Part shown: in pieces, positions 1 to 43,575 of the stretch
Position numbering within the stretch: the first letter of the stretch is position 1
Layout: each line of letters begins with the position of its first letter
Origin: Desulfuromonas sp.
GTDB lineage: Bacteria > Desulfobacterota > Desulfuromonadia > Desulfuromonadales > Geopsychrobacteraceae
Assembly: GCA_002868865.1 (NCBI GenBank)
Contig: PKUC01000056.1
Location: 1 to 43,575 of the forward strand
DNA length: 43,575 nt
Direction: 5' to 3'
Notes under the pieces: model-generated
Seen by the model: the letters and a program-made list of their open reading frames with translations, nothing else
Told to the model about the DNA's origin: nothing
The model's database searches: none
Made by a program: the position numbers and the translations under genes

Positions 1-1359
1 AAGAAGTTCACCCTGCAGGTTGCGCCTGAGGATTGCACCGGTTGCGGCGCTTGTGTTCACAACTGCCCGGCCAAGAGCAAGACCGAAGAAGGTGTCAAGG
101 CGATCAACATGGTCGAGCAGGTTCCACTGCGTGTGACTGAAGCAGAGAACTTCGAGTTCTTCGTTGCCTTGCCCGATCCGGACGAGAGCCTGTTCAACCG
201 TGCGACCGTCAAAGGCAGCCAGTTCCTGCCGCCGATGTTCGAGTTTTCCGGCGCCTGTGTCGGATGTGGTGAGACCCCATTCGTCAAGCTCTGTTCGCAG
301 CTGTTCGGTGATCGCATGATGGTCGCTAACGCAACCGGCTGCATGTCGATCTGTGGCGGAAACCTGCCGACCACTCCGTGGAGCACCCGTAAAGATGGTC
401 GTGGACCGACCTGGAGTAACTCGTTGTTTGAGGATAACGCTGAGTTCGGTTTCGGCATGCGTCTGGCTGTCGACAAGACAGCCGAGTATGCAAAAGAGCT
501 GCTGACCAGCAATGTCGATTGTGGCTGTAAAGCCTGTGGTGGAACTGCTGATCTGAAGAAAGAAATCCTCGCTTCGGTGCAGGATTCTCAGCCTGAGATC
601 GAAGCTCAGCGTGGCCGCGTGGCTGAACTGAAGAAGGTTCTCGCTGCCTGTACCCATGAAACCGCCAAGCCGCTGTCAGTCGATGCTGACTACTTGGTTG
701 TCAAGTCGGTCTGGATGCATGGTGGTGACGGCTGGGCCTACGATATCGGTTACGGCGGACTCGATCACGTCCTCGCTTCCGGTGAGAACGTCAATGTTCT
801 GGTCCTCGATACCGAGGTATACTCCAATACCGGTGGTCAGGCATCCAAGGCGACTCCCATCGGTGCGGTTGCTCAGTTTGCGGCCGGTGGTAAGGTGATG
901 CCAAAGAAAGACCTGTCGATGATCGCCATGACCTATGGCAATATCTATGTGGCCCGGGTCTCGCTGGCCAACCCGGCCCAGTGCGTCAAGGCGTTCCTCG
1001 AAGCGGATGCTTTCGACGGTCCCTCCTTGGTCATCGCTTACAGCCACTGTATCGCTCACGGTATCAACATGACCACCGCGGTCGATAACTGTAAAGATGC
1101 TGTCAACTGTGGCTACTGGCCGCTGTTCCGCTACGATCCCCGTCTGGCCGAAGAAGGCAAGAACCCTCTGCAGCTCGACAGCAAGGATCCGAGCATCGGC
1201 TTCGATGAGTTTGCCGGCAAGCAGAATCGTTTCCGTGTTTTGAAAAAGACCAACCCGGAAAATGCAGATGCGCTGATGGAGGCATCCGCCAAGGATGCCG
1301 CGACCCGCTACGATCTGTACAAAAAGCTTGCTGAATTGCAGTCGGATTGTGGTCAGTAA
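1..1359 (+). CDS. nifJ: Pyruvate:ferredoxin (flavodoxin) oxidoreductase, C-terminal part (5' end outside window)
   Basis: The reading frame is open from the first base, so the gene starts upstream; 452 residues are visible. It oxidatively decarboxylates pyruvate with CoA to acetyl-CoA, CO2 and reduced ferredoxin in the cytoplasm. Visible residues 12-23 hold a CxxCxxCxxxCP [4Fe-4S] motif, the second half of the bacterial-type ferredoxin domain. The thiamine-diphosphate domain follows, with cysteines in the SGACVGCGETP segment (about 84-92) and the GDGWAYDIGYGGLDH motif near 242-256, then DTEVYSNTGGQ. This order matches the long single-chain homodimeric NifJ/Por type, normally about 1,170-1,200 residues, so roughly the last 40% is present. 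An intrinsic terminator follows, so it is the last gene of its transcript. Family identity is certain; whether the symbol should be nifJ or por is convention. Confidence 0.96.
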   Translation, partial: KKFTLQVAPEDCTGCGACVHNCPAKSKTEEGVKAINMVEQVPLRVTEAENFEFFVALPDPDESLFNRATVKGSQFLPPMFEFSGACVGCGETPFVKLCSQLFGDRMMVANATGCMSICGGNLPTTPWSTRKDGRGPTWSNSLFEDNAEFGFGMRLAVDKTAEYAKELLTSNVDCGCKACGGTADLKKEILASVQDSQPEIEAQRGRVAELKKVLAACTHETAKPLSVDADYLVVKSVWMHGGDGWAYDIGYGGLDHVLASGENVNVLVLDTEVYSNTGGQASKATPIGAVAQFAAGGKVMPKKDLSMIAMTYGNIYVARVSLANPAQCVKAFLEADAFDGPSLVIAYSHCIAHGINMTTAVDNCKDAVNCGYWPLFRYDPRLAEEGKNPLQLDSKDPSIGFDEFAGKQNRFRVLKKTNPENADALMEASAKDAATRYDLYKKLAELQSDCGQ

Positions 1360-1381
1360 TTACTTGACCAGATAGACGAGT

Positions 1382-1420
1382 AAAAAGCTCCCGGCGCAGA
1401 TTGTGCCGGGAGCTTTTTTT
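1382..1420 (+). terminator. Intrinsic terminator after the pyruvate:ferredoxin oxidoreductase
   Basis: An inverted repeat pairs 1382-1395 with 1405-1418. Its core GCTCCCGGC / GCCGGGAGC has a 9-base loop and runs into seven T. It lies 23 bases after the stop codon. The A-rich 5' arm means it could also work on the opposite strand. Confidence 0.92.
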
Positions 1421-1490
1421 AAGCCCGCAACCCCACCGTTACGAGTTTTTTCTAACAATGGCATTTCACGCCCCGGACGGGGGAAAGCGT

Positions 1491-1519
1491 TTGACTTGTT
1501 TGTGTGGGTATGTTAAACG
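1491..1519 (+). promoter_or_regulatory. Probable promoter of the aminotransferase leader
   Basis: TTGACT at 1491-1496 is followed after 17 bases by TAAACG at 1514-1519, preceded by TG at 1511-1512 (an extended -10). A start near 1526 would give a leader of about 200 bases before the aminotransferase start codon. The -35 is good and the -10 is weak; this comes from consensus matching only. Confidence 0.45.
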
Positions 1520-1555
1520 GGTTGACCAGTTTTGAACGGCAGGAGAGTGGAGCAC

Positions 1556-1633
1556 ATGATCATGACATCTGCGGCAGCGCGAGCGACCCGGGCAAACAAC
1601 AATCGCCCGACTGTCCGTCACCCACAAGGGTGA
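1556..1633 (+). CDS. Possible 25-codon leader peptide upstream of the aminotransferase
   Basis: This short ORF starts with ATG at 1556, preceded by AGGAGAG at about 1541-1547, and ends with TGA at 1631-1633. The product has 25 residues and starts MIMTSAAARATRA; five of the first 13 residues are alanine, and three asparagines follow. It lies inside the leader of the aminotransferase gene and upstream of an intrinsic terminator, the arrangement of an attenuation leader peptide. An alanine-rich leader ahead of a possible alanine-forming transaminase is suggestive. The same bases can also fold into a three-way junction (1571-1575 with 1635-1639, enclosing two hairpins), so the ORF may be incidental to a structured RNA. 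No homologue is recognised. Confidence 0.35.
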   Translation: MIMTSAAARATRANNNRPTVRHPQG

Positions 1634-1664
1634 AGCCGCTTTTCTGCGTACGTTAAATGCTTGA

Positions 1665-1700
1665 GGCCATGGACAGTTAAAGTCCATGGCCTTTTTATTT
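1665..1700 (+). terminator. Intrinsic terminator in the aminotransferase leader (candidate attenuator)
   Basis: GGCCATGGAC (1665-1674) pairs perfectly with GTCCATGGCC (1682-1691) around a 7-base loop, followed by TTTTTATTT. It ends 24 bases before the aminotransferase start codon, and no complete larger gene lies between it and the promoter-like sequence at 1491. The aminotransferase would therefore be expressed only by reading through it or from an unseen promoter. That is the layout of an attenuator or riboswitch expression platform. Confidence 0.8.
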
Positions 1701-1724
1701 CGCAATGTGATCGGGAGAAGAGAG

Positions 1725-3029
1725 ATGCGTAACAATATTGTTCATATCGGTGCCGGCGAGTTGACCTACGAGATTCGGGCGATCGTCGATATTGCCGAAA
1801 AGCTCAACCGCCTGGGGATTAAAACCAACATGGAGAATATCGGCGATCCGATCGCCAAGGGGGAGAAAATCCCCGAGTGGATGAAGAAGATCGTCGCCGA
1901 TCTGGCGATGCAGGACTGCTCCTATGGGTATTGCGCCACCAAGGGTTTGCTGAGAACCCGCGAGTTTCTGGCGGAGCGTACCAATCAGCGCGGCGGCGTG
2001 CAGATCTGTGCCGAAGACATCATCTTCTTTAACGGTCTGGGGGATGCGATTCAGAAGGTTTACGGCCTGCTGAGGCGTGAAGCCCGGGTGATCGGCCCGT
2101 CTCCGACCTATTCGACCCACTCTTCAGCCGAAGGTGCGCACGCCGGGCAGGCGCCGGTCACCTACCGGCTCGATCCGAACAACCACTGGTACCCTGACTT
2201 AGACGATCTGCGCCTGTCGATCAAATACAATCCGACGATTTCAGGGATACTGATCATCAACCCCGACAATCCAACCGGGGCGGTTTACCCGGAACATATC
2301 CTCCGTGAAATCATTGCCATCGCCCGTGAATACGATCTATTTGTGATCTGCGACGAGATCTACAACAAGATTGTCTATAATGGACAGAAGACCAGGCCGA
2401 TTTCTGACCTGATCGGTGATGTCCCGGCGATCTCGATGAAGGGGATCAGCAAGGAGGTTCCGTGGCCCGGGTCGCGTTGCGGATGGATCGAGGTGTACAA
2501 TGCGGACAAGGACGAGATGTTCAACCGTTACATCCAGAGCATCCTTAACTCAAAAATGGTCGAAGTCTGTTCAACGACACTGCCGCAGAAAGCGATTCCT
2601 CATATTCTCAGTCATCCCCAGTACGATGACTATCTGCAGCAGCGCATTGCTCGCTATGAACGGTTTTCAAAGATTGCTTACGACCTGCTTAAGGCGGTGC
2701 CCGGCCTTAAGGTGAATCGGACCAACGGCTCGTTCTATATGAGTGTGGTGTTCGAGCGGGAGCGGTTGCATGGCAAGCAGTTCCTGCCGATTGAAAATGC
2801 CGATGTGAAGTCGATGGTCGAAGAGCTGGTTGACAAACCGGGGGTGACCCTTGATAAGCGCTTCGTCTATTATCTGCTGGCATCGACCGGGATCTGTACC
2901 GTGCCGATTTCGTCCTTTTGTACCGAAGAGAGAGGCTTCCGCATCACCTTTCTGGAACAGGACGAGCAGGAGTTTACCCAGATTTTCGAGACGATCGCTG
3001 AAAGTGTCACGGCGTACCTGCATTCCTGA
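1725..3029 (+). CDS. PLP-dependent class I/II aminotransferase (possibly alanine-forming)
   Basis: This 434-residue cytoplasmic enzyme has aminotransferase fold type I. The NPDNPTGAVY motif, the CDEIYNKIVY segment and the Schiff-base lysine K243 in ISMKGISKEVPWPGSRCGW are all visible, as is a C-terminal RITFL segment. The start is ATG 1725, preceded by GGGAGAAGAGAG; an earlier in-frame ATG at 1686 lies inside the leader terminator and is rejected. The glutamate-cysteine ligase gene begins 35 bases downstream, probably in the same transcript. The family includes alanine, aspartate and valine-pyruvate transaminases. The neighbouring pyruvate oxidoreductase and the alanine-rich leader ORF favour a pyruvate/alanine role, but substrate specificity cannot be read from sequence. 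The leader terminator suggests control by attenuation. Confidence 0.88.
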   Translation: MRNNIVHIGAGELTYEIRAIVDIAEKLNRLGIKTNMENIGDPIAKGEKIPEWMKKIVADLAMQDCSYGYCATKGLLRTREFLAERTNQRGGVQICAEDIIFFNGLGDAIQKVYGLLRREARVIGPSPTYSTHSSAEGAHAGQAPVTYRLDPNNHWYPDLDDLRLSIKYNPTISGILIINPDNPTGAVYPEHILREIIAIAREYDLFVICDEIYNKIVYNGQKTRPISDLIGDVPAISMKGISKEVPWPGSRCGWIEVYNADKDEMFNRYIQSILNSKMVEVCSTTLPQKAIPHILSHPQYDDYLQQRIARYERFSKIAYDLLKAVPGLKVNRTNGSFYMSVVFERERLHGKQFLPIENADVKSMVEELVDKPGVTLDKRFVYYLLASTGICTVPISSFCTEERGFRITFLEQDEQEFTQIFETIAESVTAYLHS

Positions 3030-3064
3030 ACTCTACGGCACCCAAGCCAAGGAACATCATTTCT

Positions 3065-4414
3065 ATGACTGATACCTTAACCTCCCGGGAGGACTTACGT
3101 TCTTTTCTGGCGCGGGGCGCCAAACCTCAGCAGGACTGGGGGGTAGGTCTTGAAGTCGAAAAACTGATCGTCGATTGCAATACTGGTGAAGCCGCGTCGT
3201 ACGAACGGATCCGCGCGCTGCTGGCGCACCTGGAAGGGACGCTGGGGTGGGAAGGGCTGTACGACGGCGAATTTCTGGTCGGTCTGACCGGCAAAAAGTC
3301 ATCCGTTACCCTTGAGCCGGGGGGGCAGCTGGAGCTGTCCGGGCGCTTGTGTCGCGATATCCACTGCAGCCAGCGCGACTACGATCGTTATGTCGGCCAG
3401 ATCGTTACAGCAGGCCGGCCGCTTGGCCTCTGCTTTCTGGGTCTGGGGGCGCAGCCGTTTACGGGGCTTGGCGAGATCGGGTGGTTGCCCAAGCGACGCT
3501 ACGGGGTGATGGGGCCGTACATGTCCCGCACCGGCGATATGGGCCAGCGGATGATGAAGCAGACCGCGGGGATTCAGGTCAATCTCGATTTTTCCGATGA
3601 GGCGGATTGTGTCCGCAAGGTGCGCCTGTCACAGCTGTTAACACCGGTATTTTACACGCTGTTTGCCAACTCTCCGATTCTCGAGGACCGGCCCAGCGGT
3701 TTTCTGTCGGTGCGCGGCGAAATCTGGTCCCGTACCGACCCCGATCGCTGTGGCCTTATCCCTCAGCTGCTCAGAGTCGGCGCAGGTTTTGATGATTATA
3801 TCGAGTATGCCCTCGACGTCCCGCTCTATTTTCTGCAGCGTGATCGACAGTTGATCGATATGACCGAACGGCCGCTGACGTTTCGGCAGTATCTGAACGA
3901 CGGCTACCTCGATTTTCGGGCGACACTGAGTGACTGGGACCTGCATCTGTCTACCCTGTTTCCGGAGGTTCGCCTGCGTCCGCAGATTGAGATCCGCACC
4001 GCGGACAGCCTTCCGCAGCATATGGCAACATCGGTGGCCGCGCTGGCTAAAGGACTCCTCTATGATGCCGAGGCGTTGGACCGGGTCGAAGGGCTGTTCG
4101 GCGGCTTGAGTGAACAGGAATTTGTGACCCTCTACCGGCGATCCTGGACTTCGGGGCTGAAAACACCATTCCTGGGTGGCCAGCTGAGTGAAGCGGCTGC
4201 CGTGCTGGTTGACGAGGCTCGTTCTAGCCTGCGGCGTCAGTACGCGGCAGGCCTCAGTGATTCTGATGAAAGCCATTTTCTCGATCCGTTGTCCGGGATG
4301 CTGGCAGGCGGCGAGTCTCTGGCCGAACGCCTCCTGAAACAGTGGTCGGGGTCCCGTCTGGACAAGCTGGCGCTACTGTTTCGTCACTGTGGTTACGGCC
4401 CCCCACTCTCCTGA
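3065..4414 (+). CDS. gshA: Glutamate-cysteine ligase, GCS2 (plant/alphaproteobacterial) type
   Basis: The 449-residue product resembles the GCS2 family (EC 6.3.2.2), which joins L-glutamate and L-cysteine using ATP, the first step to glutathione. Typical stretches are GVGLEVEKLI near the N-terminus, EPGGQLELSG around residue 83, the PKRRYGVMGPYM segment, the MMKQTAGIQVNLDF segment and IEIRTADSLP in the C-terminal half. Length fits the plant/alphaproteobacterial type (about 450) rather than the enterobacterial GshA (about 518). Start ATG 3065 has AAGGAA upstream. No glutathione synthetase (gshB) lies in the window, so the final thiol could be glutathione, gamma-glutamylcysteine or something else. 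Related enzymes such as EgtA share this fold; ordinary glutamate-cysteine ligase is the simplest reading. Confidence 0.85.
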   Translation: MTDTLTSREDLRSFLARGAKPQQDWGVGLEVEKLIVDCNTGEAASYERIRALLAHLEGTLGWEGLYDGEFLVGLTGKKSSVTLEPGGQLELSGRLCRDIHCSQRDYDRYVGQIVTAGRPLGLCFLGLGAQPFTGLGEIGWLPKRRYGVMGPYMSRTGDMGQRMMKQTAGIQVNLDFSDEADCVRKVRLSQLLTPVFYTLFANSPILEDRPSGFLSVRGEIWSRTDPDRCGLIPQLLRVGAGFDDYIEYALDVPLYFLQRDRQLIDMTERPLTFRQYLNDGYLDFRATLSDWDLHLSTLFPEVRLRPQIEIRTADSLPQHMATSVAALAKGLLYDAEALDRVEGLFGGLSEQEFVTLYRRSWTSGLKTPFLGGQLSEAAAVLVDEARSSLRRQYAAGLSDSDESHFLDPLSGMLAGGESLAERLLKQWSGSRLDKLALLFRHCGYGPPLS

Positions 4415-4513
4415 GAAAAAATCTGTTCTGCGGCTTAAATCCCCTTGTTTTTTCACCCTGTACCTGTTTGAATGTGGCAGTTTTAGCGACCCACACAATG
4501 GAGAAGAATACAG

Positions 4514-6502
4514 ATGTCACGCAATGTTTTCACAGATCCGCTGGTTAAAGAATCTGTCGATACGATCCGCCTGCTTGCCGCCGATGCCGTTGAAAAGGCC
4601 AAGTCTGGTCATCCCGGCACGCCCATGGAAGCGGCTCCGATCGCCTACCTGCTCTATATGAAGCATCTGCGCCACAATCCGGCCAACCCCGACTGGGCCG
4701 GACGGGATCGTTTTATCCTGTCGTGCGGACACGCTTCGGCCCTGATCTACAGCATGCTGCATCTGACGGGATACGATCTTTCCCTTGATGACATCAAAGA
4801 TTTTCGCCAGTTCGGCAGTAAAACCGCAGGCCATCCTGAGTTTGCACATACCCCCGGGATTGAAACCACCACCGGCCCGCTGGGTCAGGGGGTCGCCGTG
4901 GCTGTCGGCATGGCGATGGGCGGACAGTACTTGGCCCAGAACGTTGATGCCGAGCTGTTCGATTACCGTACCTGGGTTATCTGTTCCGATGGCGACCTGA
5001 TGGAAGGTGTCTCGGCCGAAGCTGCGTCGCTGGCTGGTCACTTGCGCCTTGGTCAGCTCAATTACGTTTATCTCGACAACAAGATCACCATCGAGGGCGA
5101 TACCGCGCTGGCGTTTACTGAGGATGTCGGTGCCCGCTATCTCGCGTACGGTTGGCATGTCGAGCGTGTCGAAGGTGAGAACATGGCGGAGATTGACGCC
5201 GCCATGGAGCGCGCCAAGACCGATCCTCGACCCTCCCTGATTGTCGCACGAACCCATATCGGTCTGGGTGCGCCAAATAAGCAGGATACCCACGATGCGC
5301 ACGGCGCACCCCTCGGTGCCGAGGAGCTGGCCTTGACCAAGCAGGGCTTTGGCCGTGATCCGCAACAGTCCTTTGTCGTACCGGTCGAAGTTGCAGAGCA
5401 TATGGGTGGCTGCCGAACCAGAGGCGCAGAGCTCGAAGCGGCCTGGCAGCAGCAATTTGTCACCAAAAAGGGCAACGCTGCTGTCGCTGGATGGTTTGCT
5501 GTCTCCTGCGGTGATCTGCCGGCGGGATGGGACGCCAAGCTGCCACGCTTTGAGGCGGGCGACAATAAGGCGACCCGTCAGGCCAGCGGCGCAGCGATTC
5601 AGGGGCTGGCCGAACAGGTGCCGCTGCTGATCGGTGGCTCGGCTGATCTAGCCCCATCGAACAACACCGAAATCAAAACCGAACAGTCCTGGCTGCCGGG
5701 CCGCAGTGGTCGCAATATTCATTACGGAATTCGCGAGCACGCGATGGGCTCGATCATGAACGGTCTCTGTCATACTCCGGGCCTGATTCCGTTTGCCGGA
5801 ACCTTCTTTGTCTTTGCCGATTACATGCGTCCCGCCATGCGGATGGCAGCACTGATGGGTCTGGCGCCCATTTATGTCTTGACCCACGATTCGATCGGGC
5901 TCGGTGAGGACGGACCGACTCATCAGCCGGTGGAGCACCTCGCATCTCTGCGCGCGATGCCGAATATGACGGTGATCCGCCCGGCGGATGCCAACGAAAC
6001 TGTTGAAGCCTGGAAGGCGGCGCTGAACAACCGCAAGGGACCGACCTGCCTTGTGCTCACCCGTCAGGGCCTGCCGACGGTTGATCGTGAAGTGTTCGGT
6101 GCCGCTGATGGCGTACAGCACGGCGGTTACGTGCTGGCGAAAGAGGACGGCGCTTTACAGGTCATTCTTATCGCCAGCGGCTCAGAGGTTCAGCACGCCA
6201 TGGCGGCACGTGACACTCTTCAGGCCGATGGGATCGGCACCAGGGTTGTTTCTCTGCCGAGCTGGGAGCTGTTTGACGCCCAGGACGAGACCTACCGTGA
6301 GCAGGTTCTTCCGTCAACTTGTACCAAAAGGGTGGCGATGGAAGCAGCCGCGACCTTCGGTTGGGAGCGCTACGTAGGCCGCTGCAACCCGATTATCGGC
6401 ATGGAAAGCTTTGGTGCCAGTGCGCCGGCCGGTGAGCTGATGACCCATTTTGGCTTCAACCCTGAAAATTTTGTCGCTCGCGCCAAGGCGCTGCTGGACT
6501 AG
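4514..6502 (+). CDS. tkt: Transketolase
   Basis: The 662-residue product is a full-length transketolase. It moves a two-carbon ketol unit between sugar phosphates in the non-oxidative pentose phosphate pathway, using thiamine diphosphate and a divalent metal. Motifs in order are KSGHPGTPMEAAP near the N-terminus, TTGPLGQG, the thiamine-binding SDGDLMEGVSAEAASLAGH with the LDNKITIEG partner, GGSADLAPSN, the catalytic-glutamate segment GIREHAMGSIMNGL, and DSIGLGEDGPTHQPVEHL. Start ATG 4514 has GGAGAAG upstream. A 99-base gap separates it from the ligase gene, and a strong terminator follows. Nothing is missing or unusual. Confidence 0.97.
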   Translation: MSRNVFTDPLVKESVDTIRLLAADAVEKAKSGHPGTPMEAAPIAYLLYMKHLRHNPANPDWAGRDRFILSCGHASALIYSMLHLTGYDLSLDDIKDFRQFGSKTAGHPEFAHTPGIETTTGPLGQGVAVAVGMAMGGQYLAQNVDAELFDYRTWVICSDGDLMEGVSAEAASLAGHLRLGQLNYVYLDNKITIEGDTALAFTEDVGARYLAYGWHVERVEGENMAEIDAAMERAKTDPRPSLIVARTHIGLGAPNKQDTHDAHGAPLGAEELALTKQGFGRDPQQSFVVPVEVAEHMGGCRTRGAELEAAWQQQFVTKKGNAAVAGWFAVSCGDLPAGWDAKLPRFEAGDNKATRQASGAAIQGLAEQVPLLIGGSADLAPSNNTEIKTEQSWLPGRSGRNIHYGIREHAMGSIMNGLCHTPGLIPFAGTFFVFADYMRPAMRMAALMGLAPIYVLTHDSIGLGEDGPTHQPVEHLASLRAMPNMTVIRPADANETVEAWKAALNNRKGPTCLVLTRQGLPTVDREVFGAADGVQHGGYVLAKEDGALQVILIASGSEVQHAMAARDTLQADGIGTRVVSLPSWELFDAQDETYREQVLPSTCTKRVAMEAAATFGWERYVGRCNPIIGMESFGASAPAGELMTHFGFNPENFVARAKALLD

Positions 6503-6523
6503 GTTTTAGCCGAGTCGTTTTGC

Positions 6524-6565
6524 AAGGGCAGGTCTCTTTCATCGAGAGGGCCTGCCCTTTTTTTG
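6524..6565 (+). terminator. Intrinsic terminator after transketolase
   Basis: AAGGGCAGG (6524-6532) pairs with CCTGCCCTT (6551-6559), with further inner pairing of TCTCT and AGAG, followed by a run of T. It lies 21 bases after the tkt stop. Confidence 0.92.
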
Positions 6566-6611
6566 TGTCCGGGAGACGAGCCGAGGATACCGGTCGGAGA
6601 AGAATTTTTTG

Positions 6612-6638
6612 TTGACAAAAGATGTGGGATTATATAAT
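6612..6638 (+). promoter_or_regulatory. Possible promoter for the cytochrome/porin module
   Basis: TTGACA at 6612-6617 and TATAAT at 6633-6638 are both perfect consensus hexamers in an AT-rich stretch, but the spacer is only 15 bases, shorter than the usual 16-18. It would leave a leader of about 215 bases before the cytochrome gene. Apart from the structures listed separately, nothing coding was recognised between 6566 and 6859. Confidence 0.45.
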
Positions 6639-6772
6639 TTATATTTTCATATATATGATTGTCGACGAATGCTCCAGTGGCACTCTGCCTTTGACGCCTT
6701 CCTCAGCAGGCCTGTGGGTGTTTTTTGTCGCAGCGCTTGCGTCAACAATAGGAAAGTGATAATAGTCATAAG

Positions 6773-6807
6773 GTCGCAGGATTAAAGACGCTAAATCTTT
6801 ATGCGAC
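6773..6807 (+). other. Hairpin in the 5' region of the monoheme cytochrome gene
   Basis: GTCGCA (6773-6778) pairs with TGCGAC (6802-6807), and TAAAGA (6783-6788) pairs with TCTTTA (6796-6801). This gives a 12-bp stem with a 4-base bulge (GGAT) on the 5' side and a 7-base loop (CGCTAAA). There is no T run, so it is not a terminator. It looks like an RNA structural element in the leader and matches no riboswitch I can name. Confidence 0.5.
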
Positions 6808-6820
6808 GCTCAACAATCGA

Positions 6821-6840
6821 TTCGCGCTATAGTACGCGAA
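6821..6840. promoter_or_regulatory. Inverted repeat just upstream of the cytochrome gene (candidate operator)
   Basis: TTCGCG (6821-6826) and CGCGAA (6835-6840) form a perfect 6-bp inverted repeat around the 8-base centre CTATAGTA, ending 19 bases before the start codon. The centre contains TATAGT, which resembles a -10 box. The element could be an operator over a proximal promoter, or a hairpin near the ribosome-binding site. Confidence 0.45.
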
Positions 6841-6859
6841 CACAGCAAGGAGATTGGTT

Positions 6860-7177
6860 ATGAAACTGCAAAAACTGTTTGTACTGGTTCTCGCTCTGGT
6901 TTTTACAGCAACAGCTGTTCTGGCTGTTGAAGGTGGGAACTCGCGCAAAGGGAAGTACCTGTTCAAGAAAAATTGCAAAGTGTGTCACAGTGAAGGCGCT
7001 GAGGGCGGAAATGTCACTCCGCTGTCCAAGACCCAGTCCCAGTGGGATCGTATGTTCAAAAAAGCCAAGCACGATCCGAAAGCATGGGAAAACCTGTCTG
7101 AAAAAGATCTGCTCGACGTGAATCAGTTCCTGTTTGATCATGCGTCCGATTCCGACCAGCCGGAAACTTGCGGTTAA
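6860..7177 (+). CDS. Periplasmic monoheme cytochrome c
   Basis: The 105-residue precursor has a cleavable signal peptide (hydrophobic core about residues 6-20, likely cut after VLA at 22) and one heme-binding CKVCH at residues 39-43. The axial partner is not obvious: only one methionine (in DRMFKK) and a few histidines follow the heme site. The start is ATG 6860 with AAGGAG at 6847-6852; a TTG two codons upstream is a weaker choice. The DUF3373 porin gene begins 38 bases downstream and the octaheme cytochrome follows, so the likely role is to shuttle electrons in the periplasm to or from them. The partner assignment is inference from gene order. The family is a small class I cytochrome c with no assigned name. 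Confidence 0.88.
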   Translation: MKLQKLFVLVLALVFTATAVLAVEGGNSRKGKYLFKKNCKVCHSEGAEGGNVTPLSKTQSQWDRMFKKAKHDPKAWENLSEKDLLDVNQFLFDHASDSDQPETCG

Positions 7178-7215
7178 TACACCCCCACCGCTCTTCTTTC
7201 AGGAGACTATAAACA

Positions 7216-9018
7216 ATGAGACTTTTTTTAACGCTTATTCTTGCGGGCCTTATTGCGCTTCCGACAGCAGCCATGGCGGCACCAACCCTCGAAGATCTGC
7301 AGCTTCAGATTAAAGCTCTTTCTGAAGAGCTGGAGGACATGTCCGAACTGGTCGAACAGGCCGAGACCCATGTCGCCAAAGATCGGATCAATTGGTACGG
7401 TGACCTGCGGGTTAAAGCCGATGCTGTTCATTATGACGATGTGACCTTTAATCCGGGTGTTAAGGTGGATTTCGATGCGTTCGCTGCAAATATGGGTGCT
7501 TTTAGTACACCATTAACAGCTCTGGATGGGACCGTTTTAACTTATGATGAAACGGCTAGTCCCAATGCTACAAATGTATACAATTTGCTTGTAGGTAATG
7601 GTTTCCCGGCGGCTGCTGCGAAGAATCTAACCCCCTTGACCAGCATGATGCTTGCTAATCCTGGCATGGTAGATGGATTTCTTGCTGGGCAGCTGACAGG
7701 TGTGAAAAATTTCTCCTTCCCAGTTCCTCAGAAAACTTACGATATCGACAACGACATCCTCTACTCCACCCGTCTGCGCCTCGGTATGAAGGCCAAAGTC
7801 TCCAATGACATCGACTTCACCGGTCGTTTGACCATGTATAAGAACTGGGGTGATTCCACCGCGGTCAAGGTGTTCGATTCCTGGGATGCGTTCACCATGG
7901 ACGGGACCAACAGTGGCAACACTACCGGTGATCTGGTCCATGTCGAGCGGGCTATGTTCATCTGGAACGATATTGCCGATACTAACTTTTATCTGTCGAT
8001 CGGCCGTCGTCCTTCGACCTACGGAATGCCGACCAACTATCGCGAGAACGAGCAGCGTGGCGGCACCCCGTCCGGCCATCTGGTCAATTTCAACTTTGAC
8101 GGTGTCACCATCGGCTACAAGCTGAGCAAGGTGACCGGCGTTGATGGCCAGACGGTCCGTTTCTGCTACGGTCAGGGCTATGAGTCCGAGTACGGCAACG
8201 GTGAGCTGTTCGGTGGCATCGAGACCGAGGATACGCATCTCGGTGGTTTTAACATCGACCTGATCAATGACGGCATGCACGCTGTTCAGTTGACGGCGTT
8301 CCGTGCCCAGGACATCAACGACGGGTTCAAGGGCGTTTTCGCTTTTCCCACTGCTTACGCACCTCTGTTCGCACCGACCATGAATGCGGACATGCAGAAA
8401 TTCCCGACCTTCAATTTTGTTACCCGTTATCAGCCCAGCGCTACCATCGGTAACATCAACCTGGCCGGTATCGGTTACGCGTACGAGGCTTTTAATGGCG
8501 CCAGCTTCTTTGGCTCGCTCGGGTACACGGGTTCCGAATCGACCGGTGAGGCGGGTATGTTCGGTGGTATGCTGTCCGACGCTGTCTTTGAAGCACAGCT
8601 CAACGATACCAAAGATGAGATCATCATGATGCCGGCACGGGCCGAGAACGACAAAGACCGCGACGGTTACGGTATTTATGTCGGAATGCAACTGCCCGCA
8701 CCGATGGGCAAGTTTGGTCTGGAGTACAACTACGGTTCCATGTTCTGGACTCCGTTTACCCAGGCTCAGGATGATGCCATCAGCAGTAAACTGGCGACCC
8801 GCGGTCACGCTGGTGAAGCCTACTACGTCTTTGATATCACTCCTCGTGCCTTTATCAAGGTCGGTGGTATCTACTATGACTACAAGTGGACCGGTAGCGG
8901 TTCGCCTGTTGGTGAGCCGAAAGAGGTTGACGACGTGCTGGACGGCAAAGCGTACTCTATGCTGCCTGCAATCGACACTGCCTGGGATGCTTACGCATCG
9001 ATGACTGTTAAGTTTTAA
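7216..9018 (+). CDS. DUF3373-family outer-membrane porin-like protein
   Basis: The 600-residue product has a signal peptide (cleavage probably after AMA at 21), a short predicted coiled coil (about 24-52, ending VAKDRINWYG) and a long region of alternating aromatic/polar strands ending in the aromatic C-terminal segment YASMTVKF, typical of outer-membrane beta-barrels. The sequence resembles DUF3373 proteins, which occur beside c-type cytochromes in Geobacter relatives; that is recalled, not searched. AGGAG precedes ATG 7216. The segment for about residues 94-169 (7495-7720) is visibly more AT-rich than its surroundings and uses codons such as TTA, ACA and AGT that are rare in the rest of the gene. 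It reads as an inserted or fast-evolving surface loop. Between two cytochrome genes, the protein may form the barrel of an electron-transfer conduit or a channel for the acceptor. Confidence 0.8.
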   Translation: MRLFLTLILAGLIALPTAAMAAPTLEDLQLQIKALSEELEDMSELVEQAETHVAKDRINWYGDLRVKADAVHYDDVTFNPGVKVDFDAFAANMGAFSTPLTALDGTVLTYDETASPNATNVYNLLVGNGFPAAAAKNLTPLTSMMLANPGMVDGFLAGQLTGVKNFSFPVPQKTYDIDNDILYSTRLRLGMKAKVSNDIDFTGRLTMYKNWGDSTAVKVFDSWDAFTMDGTNSGNTTGDLVHVERAMFIWNDIADTNFYLSIGRRPSTYGMPTNYRENEQRGGTPSGHLVNFNFDGVTIGYKLSKVTGVDGQTVRFCYGQGYESEYGNGELFGGIETEDTHLGGFNIDLINDGMHAVQLTAFRAQDINDGFKGVFAFPTAYAPLFAPTMNADMQKFPTFNFVTRYQPSATIGNINLAGIGYAYEAFNGASFFGSLGYTGSESTGEAGMFGGMLSDAVFEAQLNDTKDEIIMMPARAENDKDRDGYGIYVGMQLPAPMGKFGLEYNYGSMFWTPFTQAQDDAISSKLATRGHAGEAYYVFDITPRAFIKVGGIYYDYKWTGSGSPVGEPKEVDDVLDGKAYSMLPAIDTAWDAYASMTVKF

Positions 9019-9038
9019 CGTTTAAACATGTCGCACTG

Positions 9039-9071
9039 AAAGAGAAGGGGAGCGTGCTCTCCTTCTCTTTT
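9039..9071 (+). terminator. Hairpin terminator (possibly partial) after the porin gene
   Basis: AAAGAGAAGG (9039-9048) pairs perfectly with CCTTCTCTTT (9061-9070), and GAGC pairs with GCTC inside, giving a nearly uninterrupted 15-bp stem. The T run is short (TTTT). It may only reduce transcription into the octaheme gene. No strong promoter is seen between here and 9166. Confidence 0.7.
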
Positions 9072-9165
9072 GTGAAAACACATTCAGATATATGAATTCA
9101 TGGAGTAATGAGGCGCGCGCTGTACAGGCGACGGTGTCGATTACGGAGCGATCCGGAGGAAAAGG

Positions 9166-10539
9166 ATGCAATTGAAACAGAACAGACGTTTACTTCTGCT
9201 GGCTTTCGCCGGCGTACTTCTGCTGGCGACAACGGCTTTGGCCAGCCACAAGAATCGTATCGAGGGACCGATCAGCAGCGGCCCTGAAGCAACCGCGCAG
9301 TGTCTTAACTGTCACGAAGATGCAGCGACCGATTTTATGAAAACCAGTCACTGGAATTGGACGCTGGAGCAGGAGATCGACGGTAAGATTTATCAGCGGG
9401 GCAAGCGCAACGCGCTGAATAACTACTGCACTTCCGTCGCTTCGAATGAAGATGCCTGCGCACGTTGCCACGCCGGTTACGGCATGACCGATTTTAATAC
9501 CTTCGACTTTTCCGACAAGACCAAGGTCGATTGTCTGGTGTGCCACGATTCCACCGGAACCTACGCAAAATCGACCAAGGGCGCCGGAGTACCTAAAGAG
9601 AAGGTCGATCTGCTTTACGTTGCGCAGAATGTCGGCATGCCGATGCGTGAAAACTGCGGTTCCTGCCACTTTTTCGGTGGTGGCGGCGATGCTGTCAAGC
9701 ACGGTGACCTTGATTCTTCCATGTTCTACCCGGAAAGATCCACCGACGTTCATATGGCGGCCGATGGCAACGATTTTGTCTGCCAGACCTGCCACGTGAC
9801 GGAGGAGCACGCCATCCCCGGTAACTCTATCGGAGTGTCTCCGGTGGGTATGAGCGAACTGGCCTGCACCGAGTGTCATGACGAGCCGCATGCGGAATCG
9901 CGTCTCAATACCCATGCTGACAAAGTAGCGTGTCAGACCTGCCATATCCCTACGTACTCTAAAGAGCGCGCCACGAAAACCTGGTGGGACTGGTCTAAGG
10001 CTGGTGATAAAAACCACGAAGAAGTGACCGATGAGTTTGGTAAGCATGCCTACGTTCAGAAAAAAGGCGAAATGAAGTACGGTATGAATCTGGTGCCTGA
10101 GTATGCCTGGTACCTGGACGGTAAGAACGAAGCCTATATCCGTGGCGAAAAATTTGACCCCAGTAAGCCGCTGCTAATGGCCGGTCCGACGGCCACTCGT
10201 GAGGACAAGGGTGCGAAGATTTTCCCCTTCAAGGTGATGCGTGGCAAGCAGATCTACGACACCGAGAACAACACCTTGATCGCGGCACACCTGATCGGCA
10301 AGGACGGTTTCTGGAAAACCTTCGACTGGCAGCAGGCGGCGACTATCGGCATGAAAGCGGCCGGTCTGCCTTACAGCGGCAACTACGGCTTTGCTGAAAC
10401 TGTGATGTTCTGGCGTCTCAATCATCAGGTGTCGCCCAAGGAAGACGCCCTGAGTTGCCTCGATTGCCACGGTGACAACGGTCGCCTCGACTGGTCTGCG
10501 CTCGGCTATAAAAAAGATCCGATGGGTGGTGGCAAATAA
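9166..10539 (+). CDS. Periplasmic octaheme c-type cytochrome, tetrathionate-reductase-like family
   Basis: The 457-residue precursor has a signal peptide (hydrophobic core about 9-25, likely cut after ALA at 26) without a lipobox, so it should be soluble in the periplasm. Eight CxxCH motifs are visible, starting at residues 46, 98, 123, 164, 206, 234, 256 and 431. Seven cluster in the first 260 residues, then a heme-free stretch of about 170 precedes the last. Count, spacing and length fit the octaheme tetrathionate reductase (OTR) family described from Shewanella, in which the active-site heme has a lysine ligand. Family members can reduce sulfur and nitrogen oxyanions in vitro, and the physiological substrate here is unknown. 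The start has a strong GGAGG. The gene sits 147 bases after the porin and before a terminator. Confidence 0.85.
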   Translation: MQLKQNRRLLLLAFAGVLLLATTALASHKNRIEGPISSGPEATAQCLNCHEDAATDFMKTSHWNWTLEQEIDGKIYQRGKRNALNNYCTSVASNEDACARCHAGYGMTDFNTFDFSDKTKVDCLVCHDSTGTYAKSTKGAGVPKEKVDLLYVAQNVGMPMRENCGSCHFFGGGGDAVKHGDLDSSMFYPERSTDVHMAADGNDFVCQTCHVTEEHAIPGNSIGVSPVGMSELACTECHDEPHAESRLNTHADKVACQTCHIPTYSKERATKTWWDWSKAGDKNHEEVTDEFGKHAYVQKKGEMKYGMNLVPEYAWYLDGKNEAYIRGEKFDPSKPLLMAGPTATREDKGAKIFPFKVMRGKQIYDTENNTLIAAHLIGKDGFWKTFDWQQAATIGMKAAGLPYSGNYGFAETVMFWRLNHQVSPKEDALSCLDCHGDNGRLDWSALGYKKDPMGGGK

Positions 10540-10579
10540 CACCACTTGCTCTGACGGGATCACAGGAGAGAGAAGAAGA

Positions 10580-10609
10580 GGGAGTCGTTTTGTGCGGCTC
10601 CCTTTTTTT
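10580..10609 (+). terminator. Intrinsic terminator after the octaheme cytochrome
   Basis: GGGAGTCG (10580-10587) pairs with CGGCTCCC (10595-10602) with one G-T wobble and a 7-base loop, then seven T. It closes the cytochrome/porin module. Confidence 0.92.
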
Positions 10610-10635
10610 ATCGCTGATGTGTTATCGTGCGCGGT

Positions 10636-11643
10636 ATGACTCTAAAAGATTTAGGTTGGAATGAGTATTTTGCTGATCGCTTTGAACCACTGCGCCACAA
10701 AGGATATGTGCCGGCGCGGATTGTACGTGGCGAAAAGAACTATTTTCGTGTCTGTACCGGCGATCAGGAGCTGACTGCGCGCTTCGCCGGAAAATTACGG
10801 CACCGGGCCGACGGCCGCAGTGCGCTTCCGGTGGTGGGTGACTGGGTCGCGGTCAAGGTGCAGGGCAATCAGGGTCGTGCAGTGATTCAGGACGTGCTGG
10901 ATCGCCGAACCTCGTTTGCCCGAAATCTCCCGGGTCGGCGTAAAAGCAGTGGCAGGGAGCGGATTGAACAGCAGGTGATTGCGGCCAATGTGGATCTTGT
11001 TTTGATCGTCAGCGGTCTCGACCGCGATTTTAACCTGCGACGGATCGAGCGTTACCTCACCCTCGTTGCCGGAAGCGGGTCGGCTGCGGCGATCATTCTG
11101 AACAAGGCCGATTTGTGTGACGATCCGCAGTATTACGCCCGTCAGGTCGAAACGATCGCGCCGGAGATTCCGATTTATGTCTTTACCGCCCGCGACGTCG
11201 ATCAGCTTAAACCCCTTTATGCGCTGTTTTCTGCGGGTAAAACGGTGGCGCTGCTGGGATCGTCCGGAGTCGGAAAATCGACTATTCTCAATGGACTGCT
11301 CGGGGAACAACGACAGAAAATAGGTGAGGTCAGCGACGCGGTTGGCAAGGGACGTCACACCACCTCCCATCGCGAACTGTTTGTGCTGCCGCAGGGCGGT
11401 ATCCTGATGGACAATCCCGGCATGCGTGAACTTCACCTGTGGGGAGACACCGAACACCTAGAAGAATCTTTCGCGGACATCGAGGAGTTGGCCCTGCAGT
11501 GCCGTTTTTCCGATTGTGCTCATCGCAGTGAGCCGGATTGTGCTGTGCGCGCTGCGCTCGATGAGGGCCGCCTTTCTCAGGGGCGGCTGGCTAATTATCA
11601 AAAGCTGAAAAACGAACTAGGTCGTCTCAAACAGCGGCGTTAG
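10636..11643 (+). CDS. rsgA: Ribosome small-subunit-dependent GTPase A
   Basis: The 335-residue protein is a circularly permuted GTPase that acts late in 30S ribosome assembly. An N-terminal OB-fold region (about 1-90) precedes the GTPase domain, where the G4 motif NKAD (about 156) comes before the G1 motif GSSGVGKST (about 208), which is diagnostic of the permutation. G3-like DNPGMRELHLW follows. The C-terminal zinc motif is intact in CRFSDCAHRSEPDC. Start is uncertain: ATG 10636 is taken, with in-frame GTG at 10627 as alternative; neither has a clear ribosome-binding site because the gene begins just after the preceding terminator. It appears to be transcribed alone. Confidence 0.95.
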   Translation: MTLKDLGWNEYFADRFEPLRHKGYVPARIVRGEKNYFRVCTGDQELTARFAGKLRHRADGRSALPVVGDWVAVKVQGNQGRAVIQDVLDRRTSFARNLPGRRKSSGRERIEQQVIAANVDLVLIVSGLDRDFNLRRIERYLTLVAGSGSAAAIILNKADLCDDPQYYARQVETIAPEIPIYVFTARDVDQLKPLYALFSAGKTVALLGSSGVGKSTILNGLLGEQRQKIGEVSDAVGKGRHTTSHRELFVLPQGGILMDNPGMRELHLWGDTEHLEESFADIEELALQCRFSDCAHRSEPDCAVRAALDEGRLSQGRLANYQKLKNELGRLKQRR

Positions 11644-11789
11644 TGGCTCTCACTTATTCCTGCCGGTAAAATATCAATTATCTGCATCTAGGGAGACTTT
11701 CCTCGCGATTCTCTGCTCTTGCTTTTACAGGGGGAATCGATTAGTTTGGTTTGTCTTTTTTAATTTGTCGCATCTTTCTGGGGGCAAGT

Positions 11790-14700
11790 ATGCGCACACT
11801 TACTATTCTGTTTCTGATCCTTTTCTGTGCCATTTCGACCGGGGCTGCTCAAACCCTGAAGGTCGGGGTGTATCACAACCCCCCACTGGTTTCTCCCACC
11901 CCTGATGGCCGTGCTGACGGTCTTTTCATTGATCTTCTCGAAACGATTGCGGCACGGCAGGGCTGGCAGCTCAATTATTATCCCGGAAGTTGGAGCGATT
12001 GCCTGGCCCGTCTTGAGACCGGTGAAATCGATCTGCTGCCTGCAATTGCCCACACCCCCGAGCGTGCTGAACGCTATGACTTTACCGAAGAGACCGTACT
12101 CTCCAACTGGGGACAAATCTATCTTCATGATGACGTGCAGGCGGAAACGATCCTCGATCTGGACGGCAAGACGGTGGTTGTCAAGCGGAAGGATGTCTAT
12201 TATCAAGGCGGACAACACGACCTGATCAGTCTGGTGAAAAACTTCGGCATCGAGCTGAAATATGTCGAAGTTGATGGTTACCGAGAAGCTTTCGAGATTT
12301 TGGATTCAGGGCTGGCCGATGCGGCGTTGGTCAGTCGGATCTACGGCTCACTCAACCACGCAGATTATAACATCGAACAAAGTCCGATCCTGCTCAGTCC
12401 GATCGAGGTACGGCTGGCTTTTGCCCAGGGGATGGCACCCCTGCGCCAGCAGTTTGACAGCGTTCTTCGTGACTGGAAAACCAGTCAACCCTCTCTGTTT
12501 TATGACTCCCAGTCAAAGTGGCTCGATCCGCATGGTTCCACCGTGACGCGAGACTTCACTGTTCCACAGTCGGCCAATGTCGTCATCCTATTTATCCTGT
12601 GCGGTACGTTAGTGTTTTTGCGTCATCGCAATCGGTCCGCGTCCAGAGAGCTCAAGCAGAAGGATCTGGAGCTGAAAAAGCAGCGGGAAGCGCAGAAGAC
12701 GATGGACCGCGAGATGATCGAACTGAAACAGCAGTACCATGTCCTTTTTGAAGAGAATCGCTCAGCGATGTTGCTGATCGATCCCGATAAGCAGCAGATC
12801 GTCGATGGCAATAAGGCGGCCTGTCTTTTTTACGGCTATGAGCGTGTGCAGTTGGCCGGGACGTCGATTGCTGATATCGCTGCGGATCAGGAATCGCGTG
12901 ACGCTTTCGATCCGGCGTCGCTGATGATGACGCCTGACGGCCACTTGCAGGGCCGGCACCGTCTGGGTAACGGAACTCTGCGCGACGTCGAAATGTTCAC
13001 CGGTCCGATGAGTGTCGGTGGACGCAGCCTGCTCTGCTCGATCATCCATGACATTACCGAGCGTTTAGGTGCCGAGCGCGAATTGGCCAACCAGCGCGAT
13101 TTTCTCCAGTCGATTATCGATGGTGTCGTAGAACCGCTGATGGTCATTGCCCCCGATTTCAGGGTGCTGCTGATGAATAAGGTTGCCGCACAGGAGGTTC
13201 CGAATCGTGACGATACGCAGGCGCTGTTCTGTCATCAGATTTCCCATGATTCGGATCAGCCCTGCCACGGCGATGATCACCCCTGCCCGGTTTTGGAGGT
13301 GCAGGCCACCGGCAAACCCGTGACCATGATTCACAACCATAAGGCCGCCGATGGCAGTACAAAGATCGTCGAGCTGTATGCGTCACCGCTGTGGAATGAC
13401 GACGGCAGTCTGTTTGCCGTGATCGAAGGGGCGCGGGATATTACCGCCCGGCTCGAAGCGGAAGAGTTACTCAGCGAAAACCAGAAGCGCCTCAATTATC
13501 TGGCGCATCATGATCCGCTCACCGCTCTGCCCAACCGCCTGCTGTTCGACGACCGTCTTGAGCGGGCTCTGGCTATGGCACGGCGCAAAGAGATGAAGGT
13601 AGCCCTTCTGTTCCTCGATCTCGATCGCTTCAAAAACATTAACGATACCCTCGGTCACGGTCTGGGAGATCAGCTGCTTAAAGGAGTGGGGGAACGACTG
13701 CTTGGTTGCGTCCGAGAAACGGACACGGTGGCCCGTTTGGGCGGGGATGAATTCCTTGTTATTCTCGACCAGGTGCAGGATTTTCAGATGGTGACCACCA
13801 TGGCCCAGCGGATCCGGCACGGACTGGCGCAGGATTTTACCGTGGATGGCCACCAGCTCTTTATTACTGCCAGTATCGGCATCAGCCTGTTCCCGATGGA
13901 TGCCCAGAATGCACGTGAGCTGATGAAGTGTGCCGATATCGCCATGTATCACGCCAAGCAGGAAGGCAAAGATAACTATCAGTTCTACCGCCCCGAGTTG
14001 AACCGCCGCGTCCACGAAATGCTCGACCTGGAACGAGGCCTGCGCAAGGCCCTTAACGGTGCCGAGCTGGAGCTTTATTACCAGCCACAGTTTGAGCTTG
14101 AAACGGGTCAGTTGACGGGTATGGAGGCGTTACTGCGCTGGTGGCATCCCGAGCGAGGGATGGTTTCACCGAGCGTGTTTGTGCCGATCGCCGAAGAGAC
14201 GGGTTTGATCGTGAATATCGGCGAATGGGTACTGCGGGAAGCCTGTCAGCAGATCTGCGCCTGGCAGGATGAGGGGCTGGCACCGCCCCGCGTCGCGGTG
14301 AATCTGTCCGGCCGGCAGTTGCGCGAGCGGGACTTTATCGATGTGGTCGATCAGGTTCTTATCGACACCGACCTCGACCCGCGCTGGCTGGAACTTGAGA
14401 TTACCGAGGGCATCCTGATGGAAAATGTGCAGGAGAATATCCTTACCATGGCCAAACTGCAGGCCCGCGGGATCGACTTGTCCATCGACGATTTCGGTAC
14501 GGGCTATTCATCGCTCAGTTATCTGAGCCGTTTCCCGGTCAGCACCCTGAAGATCGATCAGTCTTTTGTCGGTTCGATGCTCGATAACCGTGAGCAGAGT
14601 GCCATCGTCGATTCGATCCTCGCGCTGGGCAAAAGCCTCAACCTCAAAGTCATCGCAGAAGGGATCGAATCGGAGGCGCAGCACGATTTTCTCAATAGCA

Positions 14701-14822
14701 AGGGGTGCCACCAGGGGCAGGGTCACCTGTTCGGCGAACCCCTCCCGGCCGCGCAGTTCCGCGATCAGTTTCTGGTGGCGAATCCCGAACTGTTTGGCAG
14801 CAGCTTGCCCCTCCCCTCTTAG
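11790..14822 (+). CDS. Periplasmic-binding-domain / PAS-PAS-GGDEF-EAL cyclic-di-GMP enzyme
   Basis: The 1,010-residue sensor has these domains in order: a signal peptide (about 1-17); a periplasmic SBP_bac_3 solute-binding domain (about 18-240) starting LKVGVYHNPPL; a transmembrane helix (about 264-282); a helical linker rich in K/E/Q; two PAS domains (about 314-430 and 437-560); GGDEF (about 571-730); and EAL (about 750-995). The GGDEF motif (near 651) is canonical, preceded by an RETD inhibitory site five residues upstream. The EAL domain keeps EALLRW (near 779), IDDFGTGYSSLSYL and the KIDQSFV segment. Both synthesis and hydrolysis of c-di-GMP are thus possible. The ligand is probably an amino acid or similar small solute. 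ATG 11790 has GGGGG upstream and starts the signal peptide; an upstream TTG at 11751 is rejected. The stop overlaps the convergent gene by 3-4 bases. Confidence 0.92.
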   Translation: MRTLTILFLILFCAISTGAAQTLKVGVYHNPPLVSPTPDGRADGLFIDLLETIAARQGWQLNYYPGSWSDCLARLETGEIDLLPAIAHTPERAERYDFTEETVLSNWGQIYLHDDVQAETILDLDGKTVVVKRKDVYYQGGQHDLISLVKNFGIELKYVEVDGYREAFEILDSGLADAALVSRIYGSLNHADYNIEQSPILLSPIEVRLAFAQGMAPLRQQFDSVLRDWKTSQPSLFYDSQSKWLDPHGSTVTRDFTVPQSANVVILFILCGTLVFLRHRNRSASRELKQKDLELKKQREAQKTMDREMIELKQQYHVLFEENRSAMLLIDPDKQQIVDGNKAACLFYGYERVQLAGTSIADIAADQESRDAFDPASLMMTPDGHLQGRHRLGNGTLRDVEMFTGPMSVGGRSLLCSIIHDITERLGAERELANQRDFLQSIIDGVVEPLMVIAPDFRVLLMNKVAAQEVPNRDDTQALFCHQISHDSDQPCHGDDHPCPVLEVQATGKPVTMIHNHKAADGSTKIVELYASPLWNDDGSLFAVIEGARDITARLEAEELLSENQKRLNYLAHHDPLTALPNRLLFDDRLERALAMARRKEMKVALLFLDLDRFKNINDTLGHGLGDQLLKGVGERLLGCVRETDTVARLGGDEFLVILDQVQDFQMVTTMAQRIRHGLAQDFTVDGHQLFITASIGISLFPMDAQNARELMKCADIAMYHAKQEGKDNYQFYRPELNRRVHEMLDLERGLRKALNGAELELYYQPQFELETGQLTGMEALLRWWHPERGMVSPSVFVPIAEETGLIVNIGEWVLREACQQICAWQDEGLAPPRVAVNLSGRQLRERDFIDVVDQVLIDTDLDPRWLELEITEGILMENVQENILTMAKLQARGIDLSIDDFGTGYSSLSYLSRFPVSTLKIDQSFVGSMLDNREQSAIVDSILALGKSLNLKVIAEGIESEAQHDFLNSKGCHQGQGHLFGEPLPAAQFRDQFLVANPELFGSSLPLPS

Positions 14823-15121
14823 CCCTTCTTTTTCTCCTCGACGCTGCGGATTTTATCTTCCATGTGCTGGATGCGGTCGACTCGGCTGCCCAGCTTTATC
14901 GTTGTGGTGATACGCGGTGCTCCCATGTCGTGCAGCTGTTCATGGCAGCGCCGAATCGCAGCAAAAACAGTGTCGTATTCACCTTCGATATTGGTGCCGT
15001 AGGCATGCAGATCGGTTTTTAATCCGGCGTCCTTAAGAACGTCCTGGCAGGCGGCGACATAGCGGGAGACAGAAACCCCTACGCCTAAGGGAACAACGCA
15101 AAGATCGACGATAACGTGCAT
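14819..15121 (-). CDS. MTH1187 / YkoF-type thiamine-binding protein
   Basis: The 100-residue cytoplasmic protein resembles the MTH1187 family (thiamine-binding fold, related to YkoF). It begins MHVIVDLCVVPLG, contains the DLHAYGTNIEGEYD segment typical of the ligand pocket, and ends in a charged helix. Members are small ferredoxin-like oligomers that bind thiamine or its derivatives; the physiological role is mostly unknown. AAGGAG precedes the ATG. It is the last gene of a minus-strand set with the YyaL-type protein (29 bases upstream) and the DUF2917 gene. Its stop overlaps the end of the convergent GGDEF/EAL gene. Confidence 0.82.
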   Translation of the reverse strand: MHVIVDLCVVPLGVGVSVSRYVAACQDVLKDAGLKTDLHAYGTNIEGEYDTVFAAIRRCHEQLHDMGAPRITTTIKLGSRVDRIQHMEDKIRSVEEKKKG

Positions 15122-15150
15122 CTATTCACTCCTTGAGGTTGGTTGATCTG

Positions 15151-17289
15151 TTAGGACGATGGTACGTCAGGTACGGGCTGTCCTGCAAAGGACTTTTGTG
15201 GCGAGCGCAGCATCTCTTCCAGTTCTTCCGGTTCGGTCACCGGCGGCCGACAGGCACGGTTTTCACAGAGGTATGCGCTGGCCTTGCCGTCACGTGCTGT
15301 CAGGCGCTGGACAAAGGGGAGCAGCCGATCGATTGCAGCGCTGTTTCCTTCTGGTCTGAAAAGGACCGTCAGTTCGGGCCTGTGGATCGTTCCGGCGATC
15401 TTAAACAGGCGTCTGGTGTCGTCACGGTTTTCGGGGCCGACGATGATTAGAGAGAGGAGGGGAGCGTGGATCGCTGCGGCGGCGTTTAAGAGTTGACAGT
15501 ACTGCTCGGGGGCACGCTTTACCTCCGGCGCAGCGGCGTTGAGCAGGGCGCGGGTCCGGTTGTTCCATCTGGCGTCATCTGTCAGTCGATAGAGCCGGTC
15601 GAACAGCATCAGGGCGGTGCTGGTAGCTGATGGAGAGGCCCCGTCGTGCAGGGTACAGGTGTCGAGGGGCAGCGTTCCGTCTGCTTGACGATCATAGAGC
15701 AGGCCGTGCGGGTTGCTGAAGCGCTGGTAGAGGTTCTCCGCCAGTTCCAGAGAGGATTGCAGCCAGCGGGGCTCAAAATCGGCCCGGTAGAGATCAAGCA
15801 GGGCCAGCGCGAGGAAGGCGTAGTCTTCGCTAAAGGCGTGGGTTGCAGCGTCGCCGTTTCGCCAGCGGCGGAGCAGATTGCCCTGCCGGTCACGCAGCCG
15901 GGTGAGGATAAAATCTGCCGTGGCAACGGCGGTTTCAAGGTATGGAGGGTGTTTCAGGGTCCGCGCTCCGTTGGCGAGCGCCGAAATCATCTGTGCATTC
16001 CAGCTTGTGAGCACCTTGTCATCGCAAAAGGGGCGACTGCGCTTGTTCCGCTCGCGCAGCAGGGCACGGCGATCGGCATCGAGCTCCGCTGCCAGCTGTT
16101 GCACCGATATCCCCGAAAGCCCGGCGTACTCCGCGAGCGACTCTGTCCGGTGAAGGATTGTCCCGGGACGAGCCTCTTCTGGGTGCGTTGCGGGCGCGCT
16201 ATCTTCAATCCGGTAGAGCCGGCTAAATCGCTCTCCCCGCACAGGGCCGAGAATGGAGACGATCTGCTCCTTGGTCCACAGGTAGAAGCGGCCTTCAACC
16301 CCTTCAGAATCCGCATCCTCCGCACAGTAGAAGCCGCCCTCCCGATGCCTTAACTGCTCAAGGACATAGTGAAAGATCTCCCGTGCGGTCGCTGCGTACT
16401 GGTCATCTCCGCTCAGCTGCCATGCGTCCAGATTGATCTGTGCCCAGCCCGCCTGATCGTAGAGCATCTTCTCGAAGTGGGGAACCTGCCATGCCCTATC
16501 GGTGGCGTAGCGATGCAGACCGAAGCCGAGCTGGTCGTAACTGCCGCTCCACCGCACCTTTTGGAGGGTGCTCTCCACCATCTTTAGCAGTGCGGGGTCA
16601 CGGCTCTGGTGGTAGCGCTGCAGCAAAAAACGGAGTAGATGAGGACGTGGAAACTTGGGGGCTTGGCCGAACCCGCCATGTGTATGGTCAAAGGTGCGTC
16701 GCAGGCTCTGTTCCGCGACGTCCGCGTAGTCATTGGAAAAGCCTTCGTTGTCTTCTGGTGGGTGACGTTTTAATTGCTGGAGCAGTCGGGTGCCGTCTGT
16801 GATCAGGCGCGCGGGTTGGTCCTTCCAGAGCTGAGCGGCCCGAGTGAGGATATCGATCAGGCCGGGCCGGCCGTGTCTAGCGCTTTTGGGGATGTAGGTG
16901 CCGGCAAAAACCGGAATCTTGTCCGGTGTGATCAGTAGGGTCAGGGGCCAGCCACCGCTGCCGGTGAGCACGGTGCAGACCTGCATGTAGAGCTGGTCGA
17001 TGTCTGGACGTTCCTCGCGATCCACTTTGATCGAAATAAAGTCACGATTGAGGATCTCCGCGACTTTCAGATCAGTAAAGCTTTCCCGCTCCATGACGTG
17101 ACACCAGTGGCAGGTCGAGTAGCCGATGGAAAGGAAGATCAGGCGGCCTTGCTGATTCGCCAGCGCAAAGGGCGTATCACTCCAGGGATGCCAGTGCACG
17201 GGATTGTCGGCATGCTGGCGCAGGTAGGGGTTGTGCGACTGTTTGAGTTGATTTGCCGCGAGGGGCTCCGAGCCCTTTTTTGTCGCCAT
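15151..17289 (-). CDS. YyaL / SSP411-type thioredoxin-domain protein (DUF255)
   Basis: The 712-residue product matches the YyaL (spermatogenesis-associated protein 20) family. An N-terminal thioredoxin-like domain (about 1-180) contains NPYLRQHADNPVHWHPW, the CHWC pair in STCHWCHVMERESF, the KVDREERPDID segment and GGWPLTLLITPD. The rest resembles an alpha/alpha-barrel of the N-acylglucosamine 2-epimerase/cellobiase type, with the ALALLDLY and LYDRQADGTLPLD stretches. The biochemical role of the family is not established. The ATG has GTGGAG upstream. Between this gene and the preceding DUF2917 gene lies a short perfect hairpin. Length is normal for the family (about 680-720). Confidence 0.9.
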   Translation of the reverse strand: MATKKGSEPLAANQLKQSHNPYLRQHADNPVHWHPWSDTPFALANQQGRLIFLSIGYSTCHWCHVMERESFTDLKVAEILNRDFISIKVDREERPDIDQLYMQVCTVLTGSGGWPLTLLITPDKIPVFAGTYIPKSARHGRPGLIDILTRAAQLWKDQPARLITDGTRLLQQLKRHPPEDNEGFSNDYADVAEQSLRRTFDHTHGGFGQAPKFPRPHLLRFLLQRYHQSRDPALLKMVESTLQKVRWSGSYDQLGFGLHRYATDRAWQVPHFEKMLYDQAGWAQINLDAWQLSGDDQYAATAREIFHYVLEQLRHREGGFYCAEDADSEGVEGRFYLWTKEQIVSILGPVRGERFSRLYRIEDSAPATHPEEARPGTILHRTESLAEYAGLSGISVQQLAAELDADRRALLRERNKRSRPFCDDKVLTSWNAQMISALANGARTLKHPPYLETAVATADFILTRLRDRQGNLLRRWRNGDAATHAFSEDYAFLALALLDLYRADFEPRWLQSSLELAENLYQRFSNPHGLLYDRQADGTLPLDTCTLHDGASPSATSTALMLFDRLYRLTDDARWNNRTRALLNAAAPEVKRAPEQYCQLLNAAAAIHAPLLSLIIVGPENRDDTRRLFKIAGTIHRPELTVLFRPEGNSAAIDRLLPFVQRLTARDGKASAYLCENRACRPPVTEPEELEEMLRSPQKSFAGQPVPDVPSS

Positions 17290-17319
17290 ACCAGCTCCAC
17301 GTGAGGGGATGGCTCTATT

Positions 17320-17337
17320 GTAACCGAAATCGGTTAC
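17320..17337. repeat. Perfect short inverted repeat over the DUF2917 stop codon
   Basis: GTAACCG (17320-17326) and CGGTTAC (17331-17337) flank AAAT. In the minus-strand transcript this is a 7-bp hairpin containing the stop codon of the DUF2917 gene. No T run follows in that direction, so it is not a terminator; it may affect message stability or the downstream gene. Confidence 0.5.
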
Positions 17338-17597
17338 GGATTGCAGGGGATCAGCTGCGCCCAGAGTGAAGTGGTGTGAGTGGACGGAGCCTTCAGCTGT
17401 ACCCGGCTCGATTCCAGAGCGCAGATGATCAGGTGTCCTCCGGTCCGGGTTGTGAACTGTTGGCCATCGCCGACCAGGTAGTCGCGGCTGTCACCGGACA
17501 GCGTCACCCAGCATTGGCCGGAGCGACAACTCACGTTGAAATCGGACGGGATCCGGCCCAGATCGATGATCTCTCCACGTTCAAGTAGTAGGTCCAT
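17334..17597 (-). CDS. DUF2917-family small protein
   Basis: The 87-residue protein starts MDLLLERGEII and contains the RSGQCWVTLSGDSRDYLVGDGQQF core typical of DUF2917 beta-rich small proteins, which resemble a cupin-like sheet. Function is unknown. The start chosen is the ATG at 17597, which has GAGGAGGGC upstream; a longer frame to 17681 lacks such a site and runs through the promoter region. It diverges from the MocR-type regulator at 17787 across 189 bases that contain repeats, so it is the most likely regulated partner. The downstream YyaL-type and thiamine-binding genes may be cotranscribed. Confidence 0.72.
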   Translation of the reverse strand: MDLLLERGEIIDLGRIPSDFNVSCRSGQCWVTLSGDSRDYLVGDGQQFTTRTGGHLIICALESSRVQLKAPSTHTTSLWAQLIPCNP

Positions 17598-17625
17598 GTT
17601 GCCCTCCTCAAAAAGACTGAAAGTA

Positions 17626-17753
17626 TGTCGATCTGTTTGTCCGGTATTTAATGTCAAAAATTGCCATGGGTCCAGATACACATTTGTGGTATTGTGACCA
17701 ACACAGATTGGCTTGTGTCAAACTGTGTCCATCTGTTTGGATTGTAACTGTGA
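17626..17753. promoter_or_regulatory. Divergent promoter region with direct repeats (candidate MocR operator)
   Basis: A 14-base sequence, TGTCGATCTGTTTG at 17626-17639, recurs as TGTCCATCTGTTTG at 17726-17739, exactly 100 bases away with one mismatch. Between and beyond them are related words: CAGATACAC near 17672, CCAACACAGATTGG near 17698 (a near-inverse of the repeat), TGTGTCAAACTGTGTCC near 17714-17730, and TGTGACC twice. MocR-type regulators commonly bind spaced direct repeats in the region shared with a divergent target. Binding here is inference from layout. Confidence 0.5.
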
Positions 17754-17786
17754 CCGGTGGGAACGTTCAGGGAGAAGAGAGGGCTT

Positions 17787-19238
17787 ATGCTCAAGCACGA
17801 ATGTCAGCAGGTCGCCAGCCAGACGCTTTACGAAACGGTTGCCGGACGGATCGCTTATCTGGTCGAAGAAGGGACTTTGAGGCCGGGCGAGCGGGTGCCG
17901 TCGATCCGCAGTTTGAGCAAGCAGCTCGGTGTCAGTATCAATACCGTGAAGGAAGCGTACAGCCACCTGGAAGATCGCCGCCTGATCGAAGCCAGGCCGC
18001 AGTCGGGGTATTATGTGCGGGCGCGTTTGCCCGACCTGCCGGATGAACCGGTGGTTGATGAACCGGCACTGCGACCGACGGAAGTCAGTCTCGGAAAGGT
18101 CTACCGTATGGTCATGAAGGATCAGCTCAATCCGGGGCTGGTCCCGTTCGGGCTCGCTATCCCCGATCCCGAGCTTTTGCCGATCGACAAGCTCAATCGG
18201 ATGCTGTCGAGTGCATCGCGCCGGGCGCGGACCCAGGCAGTGTCGTATGCGCTCCCTCCCGGAAGTGAAAAACTGCGCACCCAGATCGCCCGGCGGGCGC
18301 TTTCTTGTGGCTGTACCTTCAGTCCCGACGAGGTTCTGATCACATCCGGATGCGTCGAGGCGGTGGTTCTGGCTCTGCGGGTGCTGTCTCGCCCGGGCGA
18401 TACGATTCTGGTAGAGACGCCGATCTACTTCAATTTTCTCCAGCAGATCGAAGATCTGGGACTGAAGACCCTGGAGATTCCTGCTTCTTCGCGGGACGGG
18501 ATCAGTCTTGATGCCCTCGGCTACGCATTGGAGCACACGCAGGATCGGATCGCGGCCTGCCTGGTGATTTCAAATTTCAACAACCCGCTCGGTGGGCAGG
18601 TGCCGGACGAGAATAAGCGGCGGTTAGTCGAACTGCTCGAACAGTACCAGGTCCCGCTAATCGAAGACGATATCTATGGTGACCTGTCGTTTGCCGATAA
18701 GAGGCCCGTTGTAGCCAAGGCCTACGACCGCAGCGGCAATGTGCTGCTCTGCTCTTCGTTCAGTAAGACGCTGGCACCGGGCTATCGAGTCGGCTGGATT
18801 GCTGCCGGACGGTATCAGGAGCAGATCGAGCGGGCCAAGATGCTCGCCAACGTGGCGACTGCGACCCCGACCCAGCTGGCGATTGCCGAATTTCTCTCCA
18901 CTGGTGGTTACGATCATCATCTCCGGACCATACGACGTGTCTACGCACGACAGGTCGCACAGATGGCGGACGCCATCGGACGATACTTTCCCGTCGATAC
19001 GCGGGTCACGCGCCCGCTGGGTGGTTTTATCCTCTGGGTTGAGATGCCGCAGCAGATCAGTGCCATGAAACTGTACGAGCAGGCGCGGCAGGTGGGGATC
19101 ACCTTTGCACCCGGGCCGCTGTTTTCAGCGTCGGGGAAATATCAGAACTGTATCCGGTTGAATGCTGCTTTCTGGCGGGACGAAATCGATGGGGCGGTGG
19201 CAACCCTCGGGAGGCTGGCACAGGAGCAACTGCGATGA
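17787..19238 (+). CDS. MocR-type transcriptional regulator (GntR HTH fused to aminotransferase domain)
   Basis: The 483-residue protein has a winged-helix GntR domain at about residues 10-80 (GERVPSIRSLSKQLGVSINTVKEAY, then a wing with SGYYV) and an aminotransferase fold type I domain. The PLP lysine is K327 in CSSFSKTLAPGYRVGW. In this family the aminotransferase part binds PLP or an amino-acid adduct as effector and usually is not a working transaminase. Start ATG 17787 is preceded by GGGAGAAGAGAGG; the frame extends to a GTG at 17757, judged too early. It diverges from the DUF2917 gene and may control it, and itself, through the repeats between them. Known relatives are PdxR and GabR; which pathway this one serves is unknown. 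Confidence 0.92.
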   Translation: MLKHECQQVASQTLYETVAGRIAYLVEEGTLRPGERVPSIRSLSKQLGVSINTVKEAYSHLEDRRLIEARPQSGYYVRARLPDLPDEPVVDEPALRPTEVSLGKVYRMVMKDQLNPGLVPFGLAIPDPELLPIDKLNRMLSSASRRARTQAVSYALPPGSEKLRTQIARRALSCGCTFSPDEVLITSGCVEAVVLALRVLSRPGDTILVETPIYFNFLQQIEDLGLKTLEIPASSRDGISLDALGYALEHTQDRIAACLVISNFNNPLGGQVPDENKRRLVELLEQYQVPLIEDDIYGDLSFADKRPVVAKAYDRSGNVLLCSSFSKTLAPGYRVGWIAAGRYQEQIERAKMLANVATATPTQLAIAEFLSTGGYDHHLRTIRRVYARQVAQMADAIGRYFPVDTRVTRPLGGFILWVEMPQQISAMKLYEQARQVGITFAPGPLFSASGKYQNCIRLNAAFWRDEIDGAVATLGRLAQEQLR

Positions 19239-19378
19239 TGCGGTGCGTACCCTCGTTTTGCCATGTAATACATTGTTTTAACGAAGTTTTTTTCTTGACA
19301 GTGGCCATCAAAAAGAGCACTGTTCTCTCATCTGTTAAATATTCACACATAAAGGCGATATGTGAAGGAGAGAGAACG

Positions 19379-19561
19379 ATGAAACGAATGGAATGTCCGG
19401 TTTGTCAGCATCAGTAAAAAGCAGAGCTTGACACCCACGCAGACGGTTTTGCTCATAACCTGATCGAATGTGGACATTGTGGTGCCGTCTGGACCCACAA
19501 AGAAGTCAAAACGATCCATCGTGAATTGATTCACGGTGCAACCGATGTGCAGAACGGCTAG
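19379..19561 (+). pseudogene. Small zinc-ribbon protein gene interrupted by an in-frame TAA
   Basis: From ATG 19379, preceded by the strong site GAAGGAGAGAGA, the frame reads MKRMECPVCQHQ, then TAA at 19415-19417, then 47 more sense codons to TAG at 19559-19561. The distal part contains LIECGHCGAVWTHKE, so the two CxxC pairs (CPVC and CGHC) of a zinc ribbon sit on opposite sides of the stop. The frame and both knuckles are otherwise intact, so the lesion is recent or a base error; one C-to-T change of CAA would produce it. TAA does not encode selenocysteine. A TTGACA at 19295-19300 lies upstream, overlapped by the inverted repeat ACAGTG / CACTGT (19298-19303, 19318-19323), but no good -10 is seen. 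A terminator follows. The protein family is not recognised. Confidence 0.6.
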
Positions 19562-19614
19562 ACATAGAGCCTGTTCCGCGACACCTTTTGATATTTATTC
19601 CTGCCTGTGATGGT

Positions 19615-19655
19615 CGCCCTGACCCGCCGATGCTCTTCGGCTGTCAGGGCGTTTT
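19615..19655 (+). terminator. Strong terminator after the zinc-ribbon pseudogene
   Basis: CGCCCTGAC (19615-19623) pairs with GTCAGGGCG (19643-19651), and GCCGA pairs with TCGGC inside, followed by TTTT. A terminator here supports the small gene upstream having been a real transcription unit. Confidence 0.78.
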
Positions 19656-19896
19656 CATGAAGGTTTCCGGGATGTCTGTGACTTTACTGTCCTGACAGGC
19701 CGGGTCCACGTTGCCCCTTTCTTCGTTTTTTCAAAGCTCCTTCCTCCTGTGTGCCCAGACAGAGCAATCTGTTCCGAAAGAGCAAATAAATTGACACAGC
19801 CTTTCACCATGGGGTAAACCGTCAGTCATGATTTGACACTTGCAAAAGGATCCCGTTGTCAGTTACGGGCCCTTTTGTCTCCTGCGGATACCTCCC
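19656..19896 (+). promoter_or_regulatory. Upstream region of the second GGDEF/EAL gene: promoter-like boxes and a leader hairpin
   Basis: TTGACA at 19791-19796 with TAAACC at 19815-19820 (18-base spacer) is a plausible promoter; a second TTGACA lies at 19833-19838. An imperfect hairpin follows: AAAAGG (19844-19849) with CCTTTT (19871-19876), and CCCGT (19852-19856) with ACGGG (19865-19869). It ends 20 bases before the chosen start codon. The four-T tail makes it a weak terminator or a leader hairpin. Nothing coding was seen in 19656-19790. Confidence 0.4.
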
Positions 19897-22686
19897 ATGA
19901 CCCTGCACAATCGTCCCAGATTTGTTCCCAAGCACTTCTCCCGTTTTATTTCTGAAGGGATCTGGCGCGACACTTTTGTTCCCCACTGGATTGCTCTGGG
20001 CGGATTTTTGTTGTTTACCCTGGCGATTGCTCTATCCGGCTGGCAGATTTTTGAGCACCAGAAGCAGCGCATCAAGATCGAAAAAACCAGTGAGCTTGAA
20101 GCGATCGCTGAATTGAAGGTCCAGAGGCTGGTTCAGTGGCGCGAAGAAAAGATGTGGGACGCGAAACTGGTTCGTAACAATCACATCCTCGCACGACAGG
20201 TTGGAGACTGGATTGCCCGTGGAATGCCCCGGGACTCCATCTATGAAAAGCTGGTGACTCGGATGGCGGACCAGCGCAAAGCGCAGCGTCTGCACGCGGT
20301 GTTGCTGTTGAGCACCGAGGGTGAGCTGCTGCTGCGATCAGGTGAAAAAAAGGTCAGTAGGTCCCATGTGGACGTTCATCGTGAAGACTTTCGCCAGGCC
20401 ACATCGATTCTGCTGAATCGCCAGGAAAGCTATTTTGCCAACATCTGCACCGGCCACGGCACCAAAGATAGTCATCCCCACCTGGATCATTATGTGCCGC
20501 TCGTTGCTTCGCGCGGAGAGGGCGATCTGGAGACGACGGCGATCATGGTCTTCAGGGATGACCCAAGTCGTTTTCTGTTGCCGATCGTTGAATCGTGGCC
20601 GACTGCGAGCCGTACTGCAGAATCGGTACTGTTGCGCGCCGGGGAGACAGAGATTATCACGCTGAGCGGCCGACGCCATGCCGTGCAGATTTCGGAACGG
20701 CACTTACGTGCGCAGGACGATGTTGTTTCTCCGGCGCGGCTGGTTCTGTCGAATCAGCAAGGTGTGCTGGAGCACGTGGATTACCGCGGTGTTCCTGTGT
20801 TGGCTGTAGTCAGAAAAATCACCGGCTCGCCCTGGTTTCTTGTCGCCAAGATCGATATTGCCGAGATTTACGCGCCGATCTTTGAACTGTCCCGCAATAT
20901 TCTCCTGATCGTGCTGGCATTTATCTTCTCTACCGGGGTGACCGCTTACCACTGGTGGCGGAAGATGCGGGCCAGTTATCTGGCAGGTCATTACCAGACC
21001 GAGTTGCAGCGACAGATGCTCGAACAACGCTTCGATGCCCTCACGCAATACGCCAACGATATCATTCTGCTGGTTAATGCCGAAGGGCGTGTCGTTGAGG
21101 TCAACGATCGTGCGGTGGAAGCGTTTGGACTCTCCCGCGAGAGCCTGCTGACGCTCGATATCAGTGATCTGCGCCCGGCCCGCGACAAAGAAGTTTCAAT
21201 TGAGCAGCGCCAGAGGTTGGTCAAGGAGGGATCGCTGCTGTTTGAAGCCAATTTTCTGCGGCGTGATGGCAGTGACTTTCCCGTAGAGGTGAGTGCGCGC
21301 TTGATCGAACTGGGTGGAGAATGGTTTTTTCAGGGAATCCTCCGCGATATTACCGAACGTAAAAAGGCTGAGGAGAAGATTCAGTTTCTGGCCCATCACG
21401 ATGCTCTCACCGGACTGCCGAACCGCGCTCTGCTGAACGATCGCCTCGGTCAGAGCTTGGCGCGGGCCAATCGTTACGGCTCACGGGTTGCGATTCTGTT
21501 CCTCGATTTTGATCGCTTTAAAAATATAAACGATTCGTTGGGGCACACGGTCGGTGACGGAGTGTTACGCGCGGTGGCCGACCGCCTGAAATCCTGTGTC
21601 CGCGAAGGGGATACCGTCGCCCGGCTCGGTGGGGATGAGTTTGTTATTGTCCTGCCCGACCTGCGAGAGGCGGAGTGTGTGGCGCCGATTGCGGAAAAGA
21701 TTCTGCAGCTCGGCGCTGAACCTTATGTGGTCGATGACCATCAGTTGCGAGTGACGATCAGCATCGGCCTGAGCGTGTATCCCGAAGACGGTCACGATAT
21801 CGACACCCTGCTAAAAAATGCCGATACGGCCATGTATTTCGCGAAAGAGAACGGTCGCGATTCCTACCACTTTTACACCCAGGACATGAATTCGCGGGCA
21901 CTGGATATCCTGCAGATGGAGAGTTGTCTGCAGCGGGCTCTGGCCAACGACGAATTCAGCCTCTGCTATCAGCCGCAGATCTCGTTCGCAACCGGAAAAA
22001 TCGTCGGTGCCGAGGCGCTGCTGCGCTGGCACCATCCGGAGATGGGGACGGTGCCGCCGGATCAGTTCATTCCGCTTGCCGAAGATCGGGGGTTGATCGG
22101 TGCGATCGGTGACTGGGTCCTCGAAACGGCCTGCCGACAGAATCGGTCATGGCAGCAGGAGGGGCTGCGGCCGATTCTGCTCGCGGTCAACATTTCTGCC
22201 CGTCAACTGCACCAGCTCGACTTTGCCGACCGCTTGGCACATGTCCTCGCTGAAACCGGGATGGCGCCTGAGTTGCTCGAACTGGAGCTGACCGAGAGCG
22301 TTGTCATGCGTGACGCGGAACAGATGGTTGAGCTGTTGACGGTCTTGAAGTCGATGGGTTTGACGTTGTCGATCGATGATTTCGGGACCGGTTATTCCAG
22401 TCTGAGTTATCTTAAGAAGTTTCCGATCGATCGTTTGAAGATCGATCGGTCATTTGTTCAGGATCTGGCGCAGAATCCGGAAGAAGCAGCGATTACCCGG
22501 GCCATTATTGGCATGGGACAGACGCTGAAGCTCAGGACCATCGCTGAAGGGGTGGAGACCGAGGAGCAGTTACGCTTTTTGCAACGGGAAGGCTGTGACG
22601 AGTTTCAGGGATTTTTCTCCGGCAAGCCCCTGCCCGCAGATGAATTTGCCCGTATGTTGCGTGAAGACCGCCACCTCCTGCCGTAA
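19897..22686 (+). CDS. Membrane sensor PAS-GGDEF-EAL cyclic-di-GMP enzyme
   Basis: The 929-residue protein has a first transmembrane helix at about 30-52, a periplasmic sensor region of about 280 residues (helical start then a beta-rich Cache/PDC-like part), a second helix at about 335-354, one PAS domain (about 377-490), GGDEF (about 498-655) and EAL (about 675-925). GGDEF (near 578) is canonical with an REGD inhibitory site five residues upstream. EAL keeps EALLRW (near 706), IDDFGTGYSSLSYL, KIDRSFV and EGVE. Both activities are therefore possible. ATG 19897 is chosen although it has no good ribosome-binding site; an in-frame TTG at 19840 would put the leader hairpin inside the coding region. 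The sensed signal is unknown. It converges with the PycTM-like gene 28 bases downstream. Confidence 0.9.
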   Translation: MTLHNRPRFVPKHFSRFISEGIWRDTFVPHWIALGGFLLFTLAIALSGWQIFEHQKQRIKIEKTSELEAIAELKVQRLVQWREEKMWDAKLVRNNHILARQVGDWIARGMPRDSIYEKLVTRMADQRKAQRLHAVLLLSTEGELLLRSGEKKVSRSHVDVHREDFRQATSILLNRQESYFANICTGHGTKDSHPHLDHYVPLVASRGEGDLETTAIMVFRDDPSRFLLPIVESWPTASRTAESVLLRAGETEIITLSGRRHAVQISERHLRAQDDVVSPARLVLSNQQGVLEHVDYRGVPVLAVVRKITGSPWFLVAKIDIAEIYAPIFELSRNILLIVLAFIFSTGVTAYHWWRKMRASYLAGHYQTELQRQMLEQRFDALTQYANDIILLVNAEGRVVEVNDRAVEAFGLSRESLLTLDISDLRPARDKEVSIEQRQRLVKEGSLLFEANFLRRDGSDFPVEVSARLIELGGEWFFQGILRDITERKKAEEKIQFLAHHDALTGLPNRALLNDRLGQSLARANRYGSRVAILFLDFDRFKNINDSLGHTVGDGVLRAVADRLKSCVREGDTVARLGGDEFVIVLPDLREAECVAPIAEKILQLGAEPYVVDDHQLRVTISIGLSVYPEDGHDIDTLLKNADTAMYFAKENGRDSYHFYTQDMNSRALDILQMESCLQRALANDEFSLCYQPQISFATGKIVGAEALLRWHHPEMGTVPPDQFIPLAEDRGLIGAIGDWVLETACRQNRSWQQEGLRPILLAVNISARQLHQLDFADRLAHVLAETGMAPELLELELTESVVMRDAEQMVELLTVLKSMGLTLSIDDFGTGYSSLSYLKKFPIDRLKIDRSFVQDLAQNPEEAAITRAIIGMGQTLKLRTIAEGVETEEQLRFLQREGCDEFQGFFSGKPLPADEFARMLREDRHLLP

Positions 22687-22714
22687 ATCCCTCGACCCTT
22701 CTTTTTCGTTAACC

Positions 22715-23278
22715 TCAGCCCTGTATGAAGGGCAGCCGGTGTAAGACCGCGGACAGCGTTGCGCCCAGCAGTCCGATCAGCAGGGTCCAGAGGCCGTTGC
22801 GGATCAGGCTGTACTTGCGGGTCAGGCGATGTTTGCCCAGATAGTAGATTTCGTGGAGATAGGCGGCATAGAGCTTTTCGCGATCGGCGATCGCGGTTTT
22901 GAACTGGGCGGTGAATTCCTCTTCTGACAGCTCGGAAAATGAGCGGAAGTAGAACAGGTTGGTGCTGCCGGTGGCGTGCAGTGGCGGGATAATCGCGATA
23001 ATGGAAAAGATCACCGCGAGCAGCCCCGAACCGGACAGCAGTAGAATGGTCGGCAGGTTGAGGCGGTCGTACTGCGTCAGGGTGATGGTGATGATGATCG
23101 ATGCGGCGGTCATGATCATCGACGCTTTGGAGTCGGCCATCTGGTTGAGGGTCATGTGTTTGGTCAGGTTGGCGCGCAGGGCGTTGCTGGCCAGCAGGCG
23201 GGGGAGAATGGCCTCCTCCTGCGCTGGCTGGTCGATGCTGGCCTGATTTGCCGCTGGCTGCTGCTCTGGTGTCGGCAT
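22715..23278 (-). CDS. PycTM-like membrane protein (Pycsar effector family, formerly DUF5706)
   Basis: The 187-residue protein has a soluble helical N-terminus (about 1-50) ending LNQMADSKASMIM, two adjacent transmembrane helices (about 53-100), a cytoplasmic helical segment (SELSEEEFTAQFKTAIADREKLYAAYLHEIYYLG) and a third transmembrane helix near the C-terminus (about 160-182). This order, and the xDxKA sequence leading into the first helix, match the PycTM effectors of Pycsar anti-phage systems, where a cyclic pyrimidine nucleotide triggers membrane damage. No nucleotide cyclase is adjacent. Instead the gene follows the S4-domain gene by 25 bases on the same strand. AGGAG lies upstream of the ATG. 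It may be a stand-alone family member with another role. Family assignment is from memory of the pattern. Confidence 0.65.
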   Translation of the reverse strand: MPTPEQQPAANQASIDQPAQEEAILPRLLASNALRANLTKHMTLNQMADSKASMIMTAASIIITITLTQYDRLNLPTILLLSGSGLLAVIFSIIAIIPPLHATGSTNLFYFRSFSELSEEEFTAQFKTAIADREKLYAAYLHEIYYLGKHRLTRKYSLIRNGLWTLLIGLLGATLSAVLHRLPFIQG

Positions 23279-23303
23279 CTATAGAGTCTCCTGCGGGAGC
23301 GCG

Positions 23304-23519
23304 TTATCCCTGTTGAATGTGGATATCCTGTCCGTCGAAGCTGACAACCTGCCCGGCTCGGACCTTGCAGCGCTTGCGCGTCTCCGGTTGACCGTCGACA
23401 GCGACCAGCCCGTCATCAATCAACCGTTTGGCGAGACCGCCGCTGGAGCAGAGACCGCTCGCTTTCAGCAGATTGTTGAGGGGGATATAATCCTGATTTT
23501 CGAGCACAAAGATCGACAC
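23304..23519 (-). CDS. Small S4-domain RNA-binding protein (YbcJ/YaaA-like)
   Basis: The 71-residue protein is almost entirely one S4 RNA-binding domain, with IPLNNLLKASGLCSSGGLAKRLIDDGLVAVDGQ followed by ETRKRCKVRAGQVVSFDG. Relatives are YbcJ of Escherichia coli and YaaA-type proteins near dnaA/recF, thought to bind structured RNA or the ribosome. The start codon is GTG, with GGAG eight bases upstream. It lies immediately upstream of the PycTM-like gene, probably in one transcript, and diverges from the ABC transporter operon across 141 bases. Function is not established. Confidence 0.85.
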   Translation of the reverse strand: MSIFVLENQDYIPLNNLLKASGLCSSGGLAKRLIDDGLVAVDGQPETRKRCKVRAGQVVSFDGQDIHIQQG

Positions 23520-23660
23520 GGTCTGACTCCGTTGGCTGTTTGGCGGGGCGCTTCATCTCTTTGCCAACACTTACCCCGCCGGGGTTAAAATGTCCAGAGG
23601 GCAGGGCGGTGCTGATCAGTTTGCTTGTCACCGGGACCCTGCAACGAGTATAGTCCCCTG

Positions 23661-24602
23661 ATGACCGATATGGCATTAAAAATAGATCGCCTGTGCAAAT
23701 CGTTTGCCGATGTCCCGGTGGTTAAGGATATCAGTTTTGCGATTCGTCAGGGGGAGATTTTCGGCCTGCTCGGTCCCAACGGAGCGGGCAAGAGCACCAC
23801 GATCAATATGATCGCCGGGGTGACGCGGGTCGGTTCCGGGTCGATCGAAGCCTACGGCTACGATAACCAGCGCGATTACCGGGTCACCCGCCGTCTGTTG
23901 GGTGTGGTTCATCAGGAAGTGGTGATCGATAATTTTTTTACCGTCGAGCAGGCCCTGAAGCTGCACGCTGGATACTACGGGATAAAGGATGATCCGGCCT
24001 GGCGGCAGATGCTCATCGAACGGCTGGGGCTTGCTCCGCACCTGCACAAGGTTATGATCAAGTTGTCCGGTGGCTTGAAGCGGCGCTTTATGATCGCTAA
24101 GGCACTGATCCATCGGCCCCGCCTGCTGATCCTGGACGAGCCGACCGCAGGGGTTGACGTCGAACTGCGCCACAGCCTGTGGGATTTTGTCCGCGACATC
24201 AACGCGCGGGGTACGACGATTCTGCTCACCACCCACTACCTTGAAGAGGCCGAGCAGATGTGTGACCGTATCGCGATTATGAATCATGGTGACCTGATCG
24301 CGCTGGAATCGACCCGCGACCTGGTCGATCGCCTGTCACGACGGCGTGTGCGGGTCTGTCTCGATCAGCCTCTGCGTACGGTACCGGATGTCCTGGCAGA
24401 TTATCAACCACAGATCGGTGACGAGGGTCGTGAGCTGAAACTCGACCTGCCTGTCGATGGCACCGCCGGCGCATTGCTCAAAGAACTGTGCGGGCTGGGG
24501 CTGTCGATCCGCGACCTTGAGACGGAGCAGAGCAGTCTGGAAGAGGTCTTTCTGCAGCTAACGGGAATCGACCAGACACGGGATACGCAGGATGAACGCT
24601 GA
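23661..24602 (+). CDS. ABC-2 type exporter ATP-binding protein (YadG-like)
   Basis: The 313-residue ATPase has the standard order: Walker A GPNGAGKST (about 38-46), Q-loop region HQE, signature LSGGLKRRFMIAKAL (about 135), Walker B LLILDEPTAGVD (about 155-165) and the H-loop in TTHYLEEAEQMCDRIAIMNHG. The C-terminal extension of about 90 residues is usual for the DrrA/NodI/YadG group. ATG 23661 is chosen; a GTG at 23625 and an ATG at 23670 are alternatives and none has a clear ribosome-binding site. It overlaps the permease gene by 11 bases. The pair should form a two-component exporter; the substrate is unknown. Confidence 0.92.
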   Translation: MTDMALKIDRLCKSFADVPVVKDISFAIRQGEIFGLLGPNGAGKSTTINMIAGVTRVGSGSIEAYGYDNQRDYRVTRRLLGVVHQEVVIDNFFTVEQALKLHAGYYGIKDDPAWRQMLIERLGLAPHLHKVMIKLSGGLKRRFMIAKALIHRPRLLILDEPTAGVDVELRHSLWDFVRDINARGTTILLTTHYLEEAEQMCDRIAIMNHGDLIALESTRDLVDRLSRRRVRVCLDQPLRTVPDVLADYQPQIGDEGRELKLDLPVDGTAGALLKELCGLGLSIRDLETEQSSLEEVFLQLTGIDQTRDTQDER

Positions 24603-25383
24603 GTATCGACAGGGACGATTTTACAGCTGGTTGCCCTTTTTCACCCTGCTGCGCAAGGAGATCCTGCGGTTCTGGCGGGTGGCGTCGCAGACCCTGCTGA
24701 CCCCGATCATCACCGCATCCCTCTACCTGTTTGTGTTCGGTGCAACCCTGGGAGATCGCCTGAGTGTCCTGGAGGGGTTCAGTTACGCCCAGTTCGTGAT
24801 TCCCGGCCTGATCCTGATGGGTATCATCAACAACTCCTTCGCCAACACCTCGTCGTCGTTGTTTATGTCACGCTATCTCGGCGGCATAGTCGACCTGCTG
24901 GTGACGCCGGTCAGTCCGCCTCAGTTTATTCTCGCCTATACCCTGGCGGCAATGCTGCGTGGTCTGGCGGTGGGGCTGGTGGTCTGGTTGATTTCGACAC
25001 TGTTTGCCCATCTGCCGTGGGTGGCACCGTTACAGGCGCTAATGATGGCCGTTCTGGCCAGCTTTCTGTTCACTCAGTTCGGACTTATCGCTGCGATCTA
25101 CGCGCATAATTTTGACACCCTGTCGATGTACAGCAATTTTCTGCTGTTGCCGCTGATCTACCTGGGGGGGGTCTTCTATCCTATTTCGATCCTTCCGCCG
25201 TTCTGGGCGAAATTGTCCCTTCTCAATCCGCTCTTTTATCTGATCGATGGTTTCCGCCATGCGATCCTCGGTGTTGGAGATATTTCGTTTTTAACCGCAT
25301 TTCTGGTCAGTGGTGCGCTGGCGCTGGCCTTGTTCTGCTGGGCTGCCTGGCTGATTGGTAGCGGCTATCGACTGCGCAGTTGA
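24592..25383 (+). CDS. ABC-2 type exporter permease (YadH-like)
   Basis: The 263-residue integral membrane protein has about six transmembrane helices and the ABC-2 pattern: a short cytoplasmic N-terminus with LLRKEILRFWR, then TLLTPIITASLYLFVFG, and the conserved stretch LPLIYLGGVFYPISILPPFW near residue 185. It partners the overlapping ATPase. Its start lies inside the end of the ATPase gene, indicating translational coupling. The selenoprotein gene starts 18 bases after its stop, so the operon continues. Substrate is unknown; relatives export antibiotics, lipids or polysaccharide. Confidence 0.92.
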   Translation: MNAEYRQGRFYSWLPFFTLLRKEILRFWRVASQTLLTPIITASLYLFVFGATLGDRLSVLEGFSYAQFVIPGLILMGIINNSFANTSSSLFMSRYLGGIVDLLVTPVSPPQFILAYTLAAMLRGLAVGLVVWLISTLFAHLPWVAPLQALMMAVLASFLFTQFGLIAAIYAHNFDTLSMYSNFLLLPLIYLGGVFYPISILPPFWAKLSLLNPLFYLIDGFRHAILGVGDISFLTAFLVSGALALALFCWAAWLIGSGYRLRS

Positions 25384-25401
25384 TCGAAACAGGAGGAGAT
25401 C

Positions 25402-25674
25402 ATGTTGAATGATCCGCACGCACAGGCGTTTCGCGATTTTTATGATGGCATGCGCAACTCTGTTCTGGAGGACAAAACCAGGACTCTGGTGGGGTTGGCC
25501 GCGGCGATGGCCGTCGGTTGCGAGCCCTGAATGGATCATTACCTTAGCGTTGCTAGGGATCAGCAGGTGAGTGCCGACGAAATCAGTGCGGTACAGGGGA
25601 TGGTGATGGCGGTTTCGGCGGGACGGGTCAATTCTCAGATGAAACGCGTCGAGGCCGGTGCGGGAAACTCTTAA
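25402..25674 (+). CDS. Probable selenoprotein, AhpD-like / carboxymuconolactone-decarboxylase family (in-frame TGA = Sec43)
   Basis: The ATG at 25402 has AGGAGGAG upstream (25391-25398). The frame is open to a TGA at 25528-25530 (codon 43), then continues in the same frame to TAA at 25672-25674. Read through, it gives 90 residues with AAAMAVGCEPUMDHYLSVARD at the TGA. This is the redox motif of AhpD-like proteins (GCEPCMDHYL in cysteine forms), with selenocysteine replacing the second cysteine: C40-E-P-U43 with His46. The downstream part (VSADEISAVQGMVMAVSAGRV) is typical of the same family, so homology crosses the TGA. A SECIS-like hairpin begins directly after it. The protein is probably a thiol oxidoreductase or peroxidase-type enzyme. 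It lies between the ABC permease and hslO (46 bases upstream of hslO). Simple annotation would report a truncated ORF. Confidence 0.85.
25534..25561 (+). promoter_or_regulatory. SECIS-like hairpin for selenocysteine insertion
   Basis: CCTTAGC (25542-25548) pairs with GCTAGGG (25552-25558), one T-G wobble, around the loop GTT at 25549-25551. GAT (25534-25536) and ATC (25559-25561) extend the stem across a 5-base bulge. The loop begins 18 bases after the TGA and starts with G, which fits the usual rules for bacterial SECIS elements (a short stem, a small loop with an early G, 16-37 bases after UGA). The hairpin lies wholly in coding sequence. Confidence 0.7.
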
Positions 25675-25720
25675 GCGGCGACTCCGCCGTTGATTCTTTT
25701 TACAAGGCAGGAAAACAGAT

Positions 25721-26599
25721 ATGGACAATCAGGGACGCTTGGTCAGGGTGGTGTCTGACGATGGCCTGTTTCGGGCGATGGCCGTTGATAGCAGCAGCGT
25801 TGTCGCCGAGGTGTGCCGTCGACAGCAGACCGATCTGACCGCAACGGTCGCACTGGGGCGACTGCTCACCGCGGGGGCGCTGCTCGGCTGTTTGCTCAAG
25901 GGAACGCAGCGTCTGGCCCTGATGGTGGAAGGGAACGGTCCTCTCGGCCGACTTGCCGTCGAGACCGACGCCACAGGGCGTCTGCGTGGTTCCGTGCGGA
26001 ATCCGCGCGCCGATCTGCCGCCGCGTGATGGTCGCTTTGATGTCTCCGGAGCGATCGGCCGGGCCGGCTTTCTCCATGTGACAAAAGATCTGGGGCTCAA
26101 AGAACCCTATCGCAGTATGGTCCAGTTGCAGACCAGTGAAATTGGCGACGACCTGGCTTATTACCTGTCCACATCGGAACAGGTCCCTTCCTCGGTGGCG
26201 GTCGGTGTTGAGTTGGCGAAAGATGGTTCGGTCGCGGCAGCGGGCGGTTTTATCGTACAGGCCCTGCCGCCCGGCAATGTCGATGCTATCGCGCAGCTGG
26301 AGGTACGGCTCGGAGAGTTGCCGCCTACCACGACCATGCTGCGTGACGGGCTGTCGCCAGCGGAGATAATGTCTGCCATCTTTGCCCCGCGTCGCTTTGC
26401 GGTTCAGGCCGAAACATCCGTGGAGTTTTTCTGTCCCTGCACCCGCATGCAGATTGAGCGTGTCCTGATCGGCCTCGGCCGCCAGGAGCTGCAGTCCCAG
26501 CTGGAAGAGCAGGAGGAAATTCAGGTCACCTGTGAATACTGCAAGGAGGTTTACCCGTTCACAAAAAGCGAGCTGGAAGCGCTGATTCGGAGCCTCTGA
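25721..26599 (+). CDS. hslO: Redox-regulated chaperone Hsp33
   Basis: The 292-residue protein is Hsp33, a cytoplasmic holdase switched on by oxidative unfolding. The N-terminal domain (about 1-180) is typical, with ALGRLLTAGALLG and the LALMVEGNGPLG segment. The C-terminal redox switch is complete: C238-P-C240 and C271-E-Y-C274, the zinc-binding CxC...CxxC arrangement. AGGAAA precedes ATG 25721. It follows the selenoprotein gene by 46 bases on the same strand, so the two are probably cotranscribed, tying the operon to thiol/oxidant stress. No terminator with a strong T run was found after it. Confidence 0.97.
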   Translation: MDNQGRLVRVVSDDGLFRAMAVDSSSVVAEVCRRQQTDLTATVALGRLLTAGALLGCLLKGTQRLALMVEGNGPLGRLAVETDATGRLRGSVRNPRADLPPRDGRFDVSGAIGRAGFLHVTKDLGLKEPYRSMVQLQTSEIGDDLAYYLSTSEQVPSSVAVGVELAKDGSVAAAGGFIVQALPPGNVDAIAQLEVRLGELPPTTTMLRDGLSPAEIMSAIFAPRRFAVQAETSVEFFCPCTRMQIERVLIGLGRQELQSQLEEQEEIQVTCEYCKEVYPFTKSELEALIRSL

Positions 26600-26853
26600 C
26601 CGGCGTGCTCAGGGATAGGGTCCTCGGCCGACATCCCAATTGTTGAGCGCCGAACTTTGGCCGGTCAGGCCTGTCTTGTCCGGCGGTCAGCTGGGTAAGA
26701 TGTTTAAGCTGAAAGAAACAATGTTTGTTTTTTCTCTGGGGTGGGTATTGGCCGGAAAGTGACGAGATTTTCGGGCGTAAAAAAGGATATTTCAGGACGA
26801 ATTCCATCGATATTTTAGCTGGTTAAACTGTTGTTATGAAGGCATGTAAGTGC
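26600..26853 (+). other. Non-coding stretch between hslO and the nuo control region
   Basis: No convincing gene was found on either strand. A GC-rich inverted repeat (GGCCGG near 26660 with CCGGC near 26680) lacks a T run, and an AT-only pairing around AAACAATGTTT near 26716 is followed by TTTTTT, a weak terminator at best. The rest holds nothing recognisable. Confidence 0.5.
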
Positions 26854-26869
26854 ATACAGTATACTGTAT
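26854..26869. promoter_or_regulatory. Perfect 16-bp palindrome upstream of the nuo promoter (candidate operator)
   Basis: ATACAGTATACTGTAT is identical to its reverse complement. It ends seven bases before the TTGACA at 26877, an ideal place for a dimeric regulator of the nuo operon. It is followed by TTTTTT, so a hairpin terminator (6-bp stem, TATA loop) is the alternative; the weak AT-rich stem makes that less likely. The binding protein is unknown. Confidence 0.6.
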
Positions 26870-26876
26870 TTTTTCC

Positions 26877-26905
26877 TTGACATATCGGGTCTAAATCGTT
26901 AGTTT
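26877..26905 (+). promoter_or_regulatory. Probable nuo operon promoter
   Basis: TTGACA at 26877-26882 is a perfect -35. With a 17-base spacer the -10 would be TAGTTT at 26900-26905, a weak match. It lies 80 bases before nuoA, and there is no other good candidate in the 385-base gap. A weak -10 suits an activator- or repressor-controlled promoter. Confidence 0.45.
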
Positions 26906-26984
26906 CCGAACGCTGTGGCGTAGTAGGTAAAGGTCCATCTGCGCCCGTGTTGTGACATTCTTCATTGAGAAGGAGCGTGTTCTT

Positions 26985-27341
26985 ATGCTTGAAAATTATT
27001 TGCCGGTCTTGGTTCTTATCGGCATCGCCGTTGCGTTTGCGGTCGGTTCGGTTGTTATGTCGGGTCTGATCGGCATGAAAAAGCCGAGCGCGGTCAAGTT
27101 GGCCCCCTACGAGTGCGGTATGCCCCTGGTGGGCTCTGCGCGTGAGCGGTTTTCGGTCAAGTTCTATATTATCGCCATGCTGTTCATTCTGTTCGATATC
27201 GAGGCGGTATTTCTTTATCCGTGGGCGGTTATGTTCAAGCGCCTGGGGATGTTCGGTTTTGTCGAGATGGGAGTCTTTATCGCGATTCTCCTGGTCGGCT
27301 TCATTTATGTATGGAAAAAAGGAGCTCTGGAATGGGAGTAG
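26985..27341 (+). CDS. nuoA: NADH-quinone oxidoreductase subunit A
   Basis: The 118-residue membrane subunit of complex I has three transmembrane helices: about 7-29, and two in the C-terminal half ([21 protein letters not shown] and [19 protein letters not shown]). The conserved loop YECGM and the acidic [11 protein letters not shown] motif are present. The start is ATG 26985 with GAAGGAG upstream; an in-frame GTG at 26952 is rejected as it precedes that site. nuoB begins ten bases before its stop, showing translational coupling. It is the first gene of a complete nuoA-N operon. Confidence 0.96.
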
Positions 27342-27847
27342 AGCAAAACCAAACCCTCGGGAACGGGTTCATTACGACGAGCCTTGACAAGCTGGTGAAC
27401 TGGTCGCGGGCCAAGTCTCTCTGGCCGATGACCTTTGGTCTGGCCTGCTGCGCTATCGAGATGATGGCTACCGGTGCTGCTCGCTTCGATCTCGATCGCA
27501 TGGGTGTTCTGTTCCGTGCATCTCCCCGGCAGTCTGACGTCATCATTATTGCTGGTACGGTGACCAAGAAGATGATGCCGGTCATCAAGACTGTCTATGA
27601 GCAGATGCCCGAACCTAAGTACGTGATTGCTATGGGTGCTTGCGCGTCGTCGGGTGGTGTGTTTGATACCTACAGTGTTGTGCAGGGTATCGATCAGGAG
27701 TTGCCCGTTGATGTTTATATTCCTGGTTGTCCTCCCCGTCCTGAAGGACTTCTCTACGGGCTGATGAAGCTGCAGGAGAAGATCATGCAGGAGCGCAACA
27801 CCTTTGGTGCGGCGATCGGCTTTGGTGAAGTGGTCAAGGACGCCTGA
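27332..27847 (+). CDS. nuoB: NADH-quinone oxidoreductase subunit B
   Basis: The 171-residue peripheral-arm subunit carries cluster N2, the last iron-sulfur centre before quinone. The ligands are visible: the tandem C39-C40 in [10 protein letters not shown], the cysteine in MGACASSGG and that in [11 protein letters not shown]. Start ATG 27332 (MGVEQNQ) has GGAG upstream and overlaps nuoA; the frame is open further upstream, but that part lies inside nuoA. Length is typical. Confidence 0.96.
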
Positions 27848-27872
27848 GGCGAACATTCGATAGAAGACAGGG

Positions 27873-28364
27873 ATGAACACAATGTGCGATCAAGCAAGTG
27901 TTGAAAAACTGAAAGCAAAATTTTCTTCTGCGGTTCTCGATGTTATTGAGTTTCGCGGCGAGCTGACGGTGATGGTTGAGAAGGGTCGTATTGTCGAGAT
28001 CGGTACCTTCCTCCGCGATGAGTGTGGCTACGATTTCCTCTGCGATCTCTGCGGTGTTGACTATATGGGGCAGCAACCGCGCTTCATGGTGGTTTACAAC
28101 CTGTATAACATCACCACCAAACAGCGCCTGCGGGTTAAGGTTGGTGTCGATGAGCAGTCTGCATCGGTGGATACCGTAAGCGGTATCTGGTCGACGGCGA
28201 ACTGGCCCGAGCGTGAGTGTTGGGACCTGATGGGTATCAGCTTCAATAATCACCCCGATCTGCGTCGTATCCTGATGGCCGCTGACTGGGAAGGGCACCC
28301 GCTCCGCAAGGACTATCCCGTACAGGGGCCTGACCGCGAGCCGTATCAAAGCCGGCTTTCCTAA
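27873..28364 (+). CDS. nuoC: NADH-quinone oxidoreductase subunit C
   Basis: The 163-residue subunit of the complex I peripheral arm (30-kDa family) is a separate protein, not fused to NuoD as in Escherichia coli. The family signature ERECWDLMGISFNNHPDLRRILMAADWEGHPLRKDYP is intact. ATG 27873 is used; ATG 27882 (MCDQ) has a better-spaced AGGGA and may be the real start. Confidence 0.95.
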   Translation: MNTMCDQASVEKLKAKFSSAVLDVIEFRGELTVMVEKGRIVEIGTFLRDECGYDFLCDLCGVDYMGQQPRFMVVYNLYNITTKQRLRVKVGVDEQSASVDTVSGIWSTANWPERECWDLMGISFNNHPDLRRILMAADWEGHPLRKDYPVQGPDREPYQSRLS

Positions 28365-28417
28365 TTTAATCAATCCAGATTGCTTGAGACAAATTCCTAA
28401 AACGGACGAGGCATAAC

Positions 28418-29596
28418 ATGGCGTTGACCGAAAAGATGACAATCAATATGGGACCTCAGCACCCCTCAACACACGGGGTACTGCAGCTGATCCTAGAGCT
28501 GGACGGTGAGGTTGTACAGAAGGCAACCCCGCACATCGGGTTTCTTCATCGTGGCACCGAGAAGCTCTCAGAGCACCGCACCTATAATCAGGTGATTCCG
28601 CTGACGGATCGTCTTGATTATCTGGCACCGATGAGTAACAACCTCGGTTATTGCCTTGCGGTTGAAAAGCTGCTCGGTATTACCGACGAGATCCCCGAAC
28701 GCGCGAATGTCATCCGTGTCATGATGGCTGAGCTGACCCGTTTAAAGAGCCACTTGGTGTGGCTGGCGACTCATGCGCTCGATATCGGTGCGATGACGGT
28801 CTTCCTCTATGCGTTCCGTGAGCGCGAGGCGATTACTGACATCTATGAGAAGGTTTCCGGAGCGCGGATGACGTCCAATTACATCCGTATCGGCGGCGTG
28901 ACCGCGGACCTGCCTGCCGGGCTCGAGCAGGAGATTCGTGAATACGCCGAGAGCATGCCTGCTCACATCGATGAGTATGAAGGCCTGCTGACCGGAAACA
29001 AAATCTGGCAGAAGCGGACCATGGGAGTTGGTGTCATCAGCAAAGAAGACGCCATCGATATCGGACTGTCCGGTCCTTCCCTGCGTGCCTCGGGTGTTGA
29101 TTGGGATCTGCGTCGTGATGCCCCTTACTGCGGCTATGAGTCTTACGATTTTGATATTCCGGTACGGACCGAGTGCGATACCTTCGCACGCTACAAGGCG
29201 CGTCTCGATGAGATGCGTCAGTCAAGTCGGATCATCATTCAGGCGCTTGATCGCCTCCAGCCCGGCCCGGTGGTCGCCGATTGTCCGAAGGTCACCCTTC
29301 CTGCCAAAGAAGACGTGGTTAACACCATCGAAGGTCTGATCCATCACTTCAAGATTATCACCGAAGGTTTCAAGGTCGAAGAGGGTGAGGTTTATGTCGG
29401 CATCGAGGCACCCAAGGGTGAACTTGGCTACTATCTCGTGTCTGATGGATCGCCCATGCCCTATCGGATGAAGATCCGTCCGCCGTCCTTTGTCAACCTG
29501 CAGGCGTTGCCGCAGATGGTTGAAGGCCGTTTGCTGGCAGACGTTATCGCAATTATCGGAACACTCGATATCGTTCTTGGCGAAATCGACCGTTAA
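28418..29596 (+). CDS. nuoD: NADH-quinone oxidoreductase subunit D
   Basis: The 392-residue 49-kDa-type subunit forms the quinone-binding cavity with NuoB. It starts MALTEKMTINMGPQHPSTHGVL, where the GPQHPSTHG loop contributes the quinone-site histidine, and ends with the family-typical DIVLGEIDR. It is related to the large subunit of NiFe hydrogenases but lacks the nickel-binding cysteines. GAGG precedes the ATG; the gap after nuoC is 53 bases. Confidence 0.96.
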   Translation: MALTEKMTINMGPQHPSTHGVLQLILELDGEVVQKATPHIGFLHRGTEKLSEHRTYNQVIPLTDRLDYLAPMSNNLGYCLAVEKLLGITDEIPERANVIRVMMAELTRLKSHLVWLATHALDIGAMTVFLYAFREREAITDIYEKVSGARMTSNYIRIGGVTADLPAGLEQEIREYAESMPAHIDEYEGLLTGNKIWQKRTMGVGVISKEDAIDIGLSGPSLRASGVDWDLRRDAPYCGYESYDFDIPVRTECDTFARYKARLDEMRQSSRIIIQALDRLQPGPVVADCPKVTLPAKEDVVNTIEGLIHHFKIITEGFKVEEGEVYVGIEAPKGELGYYLVSDGSPMPYRMKIRPPSFVNLQALPQMVEGRLLADVIAIIGTLDIVLGEIDR

Positions 29597-29622
29597 CTAT
29601 TCGTCAGGTAGAAGAGGAAACC

Positions 29623-30120
29623 ATGACTGAAAGCGCTCAGCAGGCTCAGACCGAAGAGATTGATCTGACAGCAGCCAACGCGGTCATCGACAAGTACCAG
29701 GATATGCATGGTGCTTTGATGCCTGTACTGCAGGAAATTCAGGAAGCTTACGGGTATATTCCCGAAGAGACGGTTCATTTGACCGCCGAGCGTCTGAATG
29801 TCTACGCCAGTCAGATCTACGGTGTTTTGACCTTTTATGCTCAGTTTCACCTCGAGCCGCGCGGCAAGTACATCATCCGCGTATGTATGGGAACGGCCTG
29901 TCACGTTAAGGGTGCTGGTCGGATCGGAGACACCATCAAGGAAAGACTCGGTGTCGGCCATGCGGAGACCACGGAAGACCTTCTCTTTACCGCAGAATAT
30001 GTTGCCTGTATTGGCGCCTGCGGTATGGCGCCGGTTATTATGGTCAACGACGCGACTTACGGAAGTATCTCGGTCCAGAAAACGGACGAGGTCATTCAAA
30101 AATATCAGGAACTGGGTTAA
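29623..30120 (+). CDS. nuoE: NADH-quinone oxidoreductase subunit E
   Basis: The 165-residue 24-kDa-type subunit has a helical N-terminus and a thioredoxin-like [2Fe-2S] domain (cluster N1a). All four ligands are present in CMGTACHVKGA (C-x4-C) and CIGACGMAP (C-x3-C). GAAGAGG precedes the ATG. Its intact C-x4-C pair is a useful contrast to the homologous domain at the N-terminus of the neighbouring NuoF, where one of these cysteines is missing. Confidence 0.95.
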   Translation: MTESAQQAQTEEIDLTAANAVIDKYQDMHGALMPVLQEIQEAYGYIPEETVHLTAERLNVYASQIYGVLTFYAQFHLEPRGKYIIRVCMGTACHVKGAGRIGDTIKERLGVGHAETTEDLLFTAEYVACIGACGMAPVIMVNDATYGSISVQKTDEVIQKYQELG

Positions 30121-30155
30121 GACTCCTGCCCTATTGCAGGCATTGAGGATGATTT

Positions 30156-31937
30156 ATGGCCGAGAGTGCTGAAAAACTAAAAATTCTGATCTGTCAGGGA
30201 ACGGGTGGCCTCGCATCGGGAGCTGCTCAAGTTGCCGAAGCGTTTGAGACCGAGTTCGAGAAGCAGGGTGTTGAGGCCAGCATTGGTAAGCGCTGTGCGG
30301 TTATTGGTACTGGTTGTCGTGGCTTGTGCGCTAACGATGTTCTCGTCGATGTCTGTATTCCTGGCAAGGAAGCGGTGACATACGACTTTGTCACGCCGGA
30401 GTTGGTTCCTCAAATCGTACAGGACCATATCCTGGGTGAGGGGCCGATTGAAAAAAAGAAGGCTGGCCCTTATTACGAGAAATTTCTCGAGAAGCAGCAG
30501 CGGATCATTTTTTCGCGTTGTGGAACGATCGATGCAGAAAGTCTTGACGAATTTCTCGAGCATCGCGGTTTTGAAGGTATCCGTAAAGCCGTGACCATGA
30601 AGCCTTCCGAGGTTATCGAAGAAGTCAAGAAATCGGGTCTGCGCGGCCGAGGAGGCGGTGGCTTCCCGACTGGGATGAAATGGTCCTTCTGCGCGGCCAC
30701 TCCCGGTGAAAGTAAATATCTGATTTGTAATGCGGATGAAGGTGATCCGGGCGCATTTATGGACCGTTCTATCCTCGAAGGCGACCCCTACGGTCTGATC
30801 GAGGGTTTGATGATCGGGGCCTACGCCATCGGTTGTAAGTTCGCCTATGTATATGTCCGCGCCGAGTATCCGCTGGCGATCAAACGCCTGCAGATGGCGA
30901 TCGACACCTGCTATGAAAAGGGTTTTCTCGGTAAAAACTGCCTGGGGCTCGGGTTCGATCTGGATATGCGCATCAAAGCCGGTGCCGGTGCGTTTGTCTG
31001 CGGTGAGGAAACTGCGCTGATGGCGTCCATCGAGGGTCATCGCGGGATGTCCCGTCCCCGTCCGCCGTTCCCGGCGGTCCGCGGTCTGTGGGGCAAGCCG
31101 ACCAACATCAATAACGTTGAAACCTTCGCCAACGTTTCCTACATCTTCTACAACGGTGCAGACTGGTTTAATGCCATCGGTACCGAGGGCACCAAAGGAA
31201 CCAAAATCTTCGCCCTGACCGGTAAGGTCAAGCATACGGGACTGGTCGAGGTTCCGGCTGGGACGACGATTAAAGAAGTTATCTATGACGTCTGCGGTGG
31301 CATCGAAAATAACCGTAAGTTCAAAGCGGTTCAGGCCGGTGGCCCTTCAGGTGGTTGTCTACCGTCCAATGCGATCGAGACCGAGGTCGATTACGATTCG
31401 CTGATCAAGGCGGGAGCGATGATGGGGTCCGGTGGTCTGGTCGTTATGGACGAAACCACCTGTATGGTTGATATTGCACGGTTTTTCCTTCAGTTCACCC
31501 GGGTCGAGTCCTGCGGCAAATGTATTCCCTGCCGGATCGGTCTGAAGATCATGCTTGAGATTCTCGAGCGGATTACCGAAGGCAAAGGTCAGGAAGGTGA
31601 TATCGAGCTGCTGCAAGATATGGCTTACGATATCAAGAAGAGCTCGCTCTGCGGTCTCGGCCAGACGGCTCCGAACCCGGTCCTGTCGACGATCCGCTAC
31701 TTCCGCGATGAGTACGAGACACACATCAAGGAAGGAGAATGTCCTTCTCACTCCTGTAAGCCGCTGTTGCACTTCAGGGTTATCGAAGACAAGTGTAAAA
31801 AATGCGGTCTCTGCCCGCGGGTCTGCCCGGTTGACGCAATTGAATGGGAAAAAGGCAAGGTGGCCTATATCGATCTGGAGAAGTGCACCAAGTGTACCTC
31901 CTGTTACGACGCCTGCCGCTTCATGGCTATCGATTAG
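30156..31937 (+). CDS. nuoF: NADH-quinone oxidoreductase subunit F, long form with extra Fe-S domains
   Basis: The 593-residue protein is longer than the usual NuoF (about 420-450). Domains in order: an N-terminal thioredoxin-like ferredoxin domain (about 8-100); the FMN/NADH core with LRGRGGGGFPTGMKW and CGEETALMASIEG; the N3 cluster region with CGKCIPCRIG and SSLCGLGQTAPNP; and a C-terminal 2x[4Fe-4S] ferredoxin domain with CKKCGLCPRVCP and CTKCTSCYDACR. The long form resembles the beta subunits of NAD-linked and electron-bifurcating hydrogenases. In the N-terminal domain the first ligand pair should be C-x4-C, but residue 18 is glycine (GGC at 30207-30209): C13-QGTG-G18. The later pair in TGCRGLC is kept. 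Three of four ligands remain, so that cluster may be altered or absent. Confidence 0.94.
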   Translation: MAESAEKLKILICQGTGGLASGAAQVAEAFETEFEKQGVEASIGKRCAVIGTGCRGLCANDVLVDVCIPGKEAVTYDFVTPELVPQIVQDHILGEGPIEKKKAGPYYEKFLEKQQRIIFSRCGTIDAESLDEFLEHRGFEGIRKAVTMKPSEVIEEVKKSGLRGRGGGGFPTGMKWSFCAATPGESKYLICNADEGDPGAFMDRSILEGDPYGLIEGLMIGAYAIGCKFAYVYVRAEYPLAIKRLQMAIDTCYEKGFLGKNCLGLGFDLDMRIKAGAGAFVCGEETALMASIEGHRGMSRPRPPFPAVRGLWGKPTNINNVETFANVSYIFYNGADWFNAIGTEGTKGTKIFALTGKVKHTGLVEVPAGTTIKEVIYDVCGGIENNRKFKAVQAGGPSGGCLPSNAIETEVDYDSLIKAGAMMGSGGLVVMDETTCMVDIARFFLQFTRVESCGKCIPCRIGLKIMLEILERITEGKGQEGDIELLQDMAYDIKKSSLCGLGQTAPNPVLSTIRYFRDEYETHIKEGECPSHSCKPLLHFRVIEDKCKKCGLCPRVCPVDAIEWEKGKVAYIDLEKCTKCTSCYDACRFMAID

Positions 31938-31971
31938 TCGATTCCTTGCTTTAAGTTGATACGAGGTCAAG

Positions 31972-34443
31972 ATGGTTAATCTGACGATTGACGGAAAACA
32001 GGTAACGGTCAGCAAGACGGCCACCATATATGAAGCCGCCTGCGAAGCGGGCGTTCATATTCCCGTCCTCTGTTACGCTAAAAAATTGATGCCTTACGGC
32101 GCCTGCCGGGTCTGTCTGGTCGAGGTTGAGCAGATGAAGGGCCGCCTGATTCCGGCCTGTACAACTCCAGTGACCGAGGGCATGGTCGTGACCAGCACCT
32201 CCGATGAAATCGTGAAGGTGCGCAAGACAGTTCTGGAGTTTCTGCTGGTCAACCATGTTGTAGACTGTCCGGTGTGCGATAAGGGTGGTGAGTGTGACCT
32301 GCAGGATTTGACCTACGAATACGAAGTAGTCAGCAACCGTTTCGAAGGTGAAAAGTTCGATCTGCCGACCGACGAAGTCAACCCGCTCATCGAACGGAAC
32401 ATGAATCGCTGCGTTCTCTGCGGTAAATGTGCTCGCGTTTGTGACGAGATTGTCGGTTACGGCTCTTATTCATTCATCAACCGCGGATTTGAAACCAAGA
32501 TTGCCACCGCCTTTGATCGCGGCCTGAACTGTGAGTTCTGCGGTCAGTGTGTTTCGATGTGTCCGGTGGGTGCTATCTTGCCCCGCCCGTTCAAATTCAA
32601 GGCCCGTCCGTGGCAGCTTAAAGAGATCGATTCGGTCTGTGGTTACTGTGGCAACGGCTGCACGGTCACCCTCGGCACCAAGGATAACAAGGTCGAAACG
32701 ATCCGCTTCAACGATAAAACCGGCGTCAACGATGGCAACCTCTGTGTCCGCGGTCGTTTCGGTTATTCCTTCATTAACAGCGAAGATCGCCTTACCAAAC
32801 CTTTGATTCGTGAGAACGGCAGCCTCGTCGAGACCAGTTGGGACAAAGCGCTGGCACGAGTGGCAGACGGTCTGAAACAGTCCGGCTCCGAAACCGGTAT
32901 TGTCACGGGCGCACGTCTCACCAACGAAGAACTCTTCCTGCTGCGCAATGTTGCGAAGGCGCTTGGCTCGGAAAATATCGATCACTCCGGTGGTGAGTGT
33001 TACAAGGGACTGACCGAAGGACTGCAACAAACCCTGGGCCTGCAGGCTTCGACTGCAACGTTCCCTCAGGTCGAGAACTGTGATGCCATCCTTTCGATCC
33101 GTTCCGATTTTTATGAAACCCATCCGGTCTTCGGCATGGTGGTTAATCAGGCGGTGCGTCGTAACGACGCCAAGCTGACCGTTATTGCTGATAAGCGTGG
33201 TAAGTTCACCAAGCTTCCCGAAGCAAAGACCCTGCTGCACAAGCCCGGTCTTGAGGTCAATCTGATCAACGCCATGTGCCGTGTCCTGCTGGATGAAGGC
33301 CTTGCCAAGACCGAGCGCTTGAGTGGTGTTGATGAGCTTAAGGCCGCGCTGGCCGACTATGCTCCCGAGACTGTTGCTGAAACAACAGGGGTGAGCGTTG
33401 ACGCGATAAGGACTGCAGCTCGCGAGCTGGCTGCTGCTGAGAATGCCGCAATCCTGCTGGCCTACGGCCTGCCGTACACTGCGGCAAGCAAGGAGCTGGG
33501 GATCGCAGCCGCAAACCTGTCACTGTTGACAGGCATTGCTGGCCGTACCGGCTCTGGTCTGTATGTCTGCGGCGAGAAGAACAACAGCCAGGGTGCTATC
33601 GACCTTGCTGTTATGCCCGGCGCAACAGGTCTCGGTGCTCAGCAGATGCTCTCCGCTGCGGCGCAGGGCCAGTTGAAGGCTCTCTATGTCGTTGGTGAGG
33701 ATATGGTTTCCTCCTACCCTGACCGCAAAGCTGTCGAGCTTGCTCTCGATAAGGTTCCGTTTTTGGTGGTTCAGGATCTGTTCCTTTCCCCCACGGCGCA
33801 GATGGCAGATGTTGTTCTTCCTGCGGCATCGTTCGCTGAGAAGGACGGAACATTCACCAACGCCGAGCGCCGTATCCAGCGCGTCCGCGCGGCGGTTCCG
33901 TCACCAGGCGACGCCCGGACCGATTTCAATATCTTATCTGATGTTCTGTCGGCTTTCGGAGCTCAGGCTCCAGCGACTGCCGCTGAGGCCTTTGCTCAAC
34001 TGACTGCCGACACCGCAGCTTATCAGGGCATCAGTCTTGATATGCTCGGGGCCCAGGGCTACGTCTGGGGAACCGATATTCTCACACCGATTACTCGTAA
34101 TCTGGTCGCGGTCGCCGGATCTAAACCCCTCGATGCTGCGCATCAGCTTCTGGTCGGCAGCGCTCTGTATCACAGCGGCACCATGTCGACCCATGCCAAG
34201 GGACCGATGGCCGTCGTCAGTGAGCCGTATATCGAATTTGGTCGTGAAGATGCCAAGGCTCTGAACGTGGCTGAAGGTGACCTCGTGAAGCTCAGCGCTG
34301 ACGGCGAGATCATCGAAGCGAAAGCCAAGGTGGACAATCGTCTGCCTCAGGGTGTGCTGTTTGCGCCCTATCACTTCAGTGCACTCGGTTTGAATAAAAT
34401 TTACCGCGGGCAGCCTGCTATCGCTGTCCAGGTTGGCAAGTAA
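31972..34443 (+). CDS. nuoG: NADH-quinone oxidoreductase subunit G
   Basis: The 823-residue 75-kDa-type subunit has an N-terminal [2Fe-2S] domain (YGACRVCLVEVE), the His-Cys3 site for N5 (NHVVDCPVCDKGGECDLQ), two ferredoxin-type cysteine runs (CVLCGKCARVC and CEFCGQCVSMCP), then a molybdopterin-oxidoreductase-like domain that opens with CGYCGNGC and a distal cysteine in NLCVRGRFG, enough for the extra N7-type cluster. The rest is a formate-dehydrogenase-like fold with no sign of active-site Cys or Sec. The gap after nuoF is 34 bases. Confidence 0.95.
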   Translation: MVNLTIDGKQVTVSKTATIYEAACEAGVHIPVLCYAKKLMPYGACRVCLVEVEQMKGRLIPACTTPVTEGMVVTSTSDEIVKVRKTVLEFLLVNHVVDCPVCDKGGECDLQDLTYEYEVVSNRFEGEKFDLPTDEVNPLIERNMNRCVLCGKCARVCDEIVGYGSYSFINRGFETKIATAFDRGLNCEFCGQCVSMCPVGAILPRPFKFKARPWQLKEIDSVCGYCGNGCTVTLGTKDNKVETIRFNDKTGVNDGNLCVRGRFGYSFINSEDRLTKPLIRENGSLVETSWDKALARVADGLKQSGSETGIVTGARLTNEELFLLRNVAKALGSENIDHSGGECYKGLTEGLQQTLGLQASTATFPQVENCDAILSIRSDFYETHPVFGMVVNQAVRRNDAKLTVIADKRGKFTKLPEAKTLLHKPGLEVNLINAMCRVLLDEGLAKTERLSGVDELKAALADYAPETVAETTGVSVDAIRTAARELAAAENAAILLAYGLPYTAASKELGIAAANLSLLTGIAGRTGSGLYVCGEKNNSQGAIDLAVMPGATGLGAQQMLSAAAQGQLKALYVVGEDMVSSYPDRKAVELALDKVPFLVVQDLFLSPTAQMADVVLPAASFAEKDGTFTNAERRIQRVRAAVPSPGDARTDFNILSDVLSAFGAQAPATAAEAFAQLTADTAAYQGISLDMLGAQGYVWGTDILTPITRNLVAVAGSKPLDAAHQLLVGSALYHSGTMSTHAKGPMAVVSEPYIEFGREDAKALNVAEGDLVKLSADGEIIEAKAKVDNRLPQGVLFAPYHFSALGLNKIYRGQPAIAVQVGK

Positions 34444-34527
34444 TTCTGAATTTTTGAATTGCTACGGACTCCAGGTTTGTAGCTGAAATCGGCAGCAATG
34501 CCATAGACTTGAAGGAAGAGGATGGTC

Positions 34528-35577
34528 ATGACGCCAGAGGTTTTGACACTCTCGAACAACCCAATTCTGTTTACCGTCGCTATGTTGGCCAAGATTCTGG
34601 TTGCCTTTGCTGTAACCATGTTGATTGTTGCCTACGCGACCTGGGTTGAGCGTAAGGTTATCGGTCGTATGCAGACCCGGATGGGTCCCACCATGACGGG
34701 CCCCAAAGGGCTGTTGCAGCCGATTGCGGATGGTCTTAAGCTGTTCTTTAAAGAGGACATTATCCCTGCCGAAGCCAGCAAGTTCGCTTTTATTCTGGCG
34801 CCGATGATGCTCCTTGGACCGGCTCTGATCTCGATTGCGGTTATCCCCTTCGGCGGTGATCTGACCATTGGGAACTATATTATCCCGCTGCAGATTACCG
34901 ACCTGAATGTCGGTGTCCTCTATATTCTCGCTATGGCAGGCCTGGGAGTTTATGGAATCGTCCTCGCCGGTGTGGCTTCGAACAGTAAATACTCTCTGCT
35001 CGGCGGCATCCGCTCAACCGCGCAGATGGTCTCTTACGAACTGGCGGCTGGCCTGTCGATTATCGCCGTCTTCATGCTCTCCGAAACCCTCAGCATGCGC
35101 GGCATCGTCGCTGCACAGCAGGGCCCGCTGTGGGGGTTCGAAGCTCTGAGCCTAATCCCCAACTGGTACATTTTTACTCAGCCTCTGGCGTTCGGCCTGT
35201 TTGTGGTCGGTTCGATGGCTGAGATCAACCGGACCCCGTTCGACCTTCCCGAAGCGGAGACGGAGCTCGTTTCCGGTTTCTGTACTGAGTACTCGTCGAT
35301 GAAGTACGCTCTGTTCTTCATGGCGGAGTACGCCAACATGATTACAGTGTCGGCTATCGCGGCGACCCTGTTCCTCGGGGGTTGGGGTGGCGTCTTCTGG
35401 GGACCGGTTAACTTTCTGCTTAAGGTGTTCGGATTCATGTTCTTCTTCATCTGGATCCGCGCGACCTTCCCGCGTGTGCGTTATGATCAGCTGATGTTTA
35501 TCGGTTGGAAAGTGATGTTGCCCCTTTCATTGGCCAACATCGTACTCACCGCGATCGCGGTTCTTCTCTGGCAGTAA
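34528..35577 (+). CDS. nuoH: NADH-quinone oxidoreductase subunit H
   Basis: The 349-residue membrane subunit, with about eight transmembrane helices, joins the membrane arm to the quinone site. The family motifs RMGPTMTGPKGLLQPIADGLKL and DLPEAETELVSGFCTEYSSMKYALFF, with its acidic residues, are intact. ATG 34528 is preferred because GGAAGAGG is correctly spaced from it; the ATG two codons earlier (34522) directly abuts that site. An 84-base gap follows nuoG with no obvious structure. Confidence 0.95.
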   Translation: MTPEVLTLSNNPILFTVAMLAKILVAFAVTMLIVAYATWVERKVIGRMQTRMGPTMTGPKGLLQPIADGLKLFFKEDIIPAEASKFAFILAPMMLLGPALISIAVIPFGGDLTIGNYIIPLQITDLNVGVLYILAMAGLGVYGIVLAGVASNSKYSLLGGIRSTAQMVSYELAAGLSIIAVFMLSETLSMRGIVAAQQGPLWGFEALSLIPNWYIFTQPLAFGLFVVGSMAEINRTPFDLPEAETELVSGFCTEYSSMKYALFFMAEYANMITVSAIAATLFLGGWGGVFWGPVNFLLKVFGFMFFFIWIRATFPRVRYDQLMFIGWKVMLPLSLANIVLTAIAVLLWQ

Positions 35578-35604
35578 TCCTATATAGTCGCGTAGAGGAT
35601 CGAT

Positions 35605-36003
35605 ATGTTTAAAGAATTTGCCAAAGGCTTGAGTATAACACTGAAGCATCTGCTTCCCGGGAACAAGACGACAGTCGACTATCCCAAACAGAGACTGGAG
35701 ATTGCACCCCGCTTCCGTGGTCTGCATCGCCTTGTCCCTGCTCAGAACCGCGAAAAGTGTGTTGCCTGTTATCTGTGCCCGACCGTTTGCCCTGCCAAGT
35801 GCATCACTGTCGAATCTGCAGAGAACAGCAAGGGTGAGAAATACCCCAAGGTTTACGAGATCGACCTGCTGCGTTGTATTTTCTGCGGTTTCTGCGTAGA
35901 GGCCTGCCCGGTTGAAGCGATTGAGATGACCGGTGCGTACGAACTGGCCAACTACAAGCGGGAAGATTTTAACTTCAATAAAGAACGTCTTCTCAAGAAT
36001 TAG
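35605..36003 (+). CDS. nuoI: NADH-quinone oxidoreductase subunit I
   Basis: The 132-residue peripheral subunit carries two [4Fe-4S] clusters (N6a and N6b). Ligands are C52, C55, C58, C62 in CVACYLCPTVCP and C91, C94, C97, C101 in CIFCGFCVEACP. It is short compared with the roughly 160-180-residue NuoI of many bacteria but has the complete cluster domain. Confidence 0.95.
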   Translation: MFKEFAKGLSITLKHLLPGNKTTVDYPKQRLEIAPRFRGLHRLVPAQNREKCVACYLCPTVCPAKCITVESAENSKGEKYPKVYEIDLLRCIFCGFCVEACPVEAIEMTGAYELANYKREDFNFNKERLLKN

Positions 36004-36024
36004 GGAAAGGGAGCCGCGAATCCA

Positions 36025-36528
36025 ATGGAAGCTATGCTTTTTTATCTGGTCGCTCTGGTTTCGGTCATTTCGGCATTCTTTGTAACCAAGTGCCGTAATC
36101 CGATCAACAGTGCGCTCTGTCTGGTCACCACTTTCCTTTGTCTGGCAGTCTTTTACGTCATGCTGCAGGCACCGTTTATGGCAGCCATACAGATCATGGT
36201 TTATGCCGGTGCCATTATGGTGTTGATCATCTTCGTTATCATGCTGCTGAACATCGGTTCGGTCGGTAAGAGCCGGTACACTCACGGGGTCGCCGGAGCG
36301 ATTGTGTTGTCCTTTCTGTCCTTCATTGTCGCTGCTAAGTTTATTGCCGGCGGGACCGTTTCGAAGGCCGTTGGCGATATCAGTGCCGAGGTGGTACAGA
36401 GTTACGGGCATACCGAACTGATCGGTAAAGCTATGTTTACCGAGTTCCTTCTGCCTTTTGAGATTGCATCGATCCTGCTGCTGGTCGCGATTGTCGGCGC
36501 AGTTATCCTGTCGAAGCGCAAAGTTTAG
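36025..36528 (+). CDS. nuoJ: NADH-quinone oxidoreductase subunit J
   Basis: The 167-residue membrane subunit has about five transmembrane helices. The conserved stretch MAAIQIMVYAGAIMVLIIFVIMLLNI contains the family's third helix with its pi-bulge region. It sits 21 bases after nuoI and 28 bases before nuoK. Confidence 0.94.
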   Translation: MEAMLFYLVALVSVISAFFVTKCRNPINSALCLVTTFLCLAVFYVMLQAPFMAAIQIMVYAGAIMVLIIFVIMLLNIGSVGKSRYTHGVAGAIVLSFLSFIVAAKFIAGGTVSKAVGDISAEVVQSYGHTELIGKAMFTEFLLPFEIASILLLVAIVGAVILSKRKV

Positions 36529-36556
36529 TCGAGATTATCGGACCGGGAGATAGATC

Positions 36557-36859
36557 ATGATTAGCGTATATCATTACATGATTTTGAGTGCCATCCTCTT
36601 CGCGATCGGTTCCTTTGGGGTGCTGACACGCAAGAATATGATTGTCATCTTCATGTGTATTGAGCTGATGCTCAATTCTGTAAACCTGACGTTTATTGCT
36701 CTTTCCCGCCACCTGGGAAATATGGACGGGCAGATCTTCGTCTTTTTTGTCATGACGGTTGCTGCTGCTGAGGCGGCAGTTGGGCTGGCCCTGATTATCG
36801 CCTTTTATCGCAATAAAGAGTCGATCGAGGTCGACGATTTCAGATTGCTCAAGTGGTAA
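36557..36859 (+). CDS. nuoK: NADH-quinone oxidoreductase subunit K
   Basis: The 100-residue membrane subunit has three transmembrane helices, with the two conserved membrane glutamates of the proton path in [11 protein letters not shown] and [11 protein letters not shown]. Length and motifs are standard. Confidence 0.95.
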
Positions 36860-36906
36860 TCGTATTTCCCGCGCATTTCGGGTTTTTCAGCAAATAGGAG
36901 AGTTTG

Positions 36907-38892
36907 ATGTACAGTAATCTGTGGCTCATCCCGTTCTTCCCGCTCGTGGGGTCGATCATTAACGGCCTGTTCGGCAAGAAGATCAAGAACGAGAAGGTCA
37001 TCGGCGGTATCGCGACCATCGCGATCTTCCTCTCTTTCCTGGTGTCGTGCCAGAACTTTTTCCGTCTGCTCGGCGACACTGAGAAGGTTCATCAGCAGAT
37101 TCTCGGATCGTGGATGTCGATCGGCATTCTGAATGTAGAATGGGGCTTCCTGCTTGATCCTCTGTCGGCACTGATGATCATGGTGGTTACCGGGGTTGGT
37201 TCCCTGATTCACCTCTATTCCATCGGTTACATGCACGGTGAGACGGGTTTCTATCGCTTCTTCAGCTACCTGAACCTGTTCTGCTTCTCGATGCTGATGC
37301 TGGTGCTTGGAAACAATGCGCTGGTCATGTTCATCGGTTGGGAAGGTGTTGGCCTCTGCTCTTATCTGCTGATCGGCTATTACTTTGAGAAGAAGAGCGC
37401 CGGCGATGCGGCCAAGAAAGCTTTCGTTGTTAACCGTATCGGTGACTTCGGTTTTCTCTGCGGTCTGTTCACTCTCTTCTGGGCACTGGGCAGCAAGGGG
37501 GTCTGGACGCTGAACTTTGTCGAGATCTCTGAAAATGCACACCTGCTGCAGAGTGGCGGTCTGCTGGTGACGGTTGTGACTCTCTGCTTCTTCCTCGGTG
37601 CAACCGGTAAGTCGGCACAGATTCCGCTCTACACCTGGCTTCCCGATGCAATGGAAGGTCCGACCCCTGTTTCGGCCCTGATCCACGCAGCGACCATGGT
37701 TACCGCTGGTATCTACATGATCGCTCGGATGAACATCCTCTTTGCCATGTCCCCGACCACGATGATGGTGATCGCATTTGTCGGTGCTGCGACGGCCCTG
37801 TTTGCCGCGAGCATCGGTTTCGCTCAGAACGATATCAAGCGCGTTCTCGCCTATTCGACGGTTTCGCAGCTGGGCTTCATGTTCATGGCGATGGGTGTTG
37901 GTGCATTCACTGCTGGTATCTTCCACCTGATGACCCACGCGTTCTTTAAGGCTTGCCTGTTCCTCGGATCCGGTTCGGTTATTCACGGTATGCACCACGC
38001 GTATCACCACGCGCACCTGCATGATGATCCGCAGGATATGCGTAATATGGGTGGTCTGCGCAAGTTCATGCCGATTACCTGGATTACCTATCTGCTCTCT
38101 TGTCTGGCGATTGCCGGCATGCCGTTCTTCGCCGGTTTCTTCTCCAAGGATGAGATTCTTTGGTGGACCTTCGCGTCGACTCGCGGTAGCTATCTGGTCT
38201 GGATCATCGGTACCATCGCAGCATGTATGACTGCGTTCTATATGTTCCGCAGCCTCTATATGACTTTCCATGGTGAGCAAAGGACTGACGTGCGAGCCAA
38301 GGACCATATCCCTGAGTCCCCCTGGGTTATTACCCTGCCCTTGATCATCCTGGCAGGTCTGGCGACTATTGCAGGTTTCATCGGTATTCCTCACGCCATC
38401 GATGTCGCTCATGTCGGTAACGGCATAGCGTCTTTCCTCGATCCAGTGTTCGGTCAGGCACAACAACTGCACAACATTGGAATTCCTGAGGATTTAGCTC
38501 ATAACGTCGGTCTCGAAATCGGCCTGATGTGTATGTCGGTAGTCATCGGACTGATCGGTATCGGTGGTGCATACTACATGTACATGAAGAAGCAGGAACT
38601 GCCCGCCAAGTTTACCGGAGCATTCCCCGGTCTGCATAAAGCGGTCTTCAACAAATGGTATATCGATGAGCTTTACGACTTTCTGTTCGTCAACCCCTGC
38701 AAGAAAATCGGTACGTTCCTCTGGAAGGGCTTTGATGTCTGTGTCGTCGACGGGGTCGTCAACGGAATTGGCTGGGTTGTCAAAGGTCTGGCGTCTGGAT
38801 TGCGCTACACTCAATCCGGTTTCCTGCACAACTACGCGATGATCATGGTGGTCGGTGTGGTTGTCATTGTCGGCTACTACATTTTCGGTTAA
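36907..38892 (+). CDS. nuoL: NADH-quinone oxidoreductase subunit L
   Basis: The 661-residue antiporter-like subunit at the distal end of the membrane arm has about 16 transmembrane helices, including the long lateral-helix region at the C-terminus. Conserved stretches include MFIGWEGVGLCSYLLIGYYF, LPDAMEGPTPVSALIHAATMVTAG (split here for clarity: the lysine of TGKSAQIPLYTW precedes it) and AYSTVSQLGFM. ATG 36907 has GGAG upstream; a TTG one codon earlier is rejected. A long antisense frame over this gene is a compositional shadow. Confidence 0.95.
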   Translation: MYSNLWLIPFFPLVGSIINGLFGKKIKNEKVIGGIATIAIFLSFLVSCQNFFRLLGDTEKVHQQILGSWMSIGILNVEWGFLLDPLSALMIMVVTGVGSLIHLYSIGYMHGETGFYRFFSYLNLFCFSMLMLVLGNNALVMFIGWEGVGLCSYLLIGYYFEKKSAGDAAKKAFVVNRIGDFGFLCGLFTLFWALGSKGVWTLNFVEISENAHLLQSGGLLVTVVTLCFFLGATGKSAQIPLYTWLPDAMEGPTPVSALIHAATMVTAGIYMIARMNILFAMSPTTMMVIAFVGAATALFAASIGFAQNDIKRVLAYSTVSQLGFMFMAMGVGAFTAGIFHLMTHAFFKACLFLGSGSVIHGMHHAYHHAHLHDDPQDMRNMGGLRKFMPITWITYLLSCLAIAGMPFFAGFFSKDEILWWTFASTRGSYLVWIIGTIAACMTAFYMFRSLYMTFHGEQRTDVRAKDHIPESPWVITLPLIILAGLATIAGFIGIPHAIDVAHVGNGIASFLDPVFGQAQQLHNIGIPEDLAHNVGLEIGLMCMSVVIGLIGIGGAYYMYMKKQELPAKFTGAFPGLHKAVFNKWYIDELYDFLFVNPCKKIGTFLWKGFDVCVVDGVVNGIGWVVKGLASGLRYTQSGFLHNYAMIMVVGVVVIVGYYIFG

Positions 38893-38939
38893 TGCAATTC
38901 GGCAGCGATTTAAGATAAAGCTACAAGGAGCGATTCCAC

Positions 38940-40499
38940 ATGGCCGATAATCTTCTCAGTTTAATGACTTTCTTCCCGCTTCTGGGGATGCTGTTAATCC
39001 TCGTCATACCGCGGGATAACGGTTCACTACTGAAGAGCGCAACTTTGGTGGTTACCCTGATTACCTTTGTGCTCAGCTTGCCGCTTGCGTTTGACGATGT
39101 TTTCACCGTATCCGGCGGGATGCACTACCGTGAATTCCACGAGTGGATCAGCATCGGCAACTTCTTCCAAATGAACTACAACGTCGGTGTTGACGGAATC
39201 AGCCTCTGGCTGGTGATGCTGACCACGTTCATTATGCCGATCGCGGTTCTCTCGACCTGGAACGCCGTCGACAAGAACATCAAAGGGTTTATGGCGCTGC
39301 TGCTGCTGCTCGAAACGGGTATGCTCGGTGCGTTCATCTCTCTTGATCTGTTCCTGTTCTACATCTTCTGGGAACTGATGCTGATCCCGATGTACTTCCT
39401 GATCGGTATCTGGGGCGGAAAGAACCGCATCTATGCCGCAGTCAAGTTCTTCATCTATACAGCGGTCGGTTCTCTGCTGATGCTGGTGGCGATTATCTTC
39501 GTCTACTACTACGCGGTGCAGTCTGGCGCCCCGATCAACGGCTTCGGCATTCAAGAGTTCTACCGTCTGGCGATTCCTTCAGGTGCTCAGTACTGGTTGT
39601 TCCTTGCCTTCGGCTTCAGCTTTGCGATCAAGGTTCCGATGTTCCCGCTGCATACCTGGTTGCCTGATGCGCACACCGAGGCACCGACTGCGGGTTCGGT
39701 TATCCTTGCCGCCGTGCTGCTGAAGATGGGTACTTACGGATATGTCCGCTTCGCCATGCCGCTGTTTCCCGATGCGCTGCAGACCTTCATCCCACTGCTG
39801 GCATTCCTGTCGGTGGTCGGTATCGTCTATGGCTCACTGGTAGCCATGATGCAGGAAGATGTCAAAAAGCTGGTTGCCTATTCATCGGTTGCTCACCTTG
39901 GCTTCGTTATGCTCGGTATCTTTGCGATGAACATGCAGGGTCTGGCTGGCGGTATGATCCAGATGATCAACCACGGTATTTCAACCGGCGCGCTGTTGCT
40001 TATCGTTGGATTCATCTACGAGCGTCGTCACACCCGCTTGATCAGCGAATTCGGTGGATTGGCCCATAAGATGCCGATTTTCGCCACGATCTTCCTGATC
40101 ATCACCTTCTCCTCCATCGGCCTGCCCGGAACCAACGGCTTCGTAGGCGAATTTCTGGCTCTGATGGGTGCGTTTGAGAGCGGTCTGCGCTGGTATGCAG
40201 TTGTAGCAACGACCGGCGTTATCTTTGCCGCTGTTTATATGCTCTGGATGTACCAGCGTGTGATGTTCGGTAAGATGACAAATCCTGCTAACGAGAATCT
40301 GAAGGACCTCTCTGCACGTGAGATTGTCCTGATGGTGCCTCTGTTGGTGTTCGTCTTCTGGATCGGTGTGTACCCCAACACCTTCTTTGAGAAGATGAAT
40401 CCGGCCATGGAGCAGCTGTTGAATCAGATGGAGTCTAAGGTTGCTGTTGTCGAGCAGGTTGAGCAGCCGGTTGTCGCCCAGATGGTTGAATACAAGTAA
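38940..40499 (+). CDS. nuoM: NADH-quinone oxidoreductase subunit M
   Basis: The 519-residue antiporter-like proton-pumping subunit has about 14 transmembrane helices. The conserved glutamate lies in FWELMLIPMYFLIG, the lysine/histidine path in FPLHTWLPDAHTEAPTAGS, and VAYSSVAHLGFVMLG is intact. AAGGAG precedes the ATG. Confidence 0.95.
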   Translation: MADNLLSLMTFFPLLGMLLILVIPRDNGSLLKSATLVVTLITFVLSLPLAFDDVFTVSGGMHYREFHEWISIGNFFQMNYNVGVDGISLWLVMLTTFIMPIAVLSTWNAVDKNIKGFMALLLLLETGMLGAFISLDLFLFYIFWELMLIPMYFLIGIWGGKNRIYAAVKFFIYTAVGSLLMLVAIIFVYYYAVQSGAPINGFGIQEFYRLAIPSGAQYWLFLAFGFSFAIKVPMFPLHTWLPDAHTEAPTAGSVILAAVLLKMGTYGYVRFAMPLFPDALQTFIPLLAFLSVVGIVYGSLVAMMQEDVKKLVAYSSVAHLGFVMLGIFAMNMQGLAGGMIQMINHGISTGALLLIVGFIYERRHTRLISEFGGLAHKMPIFATIFLIITFSSIGLPGTNGFVGEFLALMGAFESGLRWYAVVATTGVIFAAVYMLWMYQRVMFGKMTNPANENLKDLSAREIVLMVPLLVFVFWIGVYPNTFFEKMNPAMEQLLNQMESKVAVVEQVEQPVVAQMVEYK

Positions 40500-40538
40500 T
40501 TGAATTGATATAAACACGGTTTCCCGAGGAGCTGTTCG

Positions 40539-41999
40539 ATGGAAAATCTGGCGCAAATCGCCATGGAGAGTGTGAATTTTCAGGCTATCATGCCCTCTCT
40601 GGTCCTCTGTTGCTTCGGCATGGTTCTGTTGCTTGTTTCGGTCTTTTTAGAGCGCGGCAGAACAGCACCTATCTGTTGGCTGAGTATTATCGGTCTGGTT
40701 GTCACCGGGATCATTTCGATCAACGGATGGAACGATCCCCAAGCGGGCTTTGCCGGCGGGGTCGTTCTGGATAACTTCGCCACTTTCTTCAACCTGACCT
40801 GTTTGATTGCGGCCGGGTTGACAATTCTGATGTCTGACAGTTATCTGCACCGTGAAGGGTATCCGGTCGCTGAATACTATCCACTGATCCTGTTTACTAC
40901 CGCAGGTGCTATGTGGATGGCTTCGGGTACCGACCTGATGACCATTTTCCTCGGGCTTGAGGTTCTGTCGGTCTCTCTGTATGTCCTGGCGGGCTTCTTT
41001 CGTGGCCAGCTGCGTTCCAACGAGGCCGGGCTCAAGTATTTCTTCCTCGGTGCATTTTCGACCGGCTTCATGCTGTACGGTGTGGCCCTGCTCTACGGTG
41101 TTACCGGCACAACCAAGGTTGCTGGAATTGCCGAAGCGATTCGCCTGATGCCCGATGCATCGTCCAATCCAATGATTATCGCCGGCGCCATCCTGCTGTC
41201 GATCGGATTCCTGTTTAAGATCGGTGCTGCGCCGTTCCATATGTGGACGCCCGATGTCTATCAGGGTGCTCCGACCCCGATCACAGCGTTTATGAGTGCC
41301 GGTCCTAAAGCGGCTGCTTTTGCTGCCTTCATGCGCGTCACCTATATCAGTCTCGACAGCCTGCAGGTTGACATGTCCGCCATGTTCTGGGTTCTGGCGG
41401 TGCTGACCATGACCATCGGTAACTTTGTTGCCATCGCACAGAAAGACGTCAAGCGGATGCTGGCGTTCTCCTCCATATCCCACGCGGGCTATGCGCTGGT
41501 GGGTATGGTGGCGTGGAACGAAGTCGGCTTCTCCGGAATCCTCTTCTACATGCTGGTCTACACCTTTATGAACATCGGTGCCTTTGCTGTTCTGGTCCTG
41601 ATTGGCAAGCAGGGTGAGGATAACCTGACTCTGGATGGTATGGCTGGTTTGGGCTATAAGCGGCCCTTCCTCGGTGTCGCCATGGCCATTTTCCTCTTTT
41701 CGCTGATGGGTCTGCCGCCGACAGCTGGTTTTACCGGTAAGTTCTTTATCTTCGCCGGTGCGCTGAAGGCCGGTTATGTCTGGCTGGCGATCCTGGGTGT
41801 CCTGAACTCGGCGGTGTCACTGTACTACTACCTGCGTGTTATGGTGTACATGTACTTCCGTGATCCGGTTGAGGATTTCTCCTGGGTCAAGATGGAGATG
41901 GCAACAATCGTTTCCATCCTCATTGCCATCGCTGGCGTGCTGTATCTGGGCGTTCTTCCCGGACCAGTGATGGAACTGGCGAAACTGTCGATTTTCTAG
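40539..41999 (+). CDS. nuoN: NADH-quinone oxidoreductase subunit N
   Basis: The 486-residue antiporter-like subunit has about 14 transmembrane helices, with LEVLSVSLYVLAGF, the motif FHMWTPDVYQGAPTPITAFM and AFSSISHAGYALVGM. It completes the canonical nuoA-N order, with no insertion or missing gene across the operon. A strong terminator lies 21 bases after the stop. Confidence 0.96.
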   Translation: MENLAQIAMESVNFQAIMPSLVLCCFGMVLLLVSVFLERGRTAPICWLSIIGLVVTGIISINGWNDPQAGFAGGVVLDNFATFFNLTCLIAAGLTILMSDSYLHREGYPVAEYYPLILFTTAGAMWMASGTDLMTIFLGLEVLSVSLYVLAGFFRGQLRSNEAGLKYFFLGAFSTGFMLYGVALLYGVTGTTKVAGIAEAIRLMPDASSNPMIIAGAILLSIGFLFKIGAAPFHMWTPDVYQGAPTPITAFMSAGPKAAAFAAFMRVTYISLDSLQVDMSAMFWVLAVLTMTIGNFVAIAQKDVKRMLAFSSISHAGYALVGMVAWNEVGFSGILFYMLVYTFMNIGAFAVLVLIGKQGEDNLTLDGMAGLGYKRPFLGVAMAIFLFSLMGLPPTAGFTGKFFIFAGALKAGYVWLAILGVLNSAVSLYYYLRVMVYMYFRDPVEDFSWVKMEMATIVSILIAIAGVLYLGVLPGPVMELAKLSIF

Positions 42000-42020
42000 A
42001 TCGGCCTACAGCTCGAACTT

Positions 42021-42053
42021 AAAAAGCCCTCCGTTTTACGGGGGGCTTTTTTT
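42021..42053. terminator. Bidirectional terminator between nuoN and the glycosyltransferase
   Basis: AAAAAGCCCTCCG (42021-42033) pairs with CGGGGGGCTTTTT (42039-42051) around a 5-base loop, and T continues to 42053. The A run on the 5' arm gives a T run on the opposite strand, so it can end both the nuo operon and the convergent miaA/glycosyltransferase unit. Confidence 0.93.
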
Positions 42054-42082
42054 ATTGCAAACGGTTTGAGGCGGGGGAGCCG

Positions 42083-43327
42083 TTAGAGAAGCTCAAGCAG
42101 CGCTAATTGCTCGTGCGGGGTGGTGTAGGAAGGCTGTCCACACCACAGAAGCAGGTCGTTGATCAGGGTCAGTTCGTCCTGATTCGCTTCGGGATTCAGA
42201 CGGGTCAGCAGCTGTCGAGTCCTCAGTGCATCGAACCAGACATGAAAGGCCCGCAGAAAGTCGGGTTGTGTCTGGTACTGGCACTGCAGGCGAGTCCACA
42301 CAGAACGAAAATCAAGGCTATCGATCAGTTCCAACAGCATGGGGCTTAACTGGTGCGCCTGCTGGCGGACGGTGTCACTGTCCACCTGCCAACAGTGTGA
42401 AACCAGCTGTAACCATTGCTGCAGAACAGCGAATGATGACTGAGCGCACAGGGTGTAAGGTTTCTGTCGGTCTGCTGAGAGAGCATCAACGACACGGCCG
42501 GTGCCGAAAGGCACCCGGTCTGAAATTCGCGCCGAAGGCATTACCCGGGTGTCATTCAGAGGTGTGACACAGGACGTTTTTGCCACCTGTTGAAGAAAAT
42601 AGAAATCCTCTCCCGCCAAGCGGCGGTTCATCCCTCCAGCACGTGCATAGTCGAGCGCCGCACAGGCAAATGCACTGCCGATACTGATAAAGGCGTAGGG
42701 CGAGCCCGCCACCGCCAAACCCAGAGTGTAGCTACGCAGATACCGTTCATAGCGCCGGATCGCATGTTCGGCCTGTGGCGATGCTGCCGGAGCATGACGA
42801 AACGGTATGGTCACCGCCCCCGTCTGCTTGTTGCTGAAATGGTCAAACAGTGCGACGAGATACGTTTCTGTAACCAGCGTGTCAGCGTCGAGGGACACAA
42901 TAAATGGATGACGATCCCAGTTCAAACCCTGCAGGCTAAGATCCATCCCGATCTTGCGCGCCAGCCCCACGCCCTGCTTTTCCGGCAGCTCTACACCGGA
43001 GCTGGAGGCGTCGACCCAATGCAGTCGCAGTGTCGAGTGGTGCCGGTAGCTCTCCAGAAGCCTGAGGGTGGCCTGGTTATCATGTCGAATGTGGGGTGCG
43101 GCACTTGCGCGATTGTTAACGACCACAAGCACCCGTGTCTGGTCCAGCAGGTGCTGTGGATTCGTTTCCAGGCTGCGCAAGGTGTGTGGCAGGGACTCGC
43201 TTTCGCCGAGGGCCGGAATCACAATACAGGCGAGGCAGGGGGACTGATCGAGCCCATTGATGACCCATGGCCCCTGGACTGCCCGTTTGATCAGGTAGCT
43301 CTCGACCGGTGGCGGGATCTGTCTCAT
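42083..43327 (-). CDS. Family 2 glycosyltransferase
   Basis: The 414-residue cytoplasmic protein has a GT2/GT-A fold: IVIPALGESESLPHTLRSL near residue 35, VVVNN near 68, the metal/nucleotide motif VSLDADT (near 145) and the acceptor-site AGEDFYFLQQ (near 238). There is no membrane helix or signal peptide, so it is not a polysaccharide synthase of the membrane type. It starts with ATG at 43327, overlapping the miaA stop by ATGA, so translation is coupled. Donor and acceptor are unknown; pairing with a tRNA-modification gene gives no clue to its role. Confidence 0.85.
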   Translation of the reverse strand: MRQIPPPVESYLIKRAVQGPWVINGLDQSPCLACIVIPALGESESLPHTLRSLETNPQHLLDQTRVLVVVNNRASAAPHIRHDNQATLRLLESYRHHSTLRLHWVDASSSGVELPEKQGVGLARKIGMDLSLQGLNWDRHPFIVSLDADTLVTETYLVALFDHFSNKQTGAVTIPFRHAPAASPQAEHAIRRYERYLRSYTLGLAVAGSPYAFISIGSAFACAALDYARAGGMNRRLAGEDFYFLQQVAKTSCVTPLNDTRVMPSARISDRVPFGTGRVVDALSADRQKPYTLCAQSSFAVLQQWLQLVSHCWQVDSDTVRQQAHQLSPMLLELIDSLDFRSVWTRLQCQYQTQPDFLRAFHVWFDALRTRQLLTRLNPEANQDELTLINDLLLWCGQPSYTTPHEQLALLELL

Positions 43328-43575
43328 TGGTGCGTTGAGCCCGTCTGTTGAAGCCGTTTTAGAAGTATCTGCAGCGGTTGCTTGTCGCCGTCCAGCCAGT
43401 GAATCGCGGTGCCCTGCCGCTCCATCCGCCTAAACCAGGTGTCCTGCCGTTTGGCAAATTGGCAGATAGCAGTGTAGAGCTTCTGCACCATATCGTTCCT
43501 GCTCAATTCTCCCTGCAGGTGCTGCGCGATCAGACGGTATTCCAGACCATAAAATTCCAGAGAGGCCCAGCTTAC
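43324..43575 (-). CDS. miaA: tRNA dimethylallyltransferase, C-terminal fragment (5' end outside window)
   Basis: The frame is open to the window edge (start is beyond 43575) and 83 residues are visible. It contains EYRLIAQHLQGELS and QFAKRQDTWFRR, the latter being the C-terminal signature of MiaA, which adds a dimethylallyl group to A37 of tRNAs reading U-starting codons. The final 30 residues are ordinary. The stop TGA overlaps the glycosyltransferase ATG. Because the catalytic P-loop part is not in view, a MiaA-like paralogue cannot be excluded. Confidence 0.85.
   Translation of the reverse strand, partial: VSWASLEFYGLEYRLIAQHLQGELSRNDMVQKLYTAICQFAKRQDTWFRRMERQGTAIHWLDGDKQPLQILLKRLQQTGSTHQ

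What the first reader, a model, noticed from the sequence alone, without database searches (positions are those of the whole stretch)
25402..25674. Overlooked selenoprotein: AhpD-like protein with CxxU motif and a SECIS-like hairpin
Seen: a strong ribosome-binding site, an open frame interrupted only by TGA at codon 43, continuation in the same frame to a normal stop, a motif GCEPUMDHYL where the TGA replaces the second redox cysteine, and a stem-loop whose loop starts 18 bases after the TGA. Known: AhpD-like proteins exist as selenoproteins and Desulfuromonadales encode selenocysteine machinery. Inference: the TGA is decoded as selenocysteine and the protein is a peroxide- or disulfide-handling enzyme. 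Both halves are too short to be called alone.
Basis: partly seen in the sequence, partly recalled or inferred. Interest (0 to 1): 0.8.

Follow-up and report, generated by a model that had tools for sequence, protein, structure and literature searches.

The report
Overlooked small selenoprotein with conserved SECIS
A short gene that looks broken by a stop codon very probably encodes a small selenium-containing redox protein, and the same gene with the same recoding signal recurs in many related bacteria, where it often sits beside selenium-, arsenic- or mercury-handling genes.

Summary
Window 25402-25674 (+) encodes a 90-residue CMD/AhpD-fold protein whose codon 43 is an in-frame TGA in the motif C-E-P-U. 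The genome holds selA, selB, selD and tRNA-Sec over their cut-offs. Of 67 distinct family members pooled from four searches, 60 have TGA at that codon, 5 TGC (Cys), 1 TTA, and 1 is frameshifted. After the TGA comes a 7-bp stem with a G-U-N triloop, 18 nt downstream. In 54 relatives' sequences it is 98.9% paired and covaries, against 20-60% for slid pairings; none of the 5 Cys genes has it. This is a bacterial SECIS. CxxU selenoproteins of Pfam CMD are already known, so this is a new subfamily of a known kind; no NCBIfam model reaches cut-off for the window's protein, and its best matches are the C-terminal domains of MduS and ArsM-AhpD. More interesting is the neighbourhood: between an ABC exporter and hslO (Hsp33) in the window's family, directly upstream of selA(-selB) in a sister clade, beside arsM or hgcA in some distant members. 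Best reading: a selenol/thiol oxidoreductase of unknown substrate; classical AhpD peroxidase chemistry is doubtful.

The parts
25391..25396 (+). Shine-Dalgarno AGGAGG
   Evidence: Sequence; SD-like runs precede many orthologues
25402..25674 (+). Selenoprotein gene, CMD/AhpD fold, 90 residues, ends TAA
   Evidence: Pfam CMD PF02627 44.4 bits against cut-off 23
25519..25530 (+). Redox motif C40-E-P-U43 (codons TGC GAG CCC TGA)
   Evidence: C40, P42 and U/C43 invariant in the 33 rows of A2 (L060 with Leu was not in A2); TGA in 60, TGC in 5, TTA in 1 of 66 resolved rows
25528..25530 (+). Recoded TGA (selenocysteine), codon 43
25542..25558 (+). bSECIS: 7-bp stem 25542-25548 / 25552-25558, apical loop GUU 25549-25551, 18 nt after UGA
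23625..24602 (+). ABC transporter ATPase (best NCBIfam matches DrrA/NodI-like, below their cut-offs), conserved neighbour; stop TGA
24592..25383 (+). ABC-2 type permease, conserved neighbour; ends in an ordinary TGA stop 18 nt before the selenoprotein start
   Evidence: NF011648 254.2 bits over 225
25721..26599 (+). hslO, Hsp33 family chaperone, conserved neighbour; stop TGA
   Evidence: NF001033 282.6 bits over 244

Best explanation
The gene encodes a small all-helical CMD/AhpD-fold selenoprotein. Its in-frame UGA at codon 43 is decoded as selenocysteine by SelB and tRNA-Sec, directed by a 7-bp GU-triloop SECIS just downstream (strong comparative evidence; no direct evidence). Cys40 and Sec43 of the C-x-P-U motif most likely form a selenenylsulfide pair that carries out thiol/disulfide or peroxide reduction (inferred). 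The physiological substrate is unknown. In this lineage the gene is probably co-transcribed with an ABC exporter and hslO (Hsp33), which suggests a role in thiol or oxidant stress (inferred).
For: Machinery in the same genome: selA 592.5 bits (cut-off 267.9), selB 360 (242.25), selD 347.9 (125), tRNA-Sec 76.6 (47; ARAGORN anticodon tca). Same-site TGA: 60 of 67 distinct family rows; 5 TGC, 1 TTA, 1 frameshifted. SECIS on 54 sequences without the window: 98.9% of 378 cells paired, 5 of 7 pairs with changes on both sides; 0 of 500 shuffles as high on cells paired, on cells changed on both sides and on the covariation score, 1 of 500 for pairs changed on both sides, 7 of 500 for further pair types; slid versions 20-60%. 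In 57 of 60 TGA rows the minimum-energy fold has a 3-nt loop at exactly this place, 55 with all 7 pairs. 0 of 5 Cys genes have it. The Leu codon in the stem is CTT in 48 and CTC in 6 of 54 Leu rows (6 more rows have Phe), never CTG, though CTG is 40.7% and CTT 13.9% of Leu codons in long same-strand open frames nearby (the printed labels there are off by one codon). Protein-level constraint continues past the TGA: pooled pN/pS 0.22/0.64 downstream, 0.28/0.68 upstream, reversed in the other two frames (pairs not independent). UGA is otherwise a stop: the ABC ATPase, ABC permease and Hsp33 genes beside it end in TGA. Fold: AlphaFold2 mean pLDDT 89.6; best PDB matches are the CMD/AhpD proteins 7y4r (RclX) and 3bey.
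Against: No experiment was possible. The window's own hairpin is not more stable than synonymous shuffles (z -0.1), and its bare-stem energy is 0.1 kcal/mol short of the published limit; 46 of 60 TGA rows meet all four limits in that strict coding. Three of 45 family-bearing genomes of the order lack selA over cut-off (G017, G024, G027), all drafts of 340-590 contigs, though G027 is rated 96% complete. The gene is dispensable: 21 genomes of the family have no intact copy; Hsp33 was found in 16 of them, and in 11 of these 16 the permease lies next to Hsp33 with only 28-141 nt between, 7 of the 11 genomes being selA-positive. So the functional tie to Hsp33 and the exporter is loose.
Confidence: 0.93

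Rival explanations
1. A decayed CMD gene (pseudogene) in which TGA is a real stop.
For: Decayed copies exist in relatives: G029 has a remnant with stops and frame breaks, G034 a frameshifted copy, and G030 (row L088) a TAA upstream of its TGA.
Against: 60 of 67 distinct rows share TGA at one codon; in none of the resolved rows does the matched stretch hold another stop upstream of the site (for L088 the match begins after its TAA); purifying selection downstream equals that upstream; covarying SECIS.
Confidence: 0.02
2. TGA is a sequencing or assembly error for TGC/TGT and the protein is an ordinary CxPC CMD protein.
For: Five homologues carry TGC.
Against: The same TGA occurs in the single-contig genome G016 and in the isolate Malonomonas rubra DSM 5091 (L068). 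The 5 Cys genes lack the hairpin, which 56 of 60 TGA rows can form with all 7 pairs and the other 4 with 6.
Confidence: 0.01
3. The UGA is read through but by another route (suppression, or Trp/Cys insertion), not as selenocysteine.
For: Amino-acid identity was not measured.
Against: UGA is a normal stop in the neighbouring genes, and 14 of 17 selA-linked copies of this very gene appear to end in TGA; Sec machinery is present and a bSECIS is conserved.
Confidence: 0.03
4. The SECIS-bearing gene acts mainly as a regulatory leader (selenium or SelB sensing) for downstream genes rather than as an enzyme.
For: In a sister clade it is the cistron directly upstream of selA in 17 of 67 rows, with selB seen behind selA in 16 of the 17. 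SECIS RNA in translational control in E. coli is on record (Thanbichler and Bock 2002, seen only as a title in a reference list and a one-line mention of SelB autoregulation in PMC8124441; that it concerns the selAB leader is recalled).
Against: Protein sequence conserved with invariant active-site residues; in the window the gene is not next to selA, which is on another contig; selA has its own ribosome-binding site in most rows.
Confidence: 0.08

Closest known systems
CMD-like (PF02627) CxxU selenoprotein, 'AhpD-like 2' of the GOS survey (PMC2398784; a CMD-like CxxU entry also in PMC9312934 and PMC13188914; that these are one family is my reading)
   Same: Same Pfam family and same CxxU motif.
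   Different: The listed example MBW1767730.1 was not compared, so whether it belongs to this subfamily is open. The passages I read mention no Hsp33, selA, arsM or hgcA linkage.
MduS (NF045649) and ArsM/AhpD-domain selenoprotein (NF041537)
   Same: Their C-terminal AhpD part is the best NCBIfam match of the window protein (E 2e-15 and 2.2e-11); 33 of 33 members of A2 match both models at E 0.01.
   Different: The window protein lacks the methyltransferase domain and scores 56.6 and 43.1 bits against cut-offs of 380 and 510. A true MduS of the order (L140) scores 553.7.
GSU3128 family (seleno)protein (NF041047); a CxxU 'distant AhpD homolog' with this model in PMC13188914
   Same: Small CMD-fold CxxU selenoprotein.
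   Different: The window protein has 31.7 bits against cut-off 110, while L028 with motif CPDU has 138.8. G039 and G040 each carry both this family's gene and a CPDU gene.
RclX (PDB 7y4r); RclX of Pseudomonas aeruginosa in PMC7950407
   Same: Nearest solved structure by Foldseek and second by sequence. The P. aeruginosa rclX gene is needed against HOCl and HOSCN and encodes an AhpD-like protein with CXXC (passages read). That 7y4r is this protein is assumed from the name.
   Different: CxxC not CxxU, longer, about 21% identity.

Membership tests
Carboxymuconolactone decarboxylase family (Pfam PF02627) | Score over the gathering cut-off | tested here: met
   44.4 bits against 23, residues 7-72
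Carboxymuconolactone decarboxylase family (Pfam PF02627) | All-helical CMD/AhpD fold | tested here: met
   AlphaFold2 mean pLDDT 89.6; the top 25 Foldseek rows are CMD/AhpD-type entries, though only 1 of 83 matches has E at or below 0.001 and rmsd in those rows is 3.5-7.3 A
Bacterial selenoproteins | In-frame UGA aligned with Cys of homologues | tested here: met
   60 TGA, 5 TGC at the same codon
Bacterial selenoproteins | bSECIS: loop 3-9 nt, stem 4-16 bp, G in the first two loop positions, spacing 16-37 nt (limits from PMC13188914) | tested here: met
   Loop GUU, 7 bp, 18 nt
Bacterial selenoproteins | bSECIS free energy at or below -7.5 kcal/mol | tested here: inconclusive
   -7.4 for the bare stem, -10.7 for the 45 nt after UGA
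Bacterial selenoproteins | SelA, SelB, SelD, tRNA-Sec in the genome | tested here: met
Bacterial selenoproteins | Selenium in the purified protein | not testable with these tools
   Needs 75Se or mass spectrometry
GSU3128 family (NF041047) | Score over the equivalog cut-off | tested here: not met
   31.7 against 110
MduS (NF045649) | Methyltransferase domain and score over cut-off | tested here: not met
   56.6 against 380, profile positions 232-308 only
AhpD alkylhydroperoxidase (M. tuberculosis type) | CxxC-type redox pair | tested here: met
   C40 and U43
AhpD alkylhydroperoxidase (M. tuberculosis type) | Proton-relay Glu before the motif and His four residues after the second redox residue (recalled) | tested here: inconclusive
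   Aligned with 7y4r, not with AhpD itself: the Glu of KTREL falls on a non-acidic residue (Thr in the window) and the +4 His on Tyr; the family's His is at +3

The most novel reading that the evidence does not exclude
In the sister clade the SECIS-bearing gene is a natural selenium gauge: recoding of its UGA, or capture of SelB by its SECIS, sets expression of the downstream selA-selB, so a true selenoprotein gene doubles as the feedback leader of the selenocysteine machinery. In other lineages the same protein became the redox partner of arsenic or mercury methylation enzymes (ArsM, HgcA).
Probability: 0.1. Interest if true: 0.7.

Novelty: new member of a known kind. Interest (0 to 1): 0.42.

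Why it matters
The gene is easily missed by ordinary gene calling, because its two halves are short, and no NCBIfam 20.0 model reaches cut-off for the window's protein, while the same library does recognise the GSU3128 and MduS relatives. Recognising it adds a conserved selenoprotein subfamily in the Desulfuromonadales and beyond. Its linkage to selA-selB in one clade, to arsM or hgcA in some distant members and to Hsp33 here gives testable routes to the function of CMD-type selenoproteins; for the AhpD-like ones found beside other selenoprotein genes, the 2026 review (section 9) says the exact functions are unknown.

Tried and rejected
Rejected: pseudogene, sequencing error and non-Sec readthrough (see rivals). 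Rfam at gathering threshold found nothing in the window. The single-protein scan of genome contigs confirmed no relative; the alignment scan found 39 loci. Hairpin stability against synonymous shuffles is a weak test here (mean z -1.17 for 60 TGA rows, +0.13 for 5 Cys rows) and was not relied on. The PADLOC scan was empty. One search translated minus-strand loci on the wrong strand and was replaced.

Rows dropped before the count of 67 (under 80 bits, or the same protein twice): partial or frameshifted L026/L092 (G034), L089 (Cys, partial), L090 (Sec, partial), L091 (partial), L130 (G134, frameshifted, near selA); more distant CMD proteins with Cys L002, L032, L157, L158; CPDU proteins L027-L031 and L145; MduS-like L140-L144. 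L087 (G124) is in the 67 but has no resolved codon. L088 (G030) is counted as TGA although only its later part matches. For the 54-row SECIS alignment the window, L054 and 4 repeats of the same 30 nt were left out.

Full report
Observation. The frame 25402-25674 (+) has a strong ribosome-binding site, one in-frame TGA at codon 43 and a TAA stop, giving a 90-residue protein with the motif GCEPUMDHYL. It is not among the listed ORFs of 60 aa or more. Read through, it is a CMD-family protein (PF02627, 44.4 bits against a cut-off of 23).

Machinery. The window's genome (2.66 Mb, 109 contigs) has selA, selB and selD side by side on contig C34, all over their cut-offs, and tRNA-Sec with anticodon tca. 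UGA is otherwise a stop: the ABC ATPase, the ABC permease and Hsp33 in the same cluster end in TGA.

Relatives. In the family as grouped by the tool (44 genomes) 27 have a match at E 0.001 or better; 22 are full-length and each carries exactly one TGA, and a 23rd (G030) is partial with TGA. The TGA is at the same column in 22 of 22 aligned rows. In the order, 45 of 136 genomes have a member at E 1e-18 or better; 42 of those 45 have selA over cut-off, against 72 of the other 91. In a phylum sample 14 of 395 genomes match at E 1e-15, the window's own included. Pooling the loci gives 67 distinct rows of 80 bits or more: 60 TGA, 5 TGC, 1 TTA and 1 frameshifted. Named carriers include Desulfuromonas, Geopsychrobacter, Desulfuromusa and the isolate Malonomonas rubra DSM 5091, and distant ones in Desulfobacterales, Terriglobia and a Zixiibacteriota bin. 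The nearest named relative of the window is Desulfuromonas sp. BM509 (L054, 69% identity).

SECIS. In 57 of 60 TGA rows the minimum-energy fold of the 45 nt after UGA has a 3-nt loop starting 18 nt downstream, in 55 with the full 7-bp stem; 56 can form all 7 pairs and the other 4 six. The loop is GTG, GTC or GTT in 55 of 56 distinct sequences and GGG in one. On 54 sequences that exclude the window and its closest relative, 98.9% of cells pair, five of seven pairs show changes on both sides, and 0 of 500 shuffles reach the covariation score; sliding the partner by 1-3 columns gives 20-60%. The window itself shows one such change (an A-U pair where most rows have G-C). None of the five Cys genes has the hairpin, while the one Leu (TTA) row does. 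The stem overrides codon preference: Leu there is CTT (48) or CTC (6) in 54 Leu rows, while CTG is the commonest Leu codon nearby (40.7%). Against this, the window's hairpin alone is unremarkable: bare stem -7.4 kcal/mol, z -0.1 against synonymous shuffles, and 56 of 1543 TGAs in the window meet the general limits as coded. The limits come from PMC13188914 (passages read).

Selection. Pooled over all 1770 pairs of TGA rows (not independent), pN/pS is 0.22/0.64 downstream of the TGA and 0.28/0.68 upstream; read in the two other frames the downstream DNA gives pN above pS. So the part after the TGA is kept as protein.

Neighbourhood. In 23 of 67 rows (the window's kind) the order is ABC permease, selenoprotein, hslO/Hsp33, with the ABC ATPase upstream in all but L055, which is at a contig end (identities of the window's genes). 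In 17 of 67 rows the gene lies directly upstream of selA, with selB behind it in 16; selA starts 30-48 nt after its stop, in most rows behind an SD-like run. These 17 form one side of a branch (support 93/88, not starred). For the remaining rows I scanned only chosen neighbours: over cut-off are arsenite methyltransferase in three (L148, L153, L081) and HgcA in four (L146 with HgcB, L069, L073, L078; the last three are Cys forms); L083 has an ArsC-like protein below cut-off; the neighbours of L084 (a racemase), L152, L074, L077 and L134 showed nothing of this kind, and the others were not scanned. The arsM link agrees with the best NCBIfam matches, the C-terminal AhpD parts of MduS and of the ArsM/AhpD selenoprotein. 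In the 21 family genomes without an intact copy (G030 not among them), Hsp33 was found in 16; in 11 of those the permease lies next to hslO with 28-141 nt between, in one (G029) a decayed remnant remains, in one (G034) a frameshifted copy, and in three the permease was not seen. Seven of the 11 still have selA, so the gene is accessory even among selenocysteine users.

Structure and function. AlphaFold2 gives four helices with mean pLDDT 89.6. The nearest solved structures are RclX (7y4r) and a methanogen protein (3bey). RclX protects P. aeruginosa against HOCl and HOSCN (PMC7950407, passages read). Residues aligned with the AhpD proton relay (recalled) are not in place, so I favour selenol/thiol oxidoreductase chemistry over classical AhpD peroxidase. 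The substrate is unknown.

Known or new. CxxU selenoproteins of PF02627 were listed in 2008 ('AhpD-like 2', PMC2398784) and a CMD-like CxxU family in 2022 and 2026 (PMC9312934, PMC13188914; passages read). I could not compare with the listed example. No NCBIfam model reaches cut-off for the window protein, whereas a CPDU relative and a fused relative reach those of GSU3128 and MduS. My ten full-text searches listed no paper that I recognised as describing the linkages; selA, selAB and HgcB were among the terms, Hsp33 and arsM were not (Hsp33 was only looked for inside PMC1794560, PMC13188914 and PMC9312934, with no occurrence). I read passages of nine papers, none whole. Hence a new member (a subfamily I found no model for) of a known kind, with unusual genomic company.

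Noticed in passing
L033 (G000:C96) and L034 (G000:C101): tRNA-Sec stands at the very end of two contigs, 4 bases from each edge: either two copies or an assembly break at the tRNA.
   Followed up: partly
L050 (G000:C34:6297-7220): selD of the window's genome itself has one in-frame TGA, in the context SGUAAKIGP, so SelD is probably a selenoprotein too.
   Followed up: partly
L060 (G132:C144), 1468-1725: selA-linked copy with TTA (Leu) at the Sec codon but an intact SECIS hairpin: recent loss or a base error.
   Followed up: partly
L146, L069, L073, L078: A CMD gene (Sec in L146, Cys in the other three) lies downstream of hgcA (with hgcB between in L146), the mercury methylation genes.
   Followed up: partly
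L140-L144 (G084, G093, G107, G129, G088): Longer frames (227-347 aa) with an in-frame TGA and a related CMD domain, CxPU motif; L140, the one scanned, is an MduS (553.7 bits over 380).
   Followed up: partly
L027-L031, L145: A second small CMD protein with motif CPDU and in-frame TGA in G039-G043 and G069; L028, the one scanned, is in the GSU3128 family (138.8 bits over 110).
   Followed up: partly
L166 (G029:C142) 1205-1327: Decayed remnant of the gene between the ABC permease and hslO, with stops and frame breaks.
   Followed up: yes
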